Positions 1-64,000 of a DNA stretch of 64,000 bases are shown here, piece by piece; the stretch's first letter is position 1; the number at the start of each line of letters is the position of its first letter. A program made the translations under genes and the position numbers. Source of the DNA: Janthinobacterium sp. SUN073 (GTDB taxonomy: Bacteria > Pseudomonadota > Gammaproteobacteria > Burkholderiales > Burkholderiaceae_D); NCBI RefSeq assembly GCF_030397665.1, contig NZ_JAPUBT010000008.1, positions 99,511 through 163,510 on the forward strand, read 5' to 3'. Below the pieces are notes generated by a model that searched no databases, had not been told where the DNA came from, and saw only the letters and a list, made by a program, of their open reading frames with translations.

Positions 1-60
1 CGTTAACTATCATCTATATCGTGACTGTGCACCGGCAACGACCACGCGGATACAGTTGGC

Positions 61-66
61 TATAAT
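61..66 (+). promoter_or_regulatory. Putative -10 box
   Basis: A perfect TATAAT lies 38 bases before the start codon of the gene at 104. No convincing -35 box is visible, so this rests on the -10 match and its position only. Confidence 0.35.
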
Positions 67-103
67 GTTTACCATCCCATAACACCGAAGAAATGAGAAA
101 CGC

Positions 104-763
104 ATGAGCGAAGCACAGAAGATTGGAGCATTTGATTTGGCGTCGGAATCTATCGACGAAGCTACAGACGCCATACTGGCAAGGCTTGCGCATGTGTACT
201 GCATACTTCAGCCGGAAAAAACGAGCGCTGACTTTTGGACCGACGTTATGACGCCAATTGCTGCTGCCACTCCAGACAGCCCACCATCCATCGGCCTCGA
301 CATCTACGCCGAACACTCCGAGCAAACTTACGAGATATTCCTACGATTGATTCTGAGGGTCATAGATCACGTTGCAGAAGCAACGACAGCAGATGAGCAG
401 CACACCCAGGTCAATGCGTGGGCACAAATCGCCAATGCCATGTACCAGTTGGGGATGCTAGAGAACTCGTTGGTGTTGGAGCCGGCCGTAGGCCAGATCA
501 TTGCGCACCGCAATTCTGATCGAGCTGCCGTAGCGGCAAAAGGCCGTAGCGGAAAATATGACCCACTCCGCAAGCTAGCAGGAGAGTTGGCGGTGAAAAA
601 GCCATTTACCAGTCGGCGCCAAGCAGCCTTGAGCATGAAGGCCGAAATATTAGCGGCGGCAAAGGATCTCGGCATATCGCTGTCTGAACTCCAAGCCGAA
701 CGGACTATCACTGGTTGGCTAGAAAGTATGACGTTTGCTAAGAAAACGCAAACTCTAACGTAG
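104..763 (+). CDS. Hypothetical protein, 219 aa
   Basis: I do not recognise this protein. It is mostly alpha-helical in appearance, acidic in the first 150 residues and more basic after it (RSGKYDPLRKLAGELAVKK), ending with a helix-turn-helix-like stretch around residues 175-210 (AEILAAAKDLGISLSEL). That C-terminal part could bind nucleic acid or be a structural helix pair; neither can be claimed. No signal peptide or membrane segment is visible. The ATG lies at a normal distance from a TATAAT box, and the gene starts the visible part of the mobile element. It is followed by the unrelated, more AT-rich gene at 900. Confidence 0.65.
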   Translation: MSEAQKIGAFDLASESIDEATDAILARLAHVYCILQPEKTSADFWTDVMTPIAAATPDSPPSIGLDIYAEHSEQTYEIFLRLILRVIDHVAEATTADEQHTQVNAWAQIANAMYQLGMLENSLVLEPAVGQIIAHRNSDRAAVAAKGRSGKYDPLRKLAGELAVKKPFTSRRQAALSMKAEILAAAKDLGISLSELQAERTITGWLESMTFAKKTQTLT

Positions 764-828
764 CAAACGCCAACGTCAGCACTGACAACGCTGGCGTCGG
801 CATAGCGGACGGGCTATATCTCGACATT

Positions 829-894
829 CCTTTTAATTAAAGTTCAGTTATCCGATCAGACGGTCGGGATTAAACAAAAACTCAAATTAAAAGG
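829..894 (+). promoter_or_regulatory. Leader inverted repeat covering the ribosome-binding site
   Basis: CCTTTTAATT (829-838) and AATTAAAAGG (885-894) are perfect complements. The right arm contains the AAGG Shine-Dalgarno of the gene starting at 900, so a folded transcript would hide it. A weaker inner dyad (TCCGA at 851-855, TCGGGA at 864-869) could extend the fold. This looks like translational control by RNA structure, but a protein operator is equally possible. Confidence 0.45.
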
Positions 895-899
895 AAAAT

Positions 900-1949
900 A
901 TGTCTATCAACGACTCCATCAAATCCGGCTACATCAATCCGAACCTTACCGTTGTAGTAGATAATGTAAGCAATCCGAATGGAGTATCACTAGATAAAAC
1001 GAAAAATATTAATATTTTAGCAAACACATCCATTCCAAGTTATCCTATTGTTGTCGTTAGCCCATCAAGCCAGATTATTACAGCGACTTTTAACTATTCC
1101 ACAATCGATACAAGCAAGCCGGAGAAAATATCGAATAGCATTCTTGTGATGGATGCGGTGGTTTATGAATTTCTTTCTGATCTTGAAAAAATCTCTGAAG
1201 CGGGAAAATCCGCCGAAAAAGAAAAAACTAATTTCACAAAAAAAGTACAATCCCGGGCCGTTCATGATTTGGCTAAAATTATTGGAATTCACGACAAATA
1301 CTTTAAAAATGTCGCCGCACATCAAACTTACATCCTGATGCAAGAGCTGCGTAAAAAAATCGGAATAGCAGAAAATAAGAAAACAACAGCCTTTCATTTA
1401 TTATCTCGCCAATATCGTGGCAATGATACTAGACAGGCTTCCGCTGATGCTAAGATTTTAAATTATGCTTATGAATTAAAGAAAGATGAGCACACATTCG
1501 CGCAATGGATTTTTGATTGCGGAGGACTAAATGCGGCGAAGGAAAAAAGTATTGGATACGAAAAAGAGCAAGCGAAAAAAAATGACCCAAATCCATATAA
1601 GGCTCCCAGTGTAGCGAAGCAAAAAGCTTTATTTAATGCCATGGAAAAGTCTGTACAAAATATTGCAAAGGCACAACAGACGACAGACGTTTTTTCGATT
1701 AAAAAAAGCGAATTGCCAGATATGTTTAGCACACTGCGCCCCTATGGCGGCAGCAACTGGCGCGTGTTTGCGGTAAATGTTGAAGAAGGCGAGGATGCTG
1801 AAGGCTATGCAGAGACGGTACTGCACTTTCATGCTTTCCATAACAAAGTTCCAGATCATGGGCGTCTCTACAAAGGTACACGCCTTGATGCTTCAGGTAC
1901 CAGCGACAGTGCGTGGCCAGAATGGATGCTAGAGAAAAAAGCTGACTGA
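900..1949 (+). CDS. Hypothetical protein, 349 aa
   Basis: This is an unrecognised cytoplasmic-looking protein with no signal peptide or membrane span. It has a beta-rich N-terminus (residues 1-75, many Asn, Val, Ile and Ser), a lysine-rich helical middle (about 90-260) and a compact C-terminus (about 270-349) with the patch ETVLHFHAFHNKVPDHGRLY. Lysine and asparagine are abundant and codons are AT-rich, unlike the chromosomal genes further right, which fits recent transfer. The start has AAGGAAAAT just before ATG, placed inside a leader hairpin. It may be a defence or phage-related effector because of its position in an element with a restriction enzyme, but nothing in the protein shows this. 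Confidence 0.65.
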   Translation: MSINDSIKSGYINPNLTVVVDNVSNPNGVSLDKTKNINILANTSIPSYPIVVVSPSSQIITATFNYSTIDTSKPEKISNSILVMDAVVYEFLSDLEKISEAGKSAEKEKTNFTKKVQSRAVHDLAKIIGIHDKYFKNVAAHQTYILMQELRKKIGIAENKKTTAFHLLSRQYRGNDTRQASADAKILNYAYELKKDEHTFAQWIFDCGGLNAAKEKSIGYEKEQAKKNDPNPYKAPSVAKQKALFNAMEKSVQNIAKAQQTTDVFSIKKSELPDMFSTLRPYGGSNWRVFAVNVEEGEDAEGYAETVLHFHAFHNKVPDHGRLYKGTRLDASGTSDSAWPEWMLEKKAD

Positions 1950-1972
1950 AAAAAGAAGGGACGTAGGCTAAT

Positions 1973-1997
1973 AAGTTATCGGGTCGGCCGATAACTT
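1973..1997. promoter_or_regulatory. Perfect 10-bp inverted repeat, TATCGG-N5-CCGATA type
   Basis: AAGTTATCGG and CCGATAACTT are separated by GTCGG, 24 bases after the stop of the gene at 900. There is no T-run, so a rho-independent terminator is not well supported. Spacer length and core (TCGG-N5-CCGA) match the dyads at 5853, 12762 and 13401, so it may be a diverged member of the same operator family. Confidence 0.45.
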
Positions 1998-2227
1998 CTA
2001 ACCGCAATCGGCATAGGCGACACGAGATCGATGCCTGACTGCAAAAACAGGTCAGGCTAGTAGCACACCTCACCCAAGCTAGAAAAAGCGCTGGCGTGAC
2101 GAACTCGTCAATCCTTGGCGTGGCTCAACACAAGCCAGCTAGTCCATCGCTACTGTGACCACAAAGACAACAAAAATCCAGTTGAACAACATTTTTATTG
2201 CCATTTGGAAATTCACGGCACCCATTC

Positions 2228-2240
2228 TGCTATAATTTTT
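2228..2240 (+). promoter_or_regulatory. Extended -10 promoter element
   Basis: TGCTATAATTTTT has a perfect extended -10 (TG-N-TATAAT), with a leader of about 105 bases to the ATG at 2344. The same 13 bases occur at 13531, again about 110 bases before a start codon, so two genes of the element seem to share a promoter type. The rest of 1950-2343 has no gene I can support. Confidence 0.5.
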
Positions 2241-2343
2241 ATAGCGTTTTATTCCGAGCAAATTTTCTGCCTCGAAGCAAGCGTGCCAACGATTGTGTCA
2301 AGCTAACGACAACAATCACAACAATTAACAAGTCGGAGAACAA

Positions 2344-3555
2344 ATGAGATTTAAGCATGGATATAGTCTAATTTTTGGAACGATGATCACACTAGCTCTG
2401 GTTGGATGCGGTGGCGGCGGTACTGCGTTGCCATCAACCACACCAGTACCACCGGTTGTTGTCACACCCCCACCAGCTCTACCTCCTATCGCAGTCAAGT
2501 CATCATCGTATGCAAATGCCAAGGATATGAACATTGATCCGCAAACGTATCCGAAGCTGGCGCAAAACAATGAACTTATTACCTCTGGCGTCGCGTTTGC
2601 CGACTTTTTCCAAGAAGGCAAGATGTCTATGGTTGCCTTTAGCAACGTGTTCGCTGGTGCTAACGGATTCGGTTCACTCGTTCCTGGTAAGGTTTACTTC
2701 TTCCAGAAAGACGCGAATGGTGCCTGGACGGACAAGACCGCTAGGGTATTAGATGACACCACCGGATGTCTTTCTCCGCGCAAAGTAATCGTCGCCGACT
2801 TTAACGGTGACGGTAAACCAGACGTGTTTGCTGCTTGTCATGGTATCGACGGGGAAATACCAGTTGGTGGTAAGTTTGGTGAACATCCAAGGATGTTACT
2901 GAGTCAGGTCAATGGCACTTATAAGAACGTTGACATGGGGTTTGACTGTTACTGCCACGGTGCTTCGGCTGCTGAAATGAACACCAAGGGTTATGCCGAT
3001 ATAGTCGTAACTGACTCAGCTATCCATGGTCAGCCGTTCTTTCTGATCAACAACAAGAATGGCACGTTCACTGCTGACTACCGCCGGATGCCTCCATCCA
3101 CCGAAAAGAACAGTTTGACTTGCGCTATTAGCTGCCCTCTGCAAATTTATAGCGTAGAGCTAATCGACTTTGATAATGCCGGAAAATTTGACCTGTGGCT
3201 CGGCGGCACCAACGATAAATCGATCGCTAGCTTTGCGCCGTCAATCTTCAAGAACCCTGGCAACAACGATTTTAGCAACGCAGCGGTGACAATTCTGCCT
3301 AGCGTGGTCGGGTATCCACTGGTCTTGTCACTAGACATTGTATTCGTGAATGACACGATTTATATGTCGATGGTGGACCAGAACTACGAAACCTTCGGCA
3401 TCCAAAAAATTGATTACAAAACATTGTCAAGTAAGTTGGTATATAACCATACAGGTCGATTCCCGAACAACTACTTGTGGGTTGACTGGGTAATGCCACG
3501 GAACAACAAGATCGTGTCCTTAGATTCAACCTTTGGGCTAGGAATTAACGACTAA
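2344..3555 (+). CDS. VCBS/FG-GAP repeat lipoprotein (copy 1)
   Basis: This 403-residue protein has a lipoprotein signal: basic start, hydrophobic stretch, then LALVGC with Cys22 followed by a Gly-rich and Pro-rich linker. The rest has FG-GAP/VCBS-type repeats, best seen at VADFNGDGKPDVFAACHG, where DFNGDGKPD is a typical calcium-binding loop; later repeats are degenerate (DFDNAGKFDLWLG). A beta-propeller fold on the outer membrane or cell surface is therefore likely. A distinctive CYCHGASA follows the intact repeat and is shared with the neighbour at 3837. GGAG lies before ATG. Binding of a polymer or a partner cell is possible but unproven. Confidence 0.75.
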   Translation: MRFKHGYSLIFGTMITLALVGCGGGGTALPSTTPVPPVVVTPPPALPPIAVKSSSYANAKDMNIDPQTYPKLAQNNELITSGVAFADFFQEGKMSMVAFSNVFAGANGFGSLVPGKVYFFQKDANGAWTDKTARVLDDTTGCLSPRKVIVADFNGDGKPDVFAACHGIDGEIPVGGKFGEHPRMLLSQVNGTYKNVDMGFDCYCHGASAAEMNTKGYADIVVTDSAIHGQPFFLINNKNGTFTADYRRMPPSTEKNSLTCAISCPLQIYSVELIDFDNAGKFDLWLGGTNDKSIASFAPSIFKNPGNNDFSNAAVTILPSVVGYPLVLSLDIVFVNDTIYMSMVDQNYETFGIQKIDYKTLSSKLVYNHTGRFPNNYLWVDWVMPRNNKIVSLDSTFGLGIND

Positions 3556-3836
3556 ATCCTCGATTTAAAAGTAGCCCTGCAAACGGGGCTTCCTACAATT
3601 TGTTTCACATCGCCACCTCGGCTAGCCAGCCATACTTGATGCCAATGCCACCAATCAAGAACCAAAAAAATCGTTCTTTTTGGCAATATATTTTATTCCA
3701 ATTTTAAAAATAAAAACCATTTATTAATTACTTTTACAGCAATTAATATCGAGAAAATTTTTCACATCGAGGCACGCGCACAATCATTGCGCTTAGGTCA
3801 CGGCGGCAATCACATCACGAAAAGATCGGAGAACAA
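3556..3836. other. AT-rich spacer between the two lipoprotein genes
   Basis: A weak hairpin (AGCCC...GGGCT, about 3573-3590) follows the first lipoprotein gene without a clear T-run. The last ~80 bases before 3837 resemble the corresponding bases before 2344, ending in the same CGGAGAACAAATGAGATT stretch, so gene and leader were duplicated together. No ORF is supportable here. Confidence 0.4.
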
Positions 3837-5255
3837 ATGAGATTTAAGCATGAGCATAGCCTATTTTTTGGAGCAATTTTCACGCTGGCTCTTACAGCTT
3901 GTGGCGGAGGTGGTTCCGCTTCGTCGGTACCCACTCCACCACCCCAAGTTGCAAATGCCCCGACTGCAACCGTAACGCTTAGCACGAATAAGGCAAAGAC
4001 TGGTGACAATGTGTCTGTTACTTGGAACTCTACGGATGCAACGTCCTGCGTCGGATCTGACGCGCTATCGACGAGTACGACTTCCGGCGCCACTGCTGTA
4101 ACTGCGGCGCCCGGTCAAACTAAGTTCACACTAACCTGCACGGGTGCAGGCGGCAGTAAGATCGCAACAGCTACGCTTGCTGTTCCGTTGCCAGTTATGG
4201 CGACATCAAATCTTAATGCAAAATCGCTGAATACAGCACCAAAGGCGATGCCGACATATGTAAGTACGAATGCCTACAATGAGTCTGCAGGCAGCGGGGT
4301 TGCTTTTGGTGACTTCTTACAAACGGGTGAGTTATCGTTGGTTGTTGCCACCAACAGGTTTTCGATCGACCCGACAAAACCCAATCCAGTAGGTGCCATA
4401 CATTTTTACAAGTATATGGATGGGAAGCCTGTTGATGTGACGTCAACGTTACTGACAGACACGACTGGCTGTGTAGCCCCACGTCGTGTCCTTGTGGCAG
4501 ATTTCAACAACGACGGTAAACCCGATTTGTTCTTATCGTGTCATGGTGCGGAATTTGGCCCAATAGCAAGCTGGCCTGGCGAACAACCACGCATTATTCT
4601 TAGCCAACCCGACGGCACCTATAAAAATACCCCTGCGCCGATTACATGTTACTGCCATGGCGCATCTGCTGGCGATGTCGACCGTGACGGCAATATAGAC
4701 ATACTCGTGAGTGACCTTAATCGCTCACGAGACGGTCGTTCTAGCTTTGTAATGCTGCGTGGAGATGGCAAAGGCGGCTTCCGCGAAGCTCCTACAGGGT
4801 TTATTGCATCAAATGCCGATTACACGATGTTTGACAAGGCATACTATAACGGCGCGTTTGATGTTGAATTGATTGACTTCAACGGCGACGGCTTGCTTGA
4901 CTTATTTCTTGGCACTGGAGAACTTCAGACAACACCGCGTATTTTATTGGGTGACGGTACTGGTCGATTCATGAACACCTTAGTTAGCTTTGAGAAGGGC
5001 CCTAGTGACTATCATCTCAACGACGCAGTCTTTTTGAATGGTTATTTGTATGTCTATACCAACCTAAACAGCGATAACTACAAGAGTCAGATTCGCAAAT
5101 ACGATCTGGTCACTGGACGATATACGCTGATTTATGATGGAGCAAAAGCTTATCCAAATTGGACAACATACAGTAACGATAACGTGTTCATCATGCCCTA
5201 TAAAGGTACCTTGGTAGCTTATGATAGCCGATTTTCGCTTGCTATCCCTATCTGA
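3837..5255 (+). CDS. VCBS/FG-GAP repeat lipoprotein (copy 2, with extra Ig-like domain)
   Basis: This paralogue of the gene at 2344 opens with the same MRFKH and a lipobox (LALTAC, Cys22). It has a domain the first copy lacks: residues ~40-120 look like an Ig-like beta-sandwich (TVTLSTNKAKTGDNVSVTW, paired Cys in ATSCVG and LTCTG). The propeller part keeps three good calcium loops: DFNNDGKPDLF, DVDRDGNIDIL and DFNGDGLLDLF. CYCHGASA is conserved. It is probably an outer-membrane or surface-exposed binding protein. The tandem arrangement points to duplication followed by domain gain or loss. Confidence 0.78.
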   Translation: MRFKHEHSLFFGAIFTLALTACGGGGSASSVPTPPPQVANAPTATVTLSTNKAKTGDNVSVTWNSTDATSCVGSDALSTSTTSGATAVTAAPGQTKFTLTCTGAGGSKIATATLAVPLPVMATSNLNAKSLNTAPKAMPTYVSTNAYNESAGSGVAFGDFLQTGELSLVVATNRFSIDPTKPNPVGAIHFYKYMDGKPVDVTSTLLTDTTGCVAPRRVLVADFNNDGKPDLFLSCHGAEFGPIASWPGEQPRIILSQPDGTYKNTPAPITCYCHGASAGDVDRDGNIDILVSDLNRSRDGRSSFVMLRGDGKGGFREAPTGFIASNADYTMFDKAYYNGAFDVELIDFNGDGLLDLFLGTGELQTTPRILLGDGTGRFMNTLVSFEKGPSDYHLNDAVFLNGYLYVYTNLNSDNYKSQIRKYDLVTGRYTLIYDGAKAYPNWTTYSNDNVFIMPYKGTLVAYDSRFSLAIPI

Positions 5256-5473
5256 CCATATCTCGGTTGAATGAAACTTGGGGCCGCATCAGGGATACGG
5301 AATTTTATGGGAACAGTTGATTTTTGCAAAATCCCAGCGGCCCCCTTGTGCACTTTCGACGAGAAAATTCAAACTCAAGAGCGTCCAGACTATCAGTGGC
5401 GATTTATAAATTATTTCTTGGACGGTCGATGCTTACGCTCTTACAGCGGTTGTGAAGGTGCTGGCAATAGTCG
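5256..5473. other. Intergenic region with a GC-rich inverted repeat
   Basis: GGGGCCGC (5280-5287) and GCGGCCCC (5337-5344) can pair around a 49-base loop that holds GGGA and TCCC segments. There is no T-run. This could be a terminator-like structure or a small RNA; a 68-codon frame here has no Shine-Dalgarno or recognisable protein and is left out. Confidence 0.3.
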
Positions 5474-5827
5474 TTAGCCGTTCGCAGCCTGTATCAAGCA
5501 CTTCGATAGCTTGTCGAAGTGCAGCAGCGCAGCCTGAGTAAGCTCGATCTGCTTGCGGCGCGTGTCCTCAGTGTCGGACAGCATAATCCAGCCCTTCTCA
5601 CGCATGGACTTGAGCCGACTGTGAACGGTAGCGGGTGAACCGAATTCGTCTTTGGCCATCATGTCACGGACAGACAGCCGCTGCTCATCTTGTCCAGCAC
5701 GGGCGACGATAGCAAGAATACGTTCTTCAAGGGGATCGAGCGAAGGCAGGGACGGCAAACCACGCAACGCTTCTGCCAACTGCAAGAAACGCATATAAAT
5801 ATCGGCAGGTCGTTTAGGATGTGTCAT
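5474..5827 (-). CDS. MarR-like winged-helix transcriptional regulator
   Basis: This 117-residue regulator contains a winged-helix DNA-binding domain over residues ~45-105: LSVRDMMAKDEFGSPATVHS forms the helix-turn-helix, followed by RLKSMREKGWIML and a basic wing (TEDTRRKQIELT). That order is typical of MarR-type proteins, though it is shorter than most. The start is placed at MTHPKRPAD because upstream codons read through an operator-like dyad at 5853-5871, 26 bases before this ATG, which suggests autoregulation. It lies downstream of the membrane protein gene (stop at 5908). The same dyad before the restriction-modification gene makes this the best candidate controller of the element. Confidence 0.7.
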   Translation of the reverse strand: MTHPKRPADIYMRFLQLAEALRGLPSLPSLDPLEERILAIVARAGQDEQRLSVRDMMAKDEFGSPATVHSRLKSMREKGWIMLSDTEDTRRKQIELTQAALLHFDKLSKCLIQAANG

Positions 5828-5852
5828 AAAATCGTTTAAAACTACTCGGGTA

Positions 5853-5871
5853 TTGTCGGACCAACCGACAA
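5853..5871. promoter_or_regulatory. Operator-like dyad TTGTCGG-N5-CCGACAA
   Basis: This is a perfect 7-bp inverted repeat with spacer ACCAA, directly upstream of the winged-helix regulator gene. Near-identical dyads with the same 5-base spacer are at 12762-12778 and 13401-13417. Together they suggest a dimeric regulator, probably the adjacent one, but binding is inferred. Confidence 0.6.
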
Positions 5872-5907
5872 CTGCAATTGCTACAAATTTTAGCACATAG
5901 CCTACCA

Positions 5908-6471
5908 CTAGCGCATTCGTCGCTGAGGCATCGGCAACAGCGATAGCAGCCACTTGGCCGTATACAGAACTATTAAGCTGCCAACCAGATCACCGATCAC
6001 CATAACAAAGAGACCGGGCACCAGTTGGTTACCCCCATGTATCGAGAACCATAGATGATGGAGTAATGGACTCGCAACTGAACAACCCAGTGCGCAGAGC
6101 AGCAAGCGTTGTGGCGTTAGATTGGTCAATGATGCCTGCAAACCGAATCGAGATTGCGCTGCTACATAGACAAGATACGGCCCAATAGCACCAGCTACTG
6201 TACCTGTTGTTGCGCGTAGCGCGTCACCTGGGAAGTAATACCAATAACAGGCAAACCAGCCAGCTACAAGCAGTCCAATCGCCCCTGCCCGTCCAAACAT
6301 CAGTGTACATAAAAGCCGTGTGCCAGCTGGAATGTAAATCCAACCGATGCCTTGTAGAAATTCTGCGCGTCGGAAAAACAGCTCGTTGACAACCATCATC
6401 GCCCCATGAAGGCAGATAGTTCCCACGACCATGTAGAAATCCATTCGGGAAGGCGAAACAGGCTGATTCAT
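5908..6471 (-). CDS. Integral membrane protein of unknown function
   Basis: This 187-residue protein has about five hydrophobic segments (MVVGTICLHGAMMVV, AGAIGLLVAGWFACYWYYF, a middle LLLCALGCSVASPLLHH, and a C-terminal LFVMVIGDLVGSLIVLYTAKW). It ends in a basic tail (PQRRMR). The spacing recalls membrane-embedded sensory modules such as MASE domains, but no signalling domain is attached and I do not assign it. The start at MNQPVSPSR is chosen over an upstream GTG; neither has a strong ribosome-binding site. It is 80 bases upstream of the regulator gene on the same strand. Confidence 0.6.
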   Translation of the reverse strand: MNQPVSPSRMDFYMVVGTICLHGAMMVVNELFFRRAEFLQGIGWIYIPAGTRLLCTLMFGRAGAIGLLVAGWFACYWYYFPGDALRATTGTVAGAIGPYLVYVAAQSRFGLQASLTNLTPQRLLLCALGCSVASPLLHHLWFSIHGGNQLVPGLFVMVIGDLVGSLIVLYTAKWLLSLLPMPQRRMR

Positions 6472-6590
6472 GCTGTATTGAAAATTGCTGCTGCGGTCAC
6501 CAAGACCACATCTCTCTTGCACAACAGTAACACATTCGACGCAAACAGTTCAATGTAAGTGCCCATGCATGCAACACAGCATCCGCAGGC

Positions 6591-6791
6591 TCAAGGCTTC
6601 TTTGAAGGTTGGCACACAGTGGCTGCTCCGTCACTGATGACATATGCCTTCCGTCTAATGGCACGAACAAGCACAGGCCCAGCCCCCGCCGGAATACGAA
6701 CAACTTTTGGGTTTGCGGGGTCAACGGGGTCAACTTCGGCTGCAGCCTTCGGCTTTGTTTTTCTTGCTTGACTGAATTCAACATATCGCAT
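6591..6791 (-). CDS. Small basic hypothetical protein, 66 aa
   Basis: An excellent Shine-Dalgarno (GGAGGTAG, seven bases before ATG) supports this as a real gene despite its size. The protein is basic at the N-terminus (QARKTKPKAAAEVD), has a Pro/Val middle, and ends with Ser-Lys-Lys-Pro. It lies 65 bases downstream of the recombinase gene on the same strand and may be cotranscribed. A role as a recombination directionality factor or DNA-binding accessory is conceivable from position only. Confidence 0.6.
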   Translation of the reverse strand: MRYVEFSQARKTKPKAAAEVDPVDPANPKVVRIPAGAGPVLVRAIRRKAYVISDGAATVCQPSKKP

Positions 6792-6856
6792 TGCAACTAC
6801 CTCCTGCCATATTTAGCAGAAGATCTTTGTATGCAAAAAAATACGCATCAGCCGAT

Positions 6857-7423
6857 CTAAGCAAGTTCGACAGCTACCCGCTGCATGTCGTCATTCACAT
6901 CAATGTAGCGCTGCGTGGTTGCTATATTTTGATGCCCTGCCAAAGCCATCAACACTCGTACGCCAACGCCCTTGCTGGCAAGATTTGTAATGAAAGTTCG
7001 GCGGCCTGAGTGGCTGCTAGCACCATCAATCCCGGCTTCCTTGTAGAGAAAGTGGAAGTGCTGGCACAGGGTGTTGGAGCTAAAGGCCAGACGCTTCTGT
7101 GTGTAGAACAGCGGCATATCGCCCTGCACCCGCTTAAGCGTAGCAAGGTAGGTTGACACTTCCTTTTGCAGGCGTTCGTTTAAAAAGACTGTCCGCGCCC
7201 TGCTCCCTTTGGTCTGTTCTGGCAACAATCGAATTTCCGATCTAACGCGTCCATCCTCCGAGAGCACATCACCGATCCGCAGGGCTGCTACTTCGCCAAC
7301 GCGCATACCGGCTAAATGCGTCATCAACAGCATTGCGCGATTTCTTGCTGCGTGCCGTTTAATTGCAATGAAAGCGAGAATTCGCTTGAGTTCTTTTTCT
7401 GTGAGTGTCTTTGCTTGTGCCAT
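6857..7423 (-). CDS. Short tyrosine recombinase (phage-type integrase, catalytic domain only)
   Basis: This protein cuts and rejoins DNA through a tyrosine intermediate. All catalytic residues can be seen in order: Arg in AGMRVGEVAAL, Lys in EQTKGSRART, HxxR in SSHSGRRTF, His in LAGHQNIATTQ and the nucleophile Tyr in QRYIDV. At 188 residues it lacks the N-terminal core-binding (SAM-like) domain of ordinary integrases (about 300-400 residues). It is the only recombinase in the visible element and the likely agent of integration, although it lies about 6.6 kb from the trmJ junction. The start codon has no good Shine-Dalgarno and sits next to an 11-bp inverted repeat. Confidence 0.85.
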   Translation of the reverse strand: MAQAKTLTEKELKRILAFIAIKRHAARNRAMLLMTHLAGMRVGEVAALRIGDVLSEDGRVRSEIRLLPEQTKGSRARTVFLNERLQKEVSTYLATLKRVQGDMPLFYTQKRLAFSSNTLCQHFHFLYKEAGIDGASSHSGRRTFITNLASKGVGVRVLMALAGHQNIATTQRYIDVNDDMQRVAVELA

Positions 7424-7427
7424 ATAG

Positions 7428-7472
7428 AAAACAAAAGGATTTAATGCACCCGAGGATGCAACCTTTTGTTTT
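7428..7472 (-). promoter_or_regulatory. Inverted repeat immediately upstream of the integrase start
   Basis: AAAACAAAAGG (7428-7438) and CCTTTTGTTTT (7462-7472) pair perfectly around a loop with two TGCA copies. The repeat begins five bases from the integrase ATG and may control integrase translation or be a recombinase or regulator site. Confidence 0.45.
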
Positions 7473-7629
7473 AGAAATCAACCGAAAACTGATGGCAAGT
7501 AATTGCCTTTAATTTCAATAGGTTAGCTGACAATGTAAGAATTTAGCAATTTCCTTATATTTTAAGAAGAAAGATATCTTTTAAAATACTTATTACATAT
7601 AAAACAAGAAGGAAGACTCCAAAGCGGAT

Positions 7630-7662
7630 ACTAGCACCGTCGCGTAGGGTGACAGTGCTAGT
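7630..7662 (-). terminator. Hairpin after the Type ISP gene
   Basis: ACTAGCACCGTC (7630-7641) and GACAGTGCTAGT (7651-7662) form a 12-bp stem with one wobble pair, seven bases past the stop of the gene ending at 7669. There is no strong T-run, so termination efficiency is uncertain. Confidence 0.45.
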
Positions 7663-7668
7663 CAGGCG

Positions 7669-10600
7669 CTAGTTGGATGATATGCTAGCCATAATTTCCA
7701 GAGGCGGCAACGCACGGACAATCTTCATCGTCTCAAGGCTTACCGTAATAACCCTTTGGAATAATTCAAGCGGGTAGCGAGCATTGCCCATCGTTTCAGT
7801 CGCCCACAAATTGGCATCGTTAACGATGCCGCTGTCCTTATGTGTGGTGACTGATTGCCGCTCCATTACCCATTCCAAAGCTGGTTTACCGTTAACAACA
7901 TAGTCGTAAGCTTCCAATGGAATGCCGGTCATAGTGATCTTGTGGTTGTAGACCACACGGGACCTGTCTGTCTTAATTGCGAATTTCATTTGTGTTACTC
8001 GGAAATCAGCATCATCCAGCCCACTCATAAGCAAACCGCCGCCTTCATATCCTACTGGATGACACGGGACCGATTCGTAATTAATATGAAGATCAGCAAG
8101 TTTGCGTCCAGCCTGAGAGAATTTCCAAAAATCCGTAGCGGTCTTAACACATGGAATGCGTGGCAGCTCCTTAGTCAAATTATCAGCGTAACGGTCTCGG
8201 TAGTCAGAAGAATGAAGCAAGCCGTAAACGTAATAAAACACGTCTTCATTTCCAATTACCTCGTTTGGATAAGCGATTTGGAAGTGACTCAAAGCAGATT
8301 GGCTAATGCCGTCATTGCGGGCAAACCCTTGTATAGTGGCCTTTCCAAGTTTTTCCACGGGGGTATCAGCAAATATATCAGCTTGTTTCGAATCTTTGGG
8401 CGATACTTGGTCTTCCTTGCTATAGATATACAGCGGAAAACATTGAGCCTTAGATATCATTTCAAGATCGGGTATTTTGTCTGTCACGAAAGCACAAAAA
8501 TCTTTTGTCGCCCCCCTGCCAGTTACACAAATTACAATATTCTGTATATTCGCTGCTGGAAAAAAATTTGGCACTAGCGCAACATCATTGATAAAGTAAC
8601 GATCAAAATATAGATATTGTTTAGTAAATGGTCTATAGAGGCCGACAGTCATTGTGTTATCACGGTACTCTCGAATGGAAAATTTAGATATATCATTTCG
8701 GAGCGCTCGCGACCAACTTATCTTCGATGGATCCAAGTTAATAAAATCCTCAACAGGAGTTCGCTTATCCAATAAGACTTTAGAGAAAAATTGTTCATAT
8801 CTGTGGGATTCACTATTAAAGAACGAAATCATCTCATTTACTTTTATTGATAACGATTTTTTTGAGAATTGATAAACCCATGCATCGCGATTGGTTTTTA
8901 TCCCCATTGAATAGGTGGAAAAAACCGTTTTTATTCCGTTATCTTTTTTGTCGCCAAGTGAAATAAAATCACTAAAACTATTGTCTCGCTGACTTATCCA
9001 GTCTCCGTGCTCATCTGGTGTAATTGATACCCAACCATTGCTCTCACTAATCCCGGCAATGCTTGTGTAATTACAAATCTTTTCCAATTTTTCATTTTGA
9101 GTCAAATAATCGCCAATGTCGTGCCAGTAAATCTGTCCATGGGTCTTTGCGGCAGGGTTTTTTACGAATAATGTGATCGCAATAGGTGTGCGAGTGCCCT
9201 GACCAAAAACATTATCCTTTTCTTTGCGACGTTGCTCGCCTGATGTTCGAGCATTTCCGCGTAAATGAAACACGTATAAACTACTAAATTCATCGGCCAA
9301 ACATTTACGCAAACCATCAGCGGTATTTGCATCCAAAAAACCAGCGTTCGTCACATATCCGATTACTCCGCTATTGCCGATGCGATCACTTGCCCAACGA
9401 ATTGCCCGAATATAACTATCGTAAAGAGAGTTTTTATTTGTGGCGTTTGATCTTAATGCGTACGTATTTCGAATTTTCTCATCCAACCCAGAATACGCAA
9501 CATTTTGATTATTGTCGTTTGCACTAGCCTGACCCGCAGAGTATGGCGGATTTCCGATAATTACACGAATATCAAGCTTTTTTTGTTTCTTACGGCGTGC
9601 ACTATTCACCACTAAAACTTGATCGACCAAATCCTCTTTTTCGTAAAGCTGGAAAGTGTCAGTCAAACAAATACCTTCAAACGGTTGATATTCTCCGCCA
9701 ACAATATCGTGATAAACGGACTCGATGTTAATTGCGGCAATGTAGTATGCCAACAAAACAATTTCGTTGGCGTGGATTTGACTGCCGTATTTCTTGGGCA
9801 GCTCTGCTTTGCTTATCAGGCCACTTTGCAGCAGTCGCGTGATGAAGGTGCCGGTGCCAGTAAAGGGGTCGATGATATGGACGTTATCGCTGGCAAGCGT
9901 CTGGTCAAACTCACTTTTCAGAATGCCATTGACGCTGTGGATGATGAAGTCCACCACTTCCACCGGCGTATAGACGATGCCCAGGCGTTCCGTCATTCTC
10001 GGGAAGGCGTTGCGGAAAAACTTGTCGTACAGTTCGACCACGATTTTCTGCTTGCCCTCAGCGCTTTGTATGCCGTCGGCGCGCATTGTTACGCTGTCGT
10101 AGAATCGTTGGAGCGTATCGGCTTCCTTCTCCAGGTGATGCTCGTGCAGCACGTCCAGAACACCTTGCATGGCAAGAGACATGGGGTTGTGCTTGGCAAA
10201 ACTGTAGTCCTTGAACAGGGCGTCAAATACCGGCTTGGTTATCAAGTGTTGCGCCAGCATTTCGATGATTTCGGCATCGGTAATGCTGTCGTTCAAATCG
10301 TCGCGCAATTCGTTTGCGAAGCAGTCAAACGCAGCACGTTCTTTAGTATTGTCCGGGTTTTCAACAATGGTCGTTATGCGGGTGATGTGAGTTTGGGCTA
10401 TCTTCGCAATGTCGTTCGCCCAGTCCTCCCAGTGGTGGCGATTGCCGCATTTTTGCACCACCTTGGCGTAAATGGCGCGCTCAATTTCACCAATTTCAAA
10501 TTCCAAAGTTGCTTGCTGCGGAACCTTGTATTCAGCATGGTCTTGACCAATACCAAACTGACCCTTGCCCGTATTGGTCTTGCTCTTGCCACTGCCCTTG

Positions 10601-12627
10601 TCGGCTTTCTTGTTGAGCTTGTCGGTGACGGCGATGACTTCCATTTTTTTCGGGTCTTTGCCAATCAAATCGAGCTTGTTGACCATCGCATCAAAGCGGT
10701 CGTCGTGTGAACGCAAGGCTTGCAACACTTGCCACACGACTTTGTAGGTCTTGTTGTCGTTCAGCGCTTCATGCGCCTCCATGCCATCCGGGATTACGAC
10801 AGGCAGGATTACATAGCCGCGTTTCTTGCCGGGAGCGTTGCGCATGACACGCCCCACCGATTGCACCACGTCCACTTGCGAATTGCGTGGGGTCAGGAAT
10901 AGCACGGCGTCCAGTGCCGGCACGTCCACGCCTTCGGACAAGCAACGTACATTGCTCAAGATGCGGCAGGTGTTATCCGGGGCTTCGGCTTTCAACCATG
11001 TCAGCTTTTCCTCTTTCTGACTGGCGCTCATGCCGCCATCAACGTGGGCCGCTTCACAGGTCAGACGTGCGATGGTCTCAAACTCGTCTTCTTCCTGATA
11101 GGCTTCAACGACTGCCTGGAACATGCCAGCGATGTTCTTTGAACTGACTTTGTGCGTTTTTGCCGTCATGGCATTTTTTTGCGATTCGATGACCTGGCAA
11201 AACGCCACGGCGCGGCGCATAGGATCTGTATCGCCGTTCAAATCGTCTTGCGTATCTTGCTTGCTCAGGGCTTTCCAGCAGCCGATAATCTTGGCCGCAT
11301 CGTCCACCTTGAGTTGATTGTTTTCATCGGCAAGCAAGCTTTGTAGGCGACTGCTAATGTGCTTCGCGTCCACGGCCAGGACGATGACCTTGTAATCGAC
11401 CAGCAGGCCGCGCTTGACGGCCTCGGAAAACGTGATGACATACAGTTCCTCGCCATACAGTGCTTTATCGTCCATCGAGCAAATCGCTACATTGTCCTTC
11501 TCTGCACTTGCTTTGGCGGTGTCGGCATAAATGCGCGGCGTCGCGGTCATATAGATGCGTTTGGCGGAATGGATAAAGTCAGCGTCGTGAACTTTAACGA
11601 AACTGCTTTCATCATCATCGCCAAATGTTGCGCCTGTTGTGCGGTGCGCTTCGTCACAGATAATCAGGTCGAAATCAGCAAGCTCGAATAGCTTCTGAGC
11701 CTTGCTGATAACATCAATCGAGTGATAGGTAGAGAAAACGACGCTCATGTGTTCGTCGTCATGGCGCTTTGCCATTTCTAATGCCAGCCGTGCTGGCTCT
11801 GTCGTGGCTGGGTATCGCAGCTCATGTGCAAAGGTTTGAACCACATCCTCGTCTTTCGCTCGCTTCTTCCCGACATCGCTATCAGAACAGACAGCAAAGC
11901 TGTGTAGCGGCGTGGCGCTTTCCTGCGTCCATTCAGTCAGTGTTTGCGACAGCAAAGAAAGGCTCGGAACCAAGAACAGCACCCGCTTGCCAGCACCAGC
12001 CAATTTTTCAGCAATCTTCAAGCTGGTAAAAGTTTTGCCGGTACCGCAAGCCATGATGAGCTTGCCGCGGTCAGCAGTCATTAACCCATGCTCAGCGGCG
12101 TTCAAGGCAGTCTGCTGGTGTTCACGCAGAGTCTTTTTTGCTTTGATGACTGGCGCTTGGTGCGGGCGGTATTTTGCCCAATCAATCTGACTGTTTTCGA
12201 GATCGTTCAAGTCGATTTTGTTGACAGGCGGCTGCTGATTTTGTAACGCGTCGTTGGCGTGCTCGCTCCAATTGTTGGTCGTGGTGACGATTAGGCGGCG
12301 AGTGAATGGTTTCTTGCCTGAGGCAGTGAAGAAGCTGTCAATGTCGGCCTTTTGAACCTTGTAGTCGTCTGCGTAAAATTTACATTGAATTGCGTGGATT
12401 TCTGCCGTTCCTTGAGTTCGCGCAACAAGATCAATGCCGGTATCGCGACCATCCAAACCGTGCTCTTTTGCCCACTCCGTATATGACCAGACCTTGTCGT
12501 ACAGGTCGCGGTAAGTAGCTTCGTTGCGGAAATAGGTAACGATCAGATCTTCAAAGTAAGTACCTTTTTCGCGTTCACTAACGGATGCTTGTCGGTAGGT
12601 ATCCAGTAATTCATGTAAAGCGGCCAT
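7669..12627 (-). CDS. Type ISP restriction-modification enzyme (nuclease-helicase-methyltransferase)
   Basis: This single chain of about 1,650 residues both modifies and cuts foreign DNA. Domains in order: Mrr-like nuclease (GIDLVA then QCKFY, residues ~65-82); superfamily 2 translocase (MACGTGKT ~194, CDEAH ~324, MTATPR, SVGRVMR ~590); N6-adenine methyltransferase (DPFTGTGTF ~922, GNPPY ~1026); and a C-terminal target-recognition region (~1150-1500). Length and order match the LlaGI/LlaBIII family. The recognition part is much more AT-rich than the helicase part, fitting exchange of specificity. The ATG giving MAALHELL is preferred; a TTG 27 bases upstream is also open. No separate methyltransferase or specificity subunit is needed. 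An operator-like dyad lies ~135 bases upstream. Confidence 0.92.
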   Translation of the reverse strand: MAALHELLDTYRQASVSEREKGTYFEDLIVTYFRNEATYRDLYDKVWSYTEWAKEHGLDGRDTGIDLVARTQGTAEIHAIQCKFYADDYKVQKADIDSFFTASGKKPFTRRLIVTTTNNWSEHANDALQNQQPPVNKIDLNDLENSQIDWAKYRPHQAPVIKAKKTLREHQQTALNAAEHGLMTADRGKLIMACGTGKTFTSLKIAEKLAGAGKRVLFLVPSLSLLSQTLTEWTQESATPLHSFAVCSDSDVGKKRAKDEDVVQTFAHELRYPATTEPARLALEMAKRHDDEHMSVVFSTYHSIDVISKAQKLFELADFDLIICDEAHRTTGATFGDDDESSFVKVHDADFIHSAKRIYMTATPRIYADTAKASAEKDNVAICSMDDKALYGEELYVITFSEAVKRGLLVDYKVIVLAVDAKHISSRLQSLLADENNQLKVDDAAKIIGCWKALSKQDTQDDLNGDTDPMRRAVAFCQVIESQKNAMTAKTHKVSSKNIAGMFQAVVEAYQEEDEFETIARLTCEAAHVDGGMSASQKEEKLTWLKAEAPDNTCRILSNVRCLSEGVDVPALDAVLFLTPRNSQVDVVQSVGRVMRNAPGKKRGYVILPVVIPDGMEAHEALNDNKTYKVVWQVLQALRSHDDRFDAMVNKLDLIGKDPKKMEVIAVTDKLNKKADKGSGKSKTNTGKGQFGIGQDHAEYKVPQQATLEFEIGEIERAIYAKVVQKCGNRHHWEDWANDIAKIAQTHITRITTIVENPDNTKERAAFDCFANELRDDLNDSITDAEIIEMLAQHLITKPVFDALFKDYSFAKHNPMSLAMQGVLDVLHEHHLEKEADTLQRFYDSVTMRADGIQSAEGKQKIVVELYDKFFRNAFPRMTERLGIVYTPVEVVDFIIHSVNGILKSEFDQTLASDNVHIIDPFTGTGTFITRLLQSGLISKAELPKKYGSQIHANEIVLLAYYIAAINIESVYHDIVGGEYQPFEGICLTDTFQLYEKEDLVDQVLVVNSARRKKQKKLDIRVIIGNPPYSAGQASANDNNQNVAYSGLDEKIRNTYALRSNATNKNSLYDSYIRAIRWASDRIGNSGVIGYVTNAGFLDANTADGLRKCLADEFSSLYVFHLRGNARTSGEQRRKEKDNVFGQGTRTPIAITLFVKNPAAKTHGQIYWHDIGDYLTQNEKLEKICNYTSIAGISESNGWVSITPDEHGDWISQRDNSFSDFISLGDKKDNGIKTVFSTYSMGIKTNRDAWVYQFSKKSLSIKVNEMISFFNSESHRYEQFFSKVLLDKRTPVEDFINLDPSKISWSRALRNDISKFSIREYRDNTMTVGLYRPFTKQYLYFDRYFINDVALVPNFFPAANIQNIVICVTGRGATKDFCAFVTDKIPDLEMISKAQCFPLYIYSKEDQVSPKDSKQADIFADTPVEKLGKATIQGFARNDGISQSALSHFQIAYPNEVIGNEDVFYYVYGLLHSSDYRDRYADNLTKELPRIPCVKTATDFWKFSQAGRKLADLHINYESVPCHPVGYEGGGLLMSGLDDADFRVTQMKFAIKTDRSRVVYNHKITMTGIPLEAYDYVVNGKPALEWVMERQSVTTHKDSGIVNDANLWATETMGNARYPLELFQRVITVSLETMKIVRALPPLEIMASISSN

Positions 12628-12761
12628 GTTCGAGGGCTTTCTGTTGGAAAACAATGACCGTTATTATGGCCCACAACGAACACTATCGGGTCTAAAAAGG
12701 CACCATTCTTAAGCGCCCTAACGCTTGCTTTCATATACCGTCTAGAGCCTTGCTCTTGTAC

Positions 12762-12778
12762 TGTCGGTTCAACCGACA
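12762..12778. promoter_or_regulatory. Operator-like dyad TGTCGG-TTCAA-CCGACA
   Basis: This perfect 6-bp inverted repeat with a 5-base spacer lies between the divergent restriction-modification gene (start 12627) and the DUF6641-like gene (start 12906). It could affect either or both. It matches the dyad before the regulator at 5474-5827. Confidence 0.6.
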
Positions 12779-12849
12779 ACTAAACCACCTTTAACAGATA
12801 GTAGGCGAAAGATAATGTTTTAACAAACCATACCCAAAAAGTCATTATT

Positions 12850-12870
12850 TTGTTGATTTTATATCAACAA
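12850..12870. promoter_or_regulatory. Second dyad TTGTTGAT-N5-ATCAACAA in the same divergent region
   Basis: This perfect 8-bp inverted repeat with a 5-base TTTAT spacer ends 35 bases before the start at 12906. Its core differs from the TGTCGG family, so a different regulator is likely. It sits where a promoter for the rightward gene should be. Confidence 0.5.
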
Positions 12871-12905
12871 TACTACACCATCCTTTCCGTGAACAACTAC
12901 TAAGG

Positions 12906-13358
12906 ATGGCAAATATGTCCCTGCTGAACAGCTTGAAAATCGTTACCGCAAAACGCCCTGCCCCTGTATCGCCAATCGCACGTCGCCGTGACATGCTGAT
13001 CACGAAACTGAACGAACAGGTCGCTTACGCCCAAGCCCAGCAAGACGGCGGCGTGTACGCGCCAACGCGCATTTGCACCGTGAAGGATCAAGAGTCCGGC
13101 GAGAGCAAGCGCATTGAAATGCCGAAGCGCGTTAAGCCTTGGTGGTTTACTGATGACAGCGGCAAGCTGTGCCTGGTCGTCAAATACGGCACTAAACCGC
13201 TGGAACTGGCGAAGGGTAAGGTTGCTATCGAGATGACCGCGCAAGCTGACCTGATCCCGACGCTGGAAACGCTGAAAGCTGCTGTATCTGCTGGCGAGTT
13301 GGACGCTCAGATCGAAGTAATGAGCGGCATGCTGCGCAAAGGCTTCGCCAAGAAGTGA
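12906..13358 (+). CDS. DUF6641-like protein
   Basis: This 150-residue soluble protein resembles a family I recall as DUF6641, found on plasmids and islands. Typical stretches are LKIVTAKRPAPVSPIARRRD at the N-terminus, YAPTRICTVKD and KRVKPWWFTDDSGKLCLVV in the middle, and a helical C-terminus (LETLKAAVSAGELDAQI). No enzyme motif or membrane segment is visible. Function is unknown. The gene lies divergent to the Type ISP enzyme and shares the operator-bearing region with it. The ATG at 12906 follows AGGATGGCAAAT; MSLLNSLK three codons on is an alternative start. Confidence 0.75.
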   Translation: MANMSLLNSLKIVTAKRPAPVSPIARRRDMLITKLNEQVAYAQAQQDGGVYAPTRICTVKDQESGESKRIEMPKRVKPWWFTDDSGKLCLVVKYGTKPLELAKGKVAIEMTAQADLIPTLETLKAAVSAGELDAQIEVMSGMLRKGFAKK

Positions 13359-13365
13359 CCTGGCA

Positions 13366-13387
13366 GTTGGCAGCCCATGCTGCCAAC
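13366..13387 (+). terminator. Hairpin after the DUF6641-like gene
   Basis: GTTGGCAGC and GCTGCCAAC pair perfectly around CCAT, seven bases after the stop codon. No T-run follows, so this may protect the mRNA end rather than terminate. Confidence 0.45.
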
Positions 13388-13400
13388 ATCTCTAGCGCAA

Positions 13401-13417
13401 TGTCGGTTTAAACGACA
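13401..13417. promoter_or_regulatory. Operator-like dyad TGTCGG-TTTAA-ACGACA
   Basis: This third copy of the TGTCGG-N5-CCGACA family has one mismatch in the arms. It lies 115 bases upstream of the extended -10 at 13531 and may act on the small gene at 13645. Confidence 0.5.
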
Positions 13418-13530
13418 CCCGCTACCTGCACACGTCTTGAAGTAATAGCTGTTAAGTGCCGTGGGCCAGAGGTCACACCTATACAAACAGCCGCAAAACT
13501 AGCAGCAATCGCGGAACTCTACGTGGAAAC

Positions 13531-13543
13531 TGCTATAATTTTT
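13531..13543 (+). promoter_or_regulatory. Extended -10 promoter element (second copy)
   Basis: TGCTATAATTTTT is identical to 2228-2240 and is followed by a leader of about 105 bases to the ATG at 13645. The ends of both leaders also resemble each other (CAATTAAC then an A-rich stretch before ATG). Confidence 0.5.
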
Positions 13544-13644
13544 GTATCAATATTTTACCCACTATTTGGCAACTATCTGGCGCACCCAATACCTGATTGC
13601 CATCAGCCGAACTGTGCACATCACAATTAACTTGAGTTGAGCAA

Positions 13645-13899
13645 ATGAAGAAAGCGCCAATCGCCCTGATGCAGACAACGCTTGAGAAGTGTGGTGATTG
13701 TGAAATGTGCGGTATTAGAAAAATGTATGCCCGGCTTCGGCTTAACTTGGCTATGGAGCGTTTCCTAAACGCGAGAAACCGGCAAGAAAAAGGGCAAGCG
13801 GCGCGATGGGTAGTCGCTTGGAACGCCCAACTCGTGCAACTGGCAAGCAACTCGCTCCGCCATGAGGAAAAATCACCTACGCATCGATGCAAATTGTGA
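13645..13899 (+). CDS. Small Cys-containing hypothetical protein, 84 aa
   Basis: The N-terminal third holds a tight cysteine cluster (KCGDCEMCGIRKMY), a possible metal-binding knuckle, followed by a basic helical region (MYARLRLNLAMERFLNARNR) and a final Cys near the end. A promoter and ~105-base leader support expression. The Shine-Dalgarno is weak (GAGTTGAG). It is the last gene of the element before the trmJ junction. Nucleic-acid binding is plausible but I recognise no family. Confidence 0.5.
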   Translation: MKKAPIALMQTTLEKCGDCEMCGIRKMYARLRLNLAMERFLNARNRQEKGQAARWVVAWNAQLVQLASNSLRHEEKSPTHRCKL

Positions 13900-13962
13900 C
13901 ATGAAAAATTTCAAAATTCACATATTCTGCGCATTTTTTGCACACAATGCTACGACTGACAG

Positions 13963-13991
13963 GAAAGCCGCATAGGCACAGGCTTTCTTTT
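13963..13991 (+). terminator. Rho-independent terminator at the element edge
   Basis: GAAAGCC (13963-13969) and GGCTTTC (13981-13987) are followed by TTT. It would end rightward transcription just before the trmJ junction. Confidence 0.5.
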
Positions 13992-14000
13992 GTGCAACGC

Positions 14001-14117
14001 TTAACCCATCGTTTTCATGGCGCGCGCGACGCCGCCAATGTTGCCAGGACGACTAGTTTCGACAAGAATAAATCGCAGGCGTTTGAAAAGAGACGTGTTG
14101 ATTTCGGGCAGATTCAT
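14001..14117 (-). pseudogene. trmJ: trmJ 5' fragment truncated by the element
   Basis: Reading leftward from the ATG at 14117, the frame gives 38 residues and a stop. They end with FILVETSRPGNIGGVARAMK followed by Thr-Met-Gly. This is the conserved N-terminus of TrmJ, the SPOUT-family methyltransferase that 2'-O-methylates tRNA position 32. Intact TrmJ is about 250 residues. The match stops abruptly and is followed by AT-rich element DNA, so the rest of the gene was separated by insertion. The fragment is divergent to suhB, the usual arrangement in Burkholderiales. The gene may be completed or replaced at the other end of the element, outside the window. Confidence 0.85.
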
Positions 14118-14121
14118 TTAA

Positions 14122-14133
14122 AATAGCGCTATT
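14122..14133. promoter_or_regulatory. Palindrome AATAGCGCTATT in the trmJ-suhB divergent region
   Basis: This perfect 12-bp palindrome begins five bases before the trmJ start codon and lies 170 bases upstream of suhB. It may be a regulator site or chance; the remainder of 14134-14303 shows nothing definite. Confidence 0.3.
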
Positions 14134-14303
14134 GCGCGGTATCGATACAGGAAATTTCGGGAAACGGAGTCACAAAACGCTGACGCCAGGCCGGGATTTT
14201 AACCACTTCGGCACCGCTCCGCTCTTTAATTCATTCTTGCACTCTATCGTACCGGCGCCGCAAGGCGGCCATGGGCGGTCGCGTGCTTTTAACGGAAGCT
14301 CAC

Positions 14304-15095
14304 ATGCACCCAATGCTCAACACGGCGATCAAAGCCGCCCGCCGCGGCGCCGCCGTCATCAATCGCGCCTCTTTTGACCTCGACCGCGTCGTCGTCACGG
14401 AAAAACAACATAACGATTTCGTCACCGACGTCGATCAGGCGGCCGAACAAGCCATCATCGAGGTGCTGTCCAAAGCCTACCCGGACCACGCGTTCCTGGC
14501 TGAGGAATCGGGAGCTTCCGCCAACTCGCACGACGAGAATGAATATCAGTGGATCATCGACCCGATCGATGGCACCACCAACTTTATCCACGGTTTCCCG
14601 CAATACTGCATCTCGATCGCGCTCGCGCATCGCGGCGTCGTCACGCAAGCCGTCATCTACGATCCGGTCCGCAACGACCTGTTCACGGCCACCAAGGGCG
14701 CCGGCGCCTACCTGAACGAAAAACGCATCCGCGTCACCAAGCTGGACCGCATCTCGAACGCCCTGCTGGGCACCGGCTACGTGGCCGGCAGCGCCCGCGC
14801 GCTGGACGAATACCTGAAGATGTACGCGATCATGGGCGAACGCAGCCAGGGCGTGCGTCGCGCCGGCTCGGCCGCGCTGGACCTGGCCTACGTCGCCTGC
14901 GGCCGCCTGGACGGCTTCTACGAAAAAGGCTTGAAGCCTTGGGATATCGCTGCCGGCGCCCTGATGATCACGGAATCGGGCGGCATCGTCGGTGAATTTT
15001 CCGGCGAATCGGACTACCTGTACAAGGGCGACGTCATCGCCGCCAGCCCGAAGATTTTTGGCCAGATGATCACCCTGCTGACGCCTTTCGCCTGA
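14304..15095 (+). CDS. suhB: Inositol-1-monophosphatase SuhB
   Basis: This cytoplasmic Mg-dependent phosphatase hydrolyses myo-inositol phosphates; in E. coli SuhB also joins the rRNA antitermination complex. The 263-residue length matches the family. Metal-site motifs are present: [16 protein letters not shown] (motif A) and [15 protein letters not shown] (motif B). The start at MHPMLN agrees with the E. coli start and follows GGAAG. The gene is first on the chromosomal side of the trmJ junction and ends at a strong bidirectional terminator. Confidence 0.97.
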
Positions 15096-15120
15096 TCGCC
15101 AGACGCAGACTGATGTAAAA

Positions 15121-15150
15121 AAAGCTGCCGGAGGAAACTCCGGCAGCTTT
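15121..15150. terminator. Bidirectional rho-independent terminator
   Basis: The stem AAAGCTGCCGGAG / CTCCGGCAGCTTT has a GAAA loop and is flanked by A-run and T-run. It serves suhB on the plus strand and the convergent Tad operon, ending at 15172, on the minus strand. Confidence 0.95.
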
Positions 15151-15171
15151 TTTTTGCCCAGTGACCCGCGG

Positions 15172-17412
15172 TCAGTCGCTGACGGCGTATTGCGCCGTTG
15201 TCACCACGCCATTCGGCGTTTGCACGCGCACCGTCAACAGGCCGTTGCGCACGCTGTTTGGCTGGCACGCGGTGCCGATCTGGGTCACGTCGCTGATCAT
15301 CTGCACGGGATAGATCCAGCTCGCGGAACTGGCGCTGTCCATGCTCGGCACGACAAAGCTGGCGCTGCTGACGATGCTGCCATTGCTCGCCGAGAAGCTG
15401 ATCGTCGTGCCGGCCGGCAGCGGATTGCCAGGCAAATCCATCGCCAGCCCCGTGACGGCGGCACGATTCATGGCAAACACGGTGTCATTGCTATCGCGGA
15501 TGGCGAGCGGGAAGGTCCGTACCCTGTTCTCGAACACGGTGCCATCGACGCACTTGTCCAGATCAATGGTGGCAGCGCCCAGCGGCGTGAAACGCGCCGT
15601 GCTGCCGGACAGCACCTGCACCAGTGCCTGGCGTATATGCACGGTGTTGGCGACCGTCGTATTGGCGCTGGAGGCAGCGCGTCGGATGCCATTGTACTGT
15701 CCATCACCGGCCTGGTCCCAGATGCCGTTGCCATTCGAGTCGATTGGCATTTCGTCATTGGCACGCACGGCATTGCCCGTGCTGTAGGCGTCATCCTTGA
15801 AATTGGCGTTGCTGCTAACAATGGCGCGGTCATTGCGGAACGGTTCACCCAGGTCGACATAGCTTTCGCCGATATCATACAAATTGTTGCCATTCGCATC
15901 GACAAAGCTTTCCTCACCCAGCGCAACCGCCAGGATGGTCACGCGGCCGTCAAGCGGACGGGGGTTGCCGGGGCAGAAACGCACGCTGCACGAACCCGGT
16001 ATGCCCTTCTGCGTGATCACCGTACCGTCCGTCAAGGTGGTGTTGACCAGGCCCGTCAGGCAGGATGCATCGACGGTGCCGCCTTCGGCCGTGAAGCTGA
16101 CGGCCGTGCCATCGGGCACGGGATTGCGGAAATGGTCGCCCAGGCGCGCCGTGATGGTGGCGCCCGTCGGCGCGGTGCAGCCGGCATAATCCCGGCCTTC
16201 CGTATTGAACATGGACGTGCTCAAGGTAAAGCTGTCCTGCTCGGGTACGCCGGTGGACACCACCAACTGGTCCGAGACCGTCGACAGGCTGGTGCCTTGC
16301 AGGGTGGCCGTGACGCGAATCGGCGTACTCATGGTGCCGGAAGCCACCGTGGTGCTGACGCTGCCATCGGCGCCGCTGGTCGATTGCGCCGGATTGAGAC
16401 TCAGGCCGCCTACCGTGGTGTTGAGCGAGAAATTGACCGTTTTGCCGCTGACGGGATTGCCATTCCTGTCGAGCACCTTGAAGGTGACGATGGACGACTC
16501 TTGCCGGCCCGCCCCGCCCGTGCCTTTCAGGGCGATGTTTTGCGGCAGCGCCGAGACAAAGCCGATCTGGCCGGCAGCGGCCGTCTGCACCGTCAGGGTG
16601 CCCGTCTGGCTCAAGGTGGTGGCATTGAAGACGGTGCTGGCCGTGATCACGTCCGGCGCGCCGCAGCCCTTGTCGATGTATGACGTGCTGGCCACGCCAT
16701 TGACCGTATTCACAGGACTGCTGATGGCCGCCTTGCCGGCTGCGGCGCAAGGCGAGCTGAAGACAACCGACTGTACCGGTGCATACACGGCCGCGCCATT
16801 CATCACCGTCACGCTCAGGCCAGCCGTGCCGCCCGCCGACAGGGTCGCCGGCACGACGCCCACGCCGCCCAGGGTCAGGGTCGGGTAGACCACCGTGTAA
16901 TTGATATTCGACGTCACCACGCTGCCATTCACCGTGGCGCTGGCCGTCAGCGCAAAAGCGCCGCTCTGGCTGCCGGCCGCGATGACGATGCTGGCCACGC
17001 CGTTCGCGTCCGTCAGGGCGCTGGCCGCACCCGGGGTGAAGCTGGCGCTCTTGTCGCTGCTGTTCAAGGTCAGCAAGACGCCCGACAGCACCGCACCCTT
17101 GCCATCCTTCACGACAGCTTGCACGGTGGCGCTGTTGCCCGGGCTGACCGAAGTGGTCGCCTTGCCGGCCCCGTCTTTCAGGCTCAGCGCCAGGGTCGCC
17201 GGCAACGGCACGACGGGTGTCACGGGAACCACCGGCGTGACGGGTGGCACCACGCAGCCGGGCAGGTTCGGATTGCGGCTCGGGTCCAAGGTGCTGCAAT
17301 CGCTGCCGCCGGAACCGCCCCCACCACAGCCGGCCAGCAACGTCACTGCCGTGCCGGCAGCCAGACACAGCGCCCAGCGCGCCGGCACACCGCTACTCAT
17401 CAATCCAGACAT
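15172..17412 (-). CDS. Large Ig-like (Big_1-type) repeat lipoprotein at the end of the Tad operon
   Basis: This 746-residue secreted lipoprotein has a signal ending in TLLAGC (Cys29), a Gly/Ser linker, a Pro/Val linker and several bacterial Ig-like repeats of the invasin type. Clear repeat parts are GNSATVQAVVKDGKGAVLSG, DRNGNPVSGKTVNFSL and GDHFRNPVPDGTAVSF, each followed by a conserved Thr/Asp-Gly-Ser turn. The C-terminal half has DANGNNLYD and DSNGNGIWD, resembling calcium loops. It is probably an adhesin or a structural surface protein. It starts 50 bases after the TadD-like gene with AGGGAGAAG before ATG and is the last gene before the terminator, so it is likely coexpressed with the pilus. 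Confidence 0.85.
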   Translation of the reverse strand: MSGLMSSGVPARWALCLAAGTAVTLLAGCGGGGSGGSDCSTLDPSRNPNLPGCVVPPVTPVVPVTPVVPLPATLALSLKDGAGKATTSVSPGNSATVQAVVKDGKGAVLSGVLLTLNSSDKSASFTPGAASALTDANGVASIVIAAGSQSGAFALTASATVNGSVVTSNINYTVVYPTLTLGGVGVVPATLSAGGTAGLSVTVMNGAAVYAPVQSVVFSSPCAAAGKAAISSPVNTVNGVASTSYIDKGCGAPDVITASTVFNATTLSQTGTLTVQTAAAGQIGFVSALPQNIALKGTGGAGRQESSIVTFKVLDRNGNPVSGKTVNFSLNTTVGGLSLNPAQSTSGADGSVSTTVASGTMSTPIRVTATLQGTSLSTVSDQLVVSTGVPEQDSFTLSTSMFNTEGRDYAGCTAPTGATITARLGDHFRNPVPDGTAVSFTAEGGTVDASCLTGLVNTTLTDGTVITQKGIPGSCSVRFCPGNPRPLDGRVTILAVALGEESFVDANGNNLYDIGESYVDLGEPFRNDRAIVSSNANFKDDAYSTGNAVRANDEMPIDSNGNGIWDQAGDGQYNGIRRAASSANTTVANTVHIRQALVQVLSGSTARFTPLGAATIDLDKCVDGTVFENRVRTFPLAIRDSNDTVFAMNRAAVTGLAMDLPGNPLPAGTTISFSASNGSIVSSASFVVPSMDSASSASWIYPVQMISDVTQIGTACQPNSVRNGLLTVRVQTPNGVVTTAQYAVSD

Positions 17413-17462
17413 GCACTTCTCCCTGTTATTTTGCTGCTGATCATGTGTTACTGCTATCTTGT

Positions 17463-18281
17463 TCAAGCTTGGTCGCGCCCCAGGATCAGGCGGATGCCGG
17501 CGCCGCGCCCCAGGCTGGCGACAGCCACCAGTTGCATGGCCTCCCCCCGCTGCGCCAGCGCTTGCCGCAAGGCATCGGCCTGGCGTGCGTGGCCGGGCGC
17601 GTACAGGATCTGGCTGCGTTCCTGGCGAAAACCGGGCTGGTTGCGCAGCCGGCTGACCGCCATGCCCCGCGCCTGCACGCGCACGCGCACCTGCGCCGCC
17701 ATGCCGCGTATGCCATTGCCATTGATGATTTCGATCTCGGCCAGCGCCTCCGGCGCGACGGCCACGGCTGGCGCTGCCGGCGCGGCCGGCACCAACGCCA
17801 GCTGCGCCGCCTGCACCAGTTGCAAGTTATTGCGCGCCAGTGCCGTGCCGCCATCGCGCGCCATGGCCTGCTCGAGCATGCTGGACGCTTGCGCGAGCTC
17901 CCCTTGCAGGTAATACACATAACCGAGATTATTCAGGGGCTGGGCAGCCTCAGGGAAATCGCGCACCAGCACCAGCAGCGCCGTGGCGGCCTGTTCAAGC
18001 CGGCCCTGGCGCGCGTCAAGCACGGCCAGCGCATTGCGCGCCGCCAGTTGCTGCGGGTCAAGGGCGATCGAGGCGGCAAAGGCTTCGGCCGCAAGCACCA
18101 ACTGGCCGCGTGCCTGGTAGAACTTGCCCAGTTCAAAATACGTGACGGCATTCTGGCCAGCGGAATGGCTGATGCGCTGCACCGCTTGCATGTTCCACTT
18201 GGGCACGGCGGGCGCACTCGCGCAGCCTTGTAACAGGCAGAGCAGCAGGAGCAGGCTGAAAAGACGCACGGGCATGCTCAT
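17463..18281 (-). CDS. tadD: TadD-like TPR lipoprotein with LytR_C domain
   Basis: This Tad-locus lipoprotein (272 residues, lipobox LLQGC) has tetratricopeptide repeats over ~40-150 (AAEAFAASIALDP, PLNNLGYVYYLQGELAQA). A C-terminal LytR_C-type domain over ~185-265 begins IEIINGNGIRGMA and contains ILYAPGHARQADALRQAL. TadD proteins act as outer-membrane pilotins or assembly helpers for the secretin; the LytR_C domain may bind the cell envelope. It overlaps the tadC stop by four bases (ATGA), indicating translational coupling. Confidence 0.85.
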   Translation of the reverse strand: MSMPVRLFSLLLLLCLLQGCASAPAVPKWNMQAVQRISHSAGQNAVTYFELGKFYQARGQLVLAAEAFAASIALDPQQLAARNALAVLDARQGRLEQAATALLVLVRDFPEAAQPLNNLGYVYYLQGELAQASSMLEQAMARDGGTALARNNLQLVQAAQLALVPAAPAAPAVAVAPEALAEIEIINGNGIRGMAAQVRVRVQARGMAVSRLRNQPGFRQERSQILYAPGHARQADALRQALAQRGEAMQLVAVASLGRGAGIRLILGRDQA

Positions 18282-19210
18282 ACGCCCTTCATAGCCGGTA
18301 ACAAGACACGGTAAATCTGCAGGATGGCTGGTCCCATGAGGACGACCATCAATGCGGGGAAAATGAAAAAGATCAGGGGAAACAGCAATTTAAGGGCGAT
18401 TTTTGCGGCCGTTTCCTCGGCACGCTGGCGTCGCTTGGTGCGCAGCTGCTCAGACTGCACGCGCAGCGAGGCGGCGATGCTGGTACCGAAACGCTCCGCC
18501 TGTATCAGTAGCGTCACCAGTGCATCGACATCTTCCACGCCCGTGCGCAGGGCCAGGTTGCGCAAGGCCTTGTCCTTGGTACTGCCGGCGCGCAGTTCCA
18601 GGGTCACCAATTGCAATTCCTCGGCAAGGACCATGCTTTTCATGCCAATTTCCTGTGCCACGCGGGCCAACGCCGCATCCATCGCCAGGCCCGCTTCGAC
18701 GCAGACGGTCATCAAGTCCAGCGCATCGGGGAAGGTTTCAAAGACCTCGCGCTGGCGCTCCGTCAAACAATGCTTGAGCCACATGTCGGGCAGGTAATAG
18801 CCGATGGCCGCCGCTGCCACTATCCAGAAGAACAGATTGTGGTTTCCATGGCGCAGCAGCAGATACATCAGAATGGGGAACAGCAAAGTCAAGCCCGTCT
18901 TGGCGGCGTAGAACAGCGCCGGCGCGGTACTCTTGCGCCACCCCGCATTAATGAAGCGGATGCGGACCGGCGATTCTTCCCAGCCCTCTTCCGGCACCGA
19001 CAGCTTGGCCAGCGGACGCGTCAGGCTGACGACACGCGCCATCCAGCGCTGACTGGTGCGGTTTCCCCTGTCGGTATCGACCTTCTTGCCGTCAAGCGTA
19101 TCGAGGCGCACTTGCACGACATTGCCCGCAAATAGCCGCAGCACCACCAGAACGATGCCGAATACAATCAGAAATAGCACCGCCAACAGGCCTATCTGCA
19201 TGCCGCTCAT
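18278..19210 (-). CDS. tadC: Tad pilus inner-membrane protein TadC
   Basis: This 310-residue T2SSF-type membrane protein anchors the assembly platform on which the TadA ATPase acts. Membrane segments are visible at the N-terminus (LLAVLFLIVFGIVLVVLRLF), around 125-170 and at the C-terminus (LLFPLIFFIFPALMVVLMG). The cytoplasmic T2SSF core contains LMTVCVEAGLAMDAALARVA. It lies between tadB and tadD. Confidence 0.93.
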   Translation of the reverse strand: MSGMQIGLLAVLFLIVFGIVLVVLRLFAGNVVQVRLDTLDGKKVDTDRGNRTSQRWMARVVSLTRPLAKLSVPEEGWEESPVRIRFINAGWRKSTAPALFYAAKTGLTLLFPILMYLLLRHGNHNLFFWIVAAAAIGYYLPDMWLKHCLTERQREVFETFPDALDLMTVCVEAGLAMDAALARVAQEIGMKSMVLAEELQLVTLELRAGSTKDKALRNLALRTGVEDVDALVTLLIQAERFGTSIAASLRVQSEQLRTKRRQRAEETAAKIALKLLFPLIFFIFPALMVVLMGPAILQIYRVLLPAMKGV

Positions 19211-19251
19211 ATTGCCGTCCCTCGCCTTTTCAATTGCCTCATTTCATTGCC

Positions 19252-20226
19252 TCACACACGGATACGCACGATCTTGCGGATCACCAGCACGCCGACCAGG
19301 AGCAGGCAGAATGCCACCGCCACCATCTTGCGTCCGCCCCTGTCGGTGTACAGCACGGACAGGAATTGCGGATTCATCAGATGCATCATCAGGGCGGCGC
19401 CAAATGGTAGCGAGCCCAGCACCCAGGCCGACATGCGCCCTTCCGCCGACAGCACGCGCACCTGGCCCAGCAGCTTGAGGCGGTCGCGGATGATGGCGCT
19501 GATACTGTTCAGCAACTCCGTCAGGTTGCCGCCCGTTTCGCGCTGGATCAGCACGGCGATGACGAAATAGCGCAGGTCCGTGCTGGGCACTCGCGCCGCC
19601 AGGCCCGACAGGGCATCGGACATCGCCACGCCGAAATTGACTTCATCAAACACGGCGCGGAATTCTTCGGCCAGGGGGCCCGTCATCTCTTCGCCGACCA
19701 TTTTCAGGGCCGTGGGAAAGGCGTGGCCGGCACGCATGGCACGGCTCATCATGTCCAGGGCGTCGGGCAACTGCTGCTCGATGCGCACCAGCCGGCTGGC
19801 CTTGGCGCGCATCACGAGCAAGAACGGCAGCGCCGCGCAGGCAAGGCTCAGCAGCAAACGCAGATACCAGGGCAAGGGGCTGAGGCTGCCCAGCAGCAGC
19901 CCGAGTAGCAAGCCCAACAGGCAGTAGCCGAGCAACTTGCCCACATCCCAGTTTTTACCCGACTGCAACAGCAAGCGGTCCAGCCATTGCACGCCAGGCA
20001 GTGCCTCCAGCAAGCCCTGTACGCCCGCATGCGAGCTGAGCAGCCGGTTCTTGGTGATCGACACGGTTTTCTGCGCGTCGTCGCTGGCCGTATTCATCGC
20101 CCGCAAGCGGCGCGCCACGCGCCCGGCGCCGGCGCCGCGCGCCTGCAGGTTGAAGTAAACGGCGCCAACCAGCAGCATGACCGCCAGGAAGATCAACAGA
20201 TACACCAGATACGAGAGATAGCCCAT
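19252..20226 (-). CDS. tadB: Tad pilus inner-membrane protein TadB
   Basis: This 324-residue partner of TadC has an N-terminal membrane anchor, a paired central membrane region ([20 protein letters not shown]), the T2SSF domain with [20 protein letters not shown] and [17 protein letters not shown], and C-terminal membrane spans. It starts six bases after the tadA stop and probably forms the platform with TadC. Confidence 0.93.
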
Positions 20227-20232
20227 GCCGCG

Positions 20233-21603
20233 TCAGCGCCCGCTGCCGGTCGGCTCGAAGACCGCGGTGGAAATGCCGATGCCAAAACTCTTCAGGCGTT
20301 CCAGGAAATGGGGACGGATGCCGCTGGCCGAGAAATACCCGACGACCGCCCCGCTCTCCCCCACCCCCGTCTGCTTGAAGCTGAAAATTTCCTGCATCGT
20401 GATGACATCGCCCTCCATGCCCGTGATTTCCTGGATCGACGTGACCTTGCGCTTGCCGTCGATCAGGCGCGACACTTGCACCACCACCGATATGGCCGAG
20501 CTTATCTGCTGGCGGATGGCCTTGCTGGGCAGGTTGGCGGCCGCCATGCTGATCATGTTTTCCAGGCGCGTAATGGCGTCGCGCGGGGTGTTGGCGTGGA
20601 TGGTGGCCATCGAGCCTTCATGGCCCGTGTTCATCGCGCCCAGCATGTCGAGCGCTTCGGCGCCGCGCACCTCGCCCAGGATGATGCGGTCGGGACGCAT
20701 CCGCAAGGCATTGCGCACCAGCGCGCGCTGCGACACTTCCCCCTTGCCTTCGATATTCGGCGGGCGCGTTTCCAGGCGCACCACGTGCGGCTGCTGCAAT
20801 TGCAGCTCGGCCGCGTCTTCCACCGTGACGATGCGTTCGGTATGGCCGATAAAGCCGGAAATCACGTTCAGCATGGTGGTCTTGCCGCTGCCCGTGCCAC
20901 CGGAAATGAGGATATTCATCTTCGCCTTGCCCAGGCCCTGCAGCACCTCGGCCATCTCGGCCGTCATGCTGGTGTAGGCGACCAGGTCGGCCAGGCGCAG
21001 GGGATCGACGGAAAAACGCCGGATCGACATCACGGGGCCGTCGATGGCCAATGGCGGGATGATGGCGTTGACGCGCGATCCATCGGGCAGGCGCGCATCG
21101 ACCATGGGGCTCGATTCGTCGATGCGGCGGCCCACGCGCGAGACGATCTTGTCGATGATTTTCATCAGATGGGCATCGTCATTGAACACAACATCGGTCA
21201 ATTCCAGCTTGCCGCGCCGCTCGACATACACTTGCTTGTGGCCATTGACGAGGATATCCGACACGGTCGGGTCCGACAACAAGGTTTCCAGCGGACCAAA
21301 ACCGAGCATCTCGTTGCGGATGTCGCGCGTCAGATTCTTGCGCTCGACATCATTGATGACCACGGCTTCCTCGTCGAGCAGGCGCTCGACCAGGCTGCGC
21401 AACTCGTCGCGGATCTGTTCCTGCGTCAGCCGCTGCATGCTTTCCAGGTCGACGCGCTCGAGCAGCAGCGCGTGGATGCGCTGTTTCAGCTCGCGGTAGC
21501 TGCGGTTGTCGATGGACGGCGCGCGCTGCGGCGTCAGGGTGGCGATCTTGCCGTTACCGAGACGCTCGCGGATCGACAGACTGGAGGCGGGAGAAGTTGC
21601 CAT
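20233..21603 (-). CDS. tadA: Tad pilus assembly ATPase TadA/CpaF
   Basis: This hexameric secretion ATPase (456 residues) powers Flp pilus assembly. Motifs: Walker [12 protein letters not shown], Asp box and Walker [17 protein letters not shown], and His-box region [17 protein letters not shown]. The N-terminal ~130 residues form the usual all-helical domain of CpaF proteins. ATG follows AGGATTTCTC. It acts at the inner membrane with TadB and TadC. Confidence 0.96.
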
Positions 21604-21625
21604 GAGAAATCCTGTTCGAGTGGTG

Positions 21626-22786
21626 TTAGGCGCGCCGCAGCACGCGGCTCAGCCAGCCCTGCGGCACGGCTTCGGCGCTGACGCCCGTCAGGCTGGCCGC
21701 AAACTCCTGCAACGAGCGCGTGATGGGGCTGTTCTTATCCAGCTGCAAGATCGGCATGCCCTGGTTGACCGATGCGGCGGCCGACGCATAATGATTCGGC
21801 ACCGTGCGGTCGATCGTGGTGCCATATGCCGCCTCCAGGTCCTGCAAGCGGATTTCGCCGCCCTTGTCGTGCCGGTTGACGATCAGGCGCACCTTGTCCT
21901 TGTCGTATTCCAGCGATCGGAACATGCCCAGCAGGCGCTTGCCATCGCGGATGTACGGCAAGGTCGTTTGCAGGATGGGGAAAATCAGGTCCGCGTGGTC
22001 GAGCGCGCGCACGCTGACGGCATCGAGGTTGCGCCCCACGTCGAGCACCACGAAATCATACTGGCGCCGCGCCAGCTTGATGATGGCGTCGATATGTTCG
22101 GGCAGCACTTCGCTGGCGTGGGCCGGGTCTTCCGGTGCCGCCAGGACGCTGAAATTGGGCAGCACATTGAGCATGCTCGAGGCGAGGAACGACGGGTCCA
22201 GGCGGTGGATGTCGCGCGTCACATCGGCCAGGGTGGCCAGCGGCTTGCTCTCGGAGACAAACAGCGAGGCATCGCCGAAGTGCAGGTTCAGGTCCAGCAG
22301 GGCAACACGCTTGTGGCCGCTGGCTGCCAGAGCATAGCCGAGGTTGGTGGCGATGAAGGTGGCGCCGCTGCCGCCCTTGCAGGAAATGAAGGCCAGCACC
22401 TTGCCATTGCCATTGTCGCGCCGCTCGAGTTTTTCCTCGATGCGCTCGAGCGCCGGATAGACGCTGGCGGCCGTGGCCGGCGATGGCACTACTTCGCGCA
22501 CGCCGGCACGCATGGCTTGCAGCAGGAAGTCGGGCGAATGCTGCGGGCACAGCAGGATGACGGCCAGGCGCGGAAACTGATTGCTCAGGCGTTCGATCGC
22601 GGCCAGGTCGGCGCCATCGTTGCCGGGCCGGTCGAACATCAGCACATCGGGCAGCTCTTGCGCCGAATACAGTTGCTCCAGCGGTCCGCTGCGCGCCTCG
22701 ACGTCGTCCGCCGGATTGCGGTTGCCGACCAGGCGGCCCAGCTCGGCCAATGCTTTTTCATCCCGGGATATGATGGCGATTTTCAC
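21626..22786 (-). CDS. cpaE: TadZ/CpaE-type localisation ATPase
   Basis: This 386-residue protein of the ParA/MinD superfamily directs the Tad machinery to its site in the cell. The N-terminal ~125 residues are a receiver-like domain without a clear phosphoacceptor. The ATPase domain has a deviant Walker A (SCKGGSGATFIATN) and FVVLDVGRNLDAV. The start codon is GTG with AGGCAAATC upstream. It is 22 bases upstream of tadA. Confidence 0.92.
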   Translation of the reverse strand: MKIAIISRDEKALAELGRLVGNRNPADDVEARSGPLEQLYSAQELPDVLMFDRPGNDGADLAAIERLSNQFPRLAVILLCPQHSPDFLLQAMRAGVREVVPSPATAASVYPALERIEEKLERRDNGNGKVLAFISCKGGSGATFIATNLGYALAASGHKRVALLDLNLHFGDASLFVSESKPLATLADVTRDIHRLDPSFLASSMLNVLPNFSVLAAPEDPAHASEVLPEHIDAIIKLARRQYDFVVLDVGRNLDAVSVRALDHADLIFPILQTTLPYIRDGKRLLGMFRSLEYDKDKVRLIVNRHDKGGEIRLQDLEAAYGTTIDRTVPNHYASAAASVNQGMPILQLDKNSPITRSLQEFAASLTGVSAEAVPQGWLSRVLRRA

Positions 22787-22823
22787 GATTTGCCTTGCCT
22801 GTTCTGTGGTGACGGTGACATGT

Positions 22824-23102
22824 TCATTGGCGTCCGAGGCTGATCGTCATGCCGCCCGATTGCGGCACCGGCGCGGTGAACGACTTCTGGTACGCGTTGT
22901 AGCCCGCCACCGCCGCCTTGCCATCGAGGCCGGTCACCGGGTCGCGGTTCAAGCCCGCCTGCGGGTTGATCACTTGCTGGGCGCGCAGCAAACCGACGCT
23001 GCGGCCAAAGTTGCGGTCGAAGTGCGGCGTGGTGGCGCAGCCGCTGGCGGCAAACGACGCCAGCAGCACGCACAGCAGGGAATGGAATGGAGGACGCTGC
23101 AT
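22824..23102 (-). CDS. Small Tad-locus lipoprotein, 92 aa
   Basis: It has a short signal with lipobox (FAASGC), then TTPHFDRNFGRSVGLLRAQQ and a Gly/Ala-rich middle. AGGAGAG precedes the ATG. Position between secretin and TadZ is where CpaD-type lipoproteins often lie, but it is far shorter than CpaD (about 220 residues); part of the sequence (NPQAGLNRDPVTGLDGKAA) recalls the end of such proteins. It is probably an outer-membrane factor for secretin assembly. Confidence 0.75.
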   Translation of the reverse strand: MQRPPFHSLLCVLLASFAASGCATTPHFDRNFGRSVGLLRAQQVINPQAGLNRDPVTGLDGKAAVAGYNAYQKSFTAPVPQSGGMTISLGRQ

Positions 23103-23112
23103 GCTCACTCTC

Positions 23113-24648
23113 CTATTGAATGTCGAAGCCGGTCGCCGCAGCGGCGCCCGGTTGTTTGTCGGCGGCAGGCTGCGGCTGCCTGGCGTCGCCTTCCATCTTT
23201 CCTTGCAGGAAAAACTGCGCGCGGCTTGGCGCCACATAGCCATCCGTCGGCAGCACGTAGTCGCCGGCCAGCGGCTTGACCAGGTGCGGCGTGATGATGA
23301 ACACCAGTTCGGTGCGGTCGGTCTGGAAATCGCTGCTGCGGAACAAGGCGCCCAGCACAGGAATCTCGCCCAGCATCGGCAGCGCCTTGATATTCGTGGT
23401 CACATTGTTCTTGATCAAGCCGCCGATGGCAAAGCTCTGGCCGTCGAACAATTGCACGGTGGTGGTGGCGCGCCGCGTGGTAAACGCCGGCAGGATGGCG
23501 CTGCCGGCCGTGCCGCCCGTGGTGATGCCGATGCCGTCCTTGTTCAGTTCCGACACTTCCGGCGCCACCTTCAGGTTGATGCGCCCGCCATCGAGCACGG
23601 TGGGCGTGAATTTGACGGCGATACCGAATTCCTTTTCTTCCAGGGTGATCTTGTTGGTGGCGCTGTCTTGCGAGACGGGTATGTAGATCTTGCCACCGGC
23701 CAGGAAGCTGGCCTCCTGACCGCTGATGGCCATGATGTTCGGTTCGGCCAGCACTTTCACGAGGCCGTCGCGCTTTTGCGCATCGAGCGTGAGGAAATTG
23801 CCGTTTTTACCGTTGAAACCATCGATCATGCTGGGATTGCCACTCAACAAGTTCGACAGGAAACTGTAGGTCCAGTTGCCGCTGCTGGCGCGCGCGCCGA
23901 TGCTGGCGCCCAGCTGGTCGACGAGGGTTTTCGAAACCTCGGCAATTTTGACTTCCAGCATCACCTGCTGCGGCGCGGCGATGGTGAGCATGTTGATCAC
24001 GCTCACGCCGGCGGCGCCAGCACCGGCGGCACCGGTGGCAGCGGGCGCTGGCATCACACCCGCGGTGGTAATGGGCGCCGCCGCGTCGCCGGCGCCGCGC
24101 TGTGCGAACGCCGTGGCCATGGCCATGATCTGGCTGGCCTTGACGGCATCCGAGACCATGCCCGTCAGCACGATCGCGCCGCCAGCCGAGCTGGCCTTGA
24201 GATCTGTCTCACGGGGAAACACAAGCGCCAGCTGCGCCTGCAAGCCGTCGGCATCGACACCGACTTCGATATCGACGATCACGGGACGGTGATCCTTGTC
24301 CCACAGAATCAGATTGGTGCTGCCCGGTGCCAGGCCCCAGATATACAGCTCGCTGGAACTGCCCAGCAGCCTGGCGCCCGCCACCTTCGGATCATTGACG
24401 GCGATCTGCGAGACGGCACGCGTCAGGCTGCGCAAGGTCGACTTGCCAACGGACAAGCGGATCGGCGGACCCAGCCGGGCGATATCGGCCCCCAGCGACA
24501 GAGGGGCCGACTGGCTGACGGCGTCCACCTTGCGCACGGCGGGCGCGGCGCTGGCGCCGGGCTGCCACAGCAAGCTCGCCGTCAAGCCACTCAGGGCCAG
24601 GGCCAAGGTCAAGCGGGGCCTGACGATACGGGTACGAAATGAGGTCAT
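23113..24648 (-). CDS. cpaC: Tad secretin RcpA/CpaC
   Basis: This 511-residue outer-membrane secretin forms the channel for the Flp pilus. It has a signal peptide, an N-terminal pilus-formation domain (~65-135, STLRSLTRAVSQIAVNDPKV), a BON-like segment (~140-190) and the secretin core (~260-460), with GKIYIPVSQD and EEKEFGIAVKFTPTVLDGGR. A low-complexity Ala/Gly/Pro insertion lies near 200-220. The ATG one codon after a TTG follows AGGGATAG. Confidence 0.95.
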   Translation of the reverse strand: MTSFRTRIVRPRLTLALALSGLTASLLWQPGASAAPAVRKVDAVSQSAPLSLGADIARLGPPIRLSVGKSTLRSLTRAVSQIAVNDPKVAGARLLGSSSELYIWGLAPGSTNLILWDKDHRPVIVDIEVGVDADGLQAQLALVFPRETDLKASSAGGAIVLTGMVSDAVKASQIMAMATAFAQRGAGDAAAPITTAGVMPAPAATGAAGAGAAGVSVINMLTIAAPQQVMLEVKIAEVSKTLVDQLGASIGARASSGNWTYSFLSNLLSGNPSMIDGFNGKNGNFLTLDAQKRDGLVKVLAEPNIMAISGQEASFLAGGKIYIPVSQDSATNKITLEEKEFGIAVKFTPTVLDGGRINLKVAPEVSELNKDGIGITTGGTAGSAILPAFTTRRATTTVQLFDGQSFAIGGLIKNNVTTNIKALPMLGEIPVLGALFRSSDFQTDRTELVFIITPHLVKPLAGDYVLPTDGYVAPSRAQFFLQGKMEGDARQPQPAADKQPGAAAATGFDIQ

Positions 24649-24672
24649 CAACTATCCCTGGTTCTGAAATTT

Positions 24673-25509
24673 TTAAAATTGCTGGACACGGGTGTCCATG
24701 CCCGTGATCACTTTGACGCTCTCGGCCGGTGGTGCGGCAGCACGCGGCGCCTGCCGCGCTGGCGCAGCCGCGCGCGGCGCGGCGACCGGCTCCAGCGGCT
24801 TGAGTCCCAGCAGCGATTCCTTGGTGGCGCCGCCCGTGTTGACGGGCGCCGGATCGATCTGGTTGCGCAGCACCAGCGACAAGGTGCCGACGCTGCGCGC
24901 CAGGTCGAGCTTTTCCACCTGGTCCGGCGTCAACTCCAGGGTCACGGCATTGACCACCTTGGGCTTGTTGTCATCGCGGTTCGATTCCTGCGCCACGGCC
25001 AGCACCAGGATGCGTTCGAGCACGATCTTGGAAATGGCCAGTTCGGCGCCACCGCTGGCCTTGGCGCGGTCATCCTGGGTATTGACGAGGATGTCGACAA
25101 AGTTGCCAGGCAATGCAAAGCCCGCCACCCCCACCACATCGTTGACGCGCACGGTCATGGCGCGCTTGCCGTCTGCCACGATGGACGACAGGCCACCACT
25201 CGTACCCGGCGGTGCAAGTTTGCTTTCCAGCACCGGTTCACCGAGGCTGATGGCCGTGCGCGTGATGCGCCCGTCCAGCGCCTTGCTGTCGGCAAAGGCG
25301 CCGGGCGGCTGCGCCCCTGCGGGCCAGTCCATGCTGCGCAACATGAGCGGACTGATCTTCGTGCCCACGCCGATATCGACCAGGGCCACGACGATCTTCT
25401 GGCTCGACGGCGTACTCTGGCCGCCCATCCAGATCGCCGCCGTCAGCACGGCGGCACCGGCCAGCACCAGGGCCAGCAGCAACATGAGTAAAGCACGGGT
25501 ATTTCGCAT
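24673..25509 (-). CDS. cpaB: Tad assembly protein RcpC/CpaB
   Basis: This 278-residue protein has an N-terminal membrane anchor (ALLMLLLALVLAGAAVLTAA) followed by a SAF domain (~35-105, VALVDIGVGTKISPLMLRSM) and an RcpC-type domain. SAF domains are thought to contact peptidoglycan or glycan and help align the secretin. A Pro/Ala-rich tail follows ~240. AGAGGAAAAACG precedes the ATG; upstream in-frame codons are ignored. Confidence 0.92.
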   Translation of the reverse strand: MRNTRALLMLLLALVLAGAAVLTAAIWMGGQSTPSSQKIVVALVDIGVGTKISPLMLRSMDWPAGAQPPGAFADSKALDGRITRTAISLGEPVLESKLAPPGTSGGLSSIVADGKRAMTVRVNDVVGVAGFALPGNFVDILVNTQDDRAKASGGAELAISKIVLERILVLAVAQESNRDDNKPKVVNAVTLELTPDQVEKLDLARSVGTLSLVLRNQIDPAPVNTGGATKESLLGLKPLEPVAAPRAAAPARQAPRAAAPPAESVKVITGMDTRVQQF

Positions 25510-25525
25510 CGTTTTTCCTCTGACT

Positions 25526-26893
25526 TCAGCTTGATTTCGGTTCACGCCGCTCTTGCACGGCCATGTCATCGGCGCCATGGCGCTGATTCGCGCCGGCAAA
25601 ATAGTTGTTCCAGGCCCAGTCCAGCACTTGCTCGTTCAGTTGCGCCGCCGTGCCCTCGTAGCGCGCCAGGTCGCGTACCTGGCGCAGCAGGTCGCGCGGA
25701 TAACAGGCCAGCAAGGGCGTCGCGCCGCGCGCATGACGCTGCAGCAGGAAGGCAAAGGCGGCCGCGTCGAACGGCACGCCATAGGCGGCACAGGTCTGGC
25801 GAAAGACGGTTTCGTAATGCGCTGCGCTGAGCGCCGGCACTTCGATCTTGTAGCCCAGGCGGCGCAGGAAGGCCGCATCCGACAGGCGCTCGGGCAGGAA
25901 ATTCGAGGAAAACACCACCACCACGTCGAACGGCACCTGGAAGGTGTGGCCGTTGTGCAGCGACAGGTAATCGATGGCGCGGTCCATCGGCACGATCCAG
26001 CGGTTCATCAGTTCCAGCGGCGAACAGCGCTGGCGCCCCAGGTCGTCGATGATGAAAATGCCGTTGTTGGCTTTCAGGTGCGGCGGCGCGCGGTACAAAC
26101 GCGTCACGCTGTCGAAGCGCAGGTCCAGCATTTCCAGGGTCAGCTCGCCGCCGGTGAGCACGGCCGGACGGCGCACGCCGCGCACCCAGCGCGCGTCGAG
26201 CTGCACGGCGCGCTCGATGCCGGCCGGCGCTTCCGGCTGCTGCGCCGCCGGCAGATGCAGCACCGGGTCATAAAAGGGCACGACTTCGCCATCGACCATG
26301 ATGGCGTAAGGCAGGGCAATGGCCCCTTGCAGCAAGTCTTGCAGGCGTTCGGCCAGATACGTCTTGCCGCTGCCGGCGGCGCCGTAAATGAAAATGGCGC
26401 GCCCGGAATTCATGGCCGCGCCCAACTGGTCGAGCACGGCAGGATTGACCACCACGCCGTCGAAGCTGGCCTGTACCTGCGGGCGCGTGACATGCATGTT
26501 GGCCACGCTTTGCCCCGCCACCTGCGCGTTGTAGGCAGCCAGCGGCACGGGACATGGGCCCGCATAGGCATTGCGCGCCAGGCACTCGAGGGCGCGCTGG
26601 CGGCCGCTGTCCGTCAACTGGTAGTGGATGTCGGCATCCGTGCCGCTGGCGCCGCGGCGCATGACTTCGCACATTTTTTCCTGCCGCATGAAGACCATCA
26701 CGGGGTCGATAACGCCCAGGCCCAGCTTGACGTAACTGGCCAGCTCGGGCAGGTGCAACTGGCCCCGCTGGAACAGCACCTTCGCCAGCAGTTCGACCAG
26801 GAAAAAGAAGGGCAAGCCCGTCTCTTCGACGGTGCGCGGCGCCCTGGCGTCGGCTGGCAAGACAGGCAAGGACGGCGGGGCGACAGGCGTCAC
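25526..26893 (-). CDS. MoxR-like AAA ATPase inside the Tad operon
   Basis: This 455-residue cytoplasmic ATPase has Walker A YGAAGSGKTYLAE (~165-180), Walker B GIFIIDDLGRQ (~265), a sensor-1-like VVVVFSSNF, and an N-terminal winged-helix-like region (~30-110) with QLTDSGRQRALECL. It belongs to a group of AAA proteins usually found apart from Tad loci. Here it overlaps the prepilin-peptidase gene by four bases, so the two are translationally coupled. It may be a chaperone for pilus proteins; the substrate is unknown. Confidence 0.85.
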   Translation of the reverse strand: MTPVAPPSLPVLPADARAPRTVEETGLPFFFLVELLAKVLFQRGQLHLPELASYVKLGLGVIDPVMVFMRQEKMCEVMRRGASGTDADIHYQLTDSGRQRALECLARNAYAGPCPVPLAAYNAQVAGQSVANMHVTRPQVQASFDGVVVNPAVLDQLGAAMNSGRAIFIYGAAGSGKTYLAERLQDLLQGAIALPYAIMVDGEVVPFYDPVLHLPAAQQPEAPAGIERAVQLDARWVRGVRRPAVLTGGELTLEMLDLRFDSVTRLYRAPPHLKANNGIFIIDDLGRQRCSPLELMNRWIVPMDRAIDYLSLHNGHTFQVPFDVVVVFSSNFLPERLSDAAFLRRLGYKIEVPALSAAHYETVFRQTCAAYGVPFDAAAFAFLLQRHARGATPLLACYPRDLLRQVRDLARYEGTAAQLNEQVLDWAWNNYFAGANQRHGADDMAVQERREPKSS

Positions 26894-27486
26894 GCAAACA
26901 CTCCGAGACTGCCGCGCGCCGCCAAGGCAAGATAGATGAATGTACCGGTAGCAATGGCGATCGCATACGGTAATTTGCCGCTAGGCAGCGCTGGTGCATC
27001 AATGCTCGGCAAGTCGCCGGCCACGCCGCGCATCAGGCTTTGCAACAGCAAATGGTAGCTGTTTGTCGTCACCCTGAGCAGCGTGCCATTCCAGCTCGCA
27101 ACAAAGACCGCCATCACGCCGCCTGCAAGCAAGCTGAAGAGCAAGGCGATGGCCACCGGATAGGGGCCAAGAAAGGCACCGACCATCGCCATCAGTTTGA
27201 CATCGCCGGCCCCCATCGCCTTCATCGCATACATGGGCAGCAGCAGCGCCAGGCCCACGGCAAAGCCGGCCAGCGCCATTGGCAAACCCAGTGGCGCGGA
27301 GACCGGCGCCAGCACGCCGTCGAGGTGCACCGGCAGGCTATTGAGCAGCAGGCCCATCAGTGCGCCGGGAAACACCAGGCGATTCGGGATGCGGCGGCTG
27401 CGCACGTCATGCCAGACGGCAGCGGCAAGCAAGCCCCAAAGAACGAGGGCAGGCGAAAACATCCAAAAAGAGTGAGCATTCATCAT
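26890..27486 (-). CDS. cpaA: Prepilin peptidase TadV/CpaA
   Basis: This 198-residue A24-family aspartyl membrane protease removes the leader from prepilins. The two catalytic aspartates are seen in AVWHDVRSRRIPNR and MGAGDVKLMAMVGAFLG. About six membrane segments are visible, and it lacks the N-terminal methylase domain of PilD, as is normal for TadV. It processes Flp and probably the pseudopilins encoded at 30912-32011. Confidence 0.93.
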   Translation of the reverse strand: MMNAHSFWMFSPALVLWGLLAAAVWHDVRSRRIPNRLVFPGALMGLLLNSLPVHLDGVLAPVSAPLGLPMALAGFAVGLALLLPMYAMKAMGAGDVKLMAMVGAFLGPYPVAIALLFSLLAGGVMAVFVASWNGTLLRVTTNSYHLLLQSLMRGVAGDLPSIDAPALPSGKLPYAIAIATGTFIYLALAARGSLGVFA

Positions 27487-27551
27487 TTCTTCGAATACAG
27501 GCGGAACTCATGAAGCGAATACATCGCATCGCACGACACTGGCACCTAAAG

Positions 27552-27594
27552 TTCAACAAGCCCTGGTCCAGGCGTGGAAACAGGGCTTGTTGAA
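27552..27594 (-). terminator. Long hairpin between flp and cpaA
   Basis: TTCAACAAGCCCTG and CAGGGCTTGTTGAA form a perfect 14-bp stem with a 15-base loop, starting 48 bases after the flp stop. It has no U-run. Such structures after a pilin gene often protect the upstream mRNA and reduce read-through, giving more pilin than machinery. Confidence 0.65.
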
Positions 27595-27641
27595 GCGGCG
27601 CGAGCGTACAGACAACAGTGAGCGCGCGCCTCGAACGGAAT

Positions 27642-27815
27642 TTAGATCGACGCGCCAGACAGCTTGGCGCCGATTTTGGTGAATGCATCTTTCAAGCCAT
27701 CCGTGAACAGGCCAATGCCGCCCACCAGCGCTGCAGCGACCAGCGCAGCGATCAGTGCGTATTCAATTGCGGTCACGCCATCTTCTTCAGCGATAAAGTT
27801 TTTAATGAAATTCAT
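27642..27815 (-). CDS. flp: Flp-type IVb pilin
   Basis: This 57-residue major pilin subunit has a short basic leader (MNFIKNFIAEEDG), then the processing and assembly motif VTAIEYALIA with Glu at +5 and Tyr at +6, and a hydrophobic helix (AALVAAALVGGIGLF). Length and motif are typical of Flp. The start is at MNFIKN; upstream codons are untranslated leader. Confidence 0.95.
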   Translation of the reverse strand: MNFIKNFIAEEDGVTAIEYALIAALVAAALVGGIGLFTDGLKDAFTKIGAKLSGASI

Positions 27816-27888
27816 GATTAATCCATTCAGAGTAAGTGTTAACAACGTCATGTGGGACTGCTGATGCAAGCAGTAAATTGCTCACTTA

Positions 27889-28032
27889 TTAACCCTTGCA
27901 TATAGCCAGCAACGCAAGCAGGAACACCACGGCCATCAGCGACAGCAGCAAAGCATGTTCGAAAAATGAGTTACCACTTTGATCTTGCAAGAAGTACGCA
28001 AGCTCACCCGTCCCACCATCGTTCAAGCACAT
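27889..28032 (-). CDS. Small pilin-like membrane protein, 47 aa
   Basis: This short ORF has a good Shine-Dalgarno (AGGAGC) before ATG and sits 73 bases upstream of flp on the same strand. Residues 17-47 are QDQSGNSFFEHALLLSLMAV followed by a hydrophobic run ending in Cys-Lys-Gly. It mirrors the layout of Flp (polar residues, Glu five into the hydrophobic part, one membrane helix) but lacks the typical Glu-Tyr pair. It may be a minor pilin, a pilin chaperone or a remnant of duplicated flp. A standard 60-codon cutoff would miss it. Confidence 0.6.
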   Translation of the reverse strand: MCLNDGGTGELAYFLQDQSGNSFFEHALLLSLMAVVFLLALLAICKG

Positions 28033-28188
28033 TTCCAGCTCCTGTCACCGTTCGCATTTTCAGTCTGGCTAACTCAGCGACAATCACCGATTGCTGATGA
28101 CGGTATTGTATGGAAATACACATTGATACTAATCAGACAAAAGTAATTTTATTGCTGGTACAAAAGAGCTCTTTTTCCTACATGGCAT

Positions 28189-28206
28189 CAGTACATTTGT
28201 ACTGAC
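28189..28206. promoter_or_regulatory. Palindrome TCAGTACA-TT-TGTACTGA
   Basis: This perfect 8-bp inverted repeat lies just after the response-regulator stop and 160 bases before the small pilin-like ORF. It may be the binding site of the LuxR-type regulator that controls the Tad operon, or a terminator stem without a T-run. Confidence 0.45.
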
Positions 28207-28207
28207 A

Positions 28208-28897
28208 TCAGCATTCCTGGGGCGTGGTCAGCCCGTTCTTCACCGCGTACACATACAGTTCCAGGCGATTGGCAACGTCCAGTTTGCTGTAAATCGATGT
28301 CAAGTGATTGCGCAAGGTTTGCTCGGAAATGAAGGCGCGCTGCGCGATAGTCTTGTTGAGTGCCCCATTGCCTTCGACCATCATGGCGACTATCTTGCGT
28401 TCCTTGAGGGTCAGCTGGGCAATGCGCGCCATTTCGGGATCGGGCGGCGCCGGCGCTGGCGCCGGCTTGATCAGCGCTCCCAGCAGACTGCCCAGCAAGG
28501 CCTGGTCCAGGCACAATTCGCCGCGATGTACCCGGGCAATGGTATCGATCACCTGCTCCGCCGCCGCCTCCTTGCCGATCACGCCGCGCGCGCCGCTGCG
28601 CACGGCGCGGCCCAGCATCTCCTGGTCGCGCGTGCCACTGAACATCACCGCCCGGGTGACGCCATTGGCCAACAGCGCGGGGACGAAGTCGACGGAACAC
28701 ACGCCGGCGAGGTCCACGTCCAGCACGACAATATCGGGGCGCAAGCTCTCGGCAAGCTCCAGCGCGCCGCCTATCGTACTGGTGCTGGCGACCACCTGCA
28801 TCGCCGGTTGCGCCTCTTCCAGCAGTTTTTCCAGTCCCCACAACATGGTTTTATGATCATCAACCAGCATGACGCGGATGGGATGCAGACTTGACAT
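28208..28897 (-). CDS. LuxR-family response regulator next to the Tad locus
   Basis: This 229-residue regulator has a receiver domain (acidic pair VDD at ~12, phosphoacceptor in IVVLDVDLAG, Ser/Thr in MFSGT, Lys in IGKEAA) and a C-terminal LuxR/NarL helix-turn-helix (LTLKERKIVAMM, ISEQTLRNHLTSIYSKL). It lies downstream of the histidine kinase gene (39-base gap), and the Tad operon begins beyond it, so control of pilus expression is likely. Confidence 0.9.
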   Translation of the reverse strand: MSSLHPIRVMLVDDHKTMLWGLEKLLEEAQPAMQVVASTSTIGGALELAESLRPDIVVLDVDLAGVCSVDFVPALLANGVTRAVMFSGTRDQEMLGRAVRSGARGVIGKEAAAEQVIDTIARVHRGELCLDQALLGSLLGALIKPAPAPAPPDPEMARIAQLTLKERKIVAMMVEGNGALNKTIAQRAFISEQTLRNHLTSIYSKLDVANRLELYVYAVKNGLTTPQEC

Positions 28898-28936
28898 ACG
28901 ATGGCCTTTAACGGGTCAGCCGTGACGCTCTTGCCG

Positions 28937-30634
28937 TCAGACTGGAATTTCAATATGCACGGCGGTGGCGCCATCAGCGCCTTGGCTGACCTGCACCCGA
29001 CCGCCCAGCGCCATGGCGCGTTCAGCAATGGAGGCAGGCATGAACTCGACGCGGGACGACGTTTCGCCGGCATTCTCTATCGATATCGACAAGGCATGCG
29101 CATCACAAACGAGTGTCACGCGGCCCTCGCGGGCGGTGGTGTGCTTGCGGATATTGCTCATGCCTTCATTGACGATCTGGAACACTTCGGCTGCCAGCCG
29201 GTCGCTGAGATCAAACGCGCCGTCCGAGACGATCTCGATCGTGATACCAAAAAACTTCTTCAGTTGCTCCGCCTGGCGCCGCAGCGCCACCAGCAAGGTC
29301 ACCTGTTCCCGCTCCGCGCCGCCGCGCACCGTCTGCGCCATCCGGCGCAGGTCGCCAATCACTTGGCCACTCATGTCGATCAGCTTCTCAATATCGGCCA
29401 GCAAGGGGCTGTCGGCGGCCGCCTTGGCGCGCAAGGCGCTCAAGCCATGGCGCAGGCCGATATACGGCTGGATGGTCGAATCGTGCAAGTCGCGCGCAAT
29501 CTTTTGCCGCTCGCGGAACGCTGCGCCGGAGGCCAGCTTGTCGAGAATGGCGATGTTTTCAATCAGGGGAAACACTTGCGCCACGATATGCAGCAGGAAC
29601 CTGGCGTCGGCCCGGGTCAGCCGGTTCTTCGCGGAGATCACGTAGATACGGCCCAGTCCCTTATGCAAAGGCAGGGGCACGCTGATGAAGGAGCGCGCAT
29701 CGAGCAATTCGGCCAGCGCCGTGCCCTGCGGCCCATGCGCATCGAGCCGCTGCCACTTCGCACTGCCGCGCTCGACTCCCGTGAGCACGCTGGCCAGCCC
29801 CAGGCGCGCGCGCAACGACGGCGCGTACAGCACGCTCTGGCTGGCATCGAACACCATCAGCGGCGCCACCGCGGCTTCGCTCAGCTGGCTGACACGCCCC
29901 GCGTGTCCGCCTCTCTCTTCGAGCGCCGTACGCAACTGCCACTGCGCCGCATCGCCCTCGCGCATGACCAGGATACAGCTGCTGGCGTCAAAAAAGGCAC
30001 GCGCTTTCTGCAAGACCGACGCCACCGTGTGGTCGACGCCAAAGCGGGGATTCGATTGCTGGCTGACCTCGCGCAACAACGCCAGACGGCGCTTCTGCAA
30101 CAGCCCCAGGCCGCCCCAGTACGCAATCATGTAGCCGAGCGCCATGACAAAGGTCGTGCGCAGCAACAGGTGCGAAATAATCAGTTCAGGGGTCGATGCC
30201 ACCGATGCCAGCACCAGCAGAACACAGGAGGCGAGCGTGATGCGCGCGCCTTCATCGAGTCCGCGCTGAAACGACGACGCCAGGATGACGAAGAAAAAGA
30301 AAGGGAAAAAATAGCTTTCGGCGCCACCGGTGCCATACACGATCAGGCCACACCACAGCACGTCGAGCCAGCATATCAACTTGCCATGCACTACCGGATG
30401 CTTGAAATAAAGAAAAACAAACAGCACTGCGCTATGCAGCACATACGAACACAGGATCAACCAGGCCAGCTGATTCGGCACGCCCAGCTTGCCGGGGTTG
30501 ATGATCAGCGTTAATAAGGCCGTCACCGACAGCAGCAGGCGCATGCCAGAGATCATGATCAAATCTGCATGATCAACCATTGGCAATGCCGTATCGGCAT
30601 TTGGTTCCTCTTGCAGTTGTTGCTGTTGCAGCAT
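28937..30634 (-). CDS. NarX-like sensor histidine kinase with degenerate G-box
   Basis: This 565-residue membrane kinase has about six N-terminal membrane segments (~30-190), a GAF-like middle region (~210-370), a HisKA_3 box (QKIARDLHDSTIQPYIGL, phosphoacceptor His) and the N-box IVNEGMSNIRKHTT. The usual G-box (DNG-x-G) is replaced by IENAGETSSRVEF, so ATP binding may be altered. It is the kinase partner of the response regulator below it and probably senses a membrane or intracellular cue for Tad expression. Confidence 0.88.
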   Translation of the reverse strand: MLQQQQLQEEPNADTALPMVDHADLIMISGMRLLLSVTALLTLIINPGKLGVPNQLAWLILCSYVLHSAVLFVFLYFKHPVVHGKLICWLDVLWCGLIVYGTGGAESYFFPFFFFVILASSFQRGLDEGARITLASCVLLVLASVASTPELIISHLLLRTTFVMALGYMIAYWGGLGLLQKRRLALLREVSQQSNPRFGVDHTVASVLQKARAFFDASSCILVMREGDAAQWQLRTALEERGGHAGRVSQLSEAAVAPLMVFDASQSVLYAPSLRARLGLASVLTGVERGSAKWQRLDAHGPQGTALAELLDARSFISVPLPLHKGLGRIYVISAKNRLTRADARFLLHIVAQVFPLIENIAILDKLASGAAFRERQKIARDLHDSTIQPYIGLRHGLSALRAKAAADSPLLADIEKLIDMSGQVIGDLRRMAQTVRGGAEREQVTLLVALRRQAEQLKKFFGITIEIVSDGAFDLSDRLAAEVFQIVNEGMSNIRKHTTAREGRVTLVCDAHALSISIENAGETSSRVEFMPASIAERAMALGGRVQVSQGADGATAVHIEIPV

Positions 30635-30911
30635 GCTGATTTATTCACTTTTCAAGAAACACCATCGACTGGGTCGCCAGGAGAATGGTTGATTATTTTT
30701 TAATTTCTTAAGCCTCTGCATCTTACTCTCAGGAACGTTACTCAGGGGTATGGAGTAATCAATTAACTACATTTATTACAAGAAACTTGATTTATATGCA
30801 CTTTGGTGCCAACCTTGTACGCTCGAAGCGCGATACAATAAAGCCCGCCAAATGGGCAACAGGCCCGCCATCACACCAATGCCGGCGCGAGCCTTGATAC
30901 GGATACCAGAC
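30635..30911. promoter_or_regulatory. Divergent promoter region of the Tad locus
   Basis: This AT-rich 277-base region between the kinase gene (leftward) and the pseudopilin operon (rightward) must hold promoters for both. A TACAAT -10-like box lies near 30833, about 75 bases before the rightward start, without a clear -35. No ORF is supportable. Confidence 0.4.
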
Positions 30912-31403
30912 ATGATGCTCAACCAGGCCAAATCCCTCCGCCCCCTGCCAGGCAGATTCAGGCAATGCGGTTCCACCCTCGTCGAATTCGCCATCATTGC
31001 ACCGGTTTTCTTGTTACTGATGATAGGCATCATCGAACTGAGCATGGCATATTTCGCCAATCTCACCATGCAGCATGCGGTACGCGAAGGCGCGCGCTAT
31101 GCCGTGACGGGCAACAAGGATCTCGATCCCGCCAGCAGCAACCAGCAGCGCTACCAGGCGGTCATTCAAAAAATGAAGGAAAGTTCGATGGGCATCTACG
31201 ACAAGGTCAATCCCGTCATCACGGTGAACGGCGTCAGCGGCACCAGTGCCGGCATGTTCGGCAACGCGGGTGATATCGTCGTCATCTCCGTCGCATACAA
31301 CTGGAAATTCGCCACGCCGATGATGGCCGCCTTCTACAAGGACGGCAAATCGTCCAACGTCGTCGCCGCCACCATGCGCAATGAAAGCTTTGGCGGCCTA
31401 TGA
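30912..31403 (+). CDS. tadE: TadE-type pseudopilin
   Basis: This 163-residue protein has a basic, Arg/Pro-containing N-terminus, then QCGSTLVEFAIIAPVFLLLM, a TadE-like motif with Glu at +5 of the processed helix, followed by a single membrane segment and a soluble domain. CpaA would cleave it before the hydrophobic run. The start is at MMLNQAK, with further upstream codons being leader. It is first of three overlapping genes. Confidence 0.85.
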   Translation: MMLNQAKSLRPLPGRFRQCGSTLVEFAIIAPVFLLLMIGIIELSMAYFANLTMQHAVREGARYAVTGNKDLDPASSNQQRYQAVIQKMKESSMGIYDKVNPVITVNGVSGTSAGMFGNAGDIVVISVAYNWKFATPMMAAFYKDGKSSNVVAATMRNESFGGL

Positions 31404-32011
31404 TGCGCCGCCCCCGCCTTCTGCCGCGGCGTGCCGCGCGCGGCATCGCCGCCGTGGAATTTGCCATCGTGCTGCCACTGCTGGCGCTGCTGCTCTTCAT
31501 GGTGGTCGACCTGTCGCGCGCCATCCAGACCAAGATCATCCTGCTCAACATCAGCCGCGAAGGCGCCAACCTGGCTTCGCGCTCGACCACCGACCTGAGC
31601 GGCTCGGGCCAGACCATCATGAATGCGCTGGCCGCCAGCACCCCGCCGCTGGACATGAACAAGCGTGGCATGATCTATATCACCAAGATCATGGGCTACA
31701 CGGCGAAGAGCGGCTTGCGCAATATCGTGCTGGAACAGTACCGCTGGGACGCCGGCGCGAAAGTGAGCGGCTACCTGCCCGCCAGCCAGGTGTGGCGCTG
31801 CGGCAGCTGGAGCAATGGCACGTGCACCAATATCGCCAAGGCCGACAGTGCCCCCGCAGTGTCACTGATGTCGGGCCAGCTGTCCGATGGCGAACTGATC
31901 TACGCCGTGGAGACTTTCTACAATTTCGACATGCTGTTCGGCACATTGAAAATTGGCAACAGCACGACGCCCATCCTGGGCCCCGACCTTAATTCGATGA
32001 CGGTATTCTGA
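31400..32011 (+). CDS. TadE/TadF-type pseudopilin
   Basis: This 203-residue second pseudopilin has a strongly basic start (MRRPRLLPRRAARG), then IAAVEFAIVLPLLALLLFMV and a large soluble C-terminal part. It overlaps the preceding stop (ATGA) and the next start (TGATG), so the three genes are translationally coupled. It is likely a minor component of the Tad pilus. Confidence 0.85.
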   Translation: MMRRPRLLPRRAARGIAAVEFAIVLPLLALLLFMVVDLSRAIQTKIILLNISREGANLASRSTTDLSGSGQTIMNALAASTPPLDMNKRGMIYITKIMGYTAKSGLRNIVLEQYRWDAGAKVSGYLPASQVWRCGSWSNGTCTNIAKADSAPAVSLMSGQLSDGELIYAVETFYNFDMLFGTLKIGNSTTPILGPDLNSMTVF

Positions 32012-33375
32012 TGCGCATTCCACACAAGCGGCAAAGCGGCCAAGTGCTGATCATGGTGGCGCTGTCGGCCGTCGTCCTGATCGCCTCGGCGGGCCTGGCC
32101 ATCGATTCGGCGCTCGGCTACTTCGTCAAGGCCAAACTCAATGCGGCCGTCGACTCGGCCAGCCTGGCGGCGGCGCGCGGCGTGACCCTGGGCGACACAC
32201 AGGCAGCGCAGGCGACCAACGCGCGCCAATCGGCCAAGGAATTTTTTGACATCAACTATCCCGACAAATTCCTGCTCTCGACGCCCGTACTCAATCCCGT
32301 CGGCGTGGTTTTCGACAGGGGCACCGTCACCATCGACGTCTCGGCCACCGCCTCCCTGCCCGTCTCGCTGATGGGCATACTCGGCTTCCAGACCCTGAAC
32401 GTGGCCGCCAGCGCGCAAACCATCCGCAAGGACCTGGACATGGTGCTGGTGATGGATACGTCGGGGTCGCTGTCCAGCAATGCGGCCGCCGTGCGGGCCG
32501 CCGGCAAGTCATTCCTGAACAAATTCAATTCCACCGTGGACCGGATCGGCTTGCTGCATTTTTCCAGCGGCACCGTCATCGACCTGCCGATCAAGAAGCT
32601 CGACCGGGGCTTCAACCGCACGCAAGCGAGCACTGCGATCGATAACTACGGTTTTAGCGGCAATACGAATTACTCGGAAGGCATGTGGCGGGCACGCGAA
32701 CAGCTCAATGGCATCAGCCAGTCCGACCGCTCCAGCCTGCGCGTCATCGTCTTCTTTTCCGACGGTGCGCCCACTGCCTTGTCCTCGTATTTTTTCCCCG
32801 CCACCAGCGGCAACTGCACGGAGGCCGGGGCGCTGGCCGTCTCGGCCACGCTGCCCTCCAGCGGCAGGGCAACGAGCGGGCTGTATCGCATTGATGCTGC
32901 CTCGCAAAGTCTCCCCCCCACCAACTCGTGCGCGGCTAGCCTGATCAACAAGCTGCCTGCCTGGTATAACGCCCACCTAACGAAGGCCCAGGCCGATGCC
33001 GCGGCGCCAGGGGAATTTCCCATCTTGACCAATACGCCGCGCAAGGTAACGGCAGACATTTCCACACGCACGCTCCAATACGACAATGTGCACCGTGCAG
33101 CGCGCAACTTGCCCGAAGCGATGGCAAGCAAGTCGCGCCTGGAAAACACCTACATATTTACCCTGGGCATGGGCGCGGGACTGAAGGCCAAGGAAGGCCC
33201 GGACAACGAGGTGGGCGAAGACTTGCTGCGCTGCATGGCCAATACGGCCGATGCGCCAGTGCGCTGCCGCAAGCCGGCCGAACCCGTGGGCCTGTACTGC
33301 TATGCCGCCACCGAGAGCGACCTGAGCCCCTGCTTTACGCGGCTCGCCTCGGCCATTTTGCGTATTTCCAAATAA
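32011..33375 (+). CDS. tadG: TadG-like protein with vWA domain
   Basis: This 454-residue protein has the Tad-G N-terminal segment (GQVLIMVALSAVVLIASAGL, then VKAKLNAAVDSASLAAARG) and a von Willebrand A domain beginning at MVLVMDTSGSLSSN, a complete metal-ion-dependent adhesion site (D-x-S-x-S). Later Cys pairs (GNCTEAG, TNSCAAS, LLRCMANT, VRCRK, GLYCYA, SPCFTRL) suggest disulfides. It is anchored in the membrane with the vWA part outside and may act as adhesin or assembly factor. Confidence 0.9.
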   Translation: MRIPHKRQSGQVLIMVALSAVVLIASAGLAIDSALGYFVKAKLNAAVDSASLAAARGVTLGDTQAAQATNARQSAKEFFDINYPDKFLLSTPVLNPVGVVFDRGTVTIDVSATASLPVSLMGILGFQTLNVAASAQTIRKDLDMVLVMDTSGSLSSNAAAVRAAGKSFLNKFNSTVDRIGLLHFSSGTVIDLPIKKLDRGFNRTQASTAIDNYGFSGNTNYSEGMWRAREQLNGISQSDRSSLRVIVFFSDGAPTALSSYFFPATSGNCTEAGALAVSATLPSSGRATSGLYRIDAASQSLPPTNSCAASLINKLPAWYNAHLTKAQADAAAPGEFPILTNTPRKVTADISTRTLQYDNVHRAARNLPEAMASKSRLENTYIFTLGMGAGLKAKEGPDNEVGEDLLRCMANTADAPVRCRKPAEPVGLYCYAATESDLSPCFTRLASAILRISK

Positions 33376-33389
33376 GGCCTGGCCACCTG

Positions 33390-35240
33390 CTAGAAGGCAA
33401 AGCAGCTGCAGCCGAGCGTGCCCCAGAAGCCGGAAAAGTCGGAAATCGGCACGGCCGACTTGCGCGCCAGGTCGTGGGCATGCGCATGCACGCCGCAGGC
33501 GCCCGCGCACTGGTGCGGCAGCAAGGCTTGCGCCGGCCTGGCCGCAGGCCGGTAATGACCCGGCACTGCGCGCACGGGCGACCACTCGGGCAGCACGGGA
33601 ATCGGTGGCGGCGCCAGGGTCGCAAATTCCGCCTGACCGTGGACGATCTTGCCGCCCACCACGGTCAGCACGGATTCGATGGACTTGATCGCCTCTTCCG
33701 GCACGGCGAAATAATCGGCCGACAGCACGACAAGGTCGGCCAGCATGCCCTCGCGGATGCGCCCCTTCTTGCCTTGCTCGCTGGAAAACCAGGCGCTGCC
33801 CGCCGTCCACAATTCCAGCGCCGTGTCGCGCGACAATCTGCCCGCCGCCTCCGTCAGGGCCAGGCCGCCCACGGTGCGCCCCGAGACCAGCCAGTACAGC
33901 GCCGTCCACGGGTTGTAGCTGGCGACCCGCGTGGCGTCCGTGCCGCCGCCGACCGGTACGCCCGCGTCCAGCATGCGCTGCACGGGCGGTGTGGCCTTGG
34001 CGGCATCCGCGCCATAACGCTCGACAAAATATTCGCCCTGGAAGGCCATGCGGTGCTGGATGGCGATACCGCCACCGAGCGCCCTGACCCGGTCGATATT
34101 GCGCGGGCTGATGGTTTCCGCGTGGTCGAACAGCCAGTGCAAGCCGCCGAACGGCGTGTCGCGGTTGACCTTTTCAAACACGTCGAGCATGCGGCTGATC
34201 GATTCGTCATAGGTGGCGTGCAGGCGGAACGGCCAGCGCTGCTCGACCAGGTGGCGCACGACCTTTTCCAGCTCGTCTTCCATGCCGGCCGCCAGCTCGG
34301 GACGCGGTTCGAGGAAATCCTCGAAGTCGGCGGCGGAGAACACCAGCATTTCGCCGGCGCCGTTGTGGCGGTAAAAATCCGTGCCGTCGCCGGGTTTGAC
34401 CATGCCGGTCCACTTCTGAAAGTCCTGCAGTTCCGCACCCTTGTTTTGCGTGAACAGGTTGTAGGCGATGCGGATGGTCAGCTGCTCTTTTTGCGCCAGT
34501 TCGTCGACGACGGCGTAATCCTCGGGATAATTCTGGAAGCCGCCGCCCGCGTCGATGGCGCTGGTGATGCCGAGCCGGTTCAGTTCGCGCATGAACTGGC
34601 GCGTGGAATTGACTTGCAAGTCGAGCGGCAGCTTCGGGCCTTGCGCCAGGGTCGCATATAAAATCATGGCGTTCGGCCGGGCGATCAGCAGGCCGGTCGG
34701 GTTGCCGGCAGCGTCGCGCACGATTTCGCCGCCGGGTGGGTTCGGCGTATTTTTATCGTAGCCGACGGCGCGCAGGGCGGCGCGATTCAGCAGCGCGCGG
34801 TCGTACAGGTGCAGGATGAAGACGGGCGTATCGGGCGCGGCCGCGTTGATTTCATCGAGCGTCGGCATGCGCTTTTCCGCGAACTGGAACTCCGTCCAGC
34901 CGCCCACCACGCGCACCCACTGCGGGTTTGGCGTGCGCAGCGCCTGTTCCTTGAGCATGCGCAGGGCATCGGCCAGCGAGGGCACGCCTTCCCAGCGCAA
35001 TTCCAGGTTGTAGTTCAAGCCGCCCCGTATCAGGTGCAGGTGCGAGTCGTTCAGGCCGGGAATCACCGTGCGGCCAGCCAGGTCGATCAACTGCGTGGCG
35101 GGACCACGATGGCGCATCACGTCTTCCACGTCGCCCACGGCGAGGAATTTGCCATCGGCGATGGCGACGGCGGACGCCAGCGGCTGCGTCCTGTCGACCG
35201 TGTGGAAACGGCCATTGAGTAAAATCGTGCTTGCGCTCAT
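33390..35240 (-). CDS. Amidohydrolase family 3 (YtcJ-like) with Cys-rich tail
   Basis: This 616-residue metal-dependent hydrolase has the N-terminal metal motif IPGLNDSHLHLIRGG (HxH), later His residues (GGLHWLFDHAETIS, GGIAIQHRM) and the metal/catalytic Asp in VGGGTDATR. It resembles YtcJ-type amidohydrolases whose substrates are mostly unknown. The last ~70 residues form an unusual tail with CAGACGVHAHAHD and GCSCFAF, rich in Cys and His. The gene follows the isochorismatase-like gene by 45 bases and probably shares its operon. Confidence 0.9.
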   Translation of the reverse strand: MSASTILLNGRFHTVDRTQPLASAVAIADGKFLAVGDVEDVMRHRGPATQLIDLAGRTVIPGLNDSHLHLIRGGLNYNLELRWEGVPSLADALRMLKEQALRTPNPQWVRVVGGWTEFQFAEKRMPTLDEINAAAPDTPVFILHLYDRALLNRAALRAVGYDKNTPNPPGGEIVRDAAGNPTGLLIARPNAMILYATLAQGPKLPLDLQVNSTRQFMRELNRLGITSAIDAGGGFQNYPEDYAVVDELAQKEQLTIRIAYNLFTQNKGAELQDFQKWTGMVKPGDGTDFYRHNGAGEMLVFSAADFEDFLEPRPELAAGMEDELEKVVRHLVEQRWPFRLHATYDESISRMLDVFEKVNRDTPFGGLHWLFDHAETISPRNIDRVRALGGGIAIQHRMAFQGEYFVERYGADAAKATPPVQRMLDAGVPVGGGTDATRVASYNPWTALYWLVSGRTVGGLALTEAAGRLSRDTALELWTAGSAWFSSEQGKKGRIREGMLADLVVLSADYFAVPEEAIKSIESVLTVVGGKIVHGQAEFATLAPPPIPVLPEWSPVRAVPGHYRPAARPAQALLPHQCAGACGVHAHAHDLARKSAVPISDFSGFWGTLGCSCFAF

Positions 35241-35285
35241 GCTGGTTCTCCTGAATCAGGTGCTGGACGATACATCGATGAAATC

Positions 35286-35939
35286 TCAATGGCCTTCGCT
35301 GGCGTTGAACATGGATTTGGCGTAGATCAGGCCCAGGCCATAGCCGCCGCCGTGCGCCACGGCCGTCGCCACCGTCTCGTCGTAGGTTTCGCCACGGGCC
35401 CAGTCGCGCTGCAGTTCCAGCAAGTATTGCACGGACGTCAGCGGCTGCGCGCCCGCCTGCAGCATGCGCTGCATGGCCATCGCATGGGCTTCGTCGGAGA
35501 CGTCGCCGCTGGCGTCGGCGATCACGTAGACGTCAAAACCCTGCTCCAGCGCCGACAGCGCGGGGCCGACGATGCACACCGACGTCCACAGGCCGGCCAG
35601 CACGATCTTGCCCTTGCCGTAGCCATTCACCTTGTCGGCGATGCGCGCATCTTCCCAGGTGTTCATGCTGGTGCGGTCGATCGGCGCCTGCTCGGGGAAG
35701 ACGGACTGGATCTCATCGAAGATCGGGCCGGAGAACGATTTGGCGGCCACCGTCGTCAAAATCGTCGGCACCTTGAATTCAGCCGCCGCCTTGGCCACCA
35801 GGGCGGCATTGTTGCGCAGCAGGGCCAGGTCGATGGAACGGGTGGCGAACGCCATCTGCGACTGGTGGTCGATCATGATCAGGGTATGATCGTTCGGGGT
35901 CAGCAGTTTTTGTGCGGCTTGGGCGGTGGCGACAGGCAT
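35286..35939 (-). CDS. Isochorismatase-family hydrolase (YcaC-like)
   Basis: This 217-residue alpha/beta cysteine hydrolase shows the triad: Asp in LIMIDHQSQMAF, Lys in VAAKSF, and Cys in LAGLWTSVCIVGPA. YcaC and related enzymes act on amides or related compounds; the substrate is unknown. It is upstream of the amidohydrolase and the two may act in one catabolic step. The N-terminus (MPVATAQAAQKLLTPNDH) fits a cytoplasmic protein. Confidence 0.88.
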   Translation of the reverse strand: MPVATAQAAQKLLTPNDHTLIMIDHQSQMAFATRSIDLALLRNNAALVAKAAAEFKVPTILTTVAAKSFSGPIFDEIQSVFPEQAPIDRTSMNTWEDARIADKVNGYGKGKIVLAGLWTSVCIVGPALSALEQGFDVYVIADASGDVSDEAHAMAMQRMLQAGAQPLTSVQYLLELQRDWARGETYDETVATAVAHGGGYGLGLIYAKSMFNASEGH

Positions 35940-36156
35940 GATGTTTTCCTTAGTGAAAATAATTGAATATGAAGAGGGATGTCGTTGTACGGTGCTTCTG
36001 CTCCTGCCCTTGCGTCACGCTGTGTGTGCCGAGCCAGTGCTATGCAGTATGAACGAGATATTTTGAAAACAAAAACGGAAAGAATGCCAAGCTATATGCA
36101 ATTTTTTCGATGATACGAAATAAGCGCAACAGCAACCCACACCTCAAGGAGAAAAC

Positions 36157-36411
36157 ATGGGATTTGAATTCAGGATCACGGCCAGCCTGACGCAGGAACA
36201 GCGCCAGCACCTCGCGCGGTTGCCAGAGTTGGCGGCGCCGGCGCCGCGCCCGCCCGGCAGCGCCAGGCCCGATACCGAAGCCAGGCTGACGGACGCCGGC
36301 CTGTATGTGTGCCAGCACCTGCGCCCGGACCCGTGGCACGGCCTGGCCGCCCTGCGCGCCTGGCTCGATGCGCAGGGCGTACGCTATGCCGTCGAAGAGA
36401 TCGACGACTAA
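36157..36411 (+). CDS. Small hypothetical protein, 84 aa
   Basis: This gene has a clear AAGGAG Shine-Dalgarno and one compact soluble domain (LTQEQRQHLARLPELAAPAP, GLYVCQHLRPDPWHGLAALR, VRYAVEEIDD). I recognise no family. It is convergent with the TonB-dependent receptor gene, with seven bases between stops, and divergent from the isochorismatase gene. Confidence 0.7.
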   Translation: MGFEFRITASLTQEQRQHLARLPELAAPAPRPPGSARPDTEARLTDAGLYVCQHLRPDPWHGLAALRAWLDAQGVRYAVEEIDD

Positions 36412-36418
36412 ATAGAAC

Positions 36419-38563
36419 CTACAGGGAGCCTTCGAGCATGACGCGCAGCGTGCGGTAGCTGCCCGTATCGACCGTGCGCAGCAGGCTGCCGCCGCCATCC
36501 GCATACAGGCTGCGCGTGCGCTCAAGCTGTCGCAGCAGATTGGCGCCCGACAGGCGCAGGCGCAGCTGGTCGCTGAAGGTCCACAACGCGTACAGATCCA
36601 GTTCGCGCCGGGCGCCTTGCCAGGCCAGCAGCTGGCTTGACTCGCGCGACGGTCCACCGCCCTGGTAATGCAGATTGCCGCCCAGGGTCAAGGGCTTGCT
36701 GGCCAGCCGGTAATCGGCGCCCAGGTTGGCGCTCCACGGCAGCTGGCCATCGAGGCGATTGTCCGGACCGGCGACGGCGTCCAGCGTCGACCAGTTGCGC
36801 GCCACGTTCGCCCGCAAGTCCAGCGCGGGGGCGCCCGCCCACAGCGCCGTCAACGGCAGCTTCGCTTCCAGTTCGATGCCGCGCACCCGCGCCCTGCCCT
36901 GATTGACGGGCGTGGCCACCCAGCGCCCCTTGTCCTGGTACAGCCGGTCCAGCATCACGTCGCCGATGCGCCGCAGCGAAGCGCTGGCGCCCAGCATGGC
37001 GCCTTCCGCAGGATAGTATTCGTAGGCCGCGTCCAGGCCCCACGCCAGTTCCGGGCGCAGCGCCGGGTTGCCCTGGTTGTCGGGATTCGCGGGGCTATTG
37101 CCGTTGTCGTTGAGGTAAGGGCGCGGGATCAGCTGGAAAATCTGCGGCGCCTTGTAGGTGCGCGTGACGGCCAGGCGCAGCTGATCCTTGCCGGCGAGCT
37201 TCCACAGGCTTTGCAGCACGGGACTCCATACCTGCGCGCGCACGTCGACGGGGCCAGCGCCACCGGTGGCGCTGGCCGTACGCCAGCTTTCCCAGCGCAG
37301 CCCCAGATACAGCGACCAGCGCGCGGAGACTTCCCATTCATCCTGCGCGAACAGGGCCAGGCGCCGCACCGTGGTCGCATAGTCTTCGTCCGGCAGCACA
37401 GGCGGCCCGCCCGGCGACAGCTGGCGCTCGCGGCGAAACTCCGCGCGCCGCCGGTGCCCCGCATCCCAGCCCGCCGCCAGTGCGTGGCCCTCGCCCAGCG
37501 TCCGGCGATAGGCGCCGCTGGTCTGCACGCCCACATCGTCCACGCCCGCATCGACCCGGCGCACATTCGCCGGCCCGGGCGCGGCACTGACGCCCTGGAA
37601 CAGATAATCGCTGCCGCGGTGGTTGACATCGAGGCCCAGTTTCATATCGAGGCTGGCTCCTTGCCCCAGCTTGCGCAGCCAGTGCAGATCGCTGCGCACG
37701 GTGCCGCTGTCCTGCCTGAAAGCGGCGTCGTTGTCCGGATAGTCGGTATGGCCGCCCAGGTAAGACGTTTCCACCACCTGGCGGCGGCTGGCCAGGCGGC
37801 GCAAGCTGACCAGGCTTTGCCAGGCCAGGCTGTCTTCGCCCGCCAGCGCCCATTGCAAACGGGGCGCCAGCTCCAACGTATCGCTGGTCACGCGCTCGGT
37901 CAGCGGCGAATGGCGCACCACCGTGGGTCTGCCATCGGCATCATATGCGCGGTTCCATTCATCGAACAAGCCCCGGCGCCCCGTGTGCGCGAGCGTGCCG
38001 GCCAGCGCGTAAGACAGGCGGCCGTCCTTGTCCGCCCACTGCACGGTGGCGCTGCCGGCGGGCATGCCGTGGCTGCCGGACGTGCCCAGCTTGAAGGTGC
38101 GCTCGCGCCGCTTGCCGGATTTTTTCAGCACGATATTAATGGAACCGGCGATCGCCTGGGCGGAAAATTGCGCCGTGGCGGCGCGCATGATTTCCACGCG
38201 CTCGACCAGTTCCGGGTCCAGGGAGTCGAGCGAAAAACCGGGCGGCACGGGCACGCCGTCGAGCATGACGAGGGTATAACCCTGGCCCAGCCCGCGCAGC
38301 TGGATTTGCCCGCCAGTCGTGCCCGAAGCCGTGCCGGCTGGCGCACCGATGGAAATGCCGGGCAGGCGCTTCAAGGCATCGGCCAGGACGCGGTCTCCCT
38401 GGCGTATCAATTCCTCGTGGCCGATGACGATGGCGGCGACGGTGTCGTTGCGGCGCTGATCCACTTTGCCGGCATTGACCGTCACGGAGGGGAGGTCGTC
38501 TTCGGCATGGACGTGCGCCGTCAACGGCAGCGCAAGGCTGCACAATAGAATACTCAATCGCAT
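36419..38563 (-). CDS. TonB-dependent outer-membrane receptor
   Basis: This 714-residue receptor has a signal peptide (MRLSILLCSLALPLTAHVHA), then the plug domain (~25-135) with TVNAGKVDQRRND, IQLRGLGQGYTLVMLDGVPV and SIGAPAGTA, followed by a 22-strand-type beta-barrel ending at RTLRVMLEGSL. The final Leu is less common than Phe. It imports a large ligand (siderophore, cobalamin or carbohydrate); the ligand is not evident. The start at MRLSILL is chosen because of the signal peptide. It follows the M56-M23 gene, whose regulator probably controls it. Confidence 0.92.
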   Translation of the reverse strand: MRLSILLCSLALPLTAHVHAEDDLPSVTVNAGKVDQRRNDTVAAIVIGHEELIRQGDRVLADALKRLPGISIGAPAGTASGTTGGQIQLRGLGQGYTLVMLDGVPVPPGFSLDSLDPELVERVEIMRAATAQFSAQAIAGSINIVLKKSGKRRERTFKLGTSGSHGMPAGSATVQWADKDGRLSYALAGTLAHTGRRGLFDEWNRAYDADGRPTVVRHSPLTERVTSDTLELAPRLQWALAGEDSLAWQSLVSLRRLASRRQVVETSYLGGHTDYPDNDAAFRQDSGTVRSDLHWLRKLGQGASLDMKLGLDVNHRGSDYLFQGVSAAPGPANVRRVDAGVDDVGVQTSGAYRRTLGEGHALAAGWDAGHRRRAEFRRERQLSPGGPPVLPDEDYATTVRRLALFAQDEWEVSARWSLYLGLRWESWRTASATGGAGPVDVRAQVWSPVLQSLWKLAGKDQLRLAVTRTYKAPQIFQLIPRPYLNDNGNSPANPDNQGNPALRPELAWGLDAAYEYYPAEGAMLGASASLRRIGDVMLDRLYQDKGRWVATPVNQGRARVRGIELEAKLPLTALWAGAPALDLRANVARNWSTLDAVAGPDNRLDGQLPWSANLGADYRLASKPLTLGGNLHYQGGGPSRESSQLLAWQGARRELDLYALWTFSDQLRLRLSGANLLRQLERTRSLYADGGGSLLRTVDTGSYRTLRVMLEGSL

Positions 38564-38646
38564 GGGAAATCCTGAAAGGTCTGTGGTGATGTCGGCTTGC
38601 GGTCGGCTTGCGCTCGCGCGCTCATCCGACCTGCGGCCAGGTAAAA

Positions 38647-40086
38647 CTAGCGGCCAAACTGCTCCTTGCGCAGGCGCAGGGCGCGCGCGGTGGCGTTGAC
38701 ATCGAGATCGGCCAGCCACTGTTGCGGATCCTGCAGGCGCCCGTCGCGGGTCACCTCGAAATGCAAATGCGGCCCCGTCGCCAGACCGGTGGCGCCCACG
38801 GTGCCGATGGCCTGCCCTGCCGTGACGGCCATGCCGGTCGTCAGCGTGACCCGGTCGAGATGGGCATACAGCGACTCGATGCCGCCGCCATGGTCGATGC
38901 GCACGGCCTTGCCAAGGCGCTCATCTGCACTGACGCTGGCGATGCCGTCGGCCGCCGCATGCACGGGCGTGCCGCGCCTGGCGCCCAGATCGATGCCGCT
39001 ATGGCCTTGCGGCGTCAGCTGGCGCACCACGCCAAAGAAGCCGGTCACGCGCATGCTGCCCAGGGGATTGCGCCAGGTAGCTGGCGCCGTCGCCGGCCCA
39101 ATGAGCGCAGCTGTCGGCGTGGCTGCCGGCGTGACTGCCACGGCCCACGCCAGTGCCGGCTGCAGCGCCAGGCTGGCCGCGCCGATCGCGCACAGCAGCA
39201 GCGCCGTCAGCACCCGCAAGGCCACAGGCGGGCGTGCCTGCCCGTCACGCATGCGCAGCAGGCGCTCGGCCATGCCGCCGCCGCCAAAGGCCAGCCCCGG
39301 CAACGGCTGGGTCTGCAGGCCCAGCTGCCTGACCAGGGCCGCCGCATATTGCTGGCGCTGGCTCGGCGGGCAACCTGCGAGTACCTGGCGGTCGCAACCG
39401 AGTTCTTGCGCCCAAGCCAACTGGCCGGCCAGCCAGCGCGCGGCCGGATTGAACCACAGCAGGGCCTGCAGCAGCTTGGCCAGCAGCAGGAGCACGGGGT
39501 CGCGCCGGCGTGCATGGGTCAGCTCATGGGCGATCACCAGTTGCTGCTGTTCCGGCGTAAATTGCGCCAGGTGCGCCGGCAACAGCAAACGCGGCCGCCA
39601 TATGCCCACCAGCATCGGCGAGATCGGCGCATCCACTTCCAGCACATCCATGCCATGCAGCCGGCGGCGCCGCGCCAGCTGCAGCAAGGTACGCAACATG
39701 GCGTGGCCACGCTGCCAGCGCCAGACTGCGCAAGCGACGCCCAGCAGATAGATCAGGCCCCAGGCGGGTGGCACCAGGGCCAGCCACAAAGCAGCGGATG
39801 ACAGCCCGGCAGCTGGCGCCGCCATGGCCATTGGCACGTCGGGCGCTGCGCTGGCCAGGAAAACGGGCACGTTCACCTCGGGCACCACGCTCAGCTGGCG
39901 CGTGTCCGGCAGCAGCGGCAGCACAAACACGGCGGCCAGCACCAGCTGGGCGCCGAGCCACACGCTGCGCTGCGCCGCCAGCGCGGGCCAGCGCCGCTGC
40001 GCCAGGCTCAGCATTGCCCACAGCAGCGGGCCGGTCACGAGACAGGCGGCGCTGGCCTGCAACAGCGTGAGAGAAAACAGCAGCAT
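38647..40086 (-). CDS. BlaR1-like M56 metallopeptidase fused to an M23 domain
   Basis: This 479-residue membrane protein combines a BlaR1/MecR1-type M56 peptidase and a C-terminal M23 (LytM-type) peptidoglycan hydrolase. N-terminal membrane segments (LLWAMLSLAQ, LVLAAVFVLPLLP) precede the M56 zinc site HELTHARRRDP and ELGCDRQ. After a further membrane segment the M23 domain has complete zinc motifs GHSGIDLG and GPHLHFEV. In BlaR1 the C-terminal sensor binds beta-lactam; here a wall hydrolase or wall sensor replaces it. The gene begins three bases after blaI, so the pair likely acts as signal protease plus repressor. Confidence 0.9.
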   Translation of the reverse strand: MLLFSLTLLQASAACLVTGPLLWAMLSLAQRRWPALAAQRSVWLGAQLVLAAVFVLPLLPDTRQLSVVPEVNVPVFLASAAPDVPMAMAAPAAGLSSAALWLALVPPAWGLIYLLGVACAVWRWQRGHAMLRTLLQLARRRRLHGMDVLEVDAPISPMLVGIWRPRLLLPAHLAQFTPEQQQLVIAHELTHARRRDPVLLLLAKLLQALLWFNPAARWLAGQLAWAQELGCDRQVLAGCPPSQRQQYAAALVRQLGLQTQPLPGLAFGGGGMAERLLRMRDGQARPPVALRVLTALLLCAIGAASLALQPALAWAVAVTPAATPTAALIGPATAPATWRNPLGSMRVTGFFGVVRQLTPQGHSGIDLGARRGTPVHAAADGIASVSADERLGKAVRIDHGGGIESLYAHLDRVTLTTGMAVTAGQAIGTVGATGLATGPHLHFEVTRDGRLQDPQQWLADLDVNATARALRLRKEQFGR

Positions 40087-40089
40087 CGC

Positions 40090-40467
40090 TTATTCCTTTC
40101 CCTCGAGCGGCCAGTCCTGCAGCAGTTGTTCCAGCGCCGCCAGTTCCTGCTGGTCCACCAGTTTGCTGCCCGTAAACATACTGACCGGCAAGGGACTGTC
40201 GATTTCCATCACGCGCCGGCCAAAGTCGTGGGCAAACGCGGCCAGGGTGGCCACCTTGTCCACGTTCGCCTCATACACGAGCACGCCATGCACGCTACGC
40301 TGCAGCAGCATGCCCTTGTCCAGCATGCGCTCGAGCGTCTTGCGCGTGGACGAAAACGACCATCCCAGCTCGTCTTCCACCCTGGCGTGCAATTCACGCG
40401 CGGACAGCGGATGGTCTTTCCACAAGGCTTTCAATAACGACAGTTCGGTGACGGAGGGCGTGCTCAT
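40090..40467 (-). CDS. BlaI/MecI/CopY-family repressor
   Basis: This 125-residue winged-helix repressor contains TELSLLKALWKDHPLSAREL and FSSTRKTLERMLDKG as the DNA-binding helix and wing region, with a C-terminal dimerisation helix. BlaI proteins bind dyads as dimers and lose activity after cleavage by an M56 peptidase. The start at MSTPSV is preferred over a codon inside the operator region. Two operator dyads lie directly upstream (40482-40515 and 40534-40549), so it probably represses its own operon. Confidence 0.9.
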   Translation of the reverse strand: MSTPSVTELSLLKALWKDHPLSARELHARVEDELGWSFSSTRKTLERMLDKGMLLQRSVHGVLVYEANVDKVATLAAFAHDFGRRVMEIDSPLPVSMFTGSKLVDQQELAALEQLLQDWPLEGKE

Positions 40468-40481
40468 GGAGATTTCTTTTA

Positions 40482-40515
40482 GTGACTGTTGACACAATTA
40501 TGCGACAACAGTCAC
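40482..40515. promoter_or_regulatory. BlaI-type operator candidate 1
   Basis: GTGACTGTTG (40482-40491) and CAACAGTCAC (40506-40515) are perfect complements with a 14-base centre. It lies immediately upstream of the repressor start. Confidence 0.65.
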
Positions 40516-40533
40516 ACGAACGCAAGCACTACG

Positions 40534-40549
40534 TGCGACATCTGTCGCA
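40534..40549. promoter_or_regulatory. BlaI-type operator candidate 2: TGCGACA-TC-TGTCGCA
   Basis: This perfect 7-bp inverted repeat with a two-base centre contains GACA-NN-TGTC, the form known for BlaI/MecI operators. TGCGACA also occurs in the first site (40501-40507), supporting one binding protein for both. It is 67 bases from the repressor start and 13 bases from the stop of the chemoreceptor gene. Confidence 0.7.
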
Positions 40550-40561
40550 TGCATTACCTCA

Positions 40562-42283
40562 TTAAAATTCTTCCCACTCATCTTCCCCCGAGCGCTGTTT
40601 GCCGGCCGGAACTTGCGGCGCATGGCGCACCACCGGCTTGCCACTCACGCGGGCAGGCGCGTGCGCCACCTTGAGCGGCACCGGACGGCGCGCGGCGGGC
40701 CGGGACGCGAGCGCCGGAATGGCATCCACCTGCGCGGTCCTGAACACGCTCACCGCATCGGCCAGCCGGGCGGCCTGCTCCTGCATGGATTCCGCCGCTG
40801 CGGCAGCCTCTTCCACCAGCGCAGCGTTTTGCTGGGTCACCTGGTCCATTTCGCCGATCGCCTGGTTGACTTGCTCGATGCCAGCCCGTTGCTCGTCGCT
40901 GGCGGCCGAGATCTGCCCGACAATGCTGCTGACCTTGTGCACGCTGTCGACGATCTCGCGCATGGTGTGGCCCGCCTCGTCGACCAGGCGCGCGCCGCTT
41001 TCCACCTGCGCCACCGAGTCATTGATGAGGGCCTTGATTTCCCTGGCGGCACCAGCCGAACGTTGTGCGAGGTTGCGCACCTCGGTGGCGACGACGGCAA
41101 AGCCGCGTCCCTGCTCGCCCGCCCGGGCCGCTTCCACGGCCGCGTTGAGGGCCAGGATATTCGTCTGGAAGGCGATGCCGTCGATCACGCCGATGATGTC
41201 GACGATCTTGCGCGACGAGTCGTTGATCGACCCCATGGTGTCCACCACTTGCGCCACCACTGCGCCGCCCTTGCCGGCCACGGTGGAGGCCGACGCCGCC
41301 AGGCCGTTGGCCTCGCTGGCATTCTGCGCATTGCGCTGTACCGTGCTGGTCAGTCCCTCCATCGACGACGCCGTCTCTTCCAGCGAACTGGCCTGCTGTT
41401 CCGTGCGCGCGGACAGGTCGATATTGCCCGAGGCAATCTGGCGCGACGCCGTGGCGATGGCTTGCGTGCCGCCGCGCACTTCGGTGACAATGCGCAGCAG
41501 ACTGGCCGTCATGTCTTTCAATGCCTGCATCAGCTCGCCAGTCTCATCCTTCGAGCGCACGTCCACCTGCACCGTCAAGTCGCCGTGCGCCACCTGCCTG
41601 GCCACGTCGATCGCCGCGCGCAGCGGGCCGGAAATGTTGCGGGCGAGCCACCAGGCGATCAGGGCGGCCAGGATCAGCGCCGCCGCGCCGCCGCCCAGTA
41701 AGGTCCAGTGCGTGCGCGCCTGCAGGGCCGCCGCCGCTTCCGAGCGCCGGGCCAGCAGCACCGTTTCCGCCTGGCCGATCTCGCCCAGCAGTGCCCGCAT
41801 GGCATCCATGCCCTGCTTGCCCCTGCCTTCTTTCTCCAGCGCCAGCACGGGCTCGATGGCCGCCGTGCCCTGCGCCACGGCGCGCCGCATGGCGATCACG
41901 GGATCGAGCGCACCGGCCAACCAGGCTTGCTTGGCAGCATCGAGCTTCGCCAGGCGCTCCTGCTGGGCAGGGTTATCGCTGGTCATGTCGCGCGCCTTGG
42001 CCAAGTGCGTGCCAAACCCGGCCTGCCCCGCCTTGTACGGTTCCAGCGACGCCTCCGCACCCGTGATCACGTAGCCGCGCTGGCCTGTTTCCATGTTGAT
42101 CAGGCTTTCCAGCATCGCGCTGTTTTCGGCGAGCACCTGGTAAGTGTGGGTATTGATGGCATTGGCGTCGGCCAAGCGCGAAACATTCAGCGTGGCGACG
42201 GTGACCAGGGCGGCCAGCAACAGGACGATGGTGCCGAAACCGCCATACAGGCGGGTGGCGATGCGAAGATCGGCGATACGCAT
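40562..42283 (-). CDS. Methyl-accepting chemotaxis protein with CHASE3 sensor
   Basis: This 573-residue chemoreceptor has a first membrane segment (~10-30), a periplasmic CHASE3 domain with MLESLINMETGQRGYVITGA, a second membrane segment (LLGGGAAALILAALIAWWLA), HAMP, and the signalling hairpin with FQTNILALNAAVEAARAGEQ. The C-terminus ends EDEWEEF, an xWxxF-type tether for CheR/CheB. The start follows GGAGGAATATC. The stimulus is unknown. Confidence 0.95.
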   Translation of the reverse strand: MRIADLRIATRLYGGFGTIVLLLAALVTVATLNVSRLADANAINTHTYQVLAENSAMLESLINMETGQRGYVITGAEASLEPYKAGQAGFGTHLAKARDMTSDNPAQQERLAKLDAAKQAWLAGALDPVIAMRRAVAQGTAAIEPVLALEKEGRGKQGMDAMRALLGEIGQAETVLLARRSEAAAALQARTHWTLLGGGAAALILAALIAWWLARNISGPLRAAIDVARQVAHGDLTVQVDVRSKDETGELMQALKDMTASLLRIVTEVRGGTQAIATASRQIASGNIDLSARTEQQASSLEETASSMEGLTSTVQRNAQNASEANGLAASASTVAGKGGAVVAQVVDTMGSINDSSRKIVDIIGVIDGIAFQTNILALNAAVEAARAGEQGRGFAVVATEVRNLAQRSAGAAREIKALINDSVAQVESGARLVDEAGHTMREIVDSVHKVSSIVGQISAASDEQRAGIEQVNQAIGEMDQVTQQNAALVEEAAAAAESMQEQAARLADAVSVFRTAQVDAIPALASRPAARRPVPLKVAHAPARVSGKPVVRHAPQVPAGKQRSGEDEWEEF

Positions 42284-42573
42284 GATATTCCTCCGGGAAT
42301 GAACACGCCGGCGCCACGGTGAGTCCCGCGCATGGAGTGCTATAGAGAATAATAGTGAATAACGATGATCCGGAGCGCGCCATAGCCACGCATTTCCTTT
42401 ACCTGTGGCATTGCGTACCTGAAACAAACCCGGCGCTTTTTTGCCATGCTGTTATACTTCGCGTGTGCGGCACATATGACCAGTCCCCTTGCCGCTGTCT
42501 TTCGACCCCTAATCTGATTGCCTGCGACTGGCGCCCCCCGATGGCGACAGGCCGATCTCACAATAAAGTTACC
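42284..42573. promoter_or_regulatory. Divergent region before rhlE
   Basis: This region separates the leftward chemoreceptor from rightward rhlE. An extended -10 (TGTTATACT, 42450-42458) would give an rhlE leader of about 110 bases. Such a leader fits cold-shock control of RNA helicases, but no cold-box could be confirmed. Confidence 0.4.
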
Positions 42574-43944
42574 ATGTCCTTTTCCTCCCTCGGATTGTCC
42601 GACGCTATCGTACGTGCCGTTACCGAACACGGCTACACCGTGCCGACCCCCATCCAGACGCAGGCGATTCCCGCCGTGCTGGCTGGCGGCGACTTGCTGG
42701 CCGGAGCACAAACCGGTACCGGCAAGACGGCCGGCTTCACCCTGCCCTTGCTGCACCGCCTGTCGACTGACGCGAATGGCGCGGCCATCACCAGCAACAC
42801 GTCCACGCGCCCGATCCGCGCCCTGATCCTGGCACCGACGCGCGAACTCGCCGCGCAGGTCGAGGAAAGTGTGCGCACCTACGGCAAATACACCAAGCTG
42901 AACTCCACCGTGATCTTCGGCGGCGTCGGCATCAACCCGCAAATCAAGCAGCTCAAACACGGCGTCGACGTGCTCGTCGCCACGCCGGGCCGCCTGCTGG
43001 ACCACATGGGCCAGGGCACGGTTGACCTGTCGAAAGTGGAAATCCTGATTCTCGACGAAGCCGACCGCATGCTCGACATGGGCTTCATCCGTGACATCAA
43101 GAAAGTGCTGGCCGTGCTGCCGCCGAAACGCCAGAACCTGCTGTTCTCGGCCACGTTCTCGGAAGAGATCAAGGCCCTGGCCGACGGCTTGCTGAACAAG
43201 CCAGCCATGATCGAAGTAGCGCGCCGCAATTCGACCGTGGAAGTCATCCAGCAAAAGATCCATCCGGTCGACCGCGACAAGAAGCACCCGATGCTGTCCC
43301 ACCTGATCAAGTCGAACAACTGGACGCAAGTACTGGTATTTACGCGCACCAAGCACGGCGCTAATAAACTGGTCGAACAACTGGGCGCGGATGGCATCGG
43401 CGCCCTGGCCATCCACGGCAACAAGAGCCAGTCGGCGCGCACGCGCGCCCTGTCGGAATTTAAAGATGGCACCCTGCAAGTGCTGGTCGCCACCGACATC
43501 GCCGCGCGCGGTATCGATATCGACCAGTTGCCGCACGTCGTCAACTACGACTTGCCGAACATTCCGGAAGACTATGTGCACCGTATCGGCCGTACGGGCC
43601 GTGCCGGCGCCAAGGGCGAAGCCGTGTCGCTGGTCTGCGTGGATGAGCACGAAATGTTGAAAGACATCGAAAAGCTGATCAAGCAAACCCTGCCGCGCGA
43701 AGTCATCGAAGGCTTCGAGCCAGACCTGAACGCCCGCGCCCAGCCTGTGCAATTGCGCAGCGGCACCGGCGGTCACCGCAACAACAGCCGCGCGCCAGCA
43801 GGCGCCGTGGTACGCGTGAAAACCGGCGGCAGCGGCGCCAAGCCACGCAGCGCCGGCCCGGCGGGCGGCGGTGGCGGCGGCAACCGTTCGGGCAATGCGC
43901 CGCGTTCGGCGGCCAATCACCGTTCCGGCGGCCGCGGTCGCTAA
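42574..43944 (+). CDS. rhlE: DEAD-box RNA helicase RhlE
   Basis: This 456-residue ATP-dependent RNA helicase has the Q-motif [10 protein letters not shown], Walker [21 protein letters not shown] in [16 protein letters not shown] in FSATF, and [11 protein letters not shown] basic Gly/Ser/Arg-rich tail of ~80 residues begins after EGFEPD. RhlE remodels ribosomal and messenger RNA. The start MSFSSLGL fits family alignments; upstream in-frame codons are ignored. Confidence 0.95.
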
Positions 43945-43976
43945 AACGCGGCCTTAAAGCTACTGCGCGGGGCGCT

Positions 43977-44030
43977 ATTGCGTTTACGTTGCTCGCCGTA
44001 CTCCAGTACGGCTGCGCTACTCAACGCAAT
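43977..44030. repeat. Nested intergenic palindrome downstream of rhlE
   Basis: Outer arms ATTGCGTT (43977-43984) and AACGCAAT (44023-44030) enclose a perfect inner hairpin GCCGTACT-CC-AGTACGGC (43995-44012). This resembles a REP-type intergenic repeat. Only one copy is visible in the window. It may stabilise the rhlE mRNA end. Confidence 0.6.
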
Positions 44031-44176
44031 ATCACTCCCGCTCGCTACGCTTTCAGGCCCCGTTTGTATTTCTTGAGATGCGCCCCCAACCTAGTTGGCG
44101 GGCGCATTTTTCATGCACGCCATCTTTTGCCAATTTGGGCTAGGATAGTGTCCATCGTCCTCACCTGCGTGCTGCC

Positions 44177-44959
44177 ATGCCGAACTTCGCTGCCAACCTC
44201 AGCATGATGTTTACCGAACTGCCCTTCCTGGACCGCTTTGCCGCCGCCAGGGAAGCGGGCTTCGATGCCGTCGAATTCCTGTTTCCCTATGCCATCGAGG
44301 CGCGGCAGATCGCCATGCGGCTGGAACGCCACCATCTGCAGCTTGCCGTCTTCAATTTTCCGCCCGGCGACTGGGAACACGGCGAACGGGGCATCGCCTG
44401 CGATCCGCGCCGGGGCGAAGAATTCCGCAGCAACGTGCAACTGGCGCTCAACTACGCGCTGGCGCTGGGCGCGAAACAGCTGCACTGCATGTCCGGCATC
44501 GTGTCACCCGGCATGAGCCTGGAACGGGCGCGGCAAAGCCTGATCGGCAACCTGCAATATGCGGCCGACGCCTGCCGGCCGCACGGCATCCACGTGCTGA
44601 TCGAGCCCATCAACCGCTACGACATGCCCGCTTACTTTCTGAACCATAGTCAGCAGGCGGCCGACATCATCGCCGACTGTCAGCGCAGCAATATTTTCTT
44701 GCAGTACGACATTTATCACATGCAACGCATGGAGGGCGAACTGAGCAACACCATCCGTGCCCTGCTCCCCCTGATCCGCCACATCCAGATCGCCGACACG
44801 CCGGGCCGCCACGAACCGGGCACGGGCGAAATCAACTACCGCCATCTGTTCAAGCTGCTGGACCAGGTCGGCTACGCAGGCTGGGTCGGCTGCGAATACC
44901 GTCCCGCGGGCGATACCGTGGCCGGACTGGGCTGGCGCGATCAATTGACGGGCGCCTGA
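44177..44959 (+). CDS. hyi: Hydroxypyruvate isomerase family protein (Hyi/OtnI)
   Basis: This 260-residue TIM-barrel isomerase interconverts hydroxypyruvate and tartronate semialdehyde, or acts on 2-oxo-tetronate as in OtnI. Family signatures are NLSMMFTELPFLDRFAAARE at the N-terminus, metal-binding IEPINRYDMPAYFL and DIYHMQRMEGEL, and HIQIADTPGRHEPGTGEINY. It stands alone without the usual glyoxylate or tetronate operon, so the exact substrate is undecided. Confidence 0.92.
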   Translation: MPNFAANLSMMFTELPFLDRFAAAREAGFDAVEFLFPYAIEARQIAMRLERHHLQLAVFNFPPGDWEHGERGIACDPRRGEEFRSNVQLALNYALALGAKQLHCMSGIVSPGMSLERARQSLIGNLQYAADACRPHGIHVLIEPINRYDMPAYFLNHSQQAADIIADCQRSNIFLQYDIYHMQRMEGELSNTIRALLPLIRHIQIADTPGRHEPGTGEINYRHLFKLLDQVGYAGWVGCEYRPAGDTVAGLGWRDQLTGA

Positions 44960-45047
44960 TCGCAGCACGCTTGCGCCCGCACAAGGCGAACAGCGCAGGC
45001 CGGCACGACAATACCTTTCCATACAGTATTTCCTGTCGAGAGGTGAC

Positions 45048-45866
45048 GTGTCCGTCCTGCCCGCCCGCCATTGCCGCGCCCTTGGCCTGAACCTGTACCT
45101 GAGCCTCTTCCTGGCTGCCGTGTTGTGCGGCTGCGCCACTCCACGCACCGAGCTGGCGCAGGTGCGCGCCCTGGCCGCCGGCACCGATGCCCTGAACGCC
45201 TTCAGCGAACTGTCGCAGCGCCACGTGGACAGCTACCAGCGCGCCCGCCCCTATCTGTCGCCCGCCGAAGACGCGCGCGAACGCCTGCTCGATGCCCAGC
45301 GCCGTGCCGCACAAGCGGATGTCGCGCGCCTGGCGCATGCCGTGCGCCTGTACCTGCAGGCGCTGGGCCGGCTGGCGCAAGCCGATGCCTATGACGTGCA
45401 ACCGGAACTGGCCAGTGCCGGCGCCGCCATCCGCGCCTGGCCGGGCAGCGGCATCGATGACCGGCATGTCAGCGCCTACACCTTGCTGCTGCAGCAACTC
45501 TCGAACCTGGGCGGCGCGGCCAGCCAGCAGGCGCACCTGGCCCAGGTACTGCACGATGGCGATGCCCCGCTGCAAGCTCTGCTGGCCGCGCTCGACAGCT
45601 TGCTGGCGCTGTACGACAAGAGCGGCGACAACGAGCGCGACATGGTGCTCGGCTTGCTGGACGTGGAAATCGCGTATGCCGACACGCCGCAGCAGCGCCT
45701 GTTGGCCGTGCTGGCGAAAAACATGCAACAAAGCAAAACCGAGGAATATCGCCTGCTTGGATTGCGCCATACCCTGGCGCGCCGTCAACTGGCGGCACTG
45801 GGGCGCGAACACGCCCAACTCGCTGCCGCCCTCACCACCACGGAGGCAAGATGGACGGATCGGTAA
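45048..45866 (+). CDS. Hypothetical lipoprotein of an overlapping gene pair
   Basis: This 272-residue protein starts at GTG with GAGAGGTGAC upstream. The hydrophobic signal LYLSLFLAAVLCGCATPRTE has a possible lipobox (VLCGC) with Cys in position +1. The rest is helical and rich in Ala, Leu, Gln and Arg, suggesting a coiled or helical-bundle envelope protein. It overlaps the gene at 45851 by 16 bases, so the two may work together. I do not recognise the family. Confidence 0.65.
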   Translation: MSVLPARHCRALGLNLYLSLFLAAVLCGCATPRTELAQVRALAAGTDALNAFSELSQRHVDSYQRARPYLSPAEDARERLLDAQRRAAQADVARLAHAVRLYLQALGRLAQADAYDVQPELASAGAAIRAWPGSGIDDRHVSAYTLLLQQLSNLGGAASQQAHLAQVLHDGDAPLQALLAALDSLLALYDKSGDNERDMVLGLLDVEIAYADTPQQRLLAVLAKNMQQSKTEEYRLLGLRHTLARRQLAALGREHAQLAAALTTTEARWTDR

Positions 45867-46324
45867 ACAGGAGCAGCAGCAGCGAACGCCGCGAAGCGGC
45901 TCTGAGCAGCGCCATGCGCGTCGAGCAACTGGCCGACAGCCTGTCGCAGGCGGCCGTCACCCTGCATGGCGCCGTTATGCGCGCCATCCGCAAGCGCGCC
46001 AGCCAGGGAGAAAACGGTATCAGCCACAGTCAGGCGCAAGCCGTCTTCGCCCTGGAAGTGGCCTTGCGCCAGCAAGCCAACCAGCTGTATGCCGATGCCG
46101 CCGGGCATACGGTCGCCGGCCTGGAAACGGCGCAGCGCCAGCTCAGCGGCCTGCTCGACACGGTGCGCCTGCGCATCGCCCGCAACGACGACGTGCGGCA
46201 CTGGATCAGCCTGGCGACGAGCTTGTTGCACCTGGGCAGCGCCGTCCTGGCCGGCAATCCCGAGCGTATCCTCAGCACCTTGGGCAAGGTGCGTGAGCGG
46301 CTGCAAGAGATGGCACCGGACTGA
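45851..46324 (+). CDS. Hypothetical protein coupled to the preceding lipoprotein
   Basis: This 157-residue protein is highly helical (QLADSLSQAAVTLHGAVMRA, FALEVALRQQANQLY, LSGLLDTVRLRIARNDD, VRHWISLATSLLHLG). It has no signal peptide and is probably cytoplasmic. Its start lies inside the 3' end of the lipoprotein gene in another frame, implying coupled translation. Function unknown. Confidence 0.6.
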   Translation: MDGSVNRSSSSERREAALSSAMRVEQLADSLSQAAVTLHGAVMRAIRKRASQGENGISHSQAQAVFALEVALRQQANQLYADAAGHTVAGLETAQRQLSGLLDTVRLRIARNDDVRHWISLATSLLHLGSAVLAGNPERILSTLGKVRERLQEMAPD

Positions 46325-46404
46325 TTGAATTTGGCCGGCGAGCGCCTATACTGGGACGTCCCCGCATGGCAATCGTGCCTGCGGGACCACCAGAGGAGGC
46401 CAAT

Positions 46405-46824
46405 ATGCGTATCGAACCGTATTTGCAATTCAATGGAAATTGCGCGCAAGCGCTGGAATACTACCGCCAGCACCTGCATGGCACAGACCTGTGCCTGATG
46501 CCGTATCGCGGCTCGCCAGCTCAGGACCAGGTCAAGGAAGACTGGTACGACAAGATCATGCACGGCTCCGTGCAGCTGGGGGCCACCATGCTGATGGGCT
46601 CGGACGGCGGCTGCACCGAGGATGGCGCCAAGGGCATGAGCGGCTGCTCGGTCTGCCTGACCCTCGACACGCCGGAGGAAGCGGAACGGGCCTTCGACGC
46701 GTTGGCGCGTGACGGCAACATCCAGATGCCGCTGGCGGAAACGTTCTGGGCCAAGCGCTTCGGCATGCTGAAAGACCAGTTCGGCGTCGCCTGGATGGTC
46801 AACTGCCTGAAAGAACCAGCATAG
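46405..46824 (+). CDS. VOC-family PhnB-like protein
   Basis: This 139-residue protein has the single-domain VOC fold of PhnB/3-demethylubiquinone-like proteins: RIEPYLQFNGNCAQALEYYR at the N-terminus, LGATMLMGSDGGC, LTLDTPEEAERAFDALARDG and FWAKRFGMLKDQFGVAWMV. Metal-binding residues are not certain. AGAGGAGGCC precedes the ATG, which fixes the start. Substrate unknown. Confidence 0.88.
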   Translation: MRIEPYLQFNGNCAQALEYYRQHLHGTDLCLMPYRGSPAQDQVKEDWYDKIMHGSVQLGATMLMGSDGGCTEDGAKGMSGCSVCLTLDTPEEAERAFDALARDGNIQMPLAETFWAKRFGMLKDQFGVAWMVNCLKEPA

Positions 46825-46934
46825 AACAGCCCATGCCTGCCTGCGCCGCATCAAACGCGGCGCGGGCAGTAGCGCAAGCAGAGCGTCCAATCTTGGACTA
46901 CCATAATGGAAGTAACCTCTACCGGGTGACAACC

Positions 46935-47315
46935 ATGAATGGATTGCCGCAAGACCAGTTGCAACGCCTGCAAGGCGTGCTGGAGCAACGCAAGCTGGCG
47001 TTGCTGGAACAGATCGAGAACGAGGCGGCCGAAGCGGATGCGCGCGCCTCGCTGCTCAATGAAATCGAAGCCTCGCCGGCCGATAACGCCAGCGTACACA
47101 CCTTGAACGCCCTCGTCAGCGAAGCGGCCGAGCACAATCTGGCGCAGCTGGCCACCATCAGGCATGCGCTGGCCAAGTTTGCCGATGGCAGCTACGGCCT
47201 GTGCGACAACTGCGGCGAAGCCATCGGCCTGTCGCGCCTGAACGCGCGCCCGGAAGCGCGCCTGTGCATCGATTGCCAGACGCGGCTGGAAAAAGCCCGG
47301 CGCGGCGTAGCATGA
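46935..47315 (+). CDS. TraR/DksA-family zinc-finger protein
   Basis: This 126-residue regulator has an N-terminal helical hairpin (QLQRLQGVLEQRKLALLEQI) and a C-terminal four-Cys finger CDNCGEAIGLSRLNARPEA followed by CIDC. DksA-like proteins bind RNA polymerase through the secondary channel. It is shorter than DksA (about 150) and may be a DksA-like paralogue. The start follows GGGTGAC. Confidence 0.88.
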   Translation: MNGLPQDQLQRLQGVLEQRKLALLEQIENEAAEADARASLLNEIEASPADNASVHTLNALVSEAAEHNLAQLATIRHALAKFADGSYGLCDNCGEAIGLSRLNARPEARLCIDCQTRLEKARRGVA

Positions 47316-47490
47316 CGCGAGCATGACGGTTGCGCAACAACAAAGGGCAAGGCATCGCTGCCCTGCCCCCTGTTTTCCAGCGTGACTACCATGTTGCCTG
47401 TCGTCCTCCGCCAGCATCGTGCGTGCCGGCTGGGTGGACGGGTCTCCTCTACTGCCATTGCCCTGCTTCAAATATCCAGCTGCACGCTGC

Positions 47491-48237
47491 TTAACTCATG
47501 TGCTGCCCGCCATTGATGGCGATGTTCGCGCCCGTGACGAACGCCGCCTCGTCGGATGCCAGGTAAGCCACCAGGGCCGCCACCTCGTCCGGCTCGCCCA
47601 GGCGGCCCAGGGGAATCTGCGGCAGGATCTTCGTTTCCAGGATATCGGCCGGCACGGCCGTCACCATCTGCGTGCGCAGGTAGCCGGGCGAGACCGTATT
47701 GACGGTGATGCCGTGGCGTGCCACTTCCAGCGCCAGCGCCTTGCTGAAGCCATGCACGCCCGCCTTGGCGGCCGCGTAGTTGCACTGGCCAAACGCGCCC
47801 TTCTGGCCATTCACGGACGATATATTGATGATGCGGCCCCATTTTTTTTCCAGCATGGGTTCCAGCACCTGCTTGCTCATGTTGAACAGGCTGTCGAGAT
47901 TGGTGCGCATGACCTCGGTCCAGTGCGGCAATTCCATCTTGCGCATGCTCTGGTCGCGCGTGATGCCGGCGTTGTTGACCAGCACGTCGATGCGGCCGAA
48001 CTGCGCCAGCACGCTTGCCACAGCTTCGCTGCAGGCAGCGAAGTCGCTCACGTCGATGGCCAGCGGGTGAAAATAATACTGCTGCGCCTGTTGCTCGTCG
48101 AGCCAGCTTGCCACGCGCGCATTACCCGGCGTATGTGCCGCCACGACGGCAAAGCCCGCCGCATGCAGGCGGCGGCACAAGGCCGTGCCCAGGCCGCCCA
48201 TGCCGCCCGTGACCAGTGCTACCTTTTGTTCCTTCAT
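47491..48237 (-). CDS. phaB: Acetoacetyl-CoA reductase PhaB
   Basis: This 248-residue short-chain dehydrogenase reduces acetoacetyl-CoA to (R)-3-hydroxybutyryl-CoA for polyhydroxyalkanoate synthesis. Motifs: NADP site VTGGMGGLGTAL, NNAG in VLVNNAGITRDQSM, catalytic Ser in INISSVNGQKGAFGQ and Tyr-x3-Lys in NYAAAKAGVHGF. PhaB-typical GYLRTQMV is present. The synthase and thiolase genes are not nearby in the window. Confidence 0.93.
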   Translation of the reverse strand: MKEQKVALVTGGMGGLGTALCRRLHAAGFAVVAAHTPGNARVASWLDEQQAQQYYFHPLAIDVSDFAACSEAVASVLAQFGRIDVLVNNAGITRDQSMRKMELPHWTEVMRTNLDSLFNMSKQVLEPMLEKKWGRIINISSVNGQKGAFGQCNYAAAKAGVHGFSKALALEVARHGITVNTVSPGYLRTQMVTAVPADILETKILPQIPLGRLGEPDEVAALVAYLASDEAAFVTGANIAINGGQHMS

Positions 48238-48405
48238 TGCTGTCTCTCCCCGCTTGTTATGGTTGTTCTGCGTGGGATCAAGTGTAGGAGCAGTTTTTAT
48301 CGCCAGCTTTGCGCCAGATCAAGTGCTCAGCCTGATGCAGTCGTGCGCGGCCGACGTCCCGGACTGTGCCAGAATGGCCCCTACCGCACAGCGAGAGGAC
48401 AGGCC

Positions 48406-49272
48406 ATGACATATAAAACCGTATTGCTCCACATCGACGACAGCGCCGGGCGCGCCGCCCGCATTGAAGCGGCAGCCAGCATCGCCCAGGCGTGCGGCGG
48501 CCACCTGACGGGCGTGGCGCTGACGGGCGTATCGCGCCTGCTGTACCAGAACCAGCCCGACCTCGATGCCGACCCGAACCTGAGCTTGCATTTGAACTTC
48601 CTGCGCGAACGGGCGACGCGCGCCCTTGACGGTTTCGAGCAACAGGCACGCGCGGCCGGCGTCGCCTCGTTCGAACAGCGCGTGCTCGACGACGAGGCGG
48701 CGGGCGGCATCAGCCTGCTGGCCCGCTATGCGGACCTGGTCGTCATCAGCCAATACAATGCCAAGGATAAATCGCCGTCCGTGATGCGCGACTTTCCCGC
48801 CTACGTGCTGCTACATTCTGGCCGCCCTGTGCTGATCGTGCCGTATGCGCCGCCGCTGCCCCTGCTGGCGCCGCCGGCGGCCGCGCGCAATGTGCTCATT
48901 TCCTGGAACGCCAGCAAGGAAGCGAGCCGTGCCGTGAGCGCCGCCCTGCCCCTGCTGCAACGCGCCGGGCAAGTCCACGTGGCCATCTTCGATGCCCAGG
49001 TGCATGCGGCCGAACACGGCGAACAGCCGGGCGCCGAGCTGACGCACTACCTGGCGCGCCACGGCGTGGAAGCGCGGCTGCATCTGCTCGATGGCGGCGG
49101 CGTGCGGCGCGGCGATATCGGCGAGGCGCTGCTGTCGCAGGCGGCCGACCTGTCGGCCGACTTGCTGGTGATGGGAGCGTATGGCCATTCGCGCCTGCGC
49201 GAAACCATCCTGGGCGGCGTCACGCGCACGATTTTGCAGAGCATGACGATCCCCGTGCTGATGGCACACTAG
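48406..49272 (+). CDS. Universal stress protein with two Usp domains
   Basis: This 288-residue protein has two tandem Usp domains: first MTYKTVLLHIDDSAGRAARI (1-140), second beginning ARNVLISWNASKEASRAVSA and ending LVMGAYGHSRLRETILGGVT, with the nucleotide motif GxYGHSRxRE. AGAGGA precedes the ATG; codons further upstream in this frame are read on the other strand as phaB and are not coding. It probably serves envelope or oxidative stress. Confidence 0.93.
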   Translation: MTYKTVLLHIDDSAGRAARIEAAASIAQACGGHLTGVALTGVSRLLYQNQPDLDADPNLSLHLNFLRERATRALDGFEQQARAAGVASFEQRVLDDEAAGGISLLARYADLVVISQYNAKDKSPSVMRDFPAYVLLHSGRPVLIVPYAPPLPLLAPPAAARNVLISWNASKEASRAVSAALPLLQRAGQVHVAIFDAQVHAAEHGEQPGAELTHYLARHGVEARLHLLDGGGVRRGDIGEALLSQAADLSADLLVMGAYGHSRLRETILGGVTRTILQSMTIPVLMAH

Positions 49273-49291
49273 GGCCTGTTGAGAACGGGGA

Positions 49292-49645
49292 CTAGCCGCC
49301 CTGCCAGGGCTGGCTGCGGATCTTCGCCACCTGGCGCTGCGCCAGCCACTGCCACAGCTGCAGCGCGTCGCCCTGCGGCAGGGCCGACATGTGGCGCGGC
49401 GAAGCCAGGGCGATTTCGCAATCGCGGTCCGACCATTCCTCGAAAGTGACTTCGCCTCCGCTAGCGACCTCGACCTGATACATCAAGCCGTCGTCGTAGC
49501 CAAAGCGCAACAAGACGGCGGCCGGGCTGCCGTCCGGCGTGGCGCCGCGGTAGACCTCGGCCAGCGCATCGGCCAGCTGTGCCGGCGAGGGCGCGCAAAT
49601 GTCGCGCCCATCGGCCCGTGTCAGAATGAACCATGCCTGTGTCAT
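49292..49645 (-). CDS. Hypothetical protein, 117 aa
   Basis: This small soluble protein starts WFILTRADGRDICAPSPAQL and contains a compact beta-alpha domain (VLLRFGYDDGLMYQVEVASG, VTFEEWSDRDCEIALASPRH). No family is recognised. It is 19 bases from the converging usp stop. Confidence 0.6.
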   Translation of the reverse strand: MTQAWFILTRADGRDICAPSPAQLADALAEVYRGATPDGSPAAVLLRFGYDDGLMYQVEVASGGEVTFEEWSDRDCEIALASPRHMSALPQGDALQLWQWLAQRQVAKIRSQPWQGG

Positions 49646-49842
49646 GACGCGACCCCCTATCCATACTCGTTAGCATGCGAGGCAAGTACTACAGGCAGTC
49701 ACCTTGGTCCAGTGTCACTACGGGCGCGCGGAAACTATCCCTGTCGGCATTGTTTACCAATAATTAGCAATACTAACAAGGATCATACCTAAAATTGCAT
49801 GCAGCGCGGCATTTATGCATCGTGCGCCACAAGGGCGCCGCT

Positions 49843-50409
49843 TCACGCCACCAGCACGGGAATGCTGAGCGGGTCGAAATCGTACCAGTCGCCATTGGCG
49901 ATCGTGCCTTCCGCTTCCTCGATATGCTCGGCGCCCAGCCGGTGCAGTGCCTCGAGCGCCCGTTCGCGCTCGTCGAGGCCGCCCAGCGCGACGGCGATCA
50001 GCATGCCAGGATGGCGTGGCTGGCGGCGGTTTTCGCCCTTGTTTTCACCATGTTTTTCGGACTCGCCCGCCTCCTTCATTTTATTGAAACTGTAGAGCGA
50101 ACCCACGTGGGCGCCCACCAGCGCGCCGACGACGGGACCGAGCGGCCCCGTCGCCAGGGTGGCGGCGGCACCGATGCCCGCGCCTACGGCGGCGCCGACG
50201 GCCACGCCTTCCACCACGCCTTCCGGTGTCTCCTTGGCGCCGGGCGAGATGTCGCGGTCGCCGCCGAGCGCGTGCAAGTCGTGCTGGCCCGGCTGGTTGA
50301 CAAAGAAGGCGCTGATGCGGCTATCGGAAAAACCCGCCTGGTTCAGCGCGGCGCGCGCGGCGTCTATCTGTTCCTGCAACTGAAAATGACCTGCGATGAT
50401 GCGTGACAT
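49843..50409 (-). CDS. Glycine-zipper protein, 188 aa
   Basis: This protein begins MSRIIAGHFQLQEQIDAARA after AGGAGGGTCG. It has a central Gly/Ala-rich stretch (VGAAVGAGIGAAATLATGPL, then VGALVGAHVGSL) typical of glycine-zipper membrane or oligomerising segments, followed by a C-terminal domain with IAVALGGLDERERALEALHR. The N-terminal part resembles stress-response proteins that fold around a repeated alpha-beta unit. Function is unknown; envelope or stress association is plausible. Confidence 0.72.
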   Translation of the reverse strand: MSRIIAGHFQLQEQIDAARAALNQAGFSDSRISAFFVNQPGQHDLHALGGDRDISPGAKETPEGVVEGVAVGAAVGAGIGAAATLATGPLGPVVGALVGAHVGSLYSFNKMKEAGESEKHGENKGENRRQPRHPGMLIAVALGGLDERERALEALHRLGAEHIEEAEGTIANGDWYDFDPLSIPVLVA

Positions 50410-50535
50410 GATACGACCCTCCTGGTCGGCTGCTGGCGCACCATGCGCCGCCTCGATAGCGTGCGCCAGACAACGCCAGGATACCGTTCGCTTACGCACA
50501 CAGCCTCTTACTCCCATGCCCAATCATATGCTCAC

Positions 50536-51279
50536 TCAAGCAGACGCGCTGAACGGGCTGCGGATATCCGACAGGAATTGTTGTGCGCGCGCATGTTGCG
50601 GCCGCACAAAGAAATCCTCGGGCGTGGCCCGCTCCAGCACTTGCCCATGGTCCATGAACCAGACGCGGTCCGCCACCTCGCGCGCGAAACCCATCTCGTG
50701 CGTCACGCACACCATCGTCATGCCCCCCTGCGCCAGGTCGCGCATCACTTGCAGCACCTCGCCCACCATTTCCGGGTCCAATGCGCTGGTGGGTTCGTCA
50801 AACAGCATCAGCGGCGGCTGCATGGCCAGCGCGCGGGCAATCGCCACCCGCTGTTGCTGGCCGCCCGACAGGGCCGCCGGCATGGCGCGCGCCTTGTGCG
50901 CCAGTCCCACCCGTTCCAGCAGGGCCAGCGCCCGCTCCTCGGCTTCGCGCCGGGTCAGGCCGCGCAAGCGCTGCGGCGCCAGCGCGCAATTGTCCAGCAC
51001 CGATAAATGGGGAAACAGGTTGAATTGCTGGAACACAAAACCGATGTGCGAGCGGAAGGCATTCACGTCCAGCCCCGGCGCGTCAATATCCTGGCCCGCC
51101 ACCGTGATGCGGCCCGAAGCGATCGCCTCCAGGCGGTTGATGGTGCGGATCAGGGTCGACTTGCCGGAGCCGGACGGCCCGCACACGACCAGCACCTCAC
51201 CCTTGGCCACGTGTTCATTGATATCGCTCAAGGCGTGATAGTCGCCATAGTATTTGTTGACGTTGTCAAAGGTAATCAT
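50536..51279 (-). CDS. Polar amino acid ABC transporter ATP-binding protein
   Basis: This 247-residue ATPase has Walker [15 protein letters not shown], signature [16 protein letters not shown] and Walker [15 protein letters not shown], and the GlnQ/GltL-like HETGF region [13 protein letters not shown]. It overlaps the preceding permease by four bases (ATGA). The four-gene order substrate-binder, permease, permease, ATPase matches gltIJKL-type importers. Confidence 0.95.
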
Positions 51280-51968
51280 GCTGCCGCTTTCAAAAGACGC
51301 GCCTGGCGCCGCTCAAGCCAGAAGGCGGCGCGTGACAGGCTGAAACATAAAACAAAGTACGTCATGCCCAGCAAAAAATACACTTGCACGGGCTTGGTCA
51401 GCACCAGGCCATTGACTTGCGAGGCGATGAACGACACCTCCGCCAGGCCGATGATGTATCCCAGCGAGGTTTCCTTGATGGTCGAGACGAACTGGTTGAC
51501 GAGGGATGGCAACATGTGGCGCAGCGCCTGCGGCAGCACCACCGTGCGCATGCTGTCCAGGTAATTCAAGCCCAGCGAACGGGCCGCCTCCACCTGTCCC
51601 TTGGGCACGGCTTGCACGCCAGCGCGCACGATCTCCGCCAGGTAAATGCCATCGAAGATGACAAGGGCCGCCAGCATGGTGCCGAATTGCCCGCTTTCAT
51701 GCCCGGTGATGCTGGGCAGGAAGAAATAGGCCCAGAAGATGACGAGCAGCAAGGGGATGCCCCGCACCACGTGGATCAGCGCGGCGACGGGCCAGCGCAG
51801 CAGCCGCCAGGGACTCAGGCGCGCCAGCCCCAGCAGCAAGCCGAACGGCAGGCTGAGCACCAGCGCCAGGCTGGCCAGCAATACCGTCAGCGCCAGGCCG
51901 CCCAGCGGTCCTTCGGGATAGCGTCCCACAAGAAAATACAGCCAGTAATCGTGGATGAGTTCCAGCAT
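51276..51968 (-). CDS. Polar amino acid ABC transporter permease 2
   Basis: This 230-residue membrane permease has the His/Glu/Gln amino-acid-permease signature: [40 protein letters not shown] region, and the EAA loop [20 protein letters not shown]. The start MLELIHDYW follows AAGGAAGG and overlaps the first permease by one base; upstream codons in this frame are antisense to nothing and are rejected. Confidence 0.93.
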
Positions 51969-52645
51969 CAGGACACCTTCCTTTGCAGCAAGGCCGCCAG
52001 GCCCGCGATCAGCAGCGAAACGGCCAGGTAGGCCGCGCTGGCGAAGACAAACGCCTCCACGCTGCGGAACGAGGCCGCTTCCACGCGTTGCGTCTGGTAC
52101 ATCAGCTCGGCCACGCCGATGACGGTGGCGATGCTGGTGTTTTGCCACAGGTTCAAGGTTTGCGACAGCAGCGGCGGCGCGGCCAGCCGCAGCGCCTGCG
52201 GCACGATGCACAGGCGCATGGTGGCGAGAAAACTGAAGCCCAGCGCCCGGCCTGCCTCGAATTGCTGTGCGGGAATGGCGCGGATGCCGCTGCGGATGTC
52301 TTCCGCCATGTAGGCGGCCGTGTATACAGTCAGGGCAGTGATGGCGCTGGCCGCTTCGATATTGCCGGCATACAAGCGCTCCTTCCACGAGTCGGGCAGC
52401 AGTTCGGGCGCGCCGAAATACCAGAACAGGAAGTGGGCCAGCAAGGGCACGTTGCGGATCAGCTCGACATACGCGGCGCCCAGGCCATTGAGCAGGCGCG
52501 ACGGCGCGAGGCGCAGCATGGCCACGCCGCACGCCAGCGGTAGGGACAACAGCAAGGTAATGCCCATCAGTTGCAAGGACAGCAGCAAGCCGGACAGCAG
52601 CCAGTCGCGGTAGTCGCCGGACAGCAAAAAGTTCAGATCAAACAT
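51968..52645 (-). CDS. Polar amino acid ABC transporter permease 1
   Basis: This 225-residue permease has about five membrane spans with VELIRNVPLLAHFLFWYFGA and EAA-loop FEAGRALGFSFLATMRLCIV. It is paired with the second permease, with stop and start touching at 51968. It starts 20 bases after the substrate-binding protein stop. Confidence 0.93.
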   Translation of the reverse strand: MFDLNFLLSGDYRDWLLSGLLLSLQLMGITLLLSLPLACGVAMLRLAPSRLLNGLGAAYVELIRNVPLLAHFLFWYFGAPELLPDSWKERLYAGNIEAASAITALTVYTAAYMAEDIRSGIRAIPAQQFEAGRALGFSFLATMRLCIVPQALRLAAPPLLSQTLNLWQNTSIATVIGVAELMYQTQRVEAASFRSVEAFVFASAAYLAVSLLIAGLAALLQRKVS

Positions 52646-52665
52646 GCGGAAGCGTCAGGCAAGGT

Positions 52666-53496
52666 TCAGGCGTCGATCTTGTCCGATTCGATCCTGAAAT
52701 TGCGCTTCTGGAATTTCACATTGCTCGTCGGGCCATACCATTTGAAAAACAGTTTTTCCGCCTCGCCCGATTTTTCCAGTCCGCGCAGCACCTGGTCGAC
52801 GGCTGTTTTCACGCCCTTCTCGCCTTTACGGATGCCGAAGGCAAACACTTCCTGGCTGATGTTTTGCGGCAGCACAAGGTAATCCTTTTGCGCGGCGCCC
52901 AGCTTGGCGTAGTTGTTCAGCAGCGAGACTTCATCATCGACATAGCCAACGCCCTTCCCTTGCTGCAAGCCCAAATACGCCTGGCCCGCCGTCTCGAACG
53001 TCACCACCTCCACGCCGGGCACGGCCTTGCGGACGTTCGGTTCCTGCGTGCCGCCCTTGACGGTCAGCACTTTCTTGCCGGCCAGGCCCGCGACCGTCGT
53101 GATACTGCTGCTTTTTTTGACCAGCACCCGCTGGCCCGTGTAAAACGTGGACAGCGAGAAATCGATCAGCGCTTCGCGTTCCTTGTTGTGCGTCAAGGAC
53201 GCCGTCAGGATATCGATGCGCCCCTGCTGCAATTCGGGAATGCGGGCAGCCACGGCCAGCTGTTTCACGACTGGTTTGACGCCCAGGCCCTGGGCGATGG
53301 CACGGCACAAGTCCACTTCATAGCCGACCAGCTGACGCGACTTGGCGTCGATAAAACTGTTCGGTTCGTCCGTACCCAAGGTGCCGCAGACCAGCTCGCC
53401 TTTCGCCTTGATGGCGGCCAGCTGGTCCGCTTGCGCCACCTGCGTGTAAGCGATGCTGGTGAATAACAGGGCGGCGAAATGAAGGCGGGTCTGCAT
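52666..53496 (-). CDS. Polar amino acid ABC transporter substrate-binding protein
   Basis: This 276-residue periplasmic binder has a signal peptide (QTRLHFAALLFTSIAYTQVA, cleavage near QADQL), then family 3 signature GYEVDLCRAIAQGLGVKPVV, ILTASLTHNKEREALIDFS and a C-terminal lobe. Likely ligand is an acidic or polar amino acid. AGAGGAATCCC precedes the ATG at the M of MQTRLHF. Confidence 0.93.
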   Translation of the reverse strand: MQTRLHFAALLFTSIAYTQVAQADQLAAIKAKGELVCGTLGTDEPNSFIDAKSRQLVGYEVDLCRAIAQGLGVKPVVKQLAVAARIPELQQGRIDILTASLTHNKEREALIDFSLSTFYTGQRVLVKKSSSITTVAGLAGKKVLTVKGGTQEPNVRKAVPGVEVVTFETAGQAYLGLQQGKGVGYVDDEVSLLNNYAKLGAAQKDYLVLPQNISQEVFAFGIRKGEKGVKTAVDQVLRGLEKSGEAEKLFFKWYGPTSNVKFQKRNFRIESDKIDA

Positions 53497-53587
53497 GGGA
53501 TTCCTCTGGTGGACAATGAATGCCGCCATTAGACCGCGGCGCCCTTATTTCCAAAAAGGAATCTTTTCAGCCTTGCTTATAAAGAAT

Positions 53588-55684
53588 TCATCTAAGGCGG
53601 ATGATCGCCGCCCTGGCCCCCTCGGCGCCCGGATAGCTGGGGTCGAGCTGCAGCGCCTGGCGATAGGCTGCCACCGCCTGCGGACGCAAGCCTTGCCCCA
53701 CATAAAACTCGGCCAGACTGTCGTGCAGATTCGCGTTCTGCGGATGCAGGCTCACGGCCGCCTGCAGCACGGCCATGCCTTGCGCCACGGCGCCGCTGCC
53801 TTTCAAGCGATACGCTTCCAGGTTCAGCGCCGCCGGACTGGCCGCGCCCAGCGGGTCGCGCGCCAGCGCCAGGCGCAGGGGGGCCAGGGCCGCTTCCCAC
53901 TTGCCGGCACCCAGCAAGGTCAAGCCCTGCAGTGCATGCGCGCGATCGCTGAGCGGATACAGTTCCACGGCCAGGCGGCTGGCCGCCAGTGCCGCGTCTG
54001 TCTCGCCGCGCGCGGCCGACGCTTGCGCGAGCTCCTGCAACTCGGGTACGAAATCGGGATAGGCGCGCTGGCCGCGGAAGGCCGTGCGCAGCTGGCTATC
54101 GAGTGCGGCGATGGAGGCGGGTGCGCCCGGCCAGGCGATGGCGGCCGTGTGGTCCCAACTGGCGGCCAGGGCCACGATGGCTTGCTCGAAGGTGGGGTCA
54201 AAACGGGGCAAGGTGCCGGCCGCTTTGCTTTGCGACAACAGGACATAGTCGCGCGCAAACGCCAGCGCGCCGCCGCGTGAATAGGTGTCCAGGTCGATGC
54301 CCGACTGGCGCAGCGCAGCGGCCATGCTGGCGCCGGCCGTGAGGAACACGCGGCCGCCTGCGGGATGGCGGGCCGCCTCGATGAAGGTGCGCGCCGCCTT
54401 GGCGTCCGGTGCCAGCGCTTGCCGGTTGATTTGCGTAAATGCCTCGCGCGTGGCGGCCGCATCGGCATACGCTTGATCCGTGCGCTCGGCATGCGCCCTG
54501 CCCTCCTCGAACAGGCCTTCCGCCACCTGGTAAGCGCGCTGCGCGCCGGCATCGGCGATATACGTTTTCAGCTGCCACGGCTCTCCCGTGACCACCTCGA
54601 ACAGGCGCTGCACGAACCCTTCCGGATTGACGCGCTCGAGATTGGCGGCGACGGCAAGAGTGAGCTTGCGCGAGGGAAAGCTGTACAAATAGGTGACCGT
54701 TTCCGGCTGCTGGCCGCTGTGCCCGATGGCGTAGCGCCCACCCGTGGGGAAGATTTCCCAACCCATGCCGTAATTCGTCAAGCGGCCCGCGCGCGTGGCC
54801 ATCGGCTGCACCATGGCGGCAACGCTAGCCGCCGACAGGATCTTGCCTTCATGGACGCCCCTGCCGAACGCCAGCATGTCGGGCACGCTGGCGCGCGTGC
54901 CGCCGGCGGAAAAGCGGCTGCTGATGTCGACGAATTCCGAATTTTTCCATTCCTTGCCGGCCAGCCGGTAACCGCGCACGCGGTGGGCGATCACGGCGTC
55001 CGGGTCGTCCATCACGATGGTGTCCATGCCCAGCGGCCCCCACACGTGGCGCCGCATATAGCCGCCATAGCTTTCGCCCGAGGCGCCCTCGATGACGGCA
55101 CCCAGCAAGTTATAGCCATAGCTGGTGTAGCGGAAGCGCGTGCCAGGTTCGGCGATCAGGTCGAATTGCTCGAAAACGGCGATGGACTGGCGCGTATCCT
55201 TGTGCTCCTTGAAATGCTGCTCCACCTTGCTGTCGCGGTAGGCATCGATGCCGCCCAGGTGGCCCAGCAACTGGCGCACCGTCACGGGAAACGCTTTGAC
55301 GGGAAAATACGGCACATAGGTTTGCACGGGCGCATCCAGGTCGACCTTGCCCTGTTCGACCAGTTGCAGAACGGCCACCGCCGTCATGGGCTTGGTGACG
55401 GACGCCAGCCGGTAGCTGGAGCGGGCCGTGGCCGGCACGCGGTTTTCCAGGTCCGCATAACCATAGCCTTTTACCCACTCCACCTCGCCCTGGCTGAAAC
55501 CGACGGTGACGCCCGGGATGCGCTGCGCATCCATGCGCCGGGCGACCCAGCCGTCGAAATCCGCCAGGCGCGCGGCCAGCGCAGCGGAGGGAGCAGATGA
55601 GGGAGCGGAGGCGGCCTGCGCCACGCCGCACAACAGCGCCAGTGTGCCGGCGAAAGCGTAGTATTTGCTGCTTTGCATAGTCAT
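53588..55684 (-). CDS. Class C-type serine hydrolase with C-terminal TPRs
   Basis: This 698-residue secreted protein has a signal peptide (FAGTLALLCGVAQAASA) and a beta-lactamase/transpeptidase-like domain with SxxK in ASVTKPMTAVAV (~95-98), YxN in YTSYGYNLLG (~190) and a third motif-like GHSGQQ. Tetratricopeptide repeats are present in the last ~140 residues (ALAASRLAVELYPLSDRAHA, VAAYRQALQLDPSYPGA). It may be an esterase, peptidase or beta-lactam-binding protein. It is divergent from the two-component genes at 55843. Confidence 0.85.
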   Translation of the reverse strand: MTMQSSKYYAFAGTLALLCGVAQAASAPSSAPSAALAARLADFDGWVARRMDAQRIPGVTVGFSQGEVEWVKGYGYADLENRVPATARSSYRLASVTKPMTAVAVLQLVEQGKVDLDAPVQTYVPYFPVKAFPVTVRQLLGHLGGIDAYRDSKVEQHFKEHKDTRQSIAVFEQFDLIAEPGTRFRYTSYGYNLLGAVIEGASGESYGGYMRRHVWGPLGMDTIVMDDPDAVIAHRVRGYRLAGKEWKNSEFVDISSRFSAGGTRASVPDMLAFGRGVHEGKILSAASVAAMVQPMATRAGRLTNYGMGWEIFPTGGRYAIGHSGQQPETVTYLYSFPSRKLTLAVAANLERVNPEGFVQRLFEVVTGEPWQLKTYIADAGAQRAYQVAEGLFEEGRAHAERTDQAYADAAATREAFTQINRQALAPDAKAARTFIEAARHPAGGRVFLTAGASMAAALRQSGIDLDTYSRGGALAFARDYVLLSQSKAAGTLPRFDPTFEQAIVALAASWDHTAAIAWPGAPASIAALDSQLRTAFRGQRAYPDFVPELQELAQASAARGETDAALAASRLAVELYPLSDRAHALQGLTLLGAGKWEAALAPLRLALARDPLGAASPAALNLEAYRLKGSGAVAQGMAVLQAAVSLHPQNANLHDSLAEFYVGQGLRPQAVAAYRQALQLDPSYPGAEGARAAIIRLR

Positions 55685-55842
55685 TGTTCCATGGTGAGGG
55701 CCGTGAGCACAGCACGGCGCTGATGCATGGTAAGTGTCTTTCACACACTTTTGGCGGGCCGTGCACGAAATGCACGTGGCCCGCATGAACGGCACTGAAG
55801 ACGATGAAAATGTTGCAAAGGGTTGGCAAATGAACAGCTACA

Positions 55843-57504
55843 ATGCCCGCCATGCCCTCCTTCTTCCACTACCTGCTGCGGTACTGCCTCGCTTGCTGCC
55901 TGGCCTTGCCCTGTTTCGCCATGGGCATGGACCGGTTATCGCTGGACGAAGGCTGGCGCACCTGCGGCGCGAGTGCCGCCGCGCCCGCCGCTTCGCTGCG
56001 CCAGCTCTTCCGGCCGGGCCAGTTGCTGTGCCTCGAGCGCGACGTCACTCTGGCCGCCACGCCGTCGTCGACGCAGCTGCTGGTGCTGTCGGCGCTGGCT
56101 TCGAGCGAGCTCTGGCTGGATGGCCACTTGATCGGCAGCAATGGCCAACCGGCCCGCCTGGCCAGCGGGGAGCGCGCGGGCGACATCGATTTTGCCATCC
56201 ACCTGACGCCACAGCAGTTGACCATGGGCAAGCATCATCTGCGGTTGCTGTTGTCGACGCAGCAGGTGCCGTCGCACCTGACGTCGCCCTTTTATGCGCT
56301 GTTCCTGGTCGACCGGCAAGACCATCGCGCGGCGCTGGCCTGGTACCGGCTGCCGCCCCTGCTCTTGGCCGGGGCCCTGGGCGCCGTCGCCCTGCTCTTC
56401 CTGGCCTTGACGGTGCTGTACCAGCGGCAGCGGCACTGGGCCATGTTTGCCGCGCTATGCCTGGTGGCGGCGCTGCTGCTGGTGGTGGAACTCTGGCGCA
56501 GCATTACCGGCTATGTCTACCCCTGGCATTTGCCGCGCCTGTACGCCGTCAGCGCCCTGACCTGGCTATTTTCCGCCCTGCTGCCCCTGTATTTTTATAC
56601 GGCCTACCGCCTGCCGCGCTGGCCGCTGGCGGCGGTGGTACTGCTGGCGGGCATCGCGCTGGCCGGCGCGCTGCCCGCGCATTTCGACTCGCGCTGCTGG
56701 TGGATGTTTCTGACGGCCCTGGCAGCGAGCCTGGCACTCAACCTGGACGCCCTGAGGCGCCGCCTGCCGGGCAGCCGCGGCGGCACCTTGATCGGGCTGG
56801 CCTCGTGCGCCCTGTTCCTGCTGACGGGCAGCCAGTTTGCCGAAGGCGGCTTTGCCCTCGTCGTGTGCTTCTTGCTGCTGCCCCTGTGCGCGCAATTGCT
56901 GGCGCAGCTGCTGCGTGTACGCAGCAAGGCGGCGCGCGCCCGGCAGCTGGAAAACCAGCTCTTGCGCAAAAGCATGCAGCCGCATTTCCTGATGAATTCC
57001 CTGAGCCTGATCAGCGAACTCAATGCGCAATCGCCGCAGGCGGCCGAAACATTCATCGAAGCGCTGGGCGCTGAGTTGCGCATGCTCAACGAGTTTGCCC
57101 AGCAGCCCAGCATTGCCCTGACGCAGGAACTGGCCCTGTGCCAGAATTACCTGAGCATCATGGGCACGCGGCTGCAGCAACCGTGCAGCCTGCAGCTCGA
57201 TGGCGAGGCAGCGGGCATTACCGTGCCACCCGCCCTGTTGCTGACGGCACTGGAAAACGCGTTCAGCCACAACCGCTATCGCCATGGCGCTGTGTTTGTC
57301 CTGCGCATCGCACAACATGCGCAAACGCAAATACTTACCCTGATCCTGCCCGAAGGCGTAGCGCGCCCGCATGCGGGCAGCGGCGTGGGCGAACAGTACA
57401 TCCGCGCCAGCCTGCACGCCGTGTTCGGCGATGCCGCCCACTATGCCAGCGAACAGCAGCAGGCAGGCTGGCGCCTCACCTTTAGCTTACCGGCGGCGCC
57501 ATGA
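55843..57504 (+). CDS. LytS-type sensor histidine kinase
   Basis: This 553-residue kinase has a signal-like N-terminus, an extracytoplasmic beta-rich domain (~30-160; LASSELWLDGHLIGSNGQPA), about seven membrane segments (~165-360) and a His_kinase domain with LRKSMQPHFLMNSLSLISEL. The ATP-binding part has PALLLTALENAFSHNRY. This is the LytS/YehU layout. It overlaps the response-regulator start (ATGA). Confidence 0.9.
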   Translation: MPAMPSFFHYLLRYCLACCLALPCFAMGMDRLSLDEGWRTCGASAAAPAASLRQLFRPGQLLCLERDVTLAATPSSTQLLVLSALASSELWLDGHLIGSNGQPARLASGERAGDIDFAIHLTPQQLTMGKHHLRLLLSTQQVPSHLTSPFYALFLVDRQDHRAALAWYRLPPLLLAGALGAVALLFLALTVLYQRQRHWAMFAALCLVAALLLVVELWRSITGYVYPWHLPRLYAVSALTWLFSALLPLYFYTAYRLPRWPLAAVVLLAGIALAGALPAHFDSRCWWMFLTALAASLALNLDALRRRLPGSRGGTLIGLASCALFLLTGSQFAEGGFALVVCFLLLPLCAQLLAQLLRVRSKAARARQLENQLLRKSMQPHFLMNSLSLISELNAQSPQAAETFIEALGAELRMLNEFAQQPSIALTQELALCQNYLSIMGTRLQQPCSLQLDGEAAGITVPPALLLTALENAFSHNRYRHGAVFVLRIAQHAQTQILTLILPEGVARPHAGSGVGEQYIRASLHAVFGDAAHYASEQQQAGWRLTFSLPAAP

Positions 57505-58202
57505 ATGTGTTGATACTGGAAGATGAGCCGCTGATCGCGCAAGGCCTCGAACGCGAGGTGCGCGCGCATTTCGGCACGCGCCTCAGCAATGTCGTGCTGC
57601 ATGACAATGTGCCACAAGCCCTGGCCGCCCTGGCGCAGGATCAGGCGCAGGAGCAGGTCGACTTGCTGCTGCTGGACTTGCACCTGCACGGCGCGGACGG
57701 CTACGACCTGCTGCGCCTGGCCCAAAAAGCCCCGTTCCAGACCATCATCGTCTCGGCCCACGCTGAACGCTCGATCACGGCCTTCGAGTTCGGCGTGCTC
57801 GACTTCGTTGCCAAGCCTTTCAGTCGCGAACGCCTGCACAAGGCACTGCAACGCTATACCGGGCGGCACACGGAAACCGCCTCGCTGGCCGTCAAAAAAC
57901 GGGGCGCGCTGGAATGGATCGCCATGGCCGACATTGACCATGTGCAAGCCGATGGCCACTACAGCAACATCGTGCTGCGCAACGGCGAACAGTGCTTTCA
58001 CGACCTGGCTATCGACAAGCTCATGGGCTTGCTGCCGCCCCACTTCCTGCGCGTGCACCGCTCCTACATCGTCAACAGCCTGGGTTTCAAGCGGCTGCAG
58101 ATCGCCGCGGGCGGCAAATACGCGCTCGACACGCAGACCAGCACGGGCATCCCCGTCTCGCGCAGCAGCTATCCCGCGCTGAAACAGCGGCTGCTAGGTT
58201 AA
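57501..58202 (+). CDS. LytTR-family response regulator
   Basis: This 233-residue regulator has a receiver domain (LEDEPL at 7-12, phosphoacceptor in DLLLLDLHLHG, IVSAHAE, FVAKPF) and a LytTR DNA-binding domain (~140-233; VQADGHYSNIVLRNGE, LPPHFLRVHRSYIVN). It is translated with the kinase and likely controls a nearby or envelope-related gene; the target is unknown. Confidence 0.93.
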   Translation: MNVLILEDEPLIAQGLEREVRAHFGTRLSNVVLHDNVPQALAALAQDQAQEQVDLLLLDLHLHGADGYDLLRLAQKAPFQTIIVSAHAERSITAFEFGVLDFVAKPFSRERLHKALQRYTGRHTETASLAVKKRGALEWIAMADIDHVQADGHYSNIVLRNGEQCFHDLAIDKLMGLLPPHFLRVHRSYIVNSLGFKRLQIAAGGKYALDTQTSTGIPVSRSSYPALKQRLLG

Positions 58203-58211
58203 AGTCCCCGC

Positions 58212-59084
58212 TTACCAGTGCTGGGCAAAGTTGGGGAATGGCGAGGCCATGTGCTCGGCTTCCACGGGCGGCGCCATCCAGTCGCGCGGGTCGACCTTGT
58301 AGTACTGCAAAAATTGCGCATACAGTTCTCCGTGGTGTTCAGCCATCTGGTAGGGCTTTTCAAAGAAGGTTTCCGTGGCCACGGCAAAGAATTCGGCGGG
58401 ATTCGTGGCGCCGTAATGGTCCATCACGCTTTGCTGCTGATACATAGCGTCGTGGCGCAGGTTGTCGAAGTCGCGCGACAGCACGGTGGCCCAGCTGCGG
58501 TAGCTCGACACGCTGGGCAGGTAGGGCGCGCCATTTGCGGCGCCCGATTCGCTGTCGAGCTGGTGGGCGAATTCATGCAGCACCACATTGTGGCCATCGG
58601 TCCAGTCGGCCGCCCCGCGCTGCACGTGGTCCCAGGCCAGCACCACGCGGCCATCGCCCCAGGATTCGCCCAATAAACCGTTGGCCGAAGGCGTGACGAC
58701 GCCGCCCGGCCCCACTTCATCGCGCGTGACGATGAATTCCGTGGGATACACGAGGATAGTGTCGAGCTCCGGATACACCTGGGTCTGGCGATTCAGCAGC
58801 AGCAAACAAGCCTGGCCGGCGATGGTGTAGCGCATTTCGTCCGTGATCTCCAAGCCGCCGCAGCCGACGAATTTCTTCTGGTACAGGAATTGCACGACAA
58901 GCCGGCGCAATTGTTCCTGCAGCGGCGCCGGCATGCGGGGATAGACGGGAATATTCTTTTCCAGCACGGCCAGGCCTTCGGGCGGCAAGGGCTTGGCCAA
59001 GGCCCGCTTCAGACGCCAGCGGGGAAACCACAGCGACAAGACGATGGCGGCCGTGACGAGGGCGATCCACAGCAGCGGATTCAT
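58212..59084 (-). CDS. mtfA: MtfA zinc metallopeptidase
   Basis: This 290-residue protein has an N-terminal membrane-like segment (LLWIALVTAAIVLSLWF) and the M90 zinc motif VVLHEFAHQLDSESGAANG, with a downstream Glu in EFFAVATETFFEKP. E. coli MtfA binds the repressor Mlc and has peptidase activity, linking it to glucose uptake. The N-terminal hydrophobic segment is present in many betaproteobacterial forms. It overlaps a 21-codon ORF by four bases. Confidence 0.92.
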   Translation of the reverse strand: MNPLLWIALVTAAIVLSLWFPRWRLKRALAKPLPPEGLAVLEKNIPVYPRMPAPLQEQLRRLVVQFLYQKKFVGCGGLEITDEMRYTIAGQACLLLLNRQTQVYPELDTILVYPTEFIVTRDEVGPGGVVTPSANGLLGESWGDGRVVLAWDHVQRGAADWTDGHNVVLHEFAHQLDSESGAANGAPYLPSVSSYRSWATVLSRDFDNLRHDAMYQQQSVMDHYGATNPAEFFAVATETFFEKPYQMAEHHGELYAQFLQYYKVDPRDWMAPPVEAEHMASPFPNFAQHW

Positions 59085-59146
59085 GCGGCGGCCCGCTTCA
59101 GGACAGCGATGGCAATGAGGCCAAGGGAGACGGTGTAGGCAGACAA
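59081..59146 (-). CDS. Possible 21-residue membrane peptide coupled to mtfA
   Basis: A TTG start with AAGGAGC seven bases upstream opens a 21-codon frame (SAYTVSLGLIAIAVLKRAAA after the start) whose stop overlaps the mtfA start (ATGA). The peptide is a single hydrophobic helix with a basic end. Coupled translation makes it credible, but a simple mtfA leader is also possible. Confidence 0.35.
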   Translation of the reverse strand: MSAYTVSLGLIAIAVLKRAAA

Positions 59147-59259
59147 GGACAAGCTCCTTCGAATGAACCCGCAGCGGGACGAGCGGGCAGTCCAGCCCAC
59201 ATGGGGTTGATTAACATCTTTTCAATCCGCCAAGATCCAAAGGGCTGGCTGCAACGCCA

Positions 59260-59283
59260 AAAGCCGGGACGTAACCCGGCTTT
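59260..59283 (-). terminator. Rho-independent terminator-like hairpin
   Basis: AAAGCCGGG and CCCGGCTTT form a perfect 9-bp stem with a 6-base loop, on the downstream side of the gene ending at 59322. T residues follow on the minus strand. Confidence 0.7.
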
Positions 59284-59321
59284 CACTACAAGCTCTCAAC
59301 GCTCGACAAAACCGTCGGGTG

Positions 59322-59942
59322 TTACTCGGCCGTTTTTTGCTGCGGCGCACCGAACAGGGCAGCGACGAGCGGATCGCGCGTCACGGGACCGCGGTTGACA
59401 CGGATGGCGTAATGCGTGTCATCGGCCAGGATGTGGAAGTGGCGGCCGCTGCCTGCCATGCTTTGCTCGCGCAGGCCGGGACGGTCCTTGCGTGGTGGCG
59501 CGCCTTCGCGTTTGGGCTGGACGATGGCGGCCAGGAAGGCGCGCACGCGCTCAGGGTCCGGCGTCAGCTGGTACACTGCCTTGCCAAGGTAGGTGGCGGT
59601 GCCTTCGATGTAGCGGGCCAGTTCGATCACGCCCGCTTCGCGCAAGTCGCGGATGTATTTGCGGGCGCCCGATGGCGAAAACTTGAGGAACCAGGCGATT
59701 TCATCGGCCAGCATCTCGTGCAGCGACAATTCGCCGATCAGCTTTTGCATGTTTTCGATGCGGCGCAGGGTGGCCGATGTGGAACGCACGCGCTCGATCG
59801 GTGCCATGGAAATGGGATTCAGGCGCTCCGGGGGGATGGGTGCTGCGCGCTCTACCATTTGCGAGCCTTTTTCGGGGCTACGAAGTTCCTGGTGCGCTGC
59901 CTTTAATTCGCTCTTCACGTGAGACTGAGTCATTGCATGCAT
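59322..59942 (-). CDS. Winged-helix DNA-binding protein, 206 aa
   Basis: This protein starts MHAMTQSHVKSELKAAHQEL after AAAGGAG. A winged-helix domain spans ~70-135 (MQKLIGELSLHEMLADEIAW, FSPSGARKYIRDLREAGVIE, with a wing at RYIEGTATYLG). The C-terminal half (~140-206) is basic and Pro-rich. This form occurs in betaproteobacteria as an AsnC/ArsR-like protein of unknown role. Confidence 0.75.
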   Translation of the reverse strand: MHAMTQSHVKSELKAAHQELRSPEKGSQMVERAAPIPPERLNPISMAPIERVRSTSATLRRIENMQKLIGELSLHEMLADEIAWFLKFSPSGARKYIRDLREAGVIELARYIEGTATYLGKAVYQLTPDPERVRAFLAAIVQPKREGAPPRKDRPGLREQSMAGSGRHFHILADDTHYAIRVNRGPVTRDPLVAALFGAPQQKTAE

Positions 59943-60269
59943 TTGAATACTCCTTTTAAACGATTGCCGGTAGCCCGGATTGTTAAGTTCTTGGCAATTT
60001 TTATACCAGAACACCACGAATCCTGAGCGTCTGGACACAGAATGCCACCCTGCTATTCTCTGGTCTGTGCGTTAACGAACATTAGGAACAAGAAAGTGAA
60101 AAATATTTCCTCACTGAATTATTTCTAAAAAGCATCTACATGCAGTGACATTTCTGCGCTCAAGGTGAAGTGGCGAACAGAAGCATCGCCATTCTTGCCA
60201 TAAATTCAAGCTTCACGCGTGGCGCCCACCGCCGCATCGCGATATCTCGACTTTTGCAAAGGAATCATC
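59943..60269. other. Intergenic region without a supportable gene
   Basis: This region separates the divergent genes at 59322-59942 and 60270-60506. Apart from ribosome-binding sites at both ends and AT-rich patches that could hold promoters, I see no hairpin, repeat or ORF I can defend. Confidence 0.4.
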
Positions 60270-60506
60270 ATGAAAATACCTGCCCTGTTGACCGCCGCCT
60301 TGCTCGTCACCCTGTCCGCCTGTAAAAAACCGGCAGATGCGCCACTGCCCGAAACGGCGCCCAACCCCACGTCCGCGCCACAAGTGATGCCCGCCCCCGT
60401 CACGCCAGCCGTACCGGAAACCGGTCCCGGCCACGTGACGCCACCTGCGCCGCTGACCGCCCCGGCCACCGCGCCGGCACTGCCGCCCGCCACGGCGCCG
60501 AAATAA
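60270..60506 (+). CDS. Small Pro/Ala-rich lipoprotein, 78 aa
   Basis: It has a signal with lipobox (LLVTLSAC), then a Lys-rich start (KKPADAPLPE) and a Pro/Ala/Thr-rich tail (PAPVTPAVPETGPGHVTPPA). It is probably an outer-membrane or periplasmic lipoprotein that is mostly unstructured. AAAGGAATC precedes the ATG. Confidence 0.7.
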   Translation: MKIPALLTAALLVTLSACKKPADAPLPETAPNPTSAPQVMPAPVTPAVPETGPGHVTPPAPLTAPATAPALPPATAPK

Positions 60507-60568
60507 ACCCGCCAACTGGTGATCGATCAGGCGCCCGCGCGCCGCCGCCCCTACTCCACGGGGGAGTT

Positions 60569-60602
60569 ACGCGTTGCCAGCCTGTTTGCAACGCGTTTTT
60601 TT
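60569..60602 (+). terminator. Rho-independent terminator
   Basis: ACGCGTTGC (60569-60577) and GCAACGCGT (60588-60596) pair perfectly around a 10-base loop and are followed by a run of seven T. It ends the small lipoprotein transcript. Confidence 0.9.
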
Positions 60603-60668
60603 ACGATTGGAGTCGGCCACGCCGTGAAGGTTCACCTGCTTGCTGACCCGCATGCGCAGCGCCCGGAA

Positions 60669-60715
60669 TGCGGCAATCCGCACAAGCTTTCCCCTCGCCG
60701 TGCGGAAAGACGGAA
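60669..60715. promoter_or_regulatory. Enhancer-like dyads upstream of the ABC operon
   Basis: TGCGG-CAAT-CCGCA (60669-60682) is a perfect dyad, and a related imperfect copy (TGCGGAAAGACGGAA) lies at 60701-60715, about three helical turns away. They lie about 90-130 bases upstream of the sigma-54-like promoter, a usual distance for activator sites. Confidence 0.5.
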
Positions 60716-60797
60716 TATCGATATTTCCCACTTTCAATGGAATCAAATTAAACCTTTATAAACAATCACTTGCAATAAACGCCAAAATGCGCTCCAC

Positions 60798-60813
60798 TGG
60801 CACGGAAGATGCT
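60798..60813 (+). promoter_or_regulatory. Sigma-54-like (-24/-12) promoter
   Basis: TGGCACGGAAGATGCT has GG and GC ten bases apart and matches the consensus TGGCACG-N4-TTGC at all but one base. It lies 78 bases before the start at 60891. A sigma-54 activator would be required; the downstream kinase gene supports this. Confidence 0.7.
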
Positions 60814-60890
60814 TTTATATTTTCATAACCGCCACCAGAGCGGCAGCCTGACCCAATATAAAACCATCTACCTTTTTTGGAGACAACAGC

Positions 60891-61892
60891 ATGGCACGCA
60901 CCTTCCGTATCTCGTCCTTCCTGAACACCAAGGCACTGGCCGTGGCCGTCGCACTGGCCGCACAATTCCCGCTCGCCGTCCACGCGGCCGACCTGGTCCG
61001 CCTGGGCAACCTGAAATTCGCCCATTACGGCGCCGTTGCCTACATGAAGGAAATCGCGCCCAAATACGACCTGAAAATCGAGGAACGCATCTTCGCCAAG
61101 GGCCTCGACATCGTGCCGGCCATGATCGCCGGCGAAATCGACGTCTCCGCCAGCGCGCTGGAAGCGGCCATCACGGGCCGCGCCACGGGCTTGCCCGTGT
61201 ACCTGGTGGGCGGCTTCGCCAAGGGCGGCGTGCAGATCGTCGGGCGTCCTGACCTGAACATCAAGGGCATTGCCGACCTGAAAGGCAAGAAAGTCGGCGT
61301 CACGCGTGGCGGCCCGCAGGAAATCCTGCTGTTTGCCGAACTCTCCAAGGCCAAGCTGACCTGGTCCGACAAGCCGGGCAAAGACGTGCAAATTTTGTAC
61401 ATGGGCTACCCGGACCTGAACCAGGCGCTGCTGACCAAGGATATCGACGCCATGAGCCAGTCCGAGCCTTACTCGACGCAGGCGATCCACAAGAAATACG
61501 GCGCGGCCATCCTCAAGCCCTACGACACGCCACTGGGCGAGCCCGTGCGCGCCCTCGTGATGACGGAAAAAATGTACAAGGAAAAGCCGGCCGTGGCCCA
61601 GCGCTTCATGGATTGCTTCGTCGCCGCCACACGGGCGTTTTTGGCCGACCCGAAACTGGCGGAGAAATACGTGCGCGAATCGATGTTCAAGAACCAGATC
61701 ACGTCCGACGATTACCGCGATGCCATCGACAACGCCATCTTCACGGAAGACATCACGCAGAGCCACGTGCAGCTGACCACCGACTACATGGTGAAATTTG
61801 GCGTGGGCCGCATGGCCAAGCCGCCTGCCGCCAAGGACTGGGTCAAGCTGGACCTGCTGGAAAAAGCCAAGAAAACCTACGCTCCACGCTAA
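60891..61892 (+). CDS. SsuA/TauA-like ABC transporter substrate-binding protein
   Basis: This 333-residue periplasmic binder has a signal peptide (ALAVAVALAAQFPLAVHAAD) and family signatures VRLGNLKFAHYGAVAYMKEI, DIVPAMIAGEIDVSASALEA and KVGVTRGGPQEILLFAELSK. This NMT1/SsuA-like family binds sulfonates, nitrate, thiamine precursors or aromatic acids; the ligand cannot be told. It begins an operon with permease and ATPase. Confidence 0.92.
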   Translation: MARTFRISSFLNTKALAVAVALAAQFPLAVHAADLVRLGNLKFAHYGAVAYMKEIAPKYDLKIEERIFAKGLDIVPAMIAGEIDVSASALEAAITGRATGLPVYLVGGFAKGGVQIVGRPDLNIKGIADLKGKKVGVTRGGPQEILLFAELSKAKLTWSDKPGKDVQILYMGYPDLNQALLTKDIDAMSQSEPYSTQAIHKKYGAAILKPYDTPLGEPVRALVMTEKMYKEKPAVAQRFMDCFVAATRAFLADPKLAEKYVRESMFKNQITSDDYRDAIDNAIFTEDITQSHVQLTTDYMVKFGVGRMAKPPAAKDWVKLDLLEKAKKTYAPR

Positions 61893-61907
61893 TCTGAAAG
61901 TATCACG

Positions 61908-62729
61908 ATGAATATTCAAATGATGAAACGCTTCGCGCACGGTGCCATCGTGCCCGTGGTCGTGCTGCTGTTCTGGCAAGCATTGTCCACGTTCGGCTGG
62001 ATCAACCCGCAAATCCTGCCCTCGCCCGTCGCCGTGGTCGTGAAGTGGTATGAATACCTGATCCCCATGCAAGCGTACACGCCCGAAGCGGGCAATTACC
62101 TGGTGTGGATGTTCTCCGGCGAACTGCCGCACGACGCCTGGGCCAGCCTGTCGCGCGTGCTGGGCGGCTTCGCCATCGGCGCCGGCCTGGCCTTGCCGCT
62201 GGGCTTGCTGATGGGCACCAACAAGACCATCTATAAACTGTTCGACCCGCTGGTGCAGGTGCTGCGCCCGATTCCGCCGATCGCCTACATCCCGCTGGCG
62301 ATTTTGTGGTTCGGCCTGGGCAACCCGCCCGCCTTCTTCCTGATCAGCATCGGTTCCTTCTTCCCCGTGCTGATGAATACCATCGCCGGCGTGCGCCAGG
62401 TCGACGGCATCTACATCCGCGCCGCGCGCAACCTGGGCGCCAGCCAGATGACGATGTTCCGCCGCGTCATCCTGCCAGCGGCCACGCCATATATTCTGGC
62501 CGGCGCGCGCATCGGCATGGGCACGGCCTTCATCGTCGTGATCGTGGCGGAAATGATCGCCGTCAACAGCGGCCTCGGTTTCCGCATCCTGGAAGCGCGC
62601 GAATATTTCTGGTCTGACAAGATTATCGCCGGCATGTTTACCATCGGCCTGTTCGGCCTGGCCATCGACATGGCCATGAATGCCCTGAATAATCATTTGC
62701 TGCAGTGGCACCGCGGCCTGGAACACTGA
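61908..62729 (+). CDS. SsuC/TauC-like ABC transporter permease
   Basis: This 273-residue permease has about six membrane segments (VPVVVLLFWQALSTFGWI near the start, FAIGAGLALPLGLLMGTNKT, PPAFFLISIGSFFPVLMNTI) and the EAA-type loop RAARNLGASQMTMFRRVILP. It is 15 bases after the binding-protein gene. Confidence 0.93.
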   Translation: MNIQMMKRFAHGAIVPVVVLLFWQALSTFGWINPQILPSPVAVVVKWYEYLIPMQAYTPEAGNYLVWMFSGELPHDAWASLSRVLGGFAIGAGLALPLGLLMGTNKTIYKLFDPLVQVLRPIPPIAYIPLAILWFGLGNPPAFFLISIGSFFPVLMNTIAGVRQVDGIYIRAARNLGASQMTMFRRVILPAATPYILAGARIGMGTAFIVVIVAEMIAVNSGLGFRILEAREYFWSDKIIAGMFTIGLFGLAIDMAMNALNNHLLQWHRGLEH

Positions 62730-62740
62730 GAGGAACGGCC

Positions 62741-63532
62741 ATGACCACGATCAATATCAATGCAGTCAATAAAATCTTCACCACGGGCGGCGCCGACGTC
62801 ATTGCCCTGAAGGACATCAACCTGGAAATCGCCAGCGGCGAGTTCATCTGCCTGCTGGGACCGTCCGGCTGCGGCAAGTCGACCCTGCTCAACGCCATCG
62901 CCGGCTTTTCGCAGCCGACGTCGGGCCAGATCCTGGCCGGCGGCAAGCTGATCACCGAACCCGGTCCCGACCGCGGCATGGTGTTCCAGGAATACGCGCT
63001 GTTCCCATGGATGACCATCGAGAGCAATATCGCTTTCGGCCTGGAAATCGCCGGCAAGACGCCAGCCGAGATCAAGGAACGGGTCGACATGCTGCTGAGC
63101 ATGCTGGGCTTGACGGAATTCCGTGCCCGCTACCCGAAAGACTTGTCGGGCGGCATGCGCCAGCGCGTGGCGATTGCCCGCGTGCTGGCCCTCGATTCGC
63201 CCATCATGCTGATGGATGAACCGTTCGGCGCGCTGGATGCCTTGACGCGACGCAACCTGCAAGATGAATTACTGAAAATCTGGAAAGTCTTCGGTACCAC
63301 CATCGTTTTTGTGACGCACTCGATCGAGGAATCGATCTACCTGGCCGACCGCACCATCGTCATGACCTACCGTCCCGGCACCATCAAGCGCGACGTGGCC
63401 ATCGACCTGCCCCGCCCGCGCGACCCGAGCGACCCCGAGTTCAACCGCTTGAAACGCATGCTGGGCGAGATGGTGATGGAAGAGCAGCAGCGTCATCACA
63501 ATGCGGAAACGATGGCGAGTACGGCAGATTAG
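62741..63532 (+). CDS. SsuB/TauB-like ABC transporter ATP-binding protein
   Basis: This 263-residue ATPase has Walker A LGPSGCGKSTLLNA, signature DLSGGMRQRVAIARVLALDS, Walker B IMLMDEPFGALDAL and VTHSIEESIYLADR. It starts at MTTININAV, 11 bases after the permease stop. Its C-terminal 45 residues are polar and can serve regulation. Confidence 0.95.
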   Translation: MTTININAVNKIFTTGGADVIALKDINLEIASGEFICLLGPSGCGKSTLLNAIAGFSQPTSGQILAGGKLITEPGPDRGMVFQEYALFPWMTIESNIAFGLEIAGKTPAEIKERVDMLLSMLGLTEFRARYPKDLSGGMRQRVAIARVLALDSPIMLMDEPFGALDALTRRNLQDELLKIWKVFGTTIVFVTHSIEESIYLADRTIVMTYRPGTIKRDVAIDLPRPRDPSDPEFNRLKRMLGEMVMEEQQRHHNAETMASTAD

Positions 63533-63548
63533 TCGTCGTGCGACCATA

Positions 63549-63607
63549 CCCCAAAGCAAATGCCGGGGTCGGACCTTAAGGTCCGACCCCAGTCCTTCGC
63601 TTTGGGG
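63549..63607. repeat. Nested palindromic intergenic repeat
   Basis: CCCCAAAGC (63549-63557) and GCTTTGGGG (63599-63607) flank a perfect 26-bp palindrome at 63565-63590 with arms GGGGTCGGACC and GGTCCGACCCC around TTAA. This is typical of dispersed palindromic intergenic repeats in this group. It may act as a terminator or mRNA stabiliser after the ABC operon. Confidence 0.75.
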
Positions 63608-63639
63608 TCACATCTCTTCAACCCGACACACGGAGCACC

Positions 63640-64000
63640 ATGGCACTCGGCAAATGGCCCTTGAGACCCGCGCTCGCCCCCCTGCTGGCCGTGGGGTCGC
63701 TGGTCCTGCTGACGTGGGCGTCGTATGCCTGGGTCAAGCAGCGCCAGCTCGATGAATTGCACCGCACGCTCGATTCGCGCGCGGAACTGTATGCGGCGTC
63801 CATCGGCGGCGCCCTGAACAAATACGAATTCCTGCCCCTGGCCGTGGCCCAGAGCGATGCCGTGGCGCAATTGCTGGAACAGCCCAGCGCCGACAGAGTC
63901 ACGCAGATCAACGCCTACCTGGTCGACATGAACCGCCGCGCAGGCGCCTTTGCCGTCTACGTGCTCGACGACAAGGGCACGACCCTGGCATCGAGCAACT
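63640..64000 (+). CDS. Sensor histidine kinase N-terminus, DctB-like (partial)
   Basis: The window ends after 120 codons. A basic start (ALGKWPLRPALAP), a membrane segment (LLAVGSLVLLTWASYAWV), then a periplasmic sensor beginning with coiled LDELHRTLDSRAELYAASIG and YEFLPLAVAQSDAVAQLLEQ are seen, followed by VYVLDDKGTTLASSN. This matches DctB-type PAS-like sensors of C4-dicarboxylate or related ligands. Its place after the ABC operon suggests it senses the transporter substrate, together with a DctD-like sigma-54 activator outside the window. Confidence 0.8.
   Translation, partial: MALGKWPLRPALAPLLAVGSLVLLTWASYAWVKQRQLDELHRTLDSRAELYAASIGGALNKYEFLPLAVAQSDAVAQLLEQPSADRVTQINAYLVDMNRRAGAFAVYVLDDKGTTLASSN

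Follow-up and report, generated by a model that had tools for sequence, protein, structure and literature searches.

A ~17.5-kb island very probably entered the genome of Janthinobacterium sp. SUN073 (G000) by site-specific integration into trmJ at the codons for ARAMKTMG, bringing a leader that would now drive the full-length gene. The window that we analysed is a 64,000-nt stretch of this 6.45-Mb, 34-contig draft genome (contig C33, positions 99511-163510). On the excised circle, we propose, there would be a trmJ-like leader with a start codon and the opening 33-38 codons. A single crossover within ~22 bp centred on CCAT-GAAAACG-ATGG would then leave the native leader and 5' end beside suhB as a 38-codon stub and join the island's leader and 5' end to the remainder of trmJ, so that the gene would stay full length and be read from the island leader. 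The likely catalyst is a 344-aa tyrosine integrase, which would probably bind 17-bp repeats near both ends of the island.

Window positions 14117..14001 on the minus strand translate to MNLPEINTSLFKRLRFILVETSRPGNIGGVARAMKTMG followed by a stop, and these are the first 38 codons of the native trmJ. A sequence-only reading of the window had taken this ORF for the first 38 residues of TrmJ, broken by foreign DNA; the translation and the leader match described below confirm it. The stub is trmJ-like up to GATGGGTT, where identity to empty sites stops. The AT-richer DNA that the same reading saw beyond this point is evident in the GC content per kb, which is 0.39-0.53 in window positions 1-14000 and 0.53-0.72 after them. 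The left copy, correctly placed outside the window, was found ~3.5 kb to its left: a full-length trmJ with an open 254-aa frame (C33 95269-96033, minus strand) that contains the rest of the gene and a second copy of the core. This is the only intact trmJ in the genome above the family cut-off (TIGR00050, 201 bits). The start codons of the full gene and the stub lie 17,594 bp apart, and the target gene forms a direct repeat at both island ends (a 137/145 block, with 1 mismatch within the 38 codons). An intact trmJ immediately to the left of this junction in the same strain, named beforehand as an observation against the insertion, was looked for and was absent; the intact copy is found at the opposite end of the element, where 5'-end replacement predicts it. 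The features of the window are given in Table 1; the host gene beside the stub is one that we take from its sequence to be suhB.

Table 1. Features of the island and its right junction, in window positions
Feature	Position	Strand	Basis
Island part within window	1..14002		rest outside
219-aa island ORF, no family	104..763	+	profile searches
349-aa island ORF, no assigned family	900..1949	+	weak phrog_5075, E 0.0028
FG-GAP repeat protein, cargo	2344..3555	+	PF13517
Second FG-GAP repeat protein, cargo	3837..5255	+	PF13517
Winged-helix regulator-like ORF, relative in G244 insertion	5474..5953	-	PF01726 below cut-off
Membrane-protein-like ORF, relative in G244 insertion	5908..6522	-	G244 relative matches MASE1 below cut-off
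188-aa small tyrosine recombinase, mid-island, away from junctions	6857..7423	-	PF00589 E 1.7e-30, phrog_216
Type ISP restriction-modification enzyme, 1661 aa	7669..12654	-	PF18135, PF22240, PF13156; PADLOC REase_MTase_IIG 2460.8 bits
DUF6641 / phrog_31551 protein	12906..13358	+	Pfam, PHROGs
84-aa island ORF, relative in G244 insertion	13645..13899	+	ORF; no Pfam or PHROGs match
Terminal repeat TGCGCATTTTTTGCACA, right end, candidate integrase arm site	13928..13944	+	exact 17-bp copy
TAA stop of stub	14001-14003	-	created at junction
Native trmJ 5' end, 38 codons, severed by insertion	14004..14117	-	translation, leader match, empty sites
Putative crossover core CCATGAAAACGATGG (CCAT-7 bp-ATGG), right-junction copy	14006..14020	-	copy comparison
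Native trmJ/suhB divergent intergenic region, holds displaced native trmJ leader	14118..14270		spacing in relatives
suhB (inositol monophosphatase type), host flank	14271..15095	+	ORF; divergent neighbour of trmJ in relatives

We searched 392 family genomes with the 38-aa peptide. A match was found in 382, and four carried a second trmJ 5' end (G000, G244, G325 and G333). The 100-nt leaders of both copies in these four genomes were each compared with the three nearest empty-site relatives, giving 12 comparisons. The stub leader of G000 matched its relatives at 99/100, 99/100 and 100/100, and the stub leaders of G000, G244, G325 and G333 matched their single nearest empty relative at 99, 94, 99 and 100 of 100 nt, respectively. 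Matches of at least 94/100 were seen in 9 of the 12 stub comparisons; the remaining ones were G325 against L035 (90/101) and G333 against the more distant L068 and L063 (59/134 each). In contrast, the full-copy leaders gave 42-59 matches in all 12 comparisons. The host-like stub leader and the unlike full-copy leader together show that the insertion cut the native gene and that the element provided a new leader and 5' end, a restoration that the sequence-only reading had not anticipated. When the native 5' flank was joined at the core to the sequence downstream, the result was an open 254-aa TrmJ that matches four empty relatives at 863-880 of 925 nt. As in islands of the dusA type, the leader and 5' end of the target have thus been replaced by island DNA in a gene of full length, whose product may well be an active TrmJ. 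A consensus promoter scan of both leaders found no promoter in the trmJ direction, so the activity of the island leader is one that we infer only.

The replacement can also be discerned within the coding part in one of the four genomes compared, G333. Against its close relative L062, the stub matches at 60/60 over coding nucleotides 1-60, where the full copy matches at 53/60; over nucleotides 61-117 the full copy matches at 57/57. The full trmJ of G333 is thus a direct chimera of a foreign 5' part and the host remainder. Stub and full copy are equally host-like in the coding part of G000. A 9-nt insertion common to both copies blurs the comparison in G325, where the test does not discriminate; the element may have come from a near relative, or the copies may have been homogenised. 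The stub of G244 (53/60, 47/57) is further from relatives than its full copy (56/60, 54/57), a divergence that we ascribe to drift or decay of the dead stub.

The core lies 97 nt after the ATG in both trmJ copies. Differences between the copies all lie to its left, at codon 26 in G000 and, with the insertion not counted, at codon 31 in G325, and identity stops just to its right in both genomes. The run common to both copies is CGGGCCATGAAAACGATGGGTT (22 bp) in G325 and CGCGCCATGAAAACG (15 bp) in G244, the latter perhaps shortened by mutation of the stub. These comparisons narrow the crossover to ~22 bp around CCAT-GAAAACG-ATGG, although the exact bases exchanged can only be inferred. The middle of the core has short inverted arms flanking 7 bp, and tyrosine recombinases use short inverted arms around 7 bp. 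The core DNA encodes ARAMKTMG, which is conserved in an alignment to the solved TrmJ 4cnd and whose arginine is presumably catalytic.

Other exact copies of the 17-bp repeat TGCGCATTTTTTGCACA are located at C33 96261 and 96296 at the left end, 35 bp apart. The repeat is thus present three times in 73.5 kb, twice at the left end of the island, once at the right and nowhere else. The next best match in the 73.5 kb has 3 mismatches and is the sole further one at that threshold or below. In shuffles, the expectation for the window was 0.03 matches with two mismatches allowed (3 of 100 had one), and that for L006 was 0.29 with three allowed (6 of 200 had two or more). Similar spaced repeats lie upstream of the integrase in a Rugamonas MAG and in Janthinobacterium sp. 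LM6. Site-specific integration with a core near ATGAAAACGATGGG, as first read from the window, is therefore supported by the second copy, the empty sites, the junction integrase, the terminal repeats and the recurrence elsewhere.

The left 3.5 kb of the island, with the left junction, the integrase and a 463-aa protein (P0002), lies outside the window (C33 96.0-99.5 kb). The 344-aa tyrosine integrase adjoins the left junction (C33 96345-97379; PF00589, E 2.4e-30; phrog_1), with 311 bp between the start of its gene and the start codon of trmJ. The sequence-only reading had instead named the 188-aa recombinase as the driver. That protein does have a tyrosine recombinase catalytic domain (Table 1), but it is mid-island, ~6.6 kb from the right junction, and on this position we rejected it; moreover, the 344-aa integrase has a 90% identical copy (299 residues compared) adjoining trmJ in another genus, in the Rugamonas MAG. 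Integration of the element by the 188-aa recombinase is thus very unlikely, and the 344-aa integrase is the likely driver. The conserved enzyme motif encoded by the target DNA would explain how one integrase type could work across genera.

A search of the 392 family genomes with the integrase (E 1e-40) matched four: G000, LM6 (G123), G250 and G069, the last with two matches of 32-36%. LM6 has a 63% relative directly after a gene that we take from its sequence to be fghA. There, an element again appears to restore a conserved protein gene that it has entered, by carrying the missing part, and the integrase group may favour conserved coding DNA, judging from these two targets. The 3' half of the LM6 fghA is repeated 5.4 kb on, at 491/502 (98%; L013 9293-9794 and 14735-15236). 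G250 holds a 150-aa C-terminal integrase remnant (88%; L048 8081-8530) that adjoins another large recombinase-like ORF, and its trmJ is elsewhere on the contig.

The region between the trmJ copies appears, from its boundaries and content, to be a mobile genomic island. It encodes a Type ISP enzyme with nuclease, helicase, coupler, methylase and C-terminal specificity domains on one chain (PF13156, PF04851, PF22240, PF02384 and PF18135). The two FG-GAP genes are in tandem and have similar N-termini. P0002, beside the integrase (L006 7638-9029), had no match in Pfam, PHROGs, NCBIfam or PDB and no phage or plasmid match at 1e-5; in PADLOC it had a single weak match (E 0.0028), and a viral contig (L124) holds one relative, at 35%. 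Twelve island ORFs searched against Pfam included no relaxase or mating-pair genes.

It is possible, though not probable, that the element is a phage satellite or decayed prophage and not an autonomous island, which would be compatible with the proposed integration mechanism. Ten island ORFs searched against PHROGs gave integrases and unknown families and no phage structural or packaging genes. Phage and plasmid records gave no match to the integrase at E 1e-20. Two IMG/VR contigs carry an 85% identical integrase (L070, L071, L074-L076) together with podophage-like terminase, portal and coat ORFs and a sensor-kinase-like ORF, but these genes were judged by eye and the contigs are without an attachment site. 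Because the first bases of both contigs are the ATG of the integrase, the attachment site of these prophages has been lost, and no arm-type repeat was found in the examined pieces of the two UViG prophages.

Comparison with related genomes, as the sequence-only reading had suggested, revealed both empty and occupied sites. We inspected 81 further genomes from the single-match genomes listed (28 genus-level loci plus 13 plus 40), and 79 had an empty site with trmJ and suhB divergent and ~90-177 bp apart. At all 28 genus-level loci the homologous sequence continues into a full-length trmJ, and suhB is divergent at ~154-158 bp. The other two of the 81, G387 and G356, carry cryptic insertions at trmJ. 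A seventh occupied site, on the Rugamonas MAG contig, is known by its left junction only. trmJ therefore appears to be a recurrent landing site in related species.

The five small inserts have start-to-start distances of 749 to 2,613 bp. G387 has 876 bp between trmJ and suhB, with a 153-aa ORF; its 0.75-kb insert is shorter than the integrase gene. The G356 insert holds a 446-aa HisKA/HATPase protein, and the G244 insert keeps relatives of three island ORFs. The 2.6-kb G325 insert (L046 1643-3201) encodes homologues of PDC-M18A and PDC-M18B (PADLOC E 2.5e-149 and 8.2e-72), a candidate phage-defence pair, and the G333 insert (L047 1684-3541) encodes a GIY-YIG protein and two ORFs without a family. 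No match to the 344-aa integrase was found in the G244, G325, G333 and G356 inserts. With no integrase match at five of the seven occupied sites, the link between integrase and site is drawn from G000 and the Rugamonas MAG; against it, the 63% relative in LM6 occupies a different gene. The occupied sites thus mix an integrase-bearing island with small remnants or cassettes. Small, integrase-free inserts with attachment-like ends on both sides are known as cis-mobilizable elements (CIMEs). The small trmJ inserts resemble CIMEs in both respects; unlike CIMEs, those of G244 and G325 are without the left-end repeats, which argues against their free mobility and makes mobilisation in trans doubtful.

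The leaders of the elements are at odds with the relationships of their hosts. The element leaders match at 101/105 between G000 and G325 and at 80/106 between G000 and G244, whereas the host trmJ genes match at 466/592 and 521/574, respectively. The right ends beyond the stub agree with the leaders (94/111 for G000/G325, 71/110 for G000/G244), and the native leaders match at 97/105 and 100/105, respectively. The elements have thus moved horizontally. Left-end DNA was found in 3 of 40 genus genomes, always at trmJ, and a leader-plus-start pattern was found without mismatch in 4 of 392 genomes, all at trmJ (G000, G244, G325 and G356), and with two mismatches in G226. The full-copy leaders of G333 and G387 differ from the G000 type, and the insertions may therefore belong to more than one element family.

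Two copies could also arise without an integrase if trmJ 5' ends underwent homologous recombination, for instance after uptake of trmJ-flanked DNA, and small inserts might spread in this way. The long block common to the copies (137/145), the five inserts without an integrase match and the 502-bp duplication in LM6 are consistent with such exchange, but it would leave unexplained the near-identical junction integrase genes and spaced repeats at two occupied sites and the common core at which full and stub copies diverge in G000, G244 and G325. We consider it quite unlikely as the origin of the island. An assembly error or a simple gene duplication is extremely unlikely: the genome is a draft of 34 contigs, but both junctions lie within one 250-kb contig and the same split occurs with different inserts in other assemblies. 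A broader but unlikely reading of the small inserts is that Janthinobacterium and the family to which it belongs, presumably Oxalobacteraceae, have in trmJ a dock for cassettes. The cassettes would be small modules for defence or regulation, often without an integrase, and each would bring a trmJ leader and 5' end of its own. Integrases specific for trmJ would swap them in and out in trans, and TrmJ expression would change with every swap. If so, tRNA modification would be tied to the resident mobile DNA.

Site-specific integration with 5'-end replacement, the reading that we favour, has precedents. SXT supplies a new promoter and start to prfC. The integration site of SXT/R391 is the 5' end of prfC (PMC4489591), and the trmJ island likewise occupies the 5' end of a conserved protein-coding gene; SXT/R391 is conjugative, whereas no conjugation gene was found among the scanned ORFs of the trmJ island. 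SGI1 in trmE is also an island in a tRNA-modification gene but is described as using the 3' end (PMC8409611), whereas the trmJ island uses the 5' part. The closest likeness is to the dusA islands and prophages, in which island sequence takes the place of the native 5' end, itself left as a remnant; both versions have putative promoters, and excision was shown by PCR (PMC4482086). Like these, the trmJ island bears an integrase, has its target in the 5' part of a tRNA-modification gene with a core of conserved coding DNA, and replaces the 5' end of the target while the gene stays whole; it would presumably excise as well. Unlike these, its target is trmJ and not dusA or dusB, and several trmJ inserts are without a match to the integrase. 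The island-supplied part also includes the conserved GN-R portion of the enzyme motif, whereas the replaced part of DusA is described as without known cofactor or tRNA contact (PMC4482086).

The principle of 5' replacement is thus already known from dusA islands. As in the sequence-only reading, which knew of no description, trmJ was not found as an integration target in the literature searched, a body that left most subscription papers and all supplementary tables outside its reach. trmJ may be among the targets listed in the TIGER target-gene study. These results extend the targets of 5'-replacing islands by a tRNA-modification gene, trmJ, whose enzyme carries out 2'-O-methylation at tRNA position 32, and mark the trmJ site as a place to look for defence genes in these bacteria. 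The leader swap also makes an effect of mobile DNA on TrmJ expression testable.

An order-wide search with a 29-aa TrmJ peptide matched 381 of 399 genomes, 13 of the 399 being from the family of the window. No split trmJ was found among these 399 beyond G000, in a search that a degraded stub escapes, as two did in the family. G429 gave two matches that we rejected as a split trmJ, since they are full-length frames of 257 and 259 aa on different contigs. G442, a genome 84% complete, has one frame of 106 aa.
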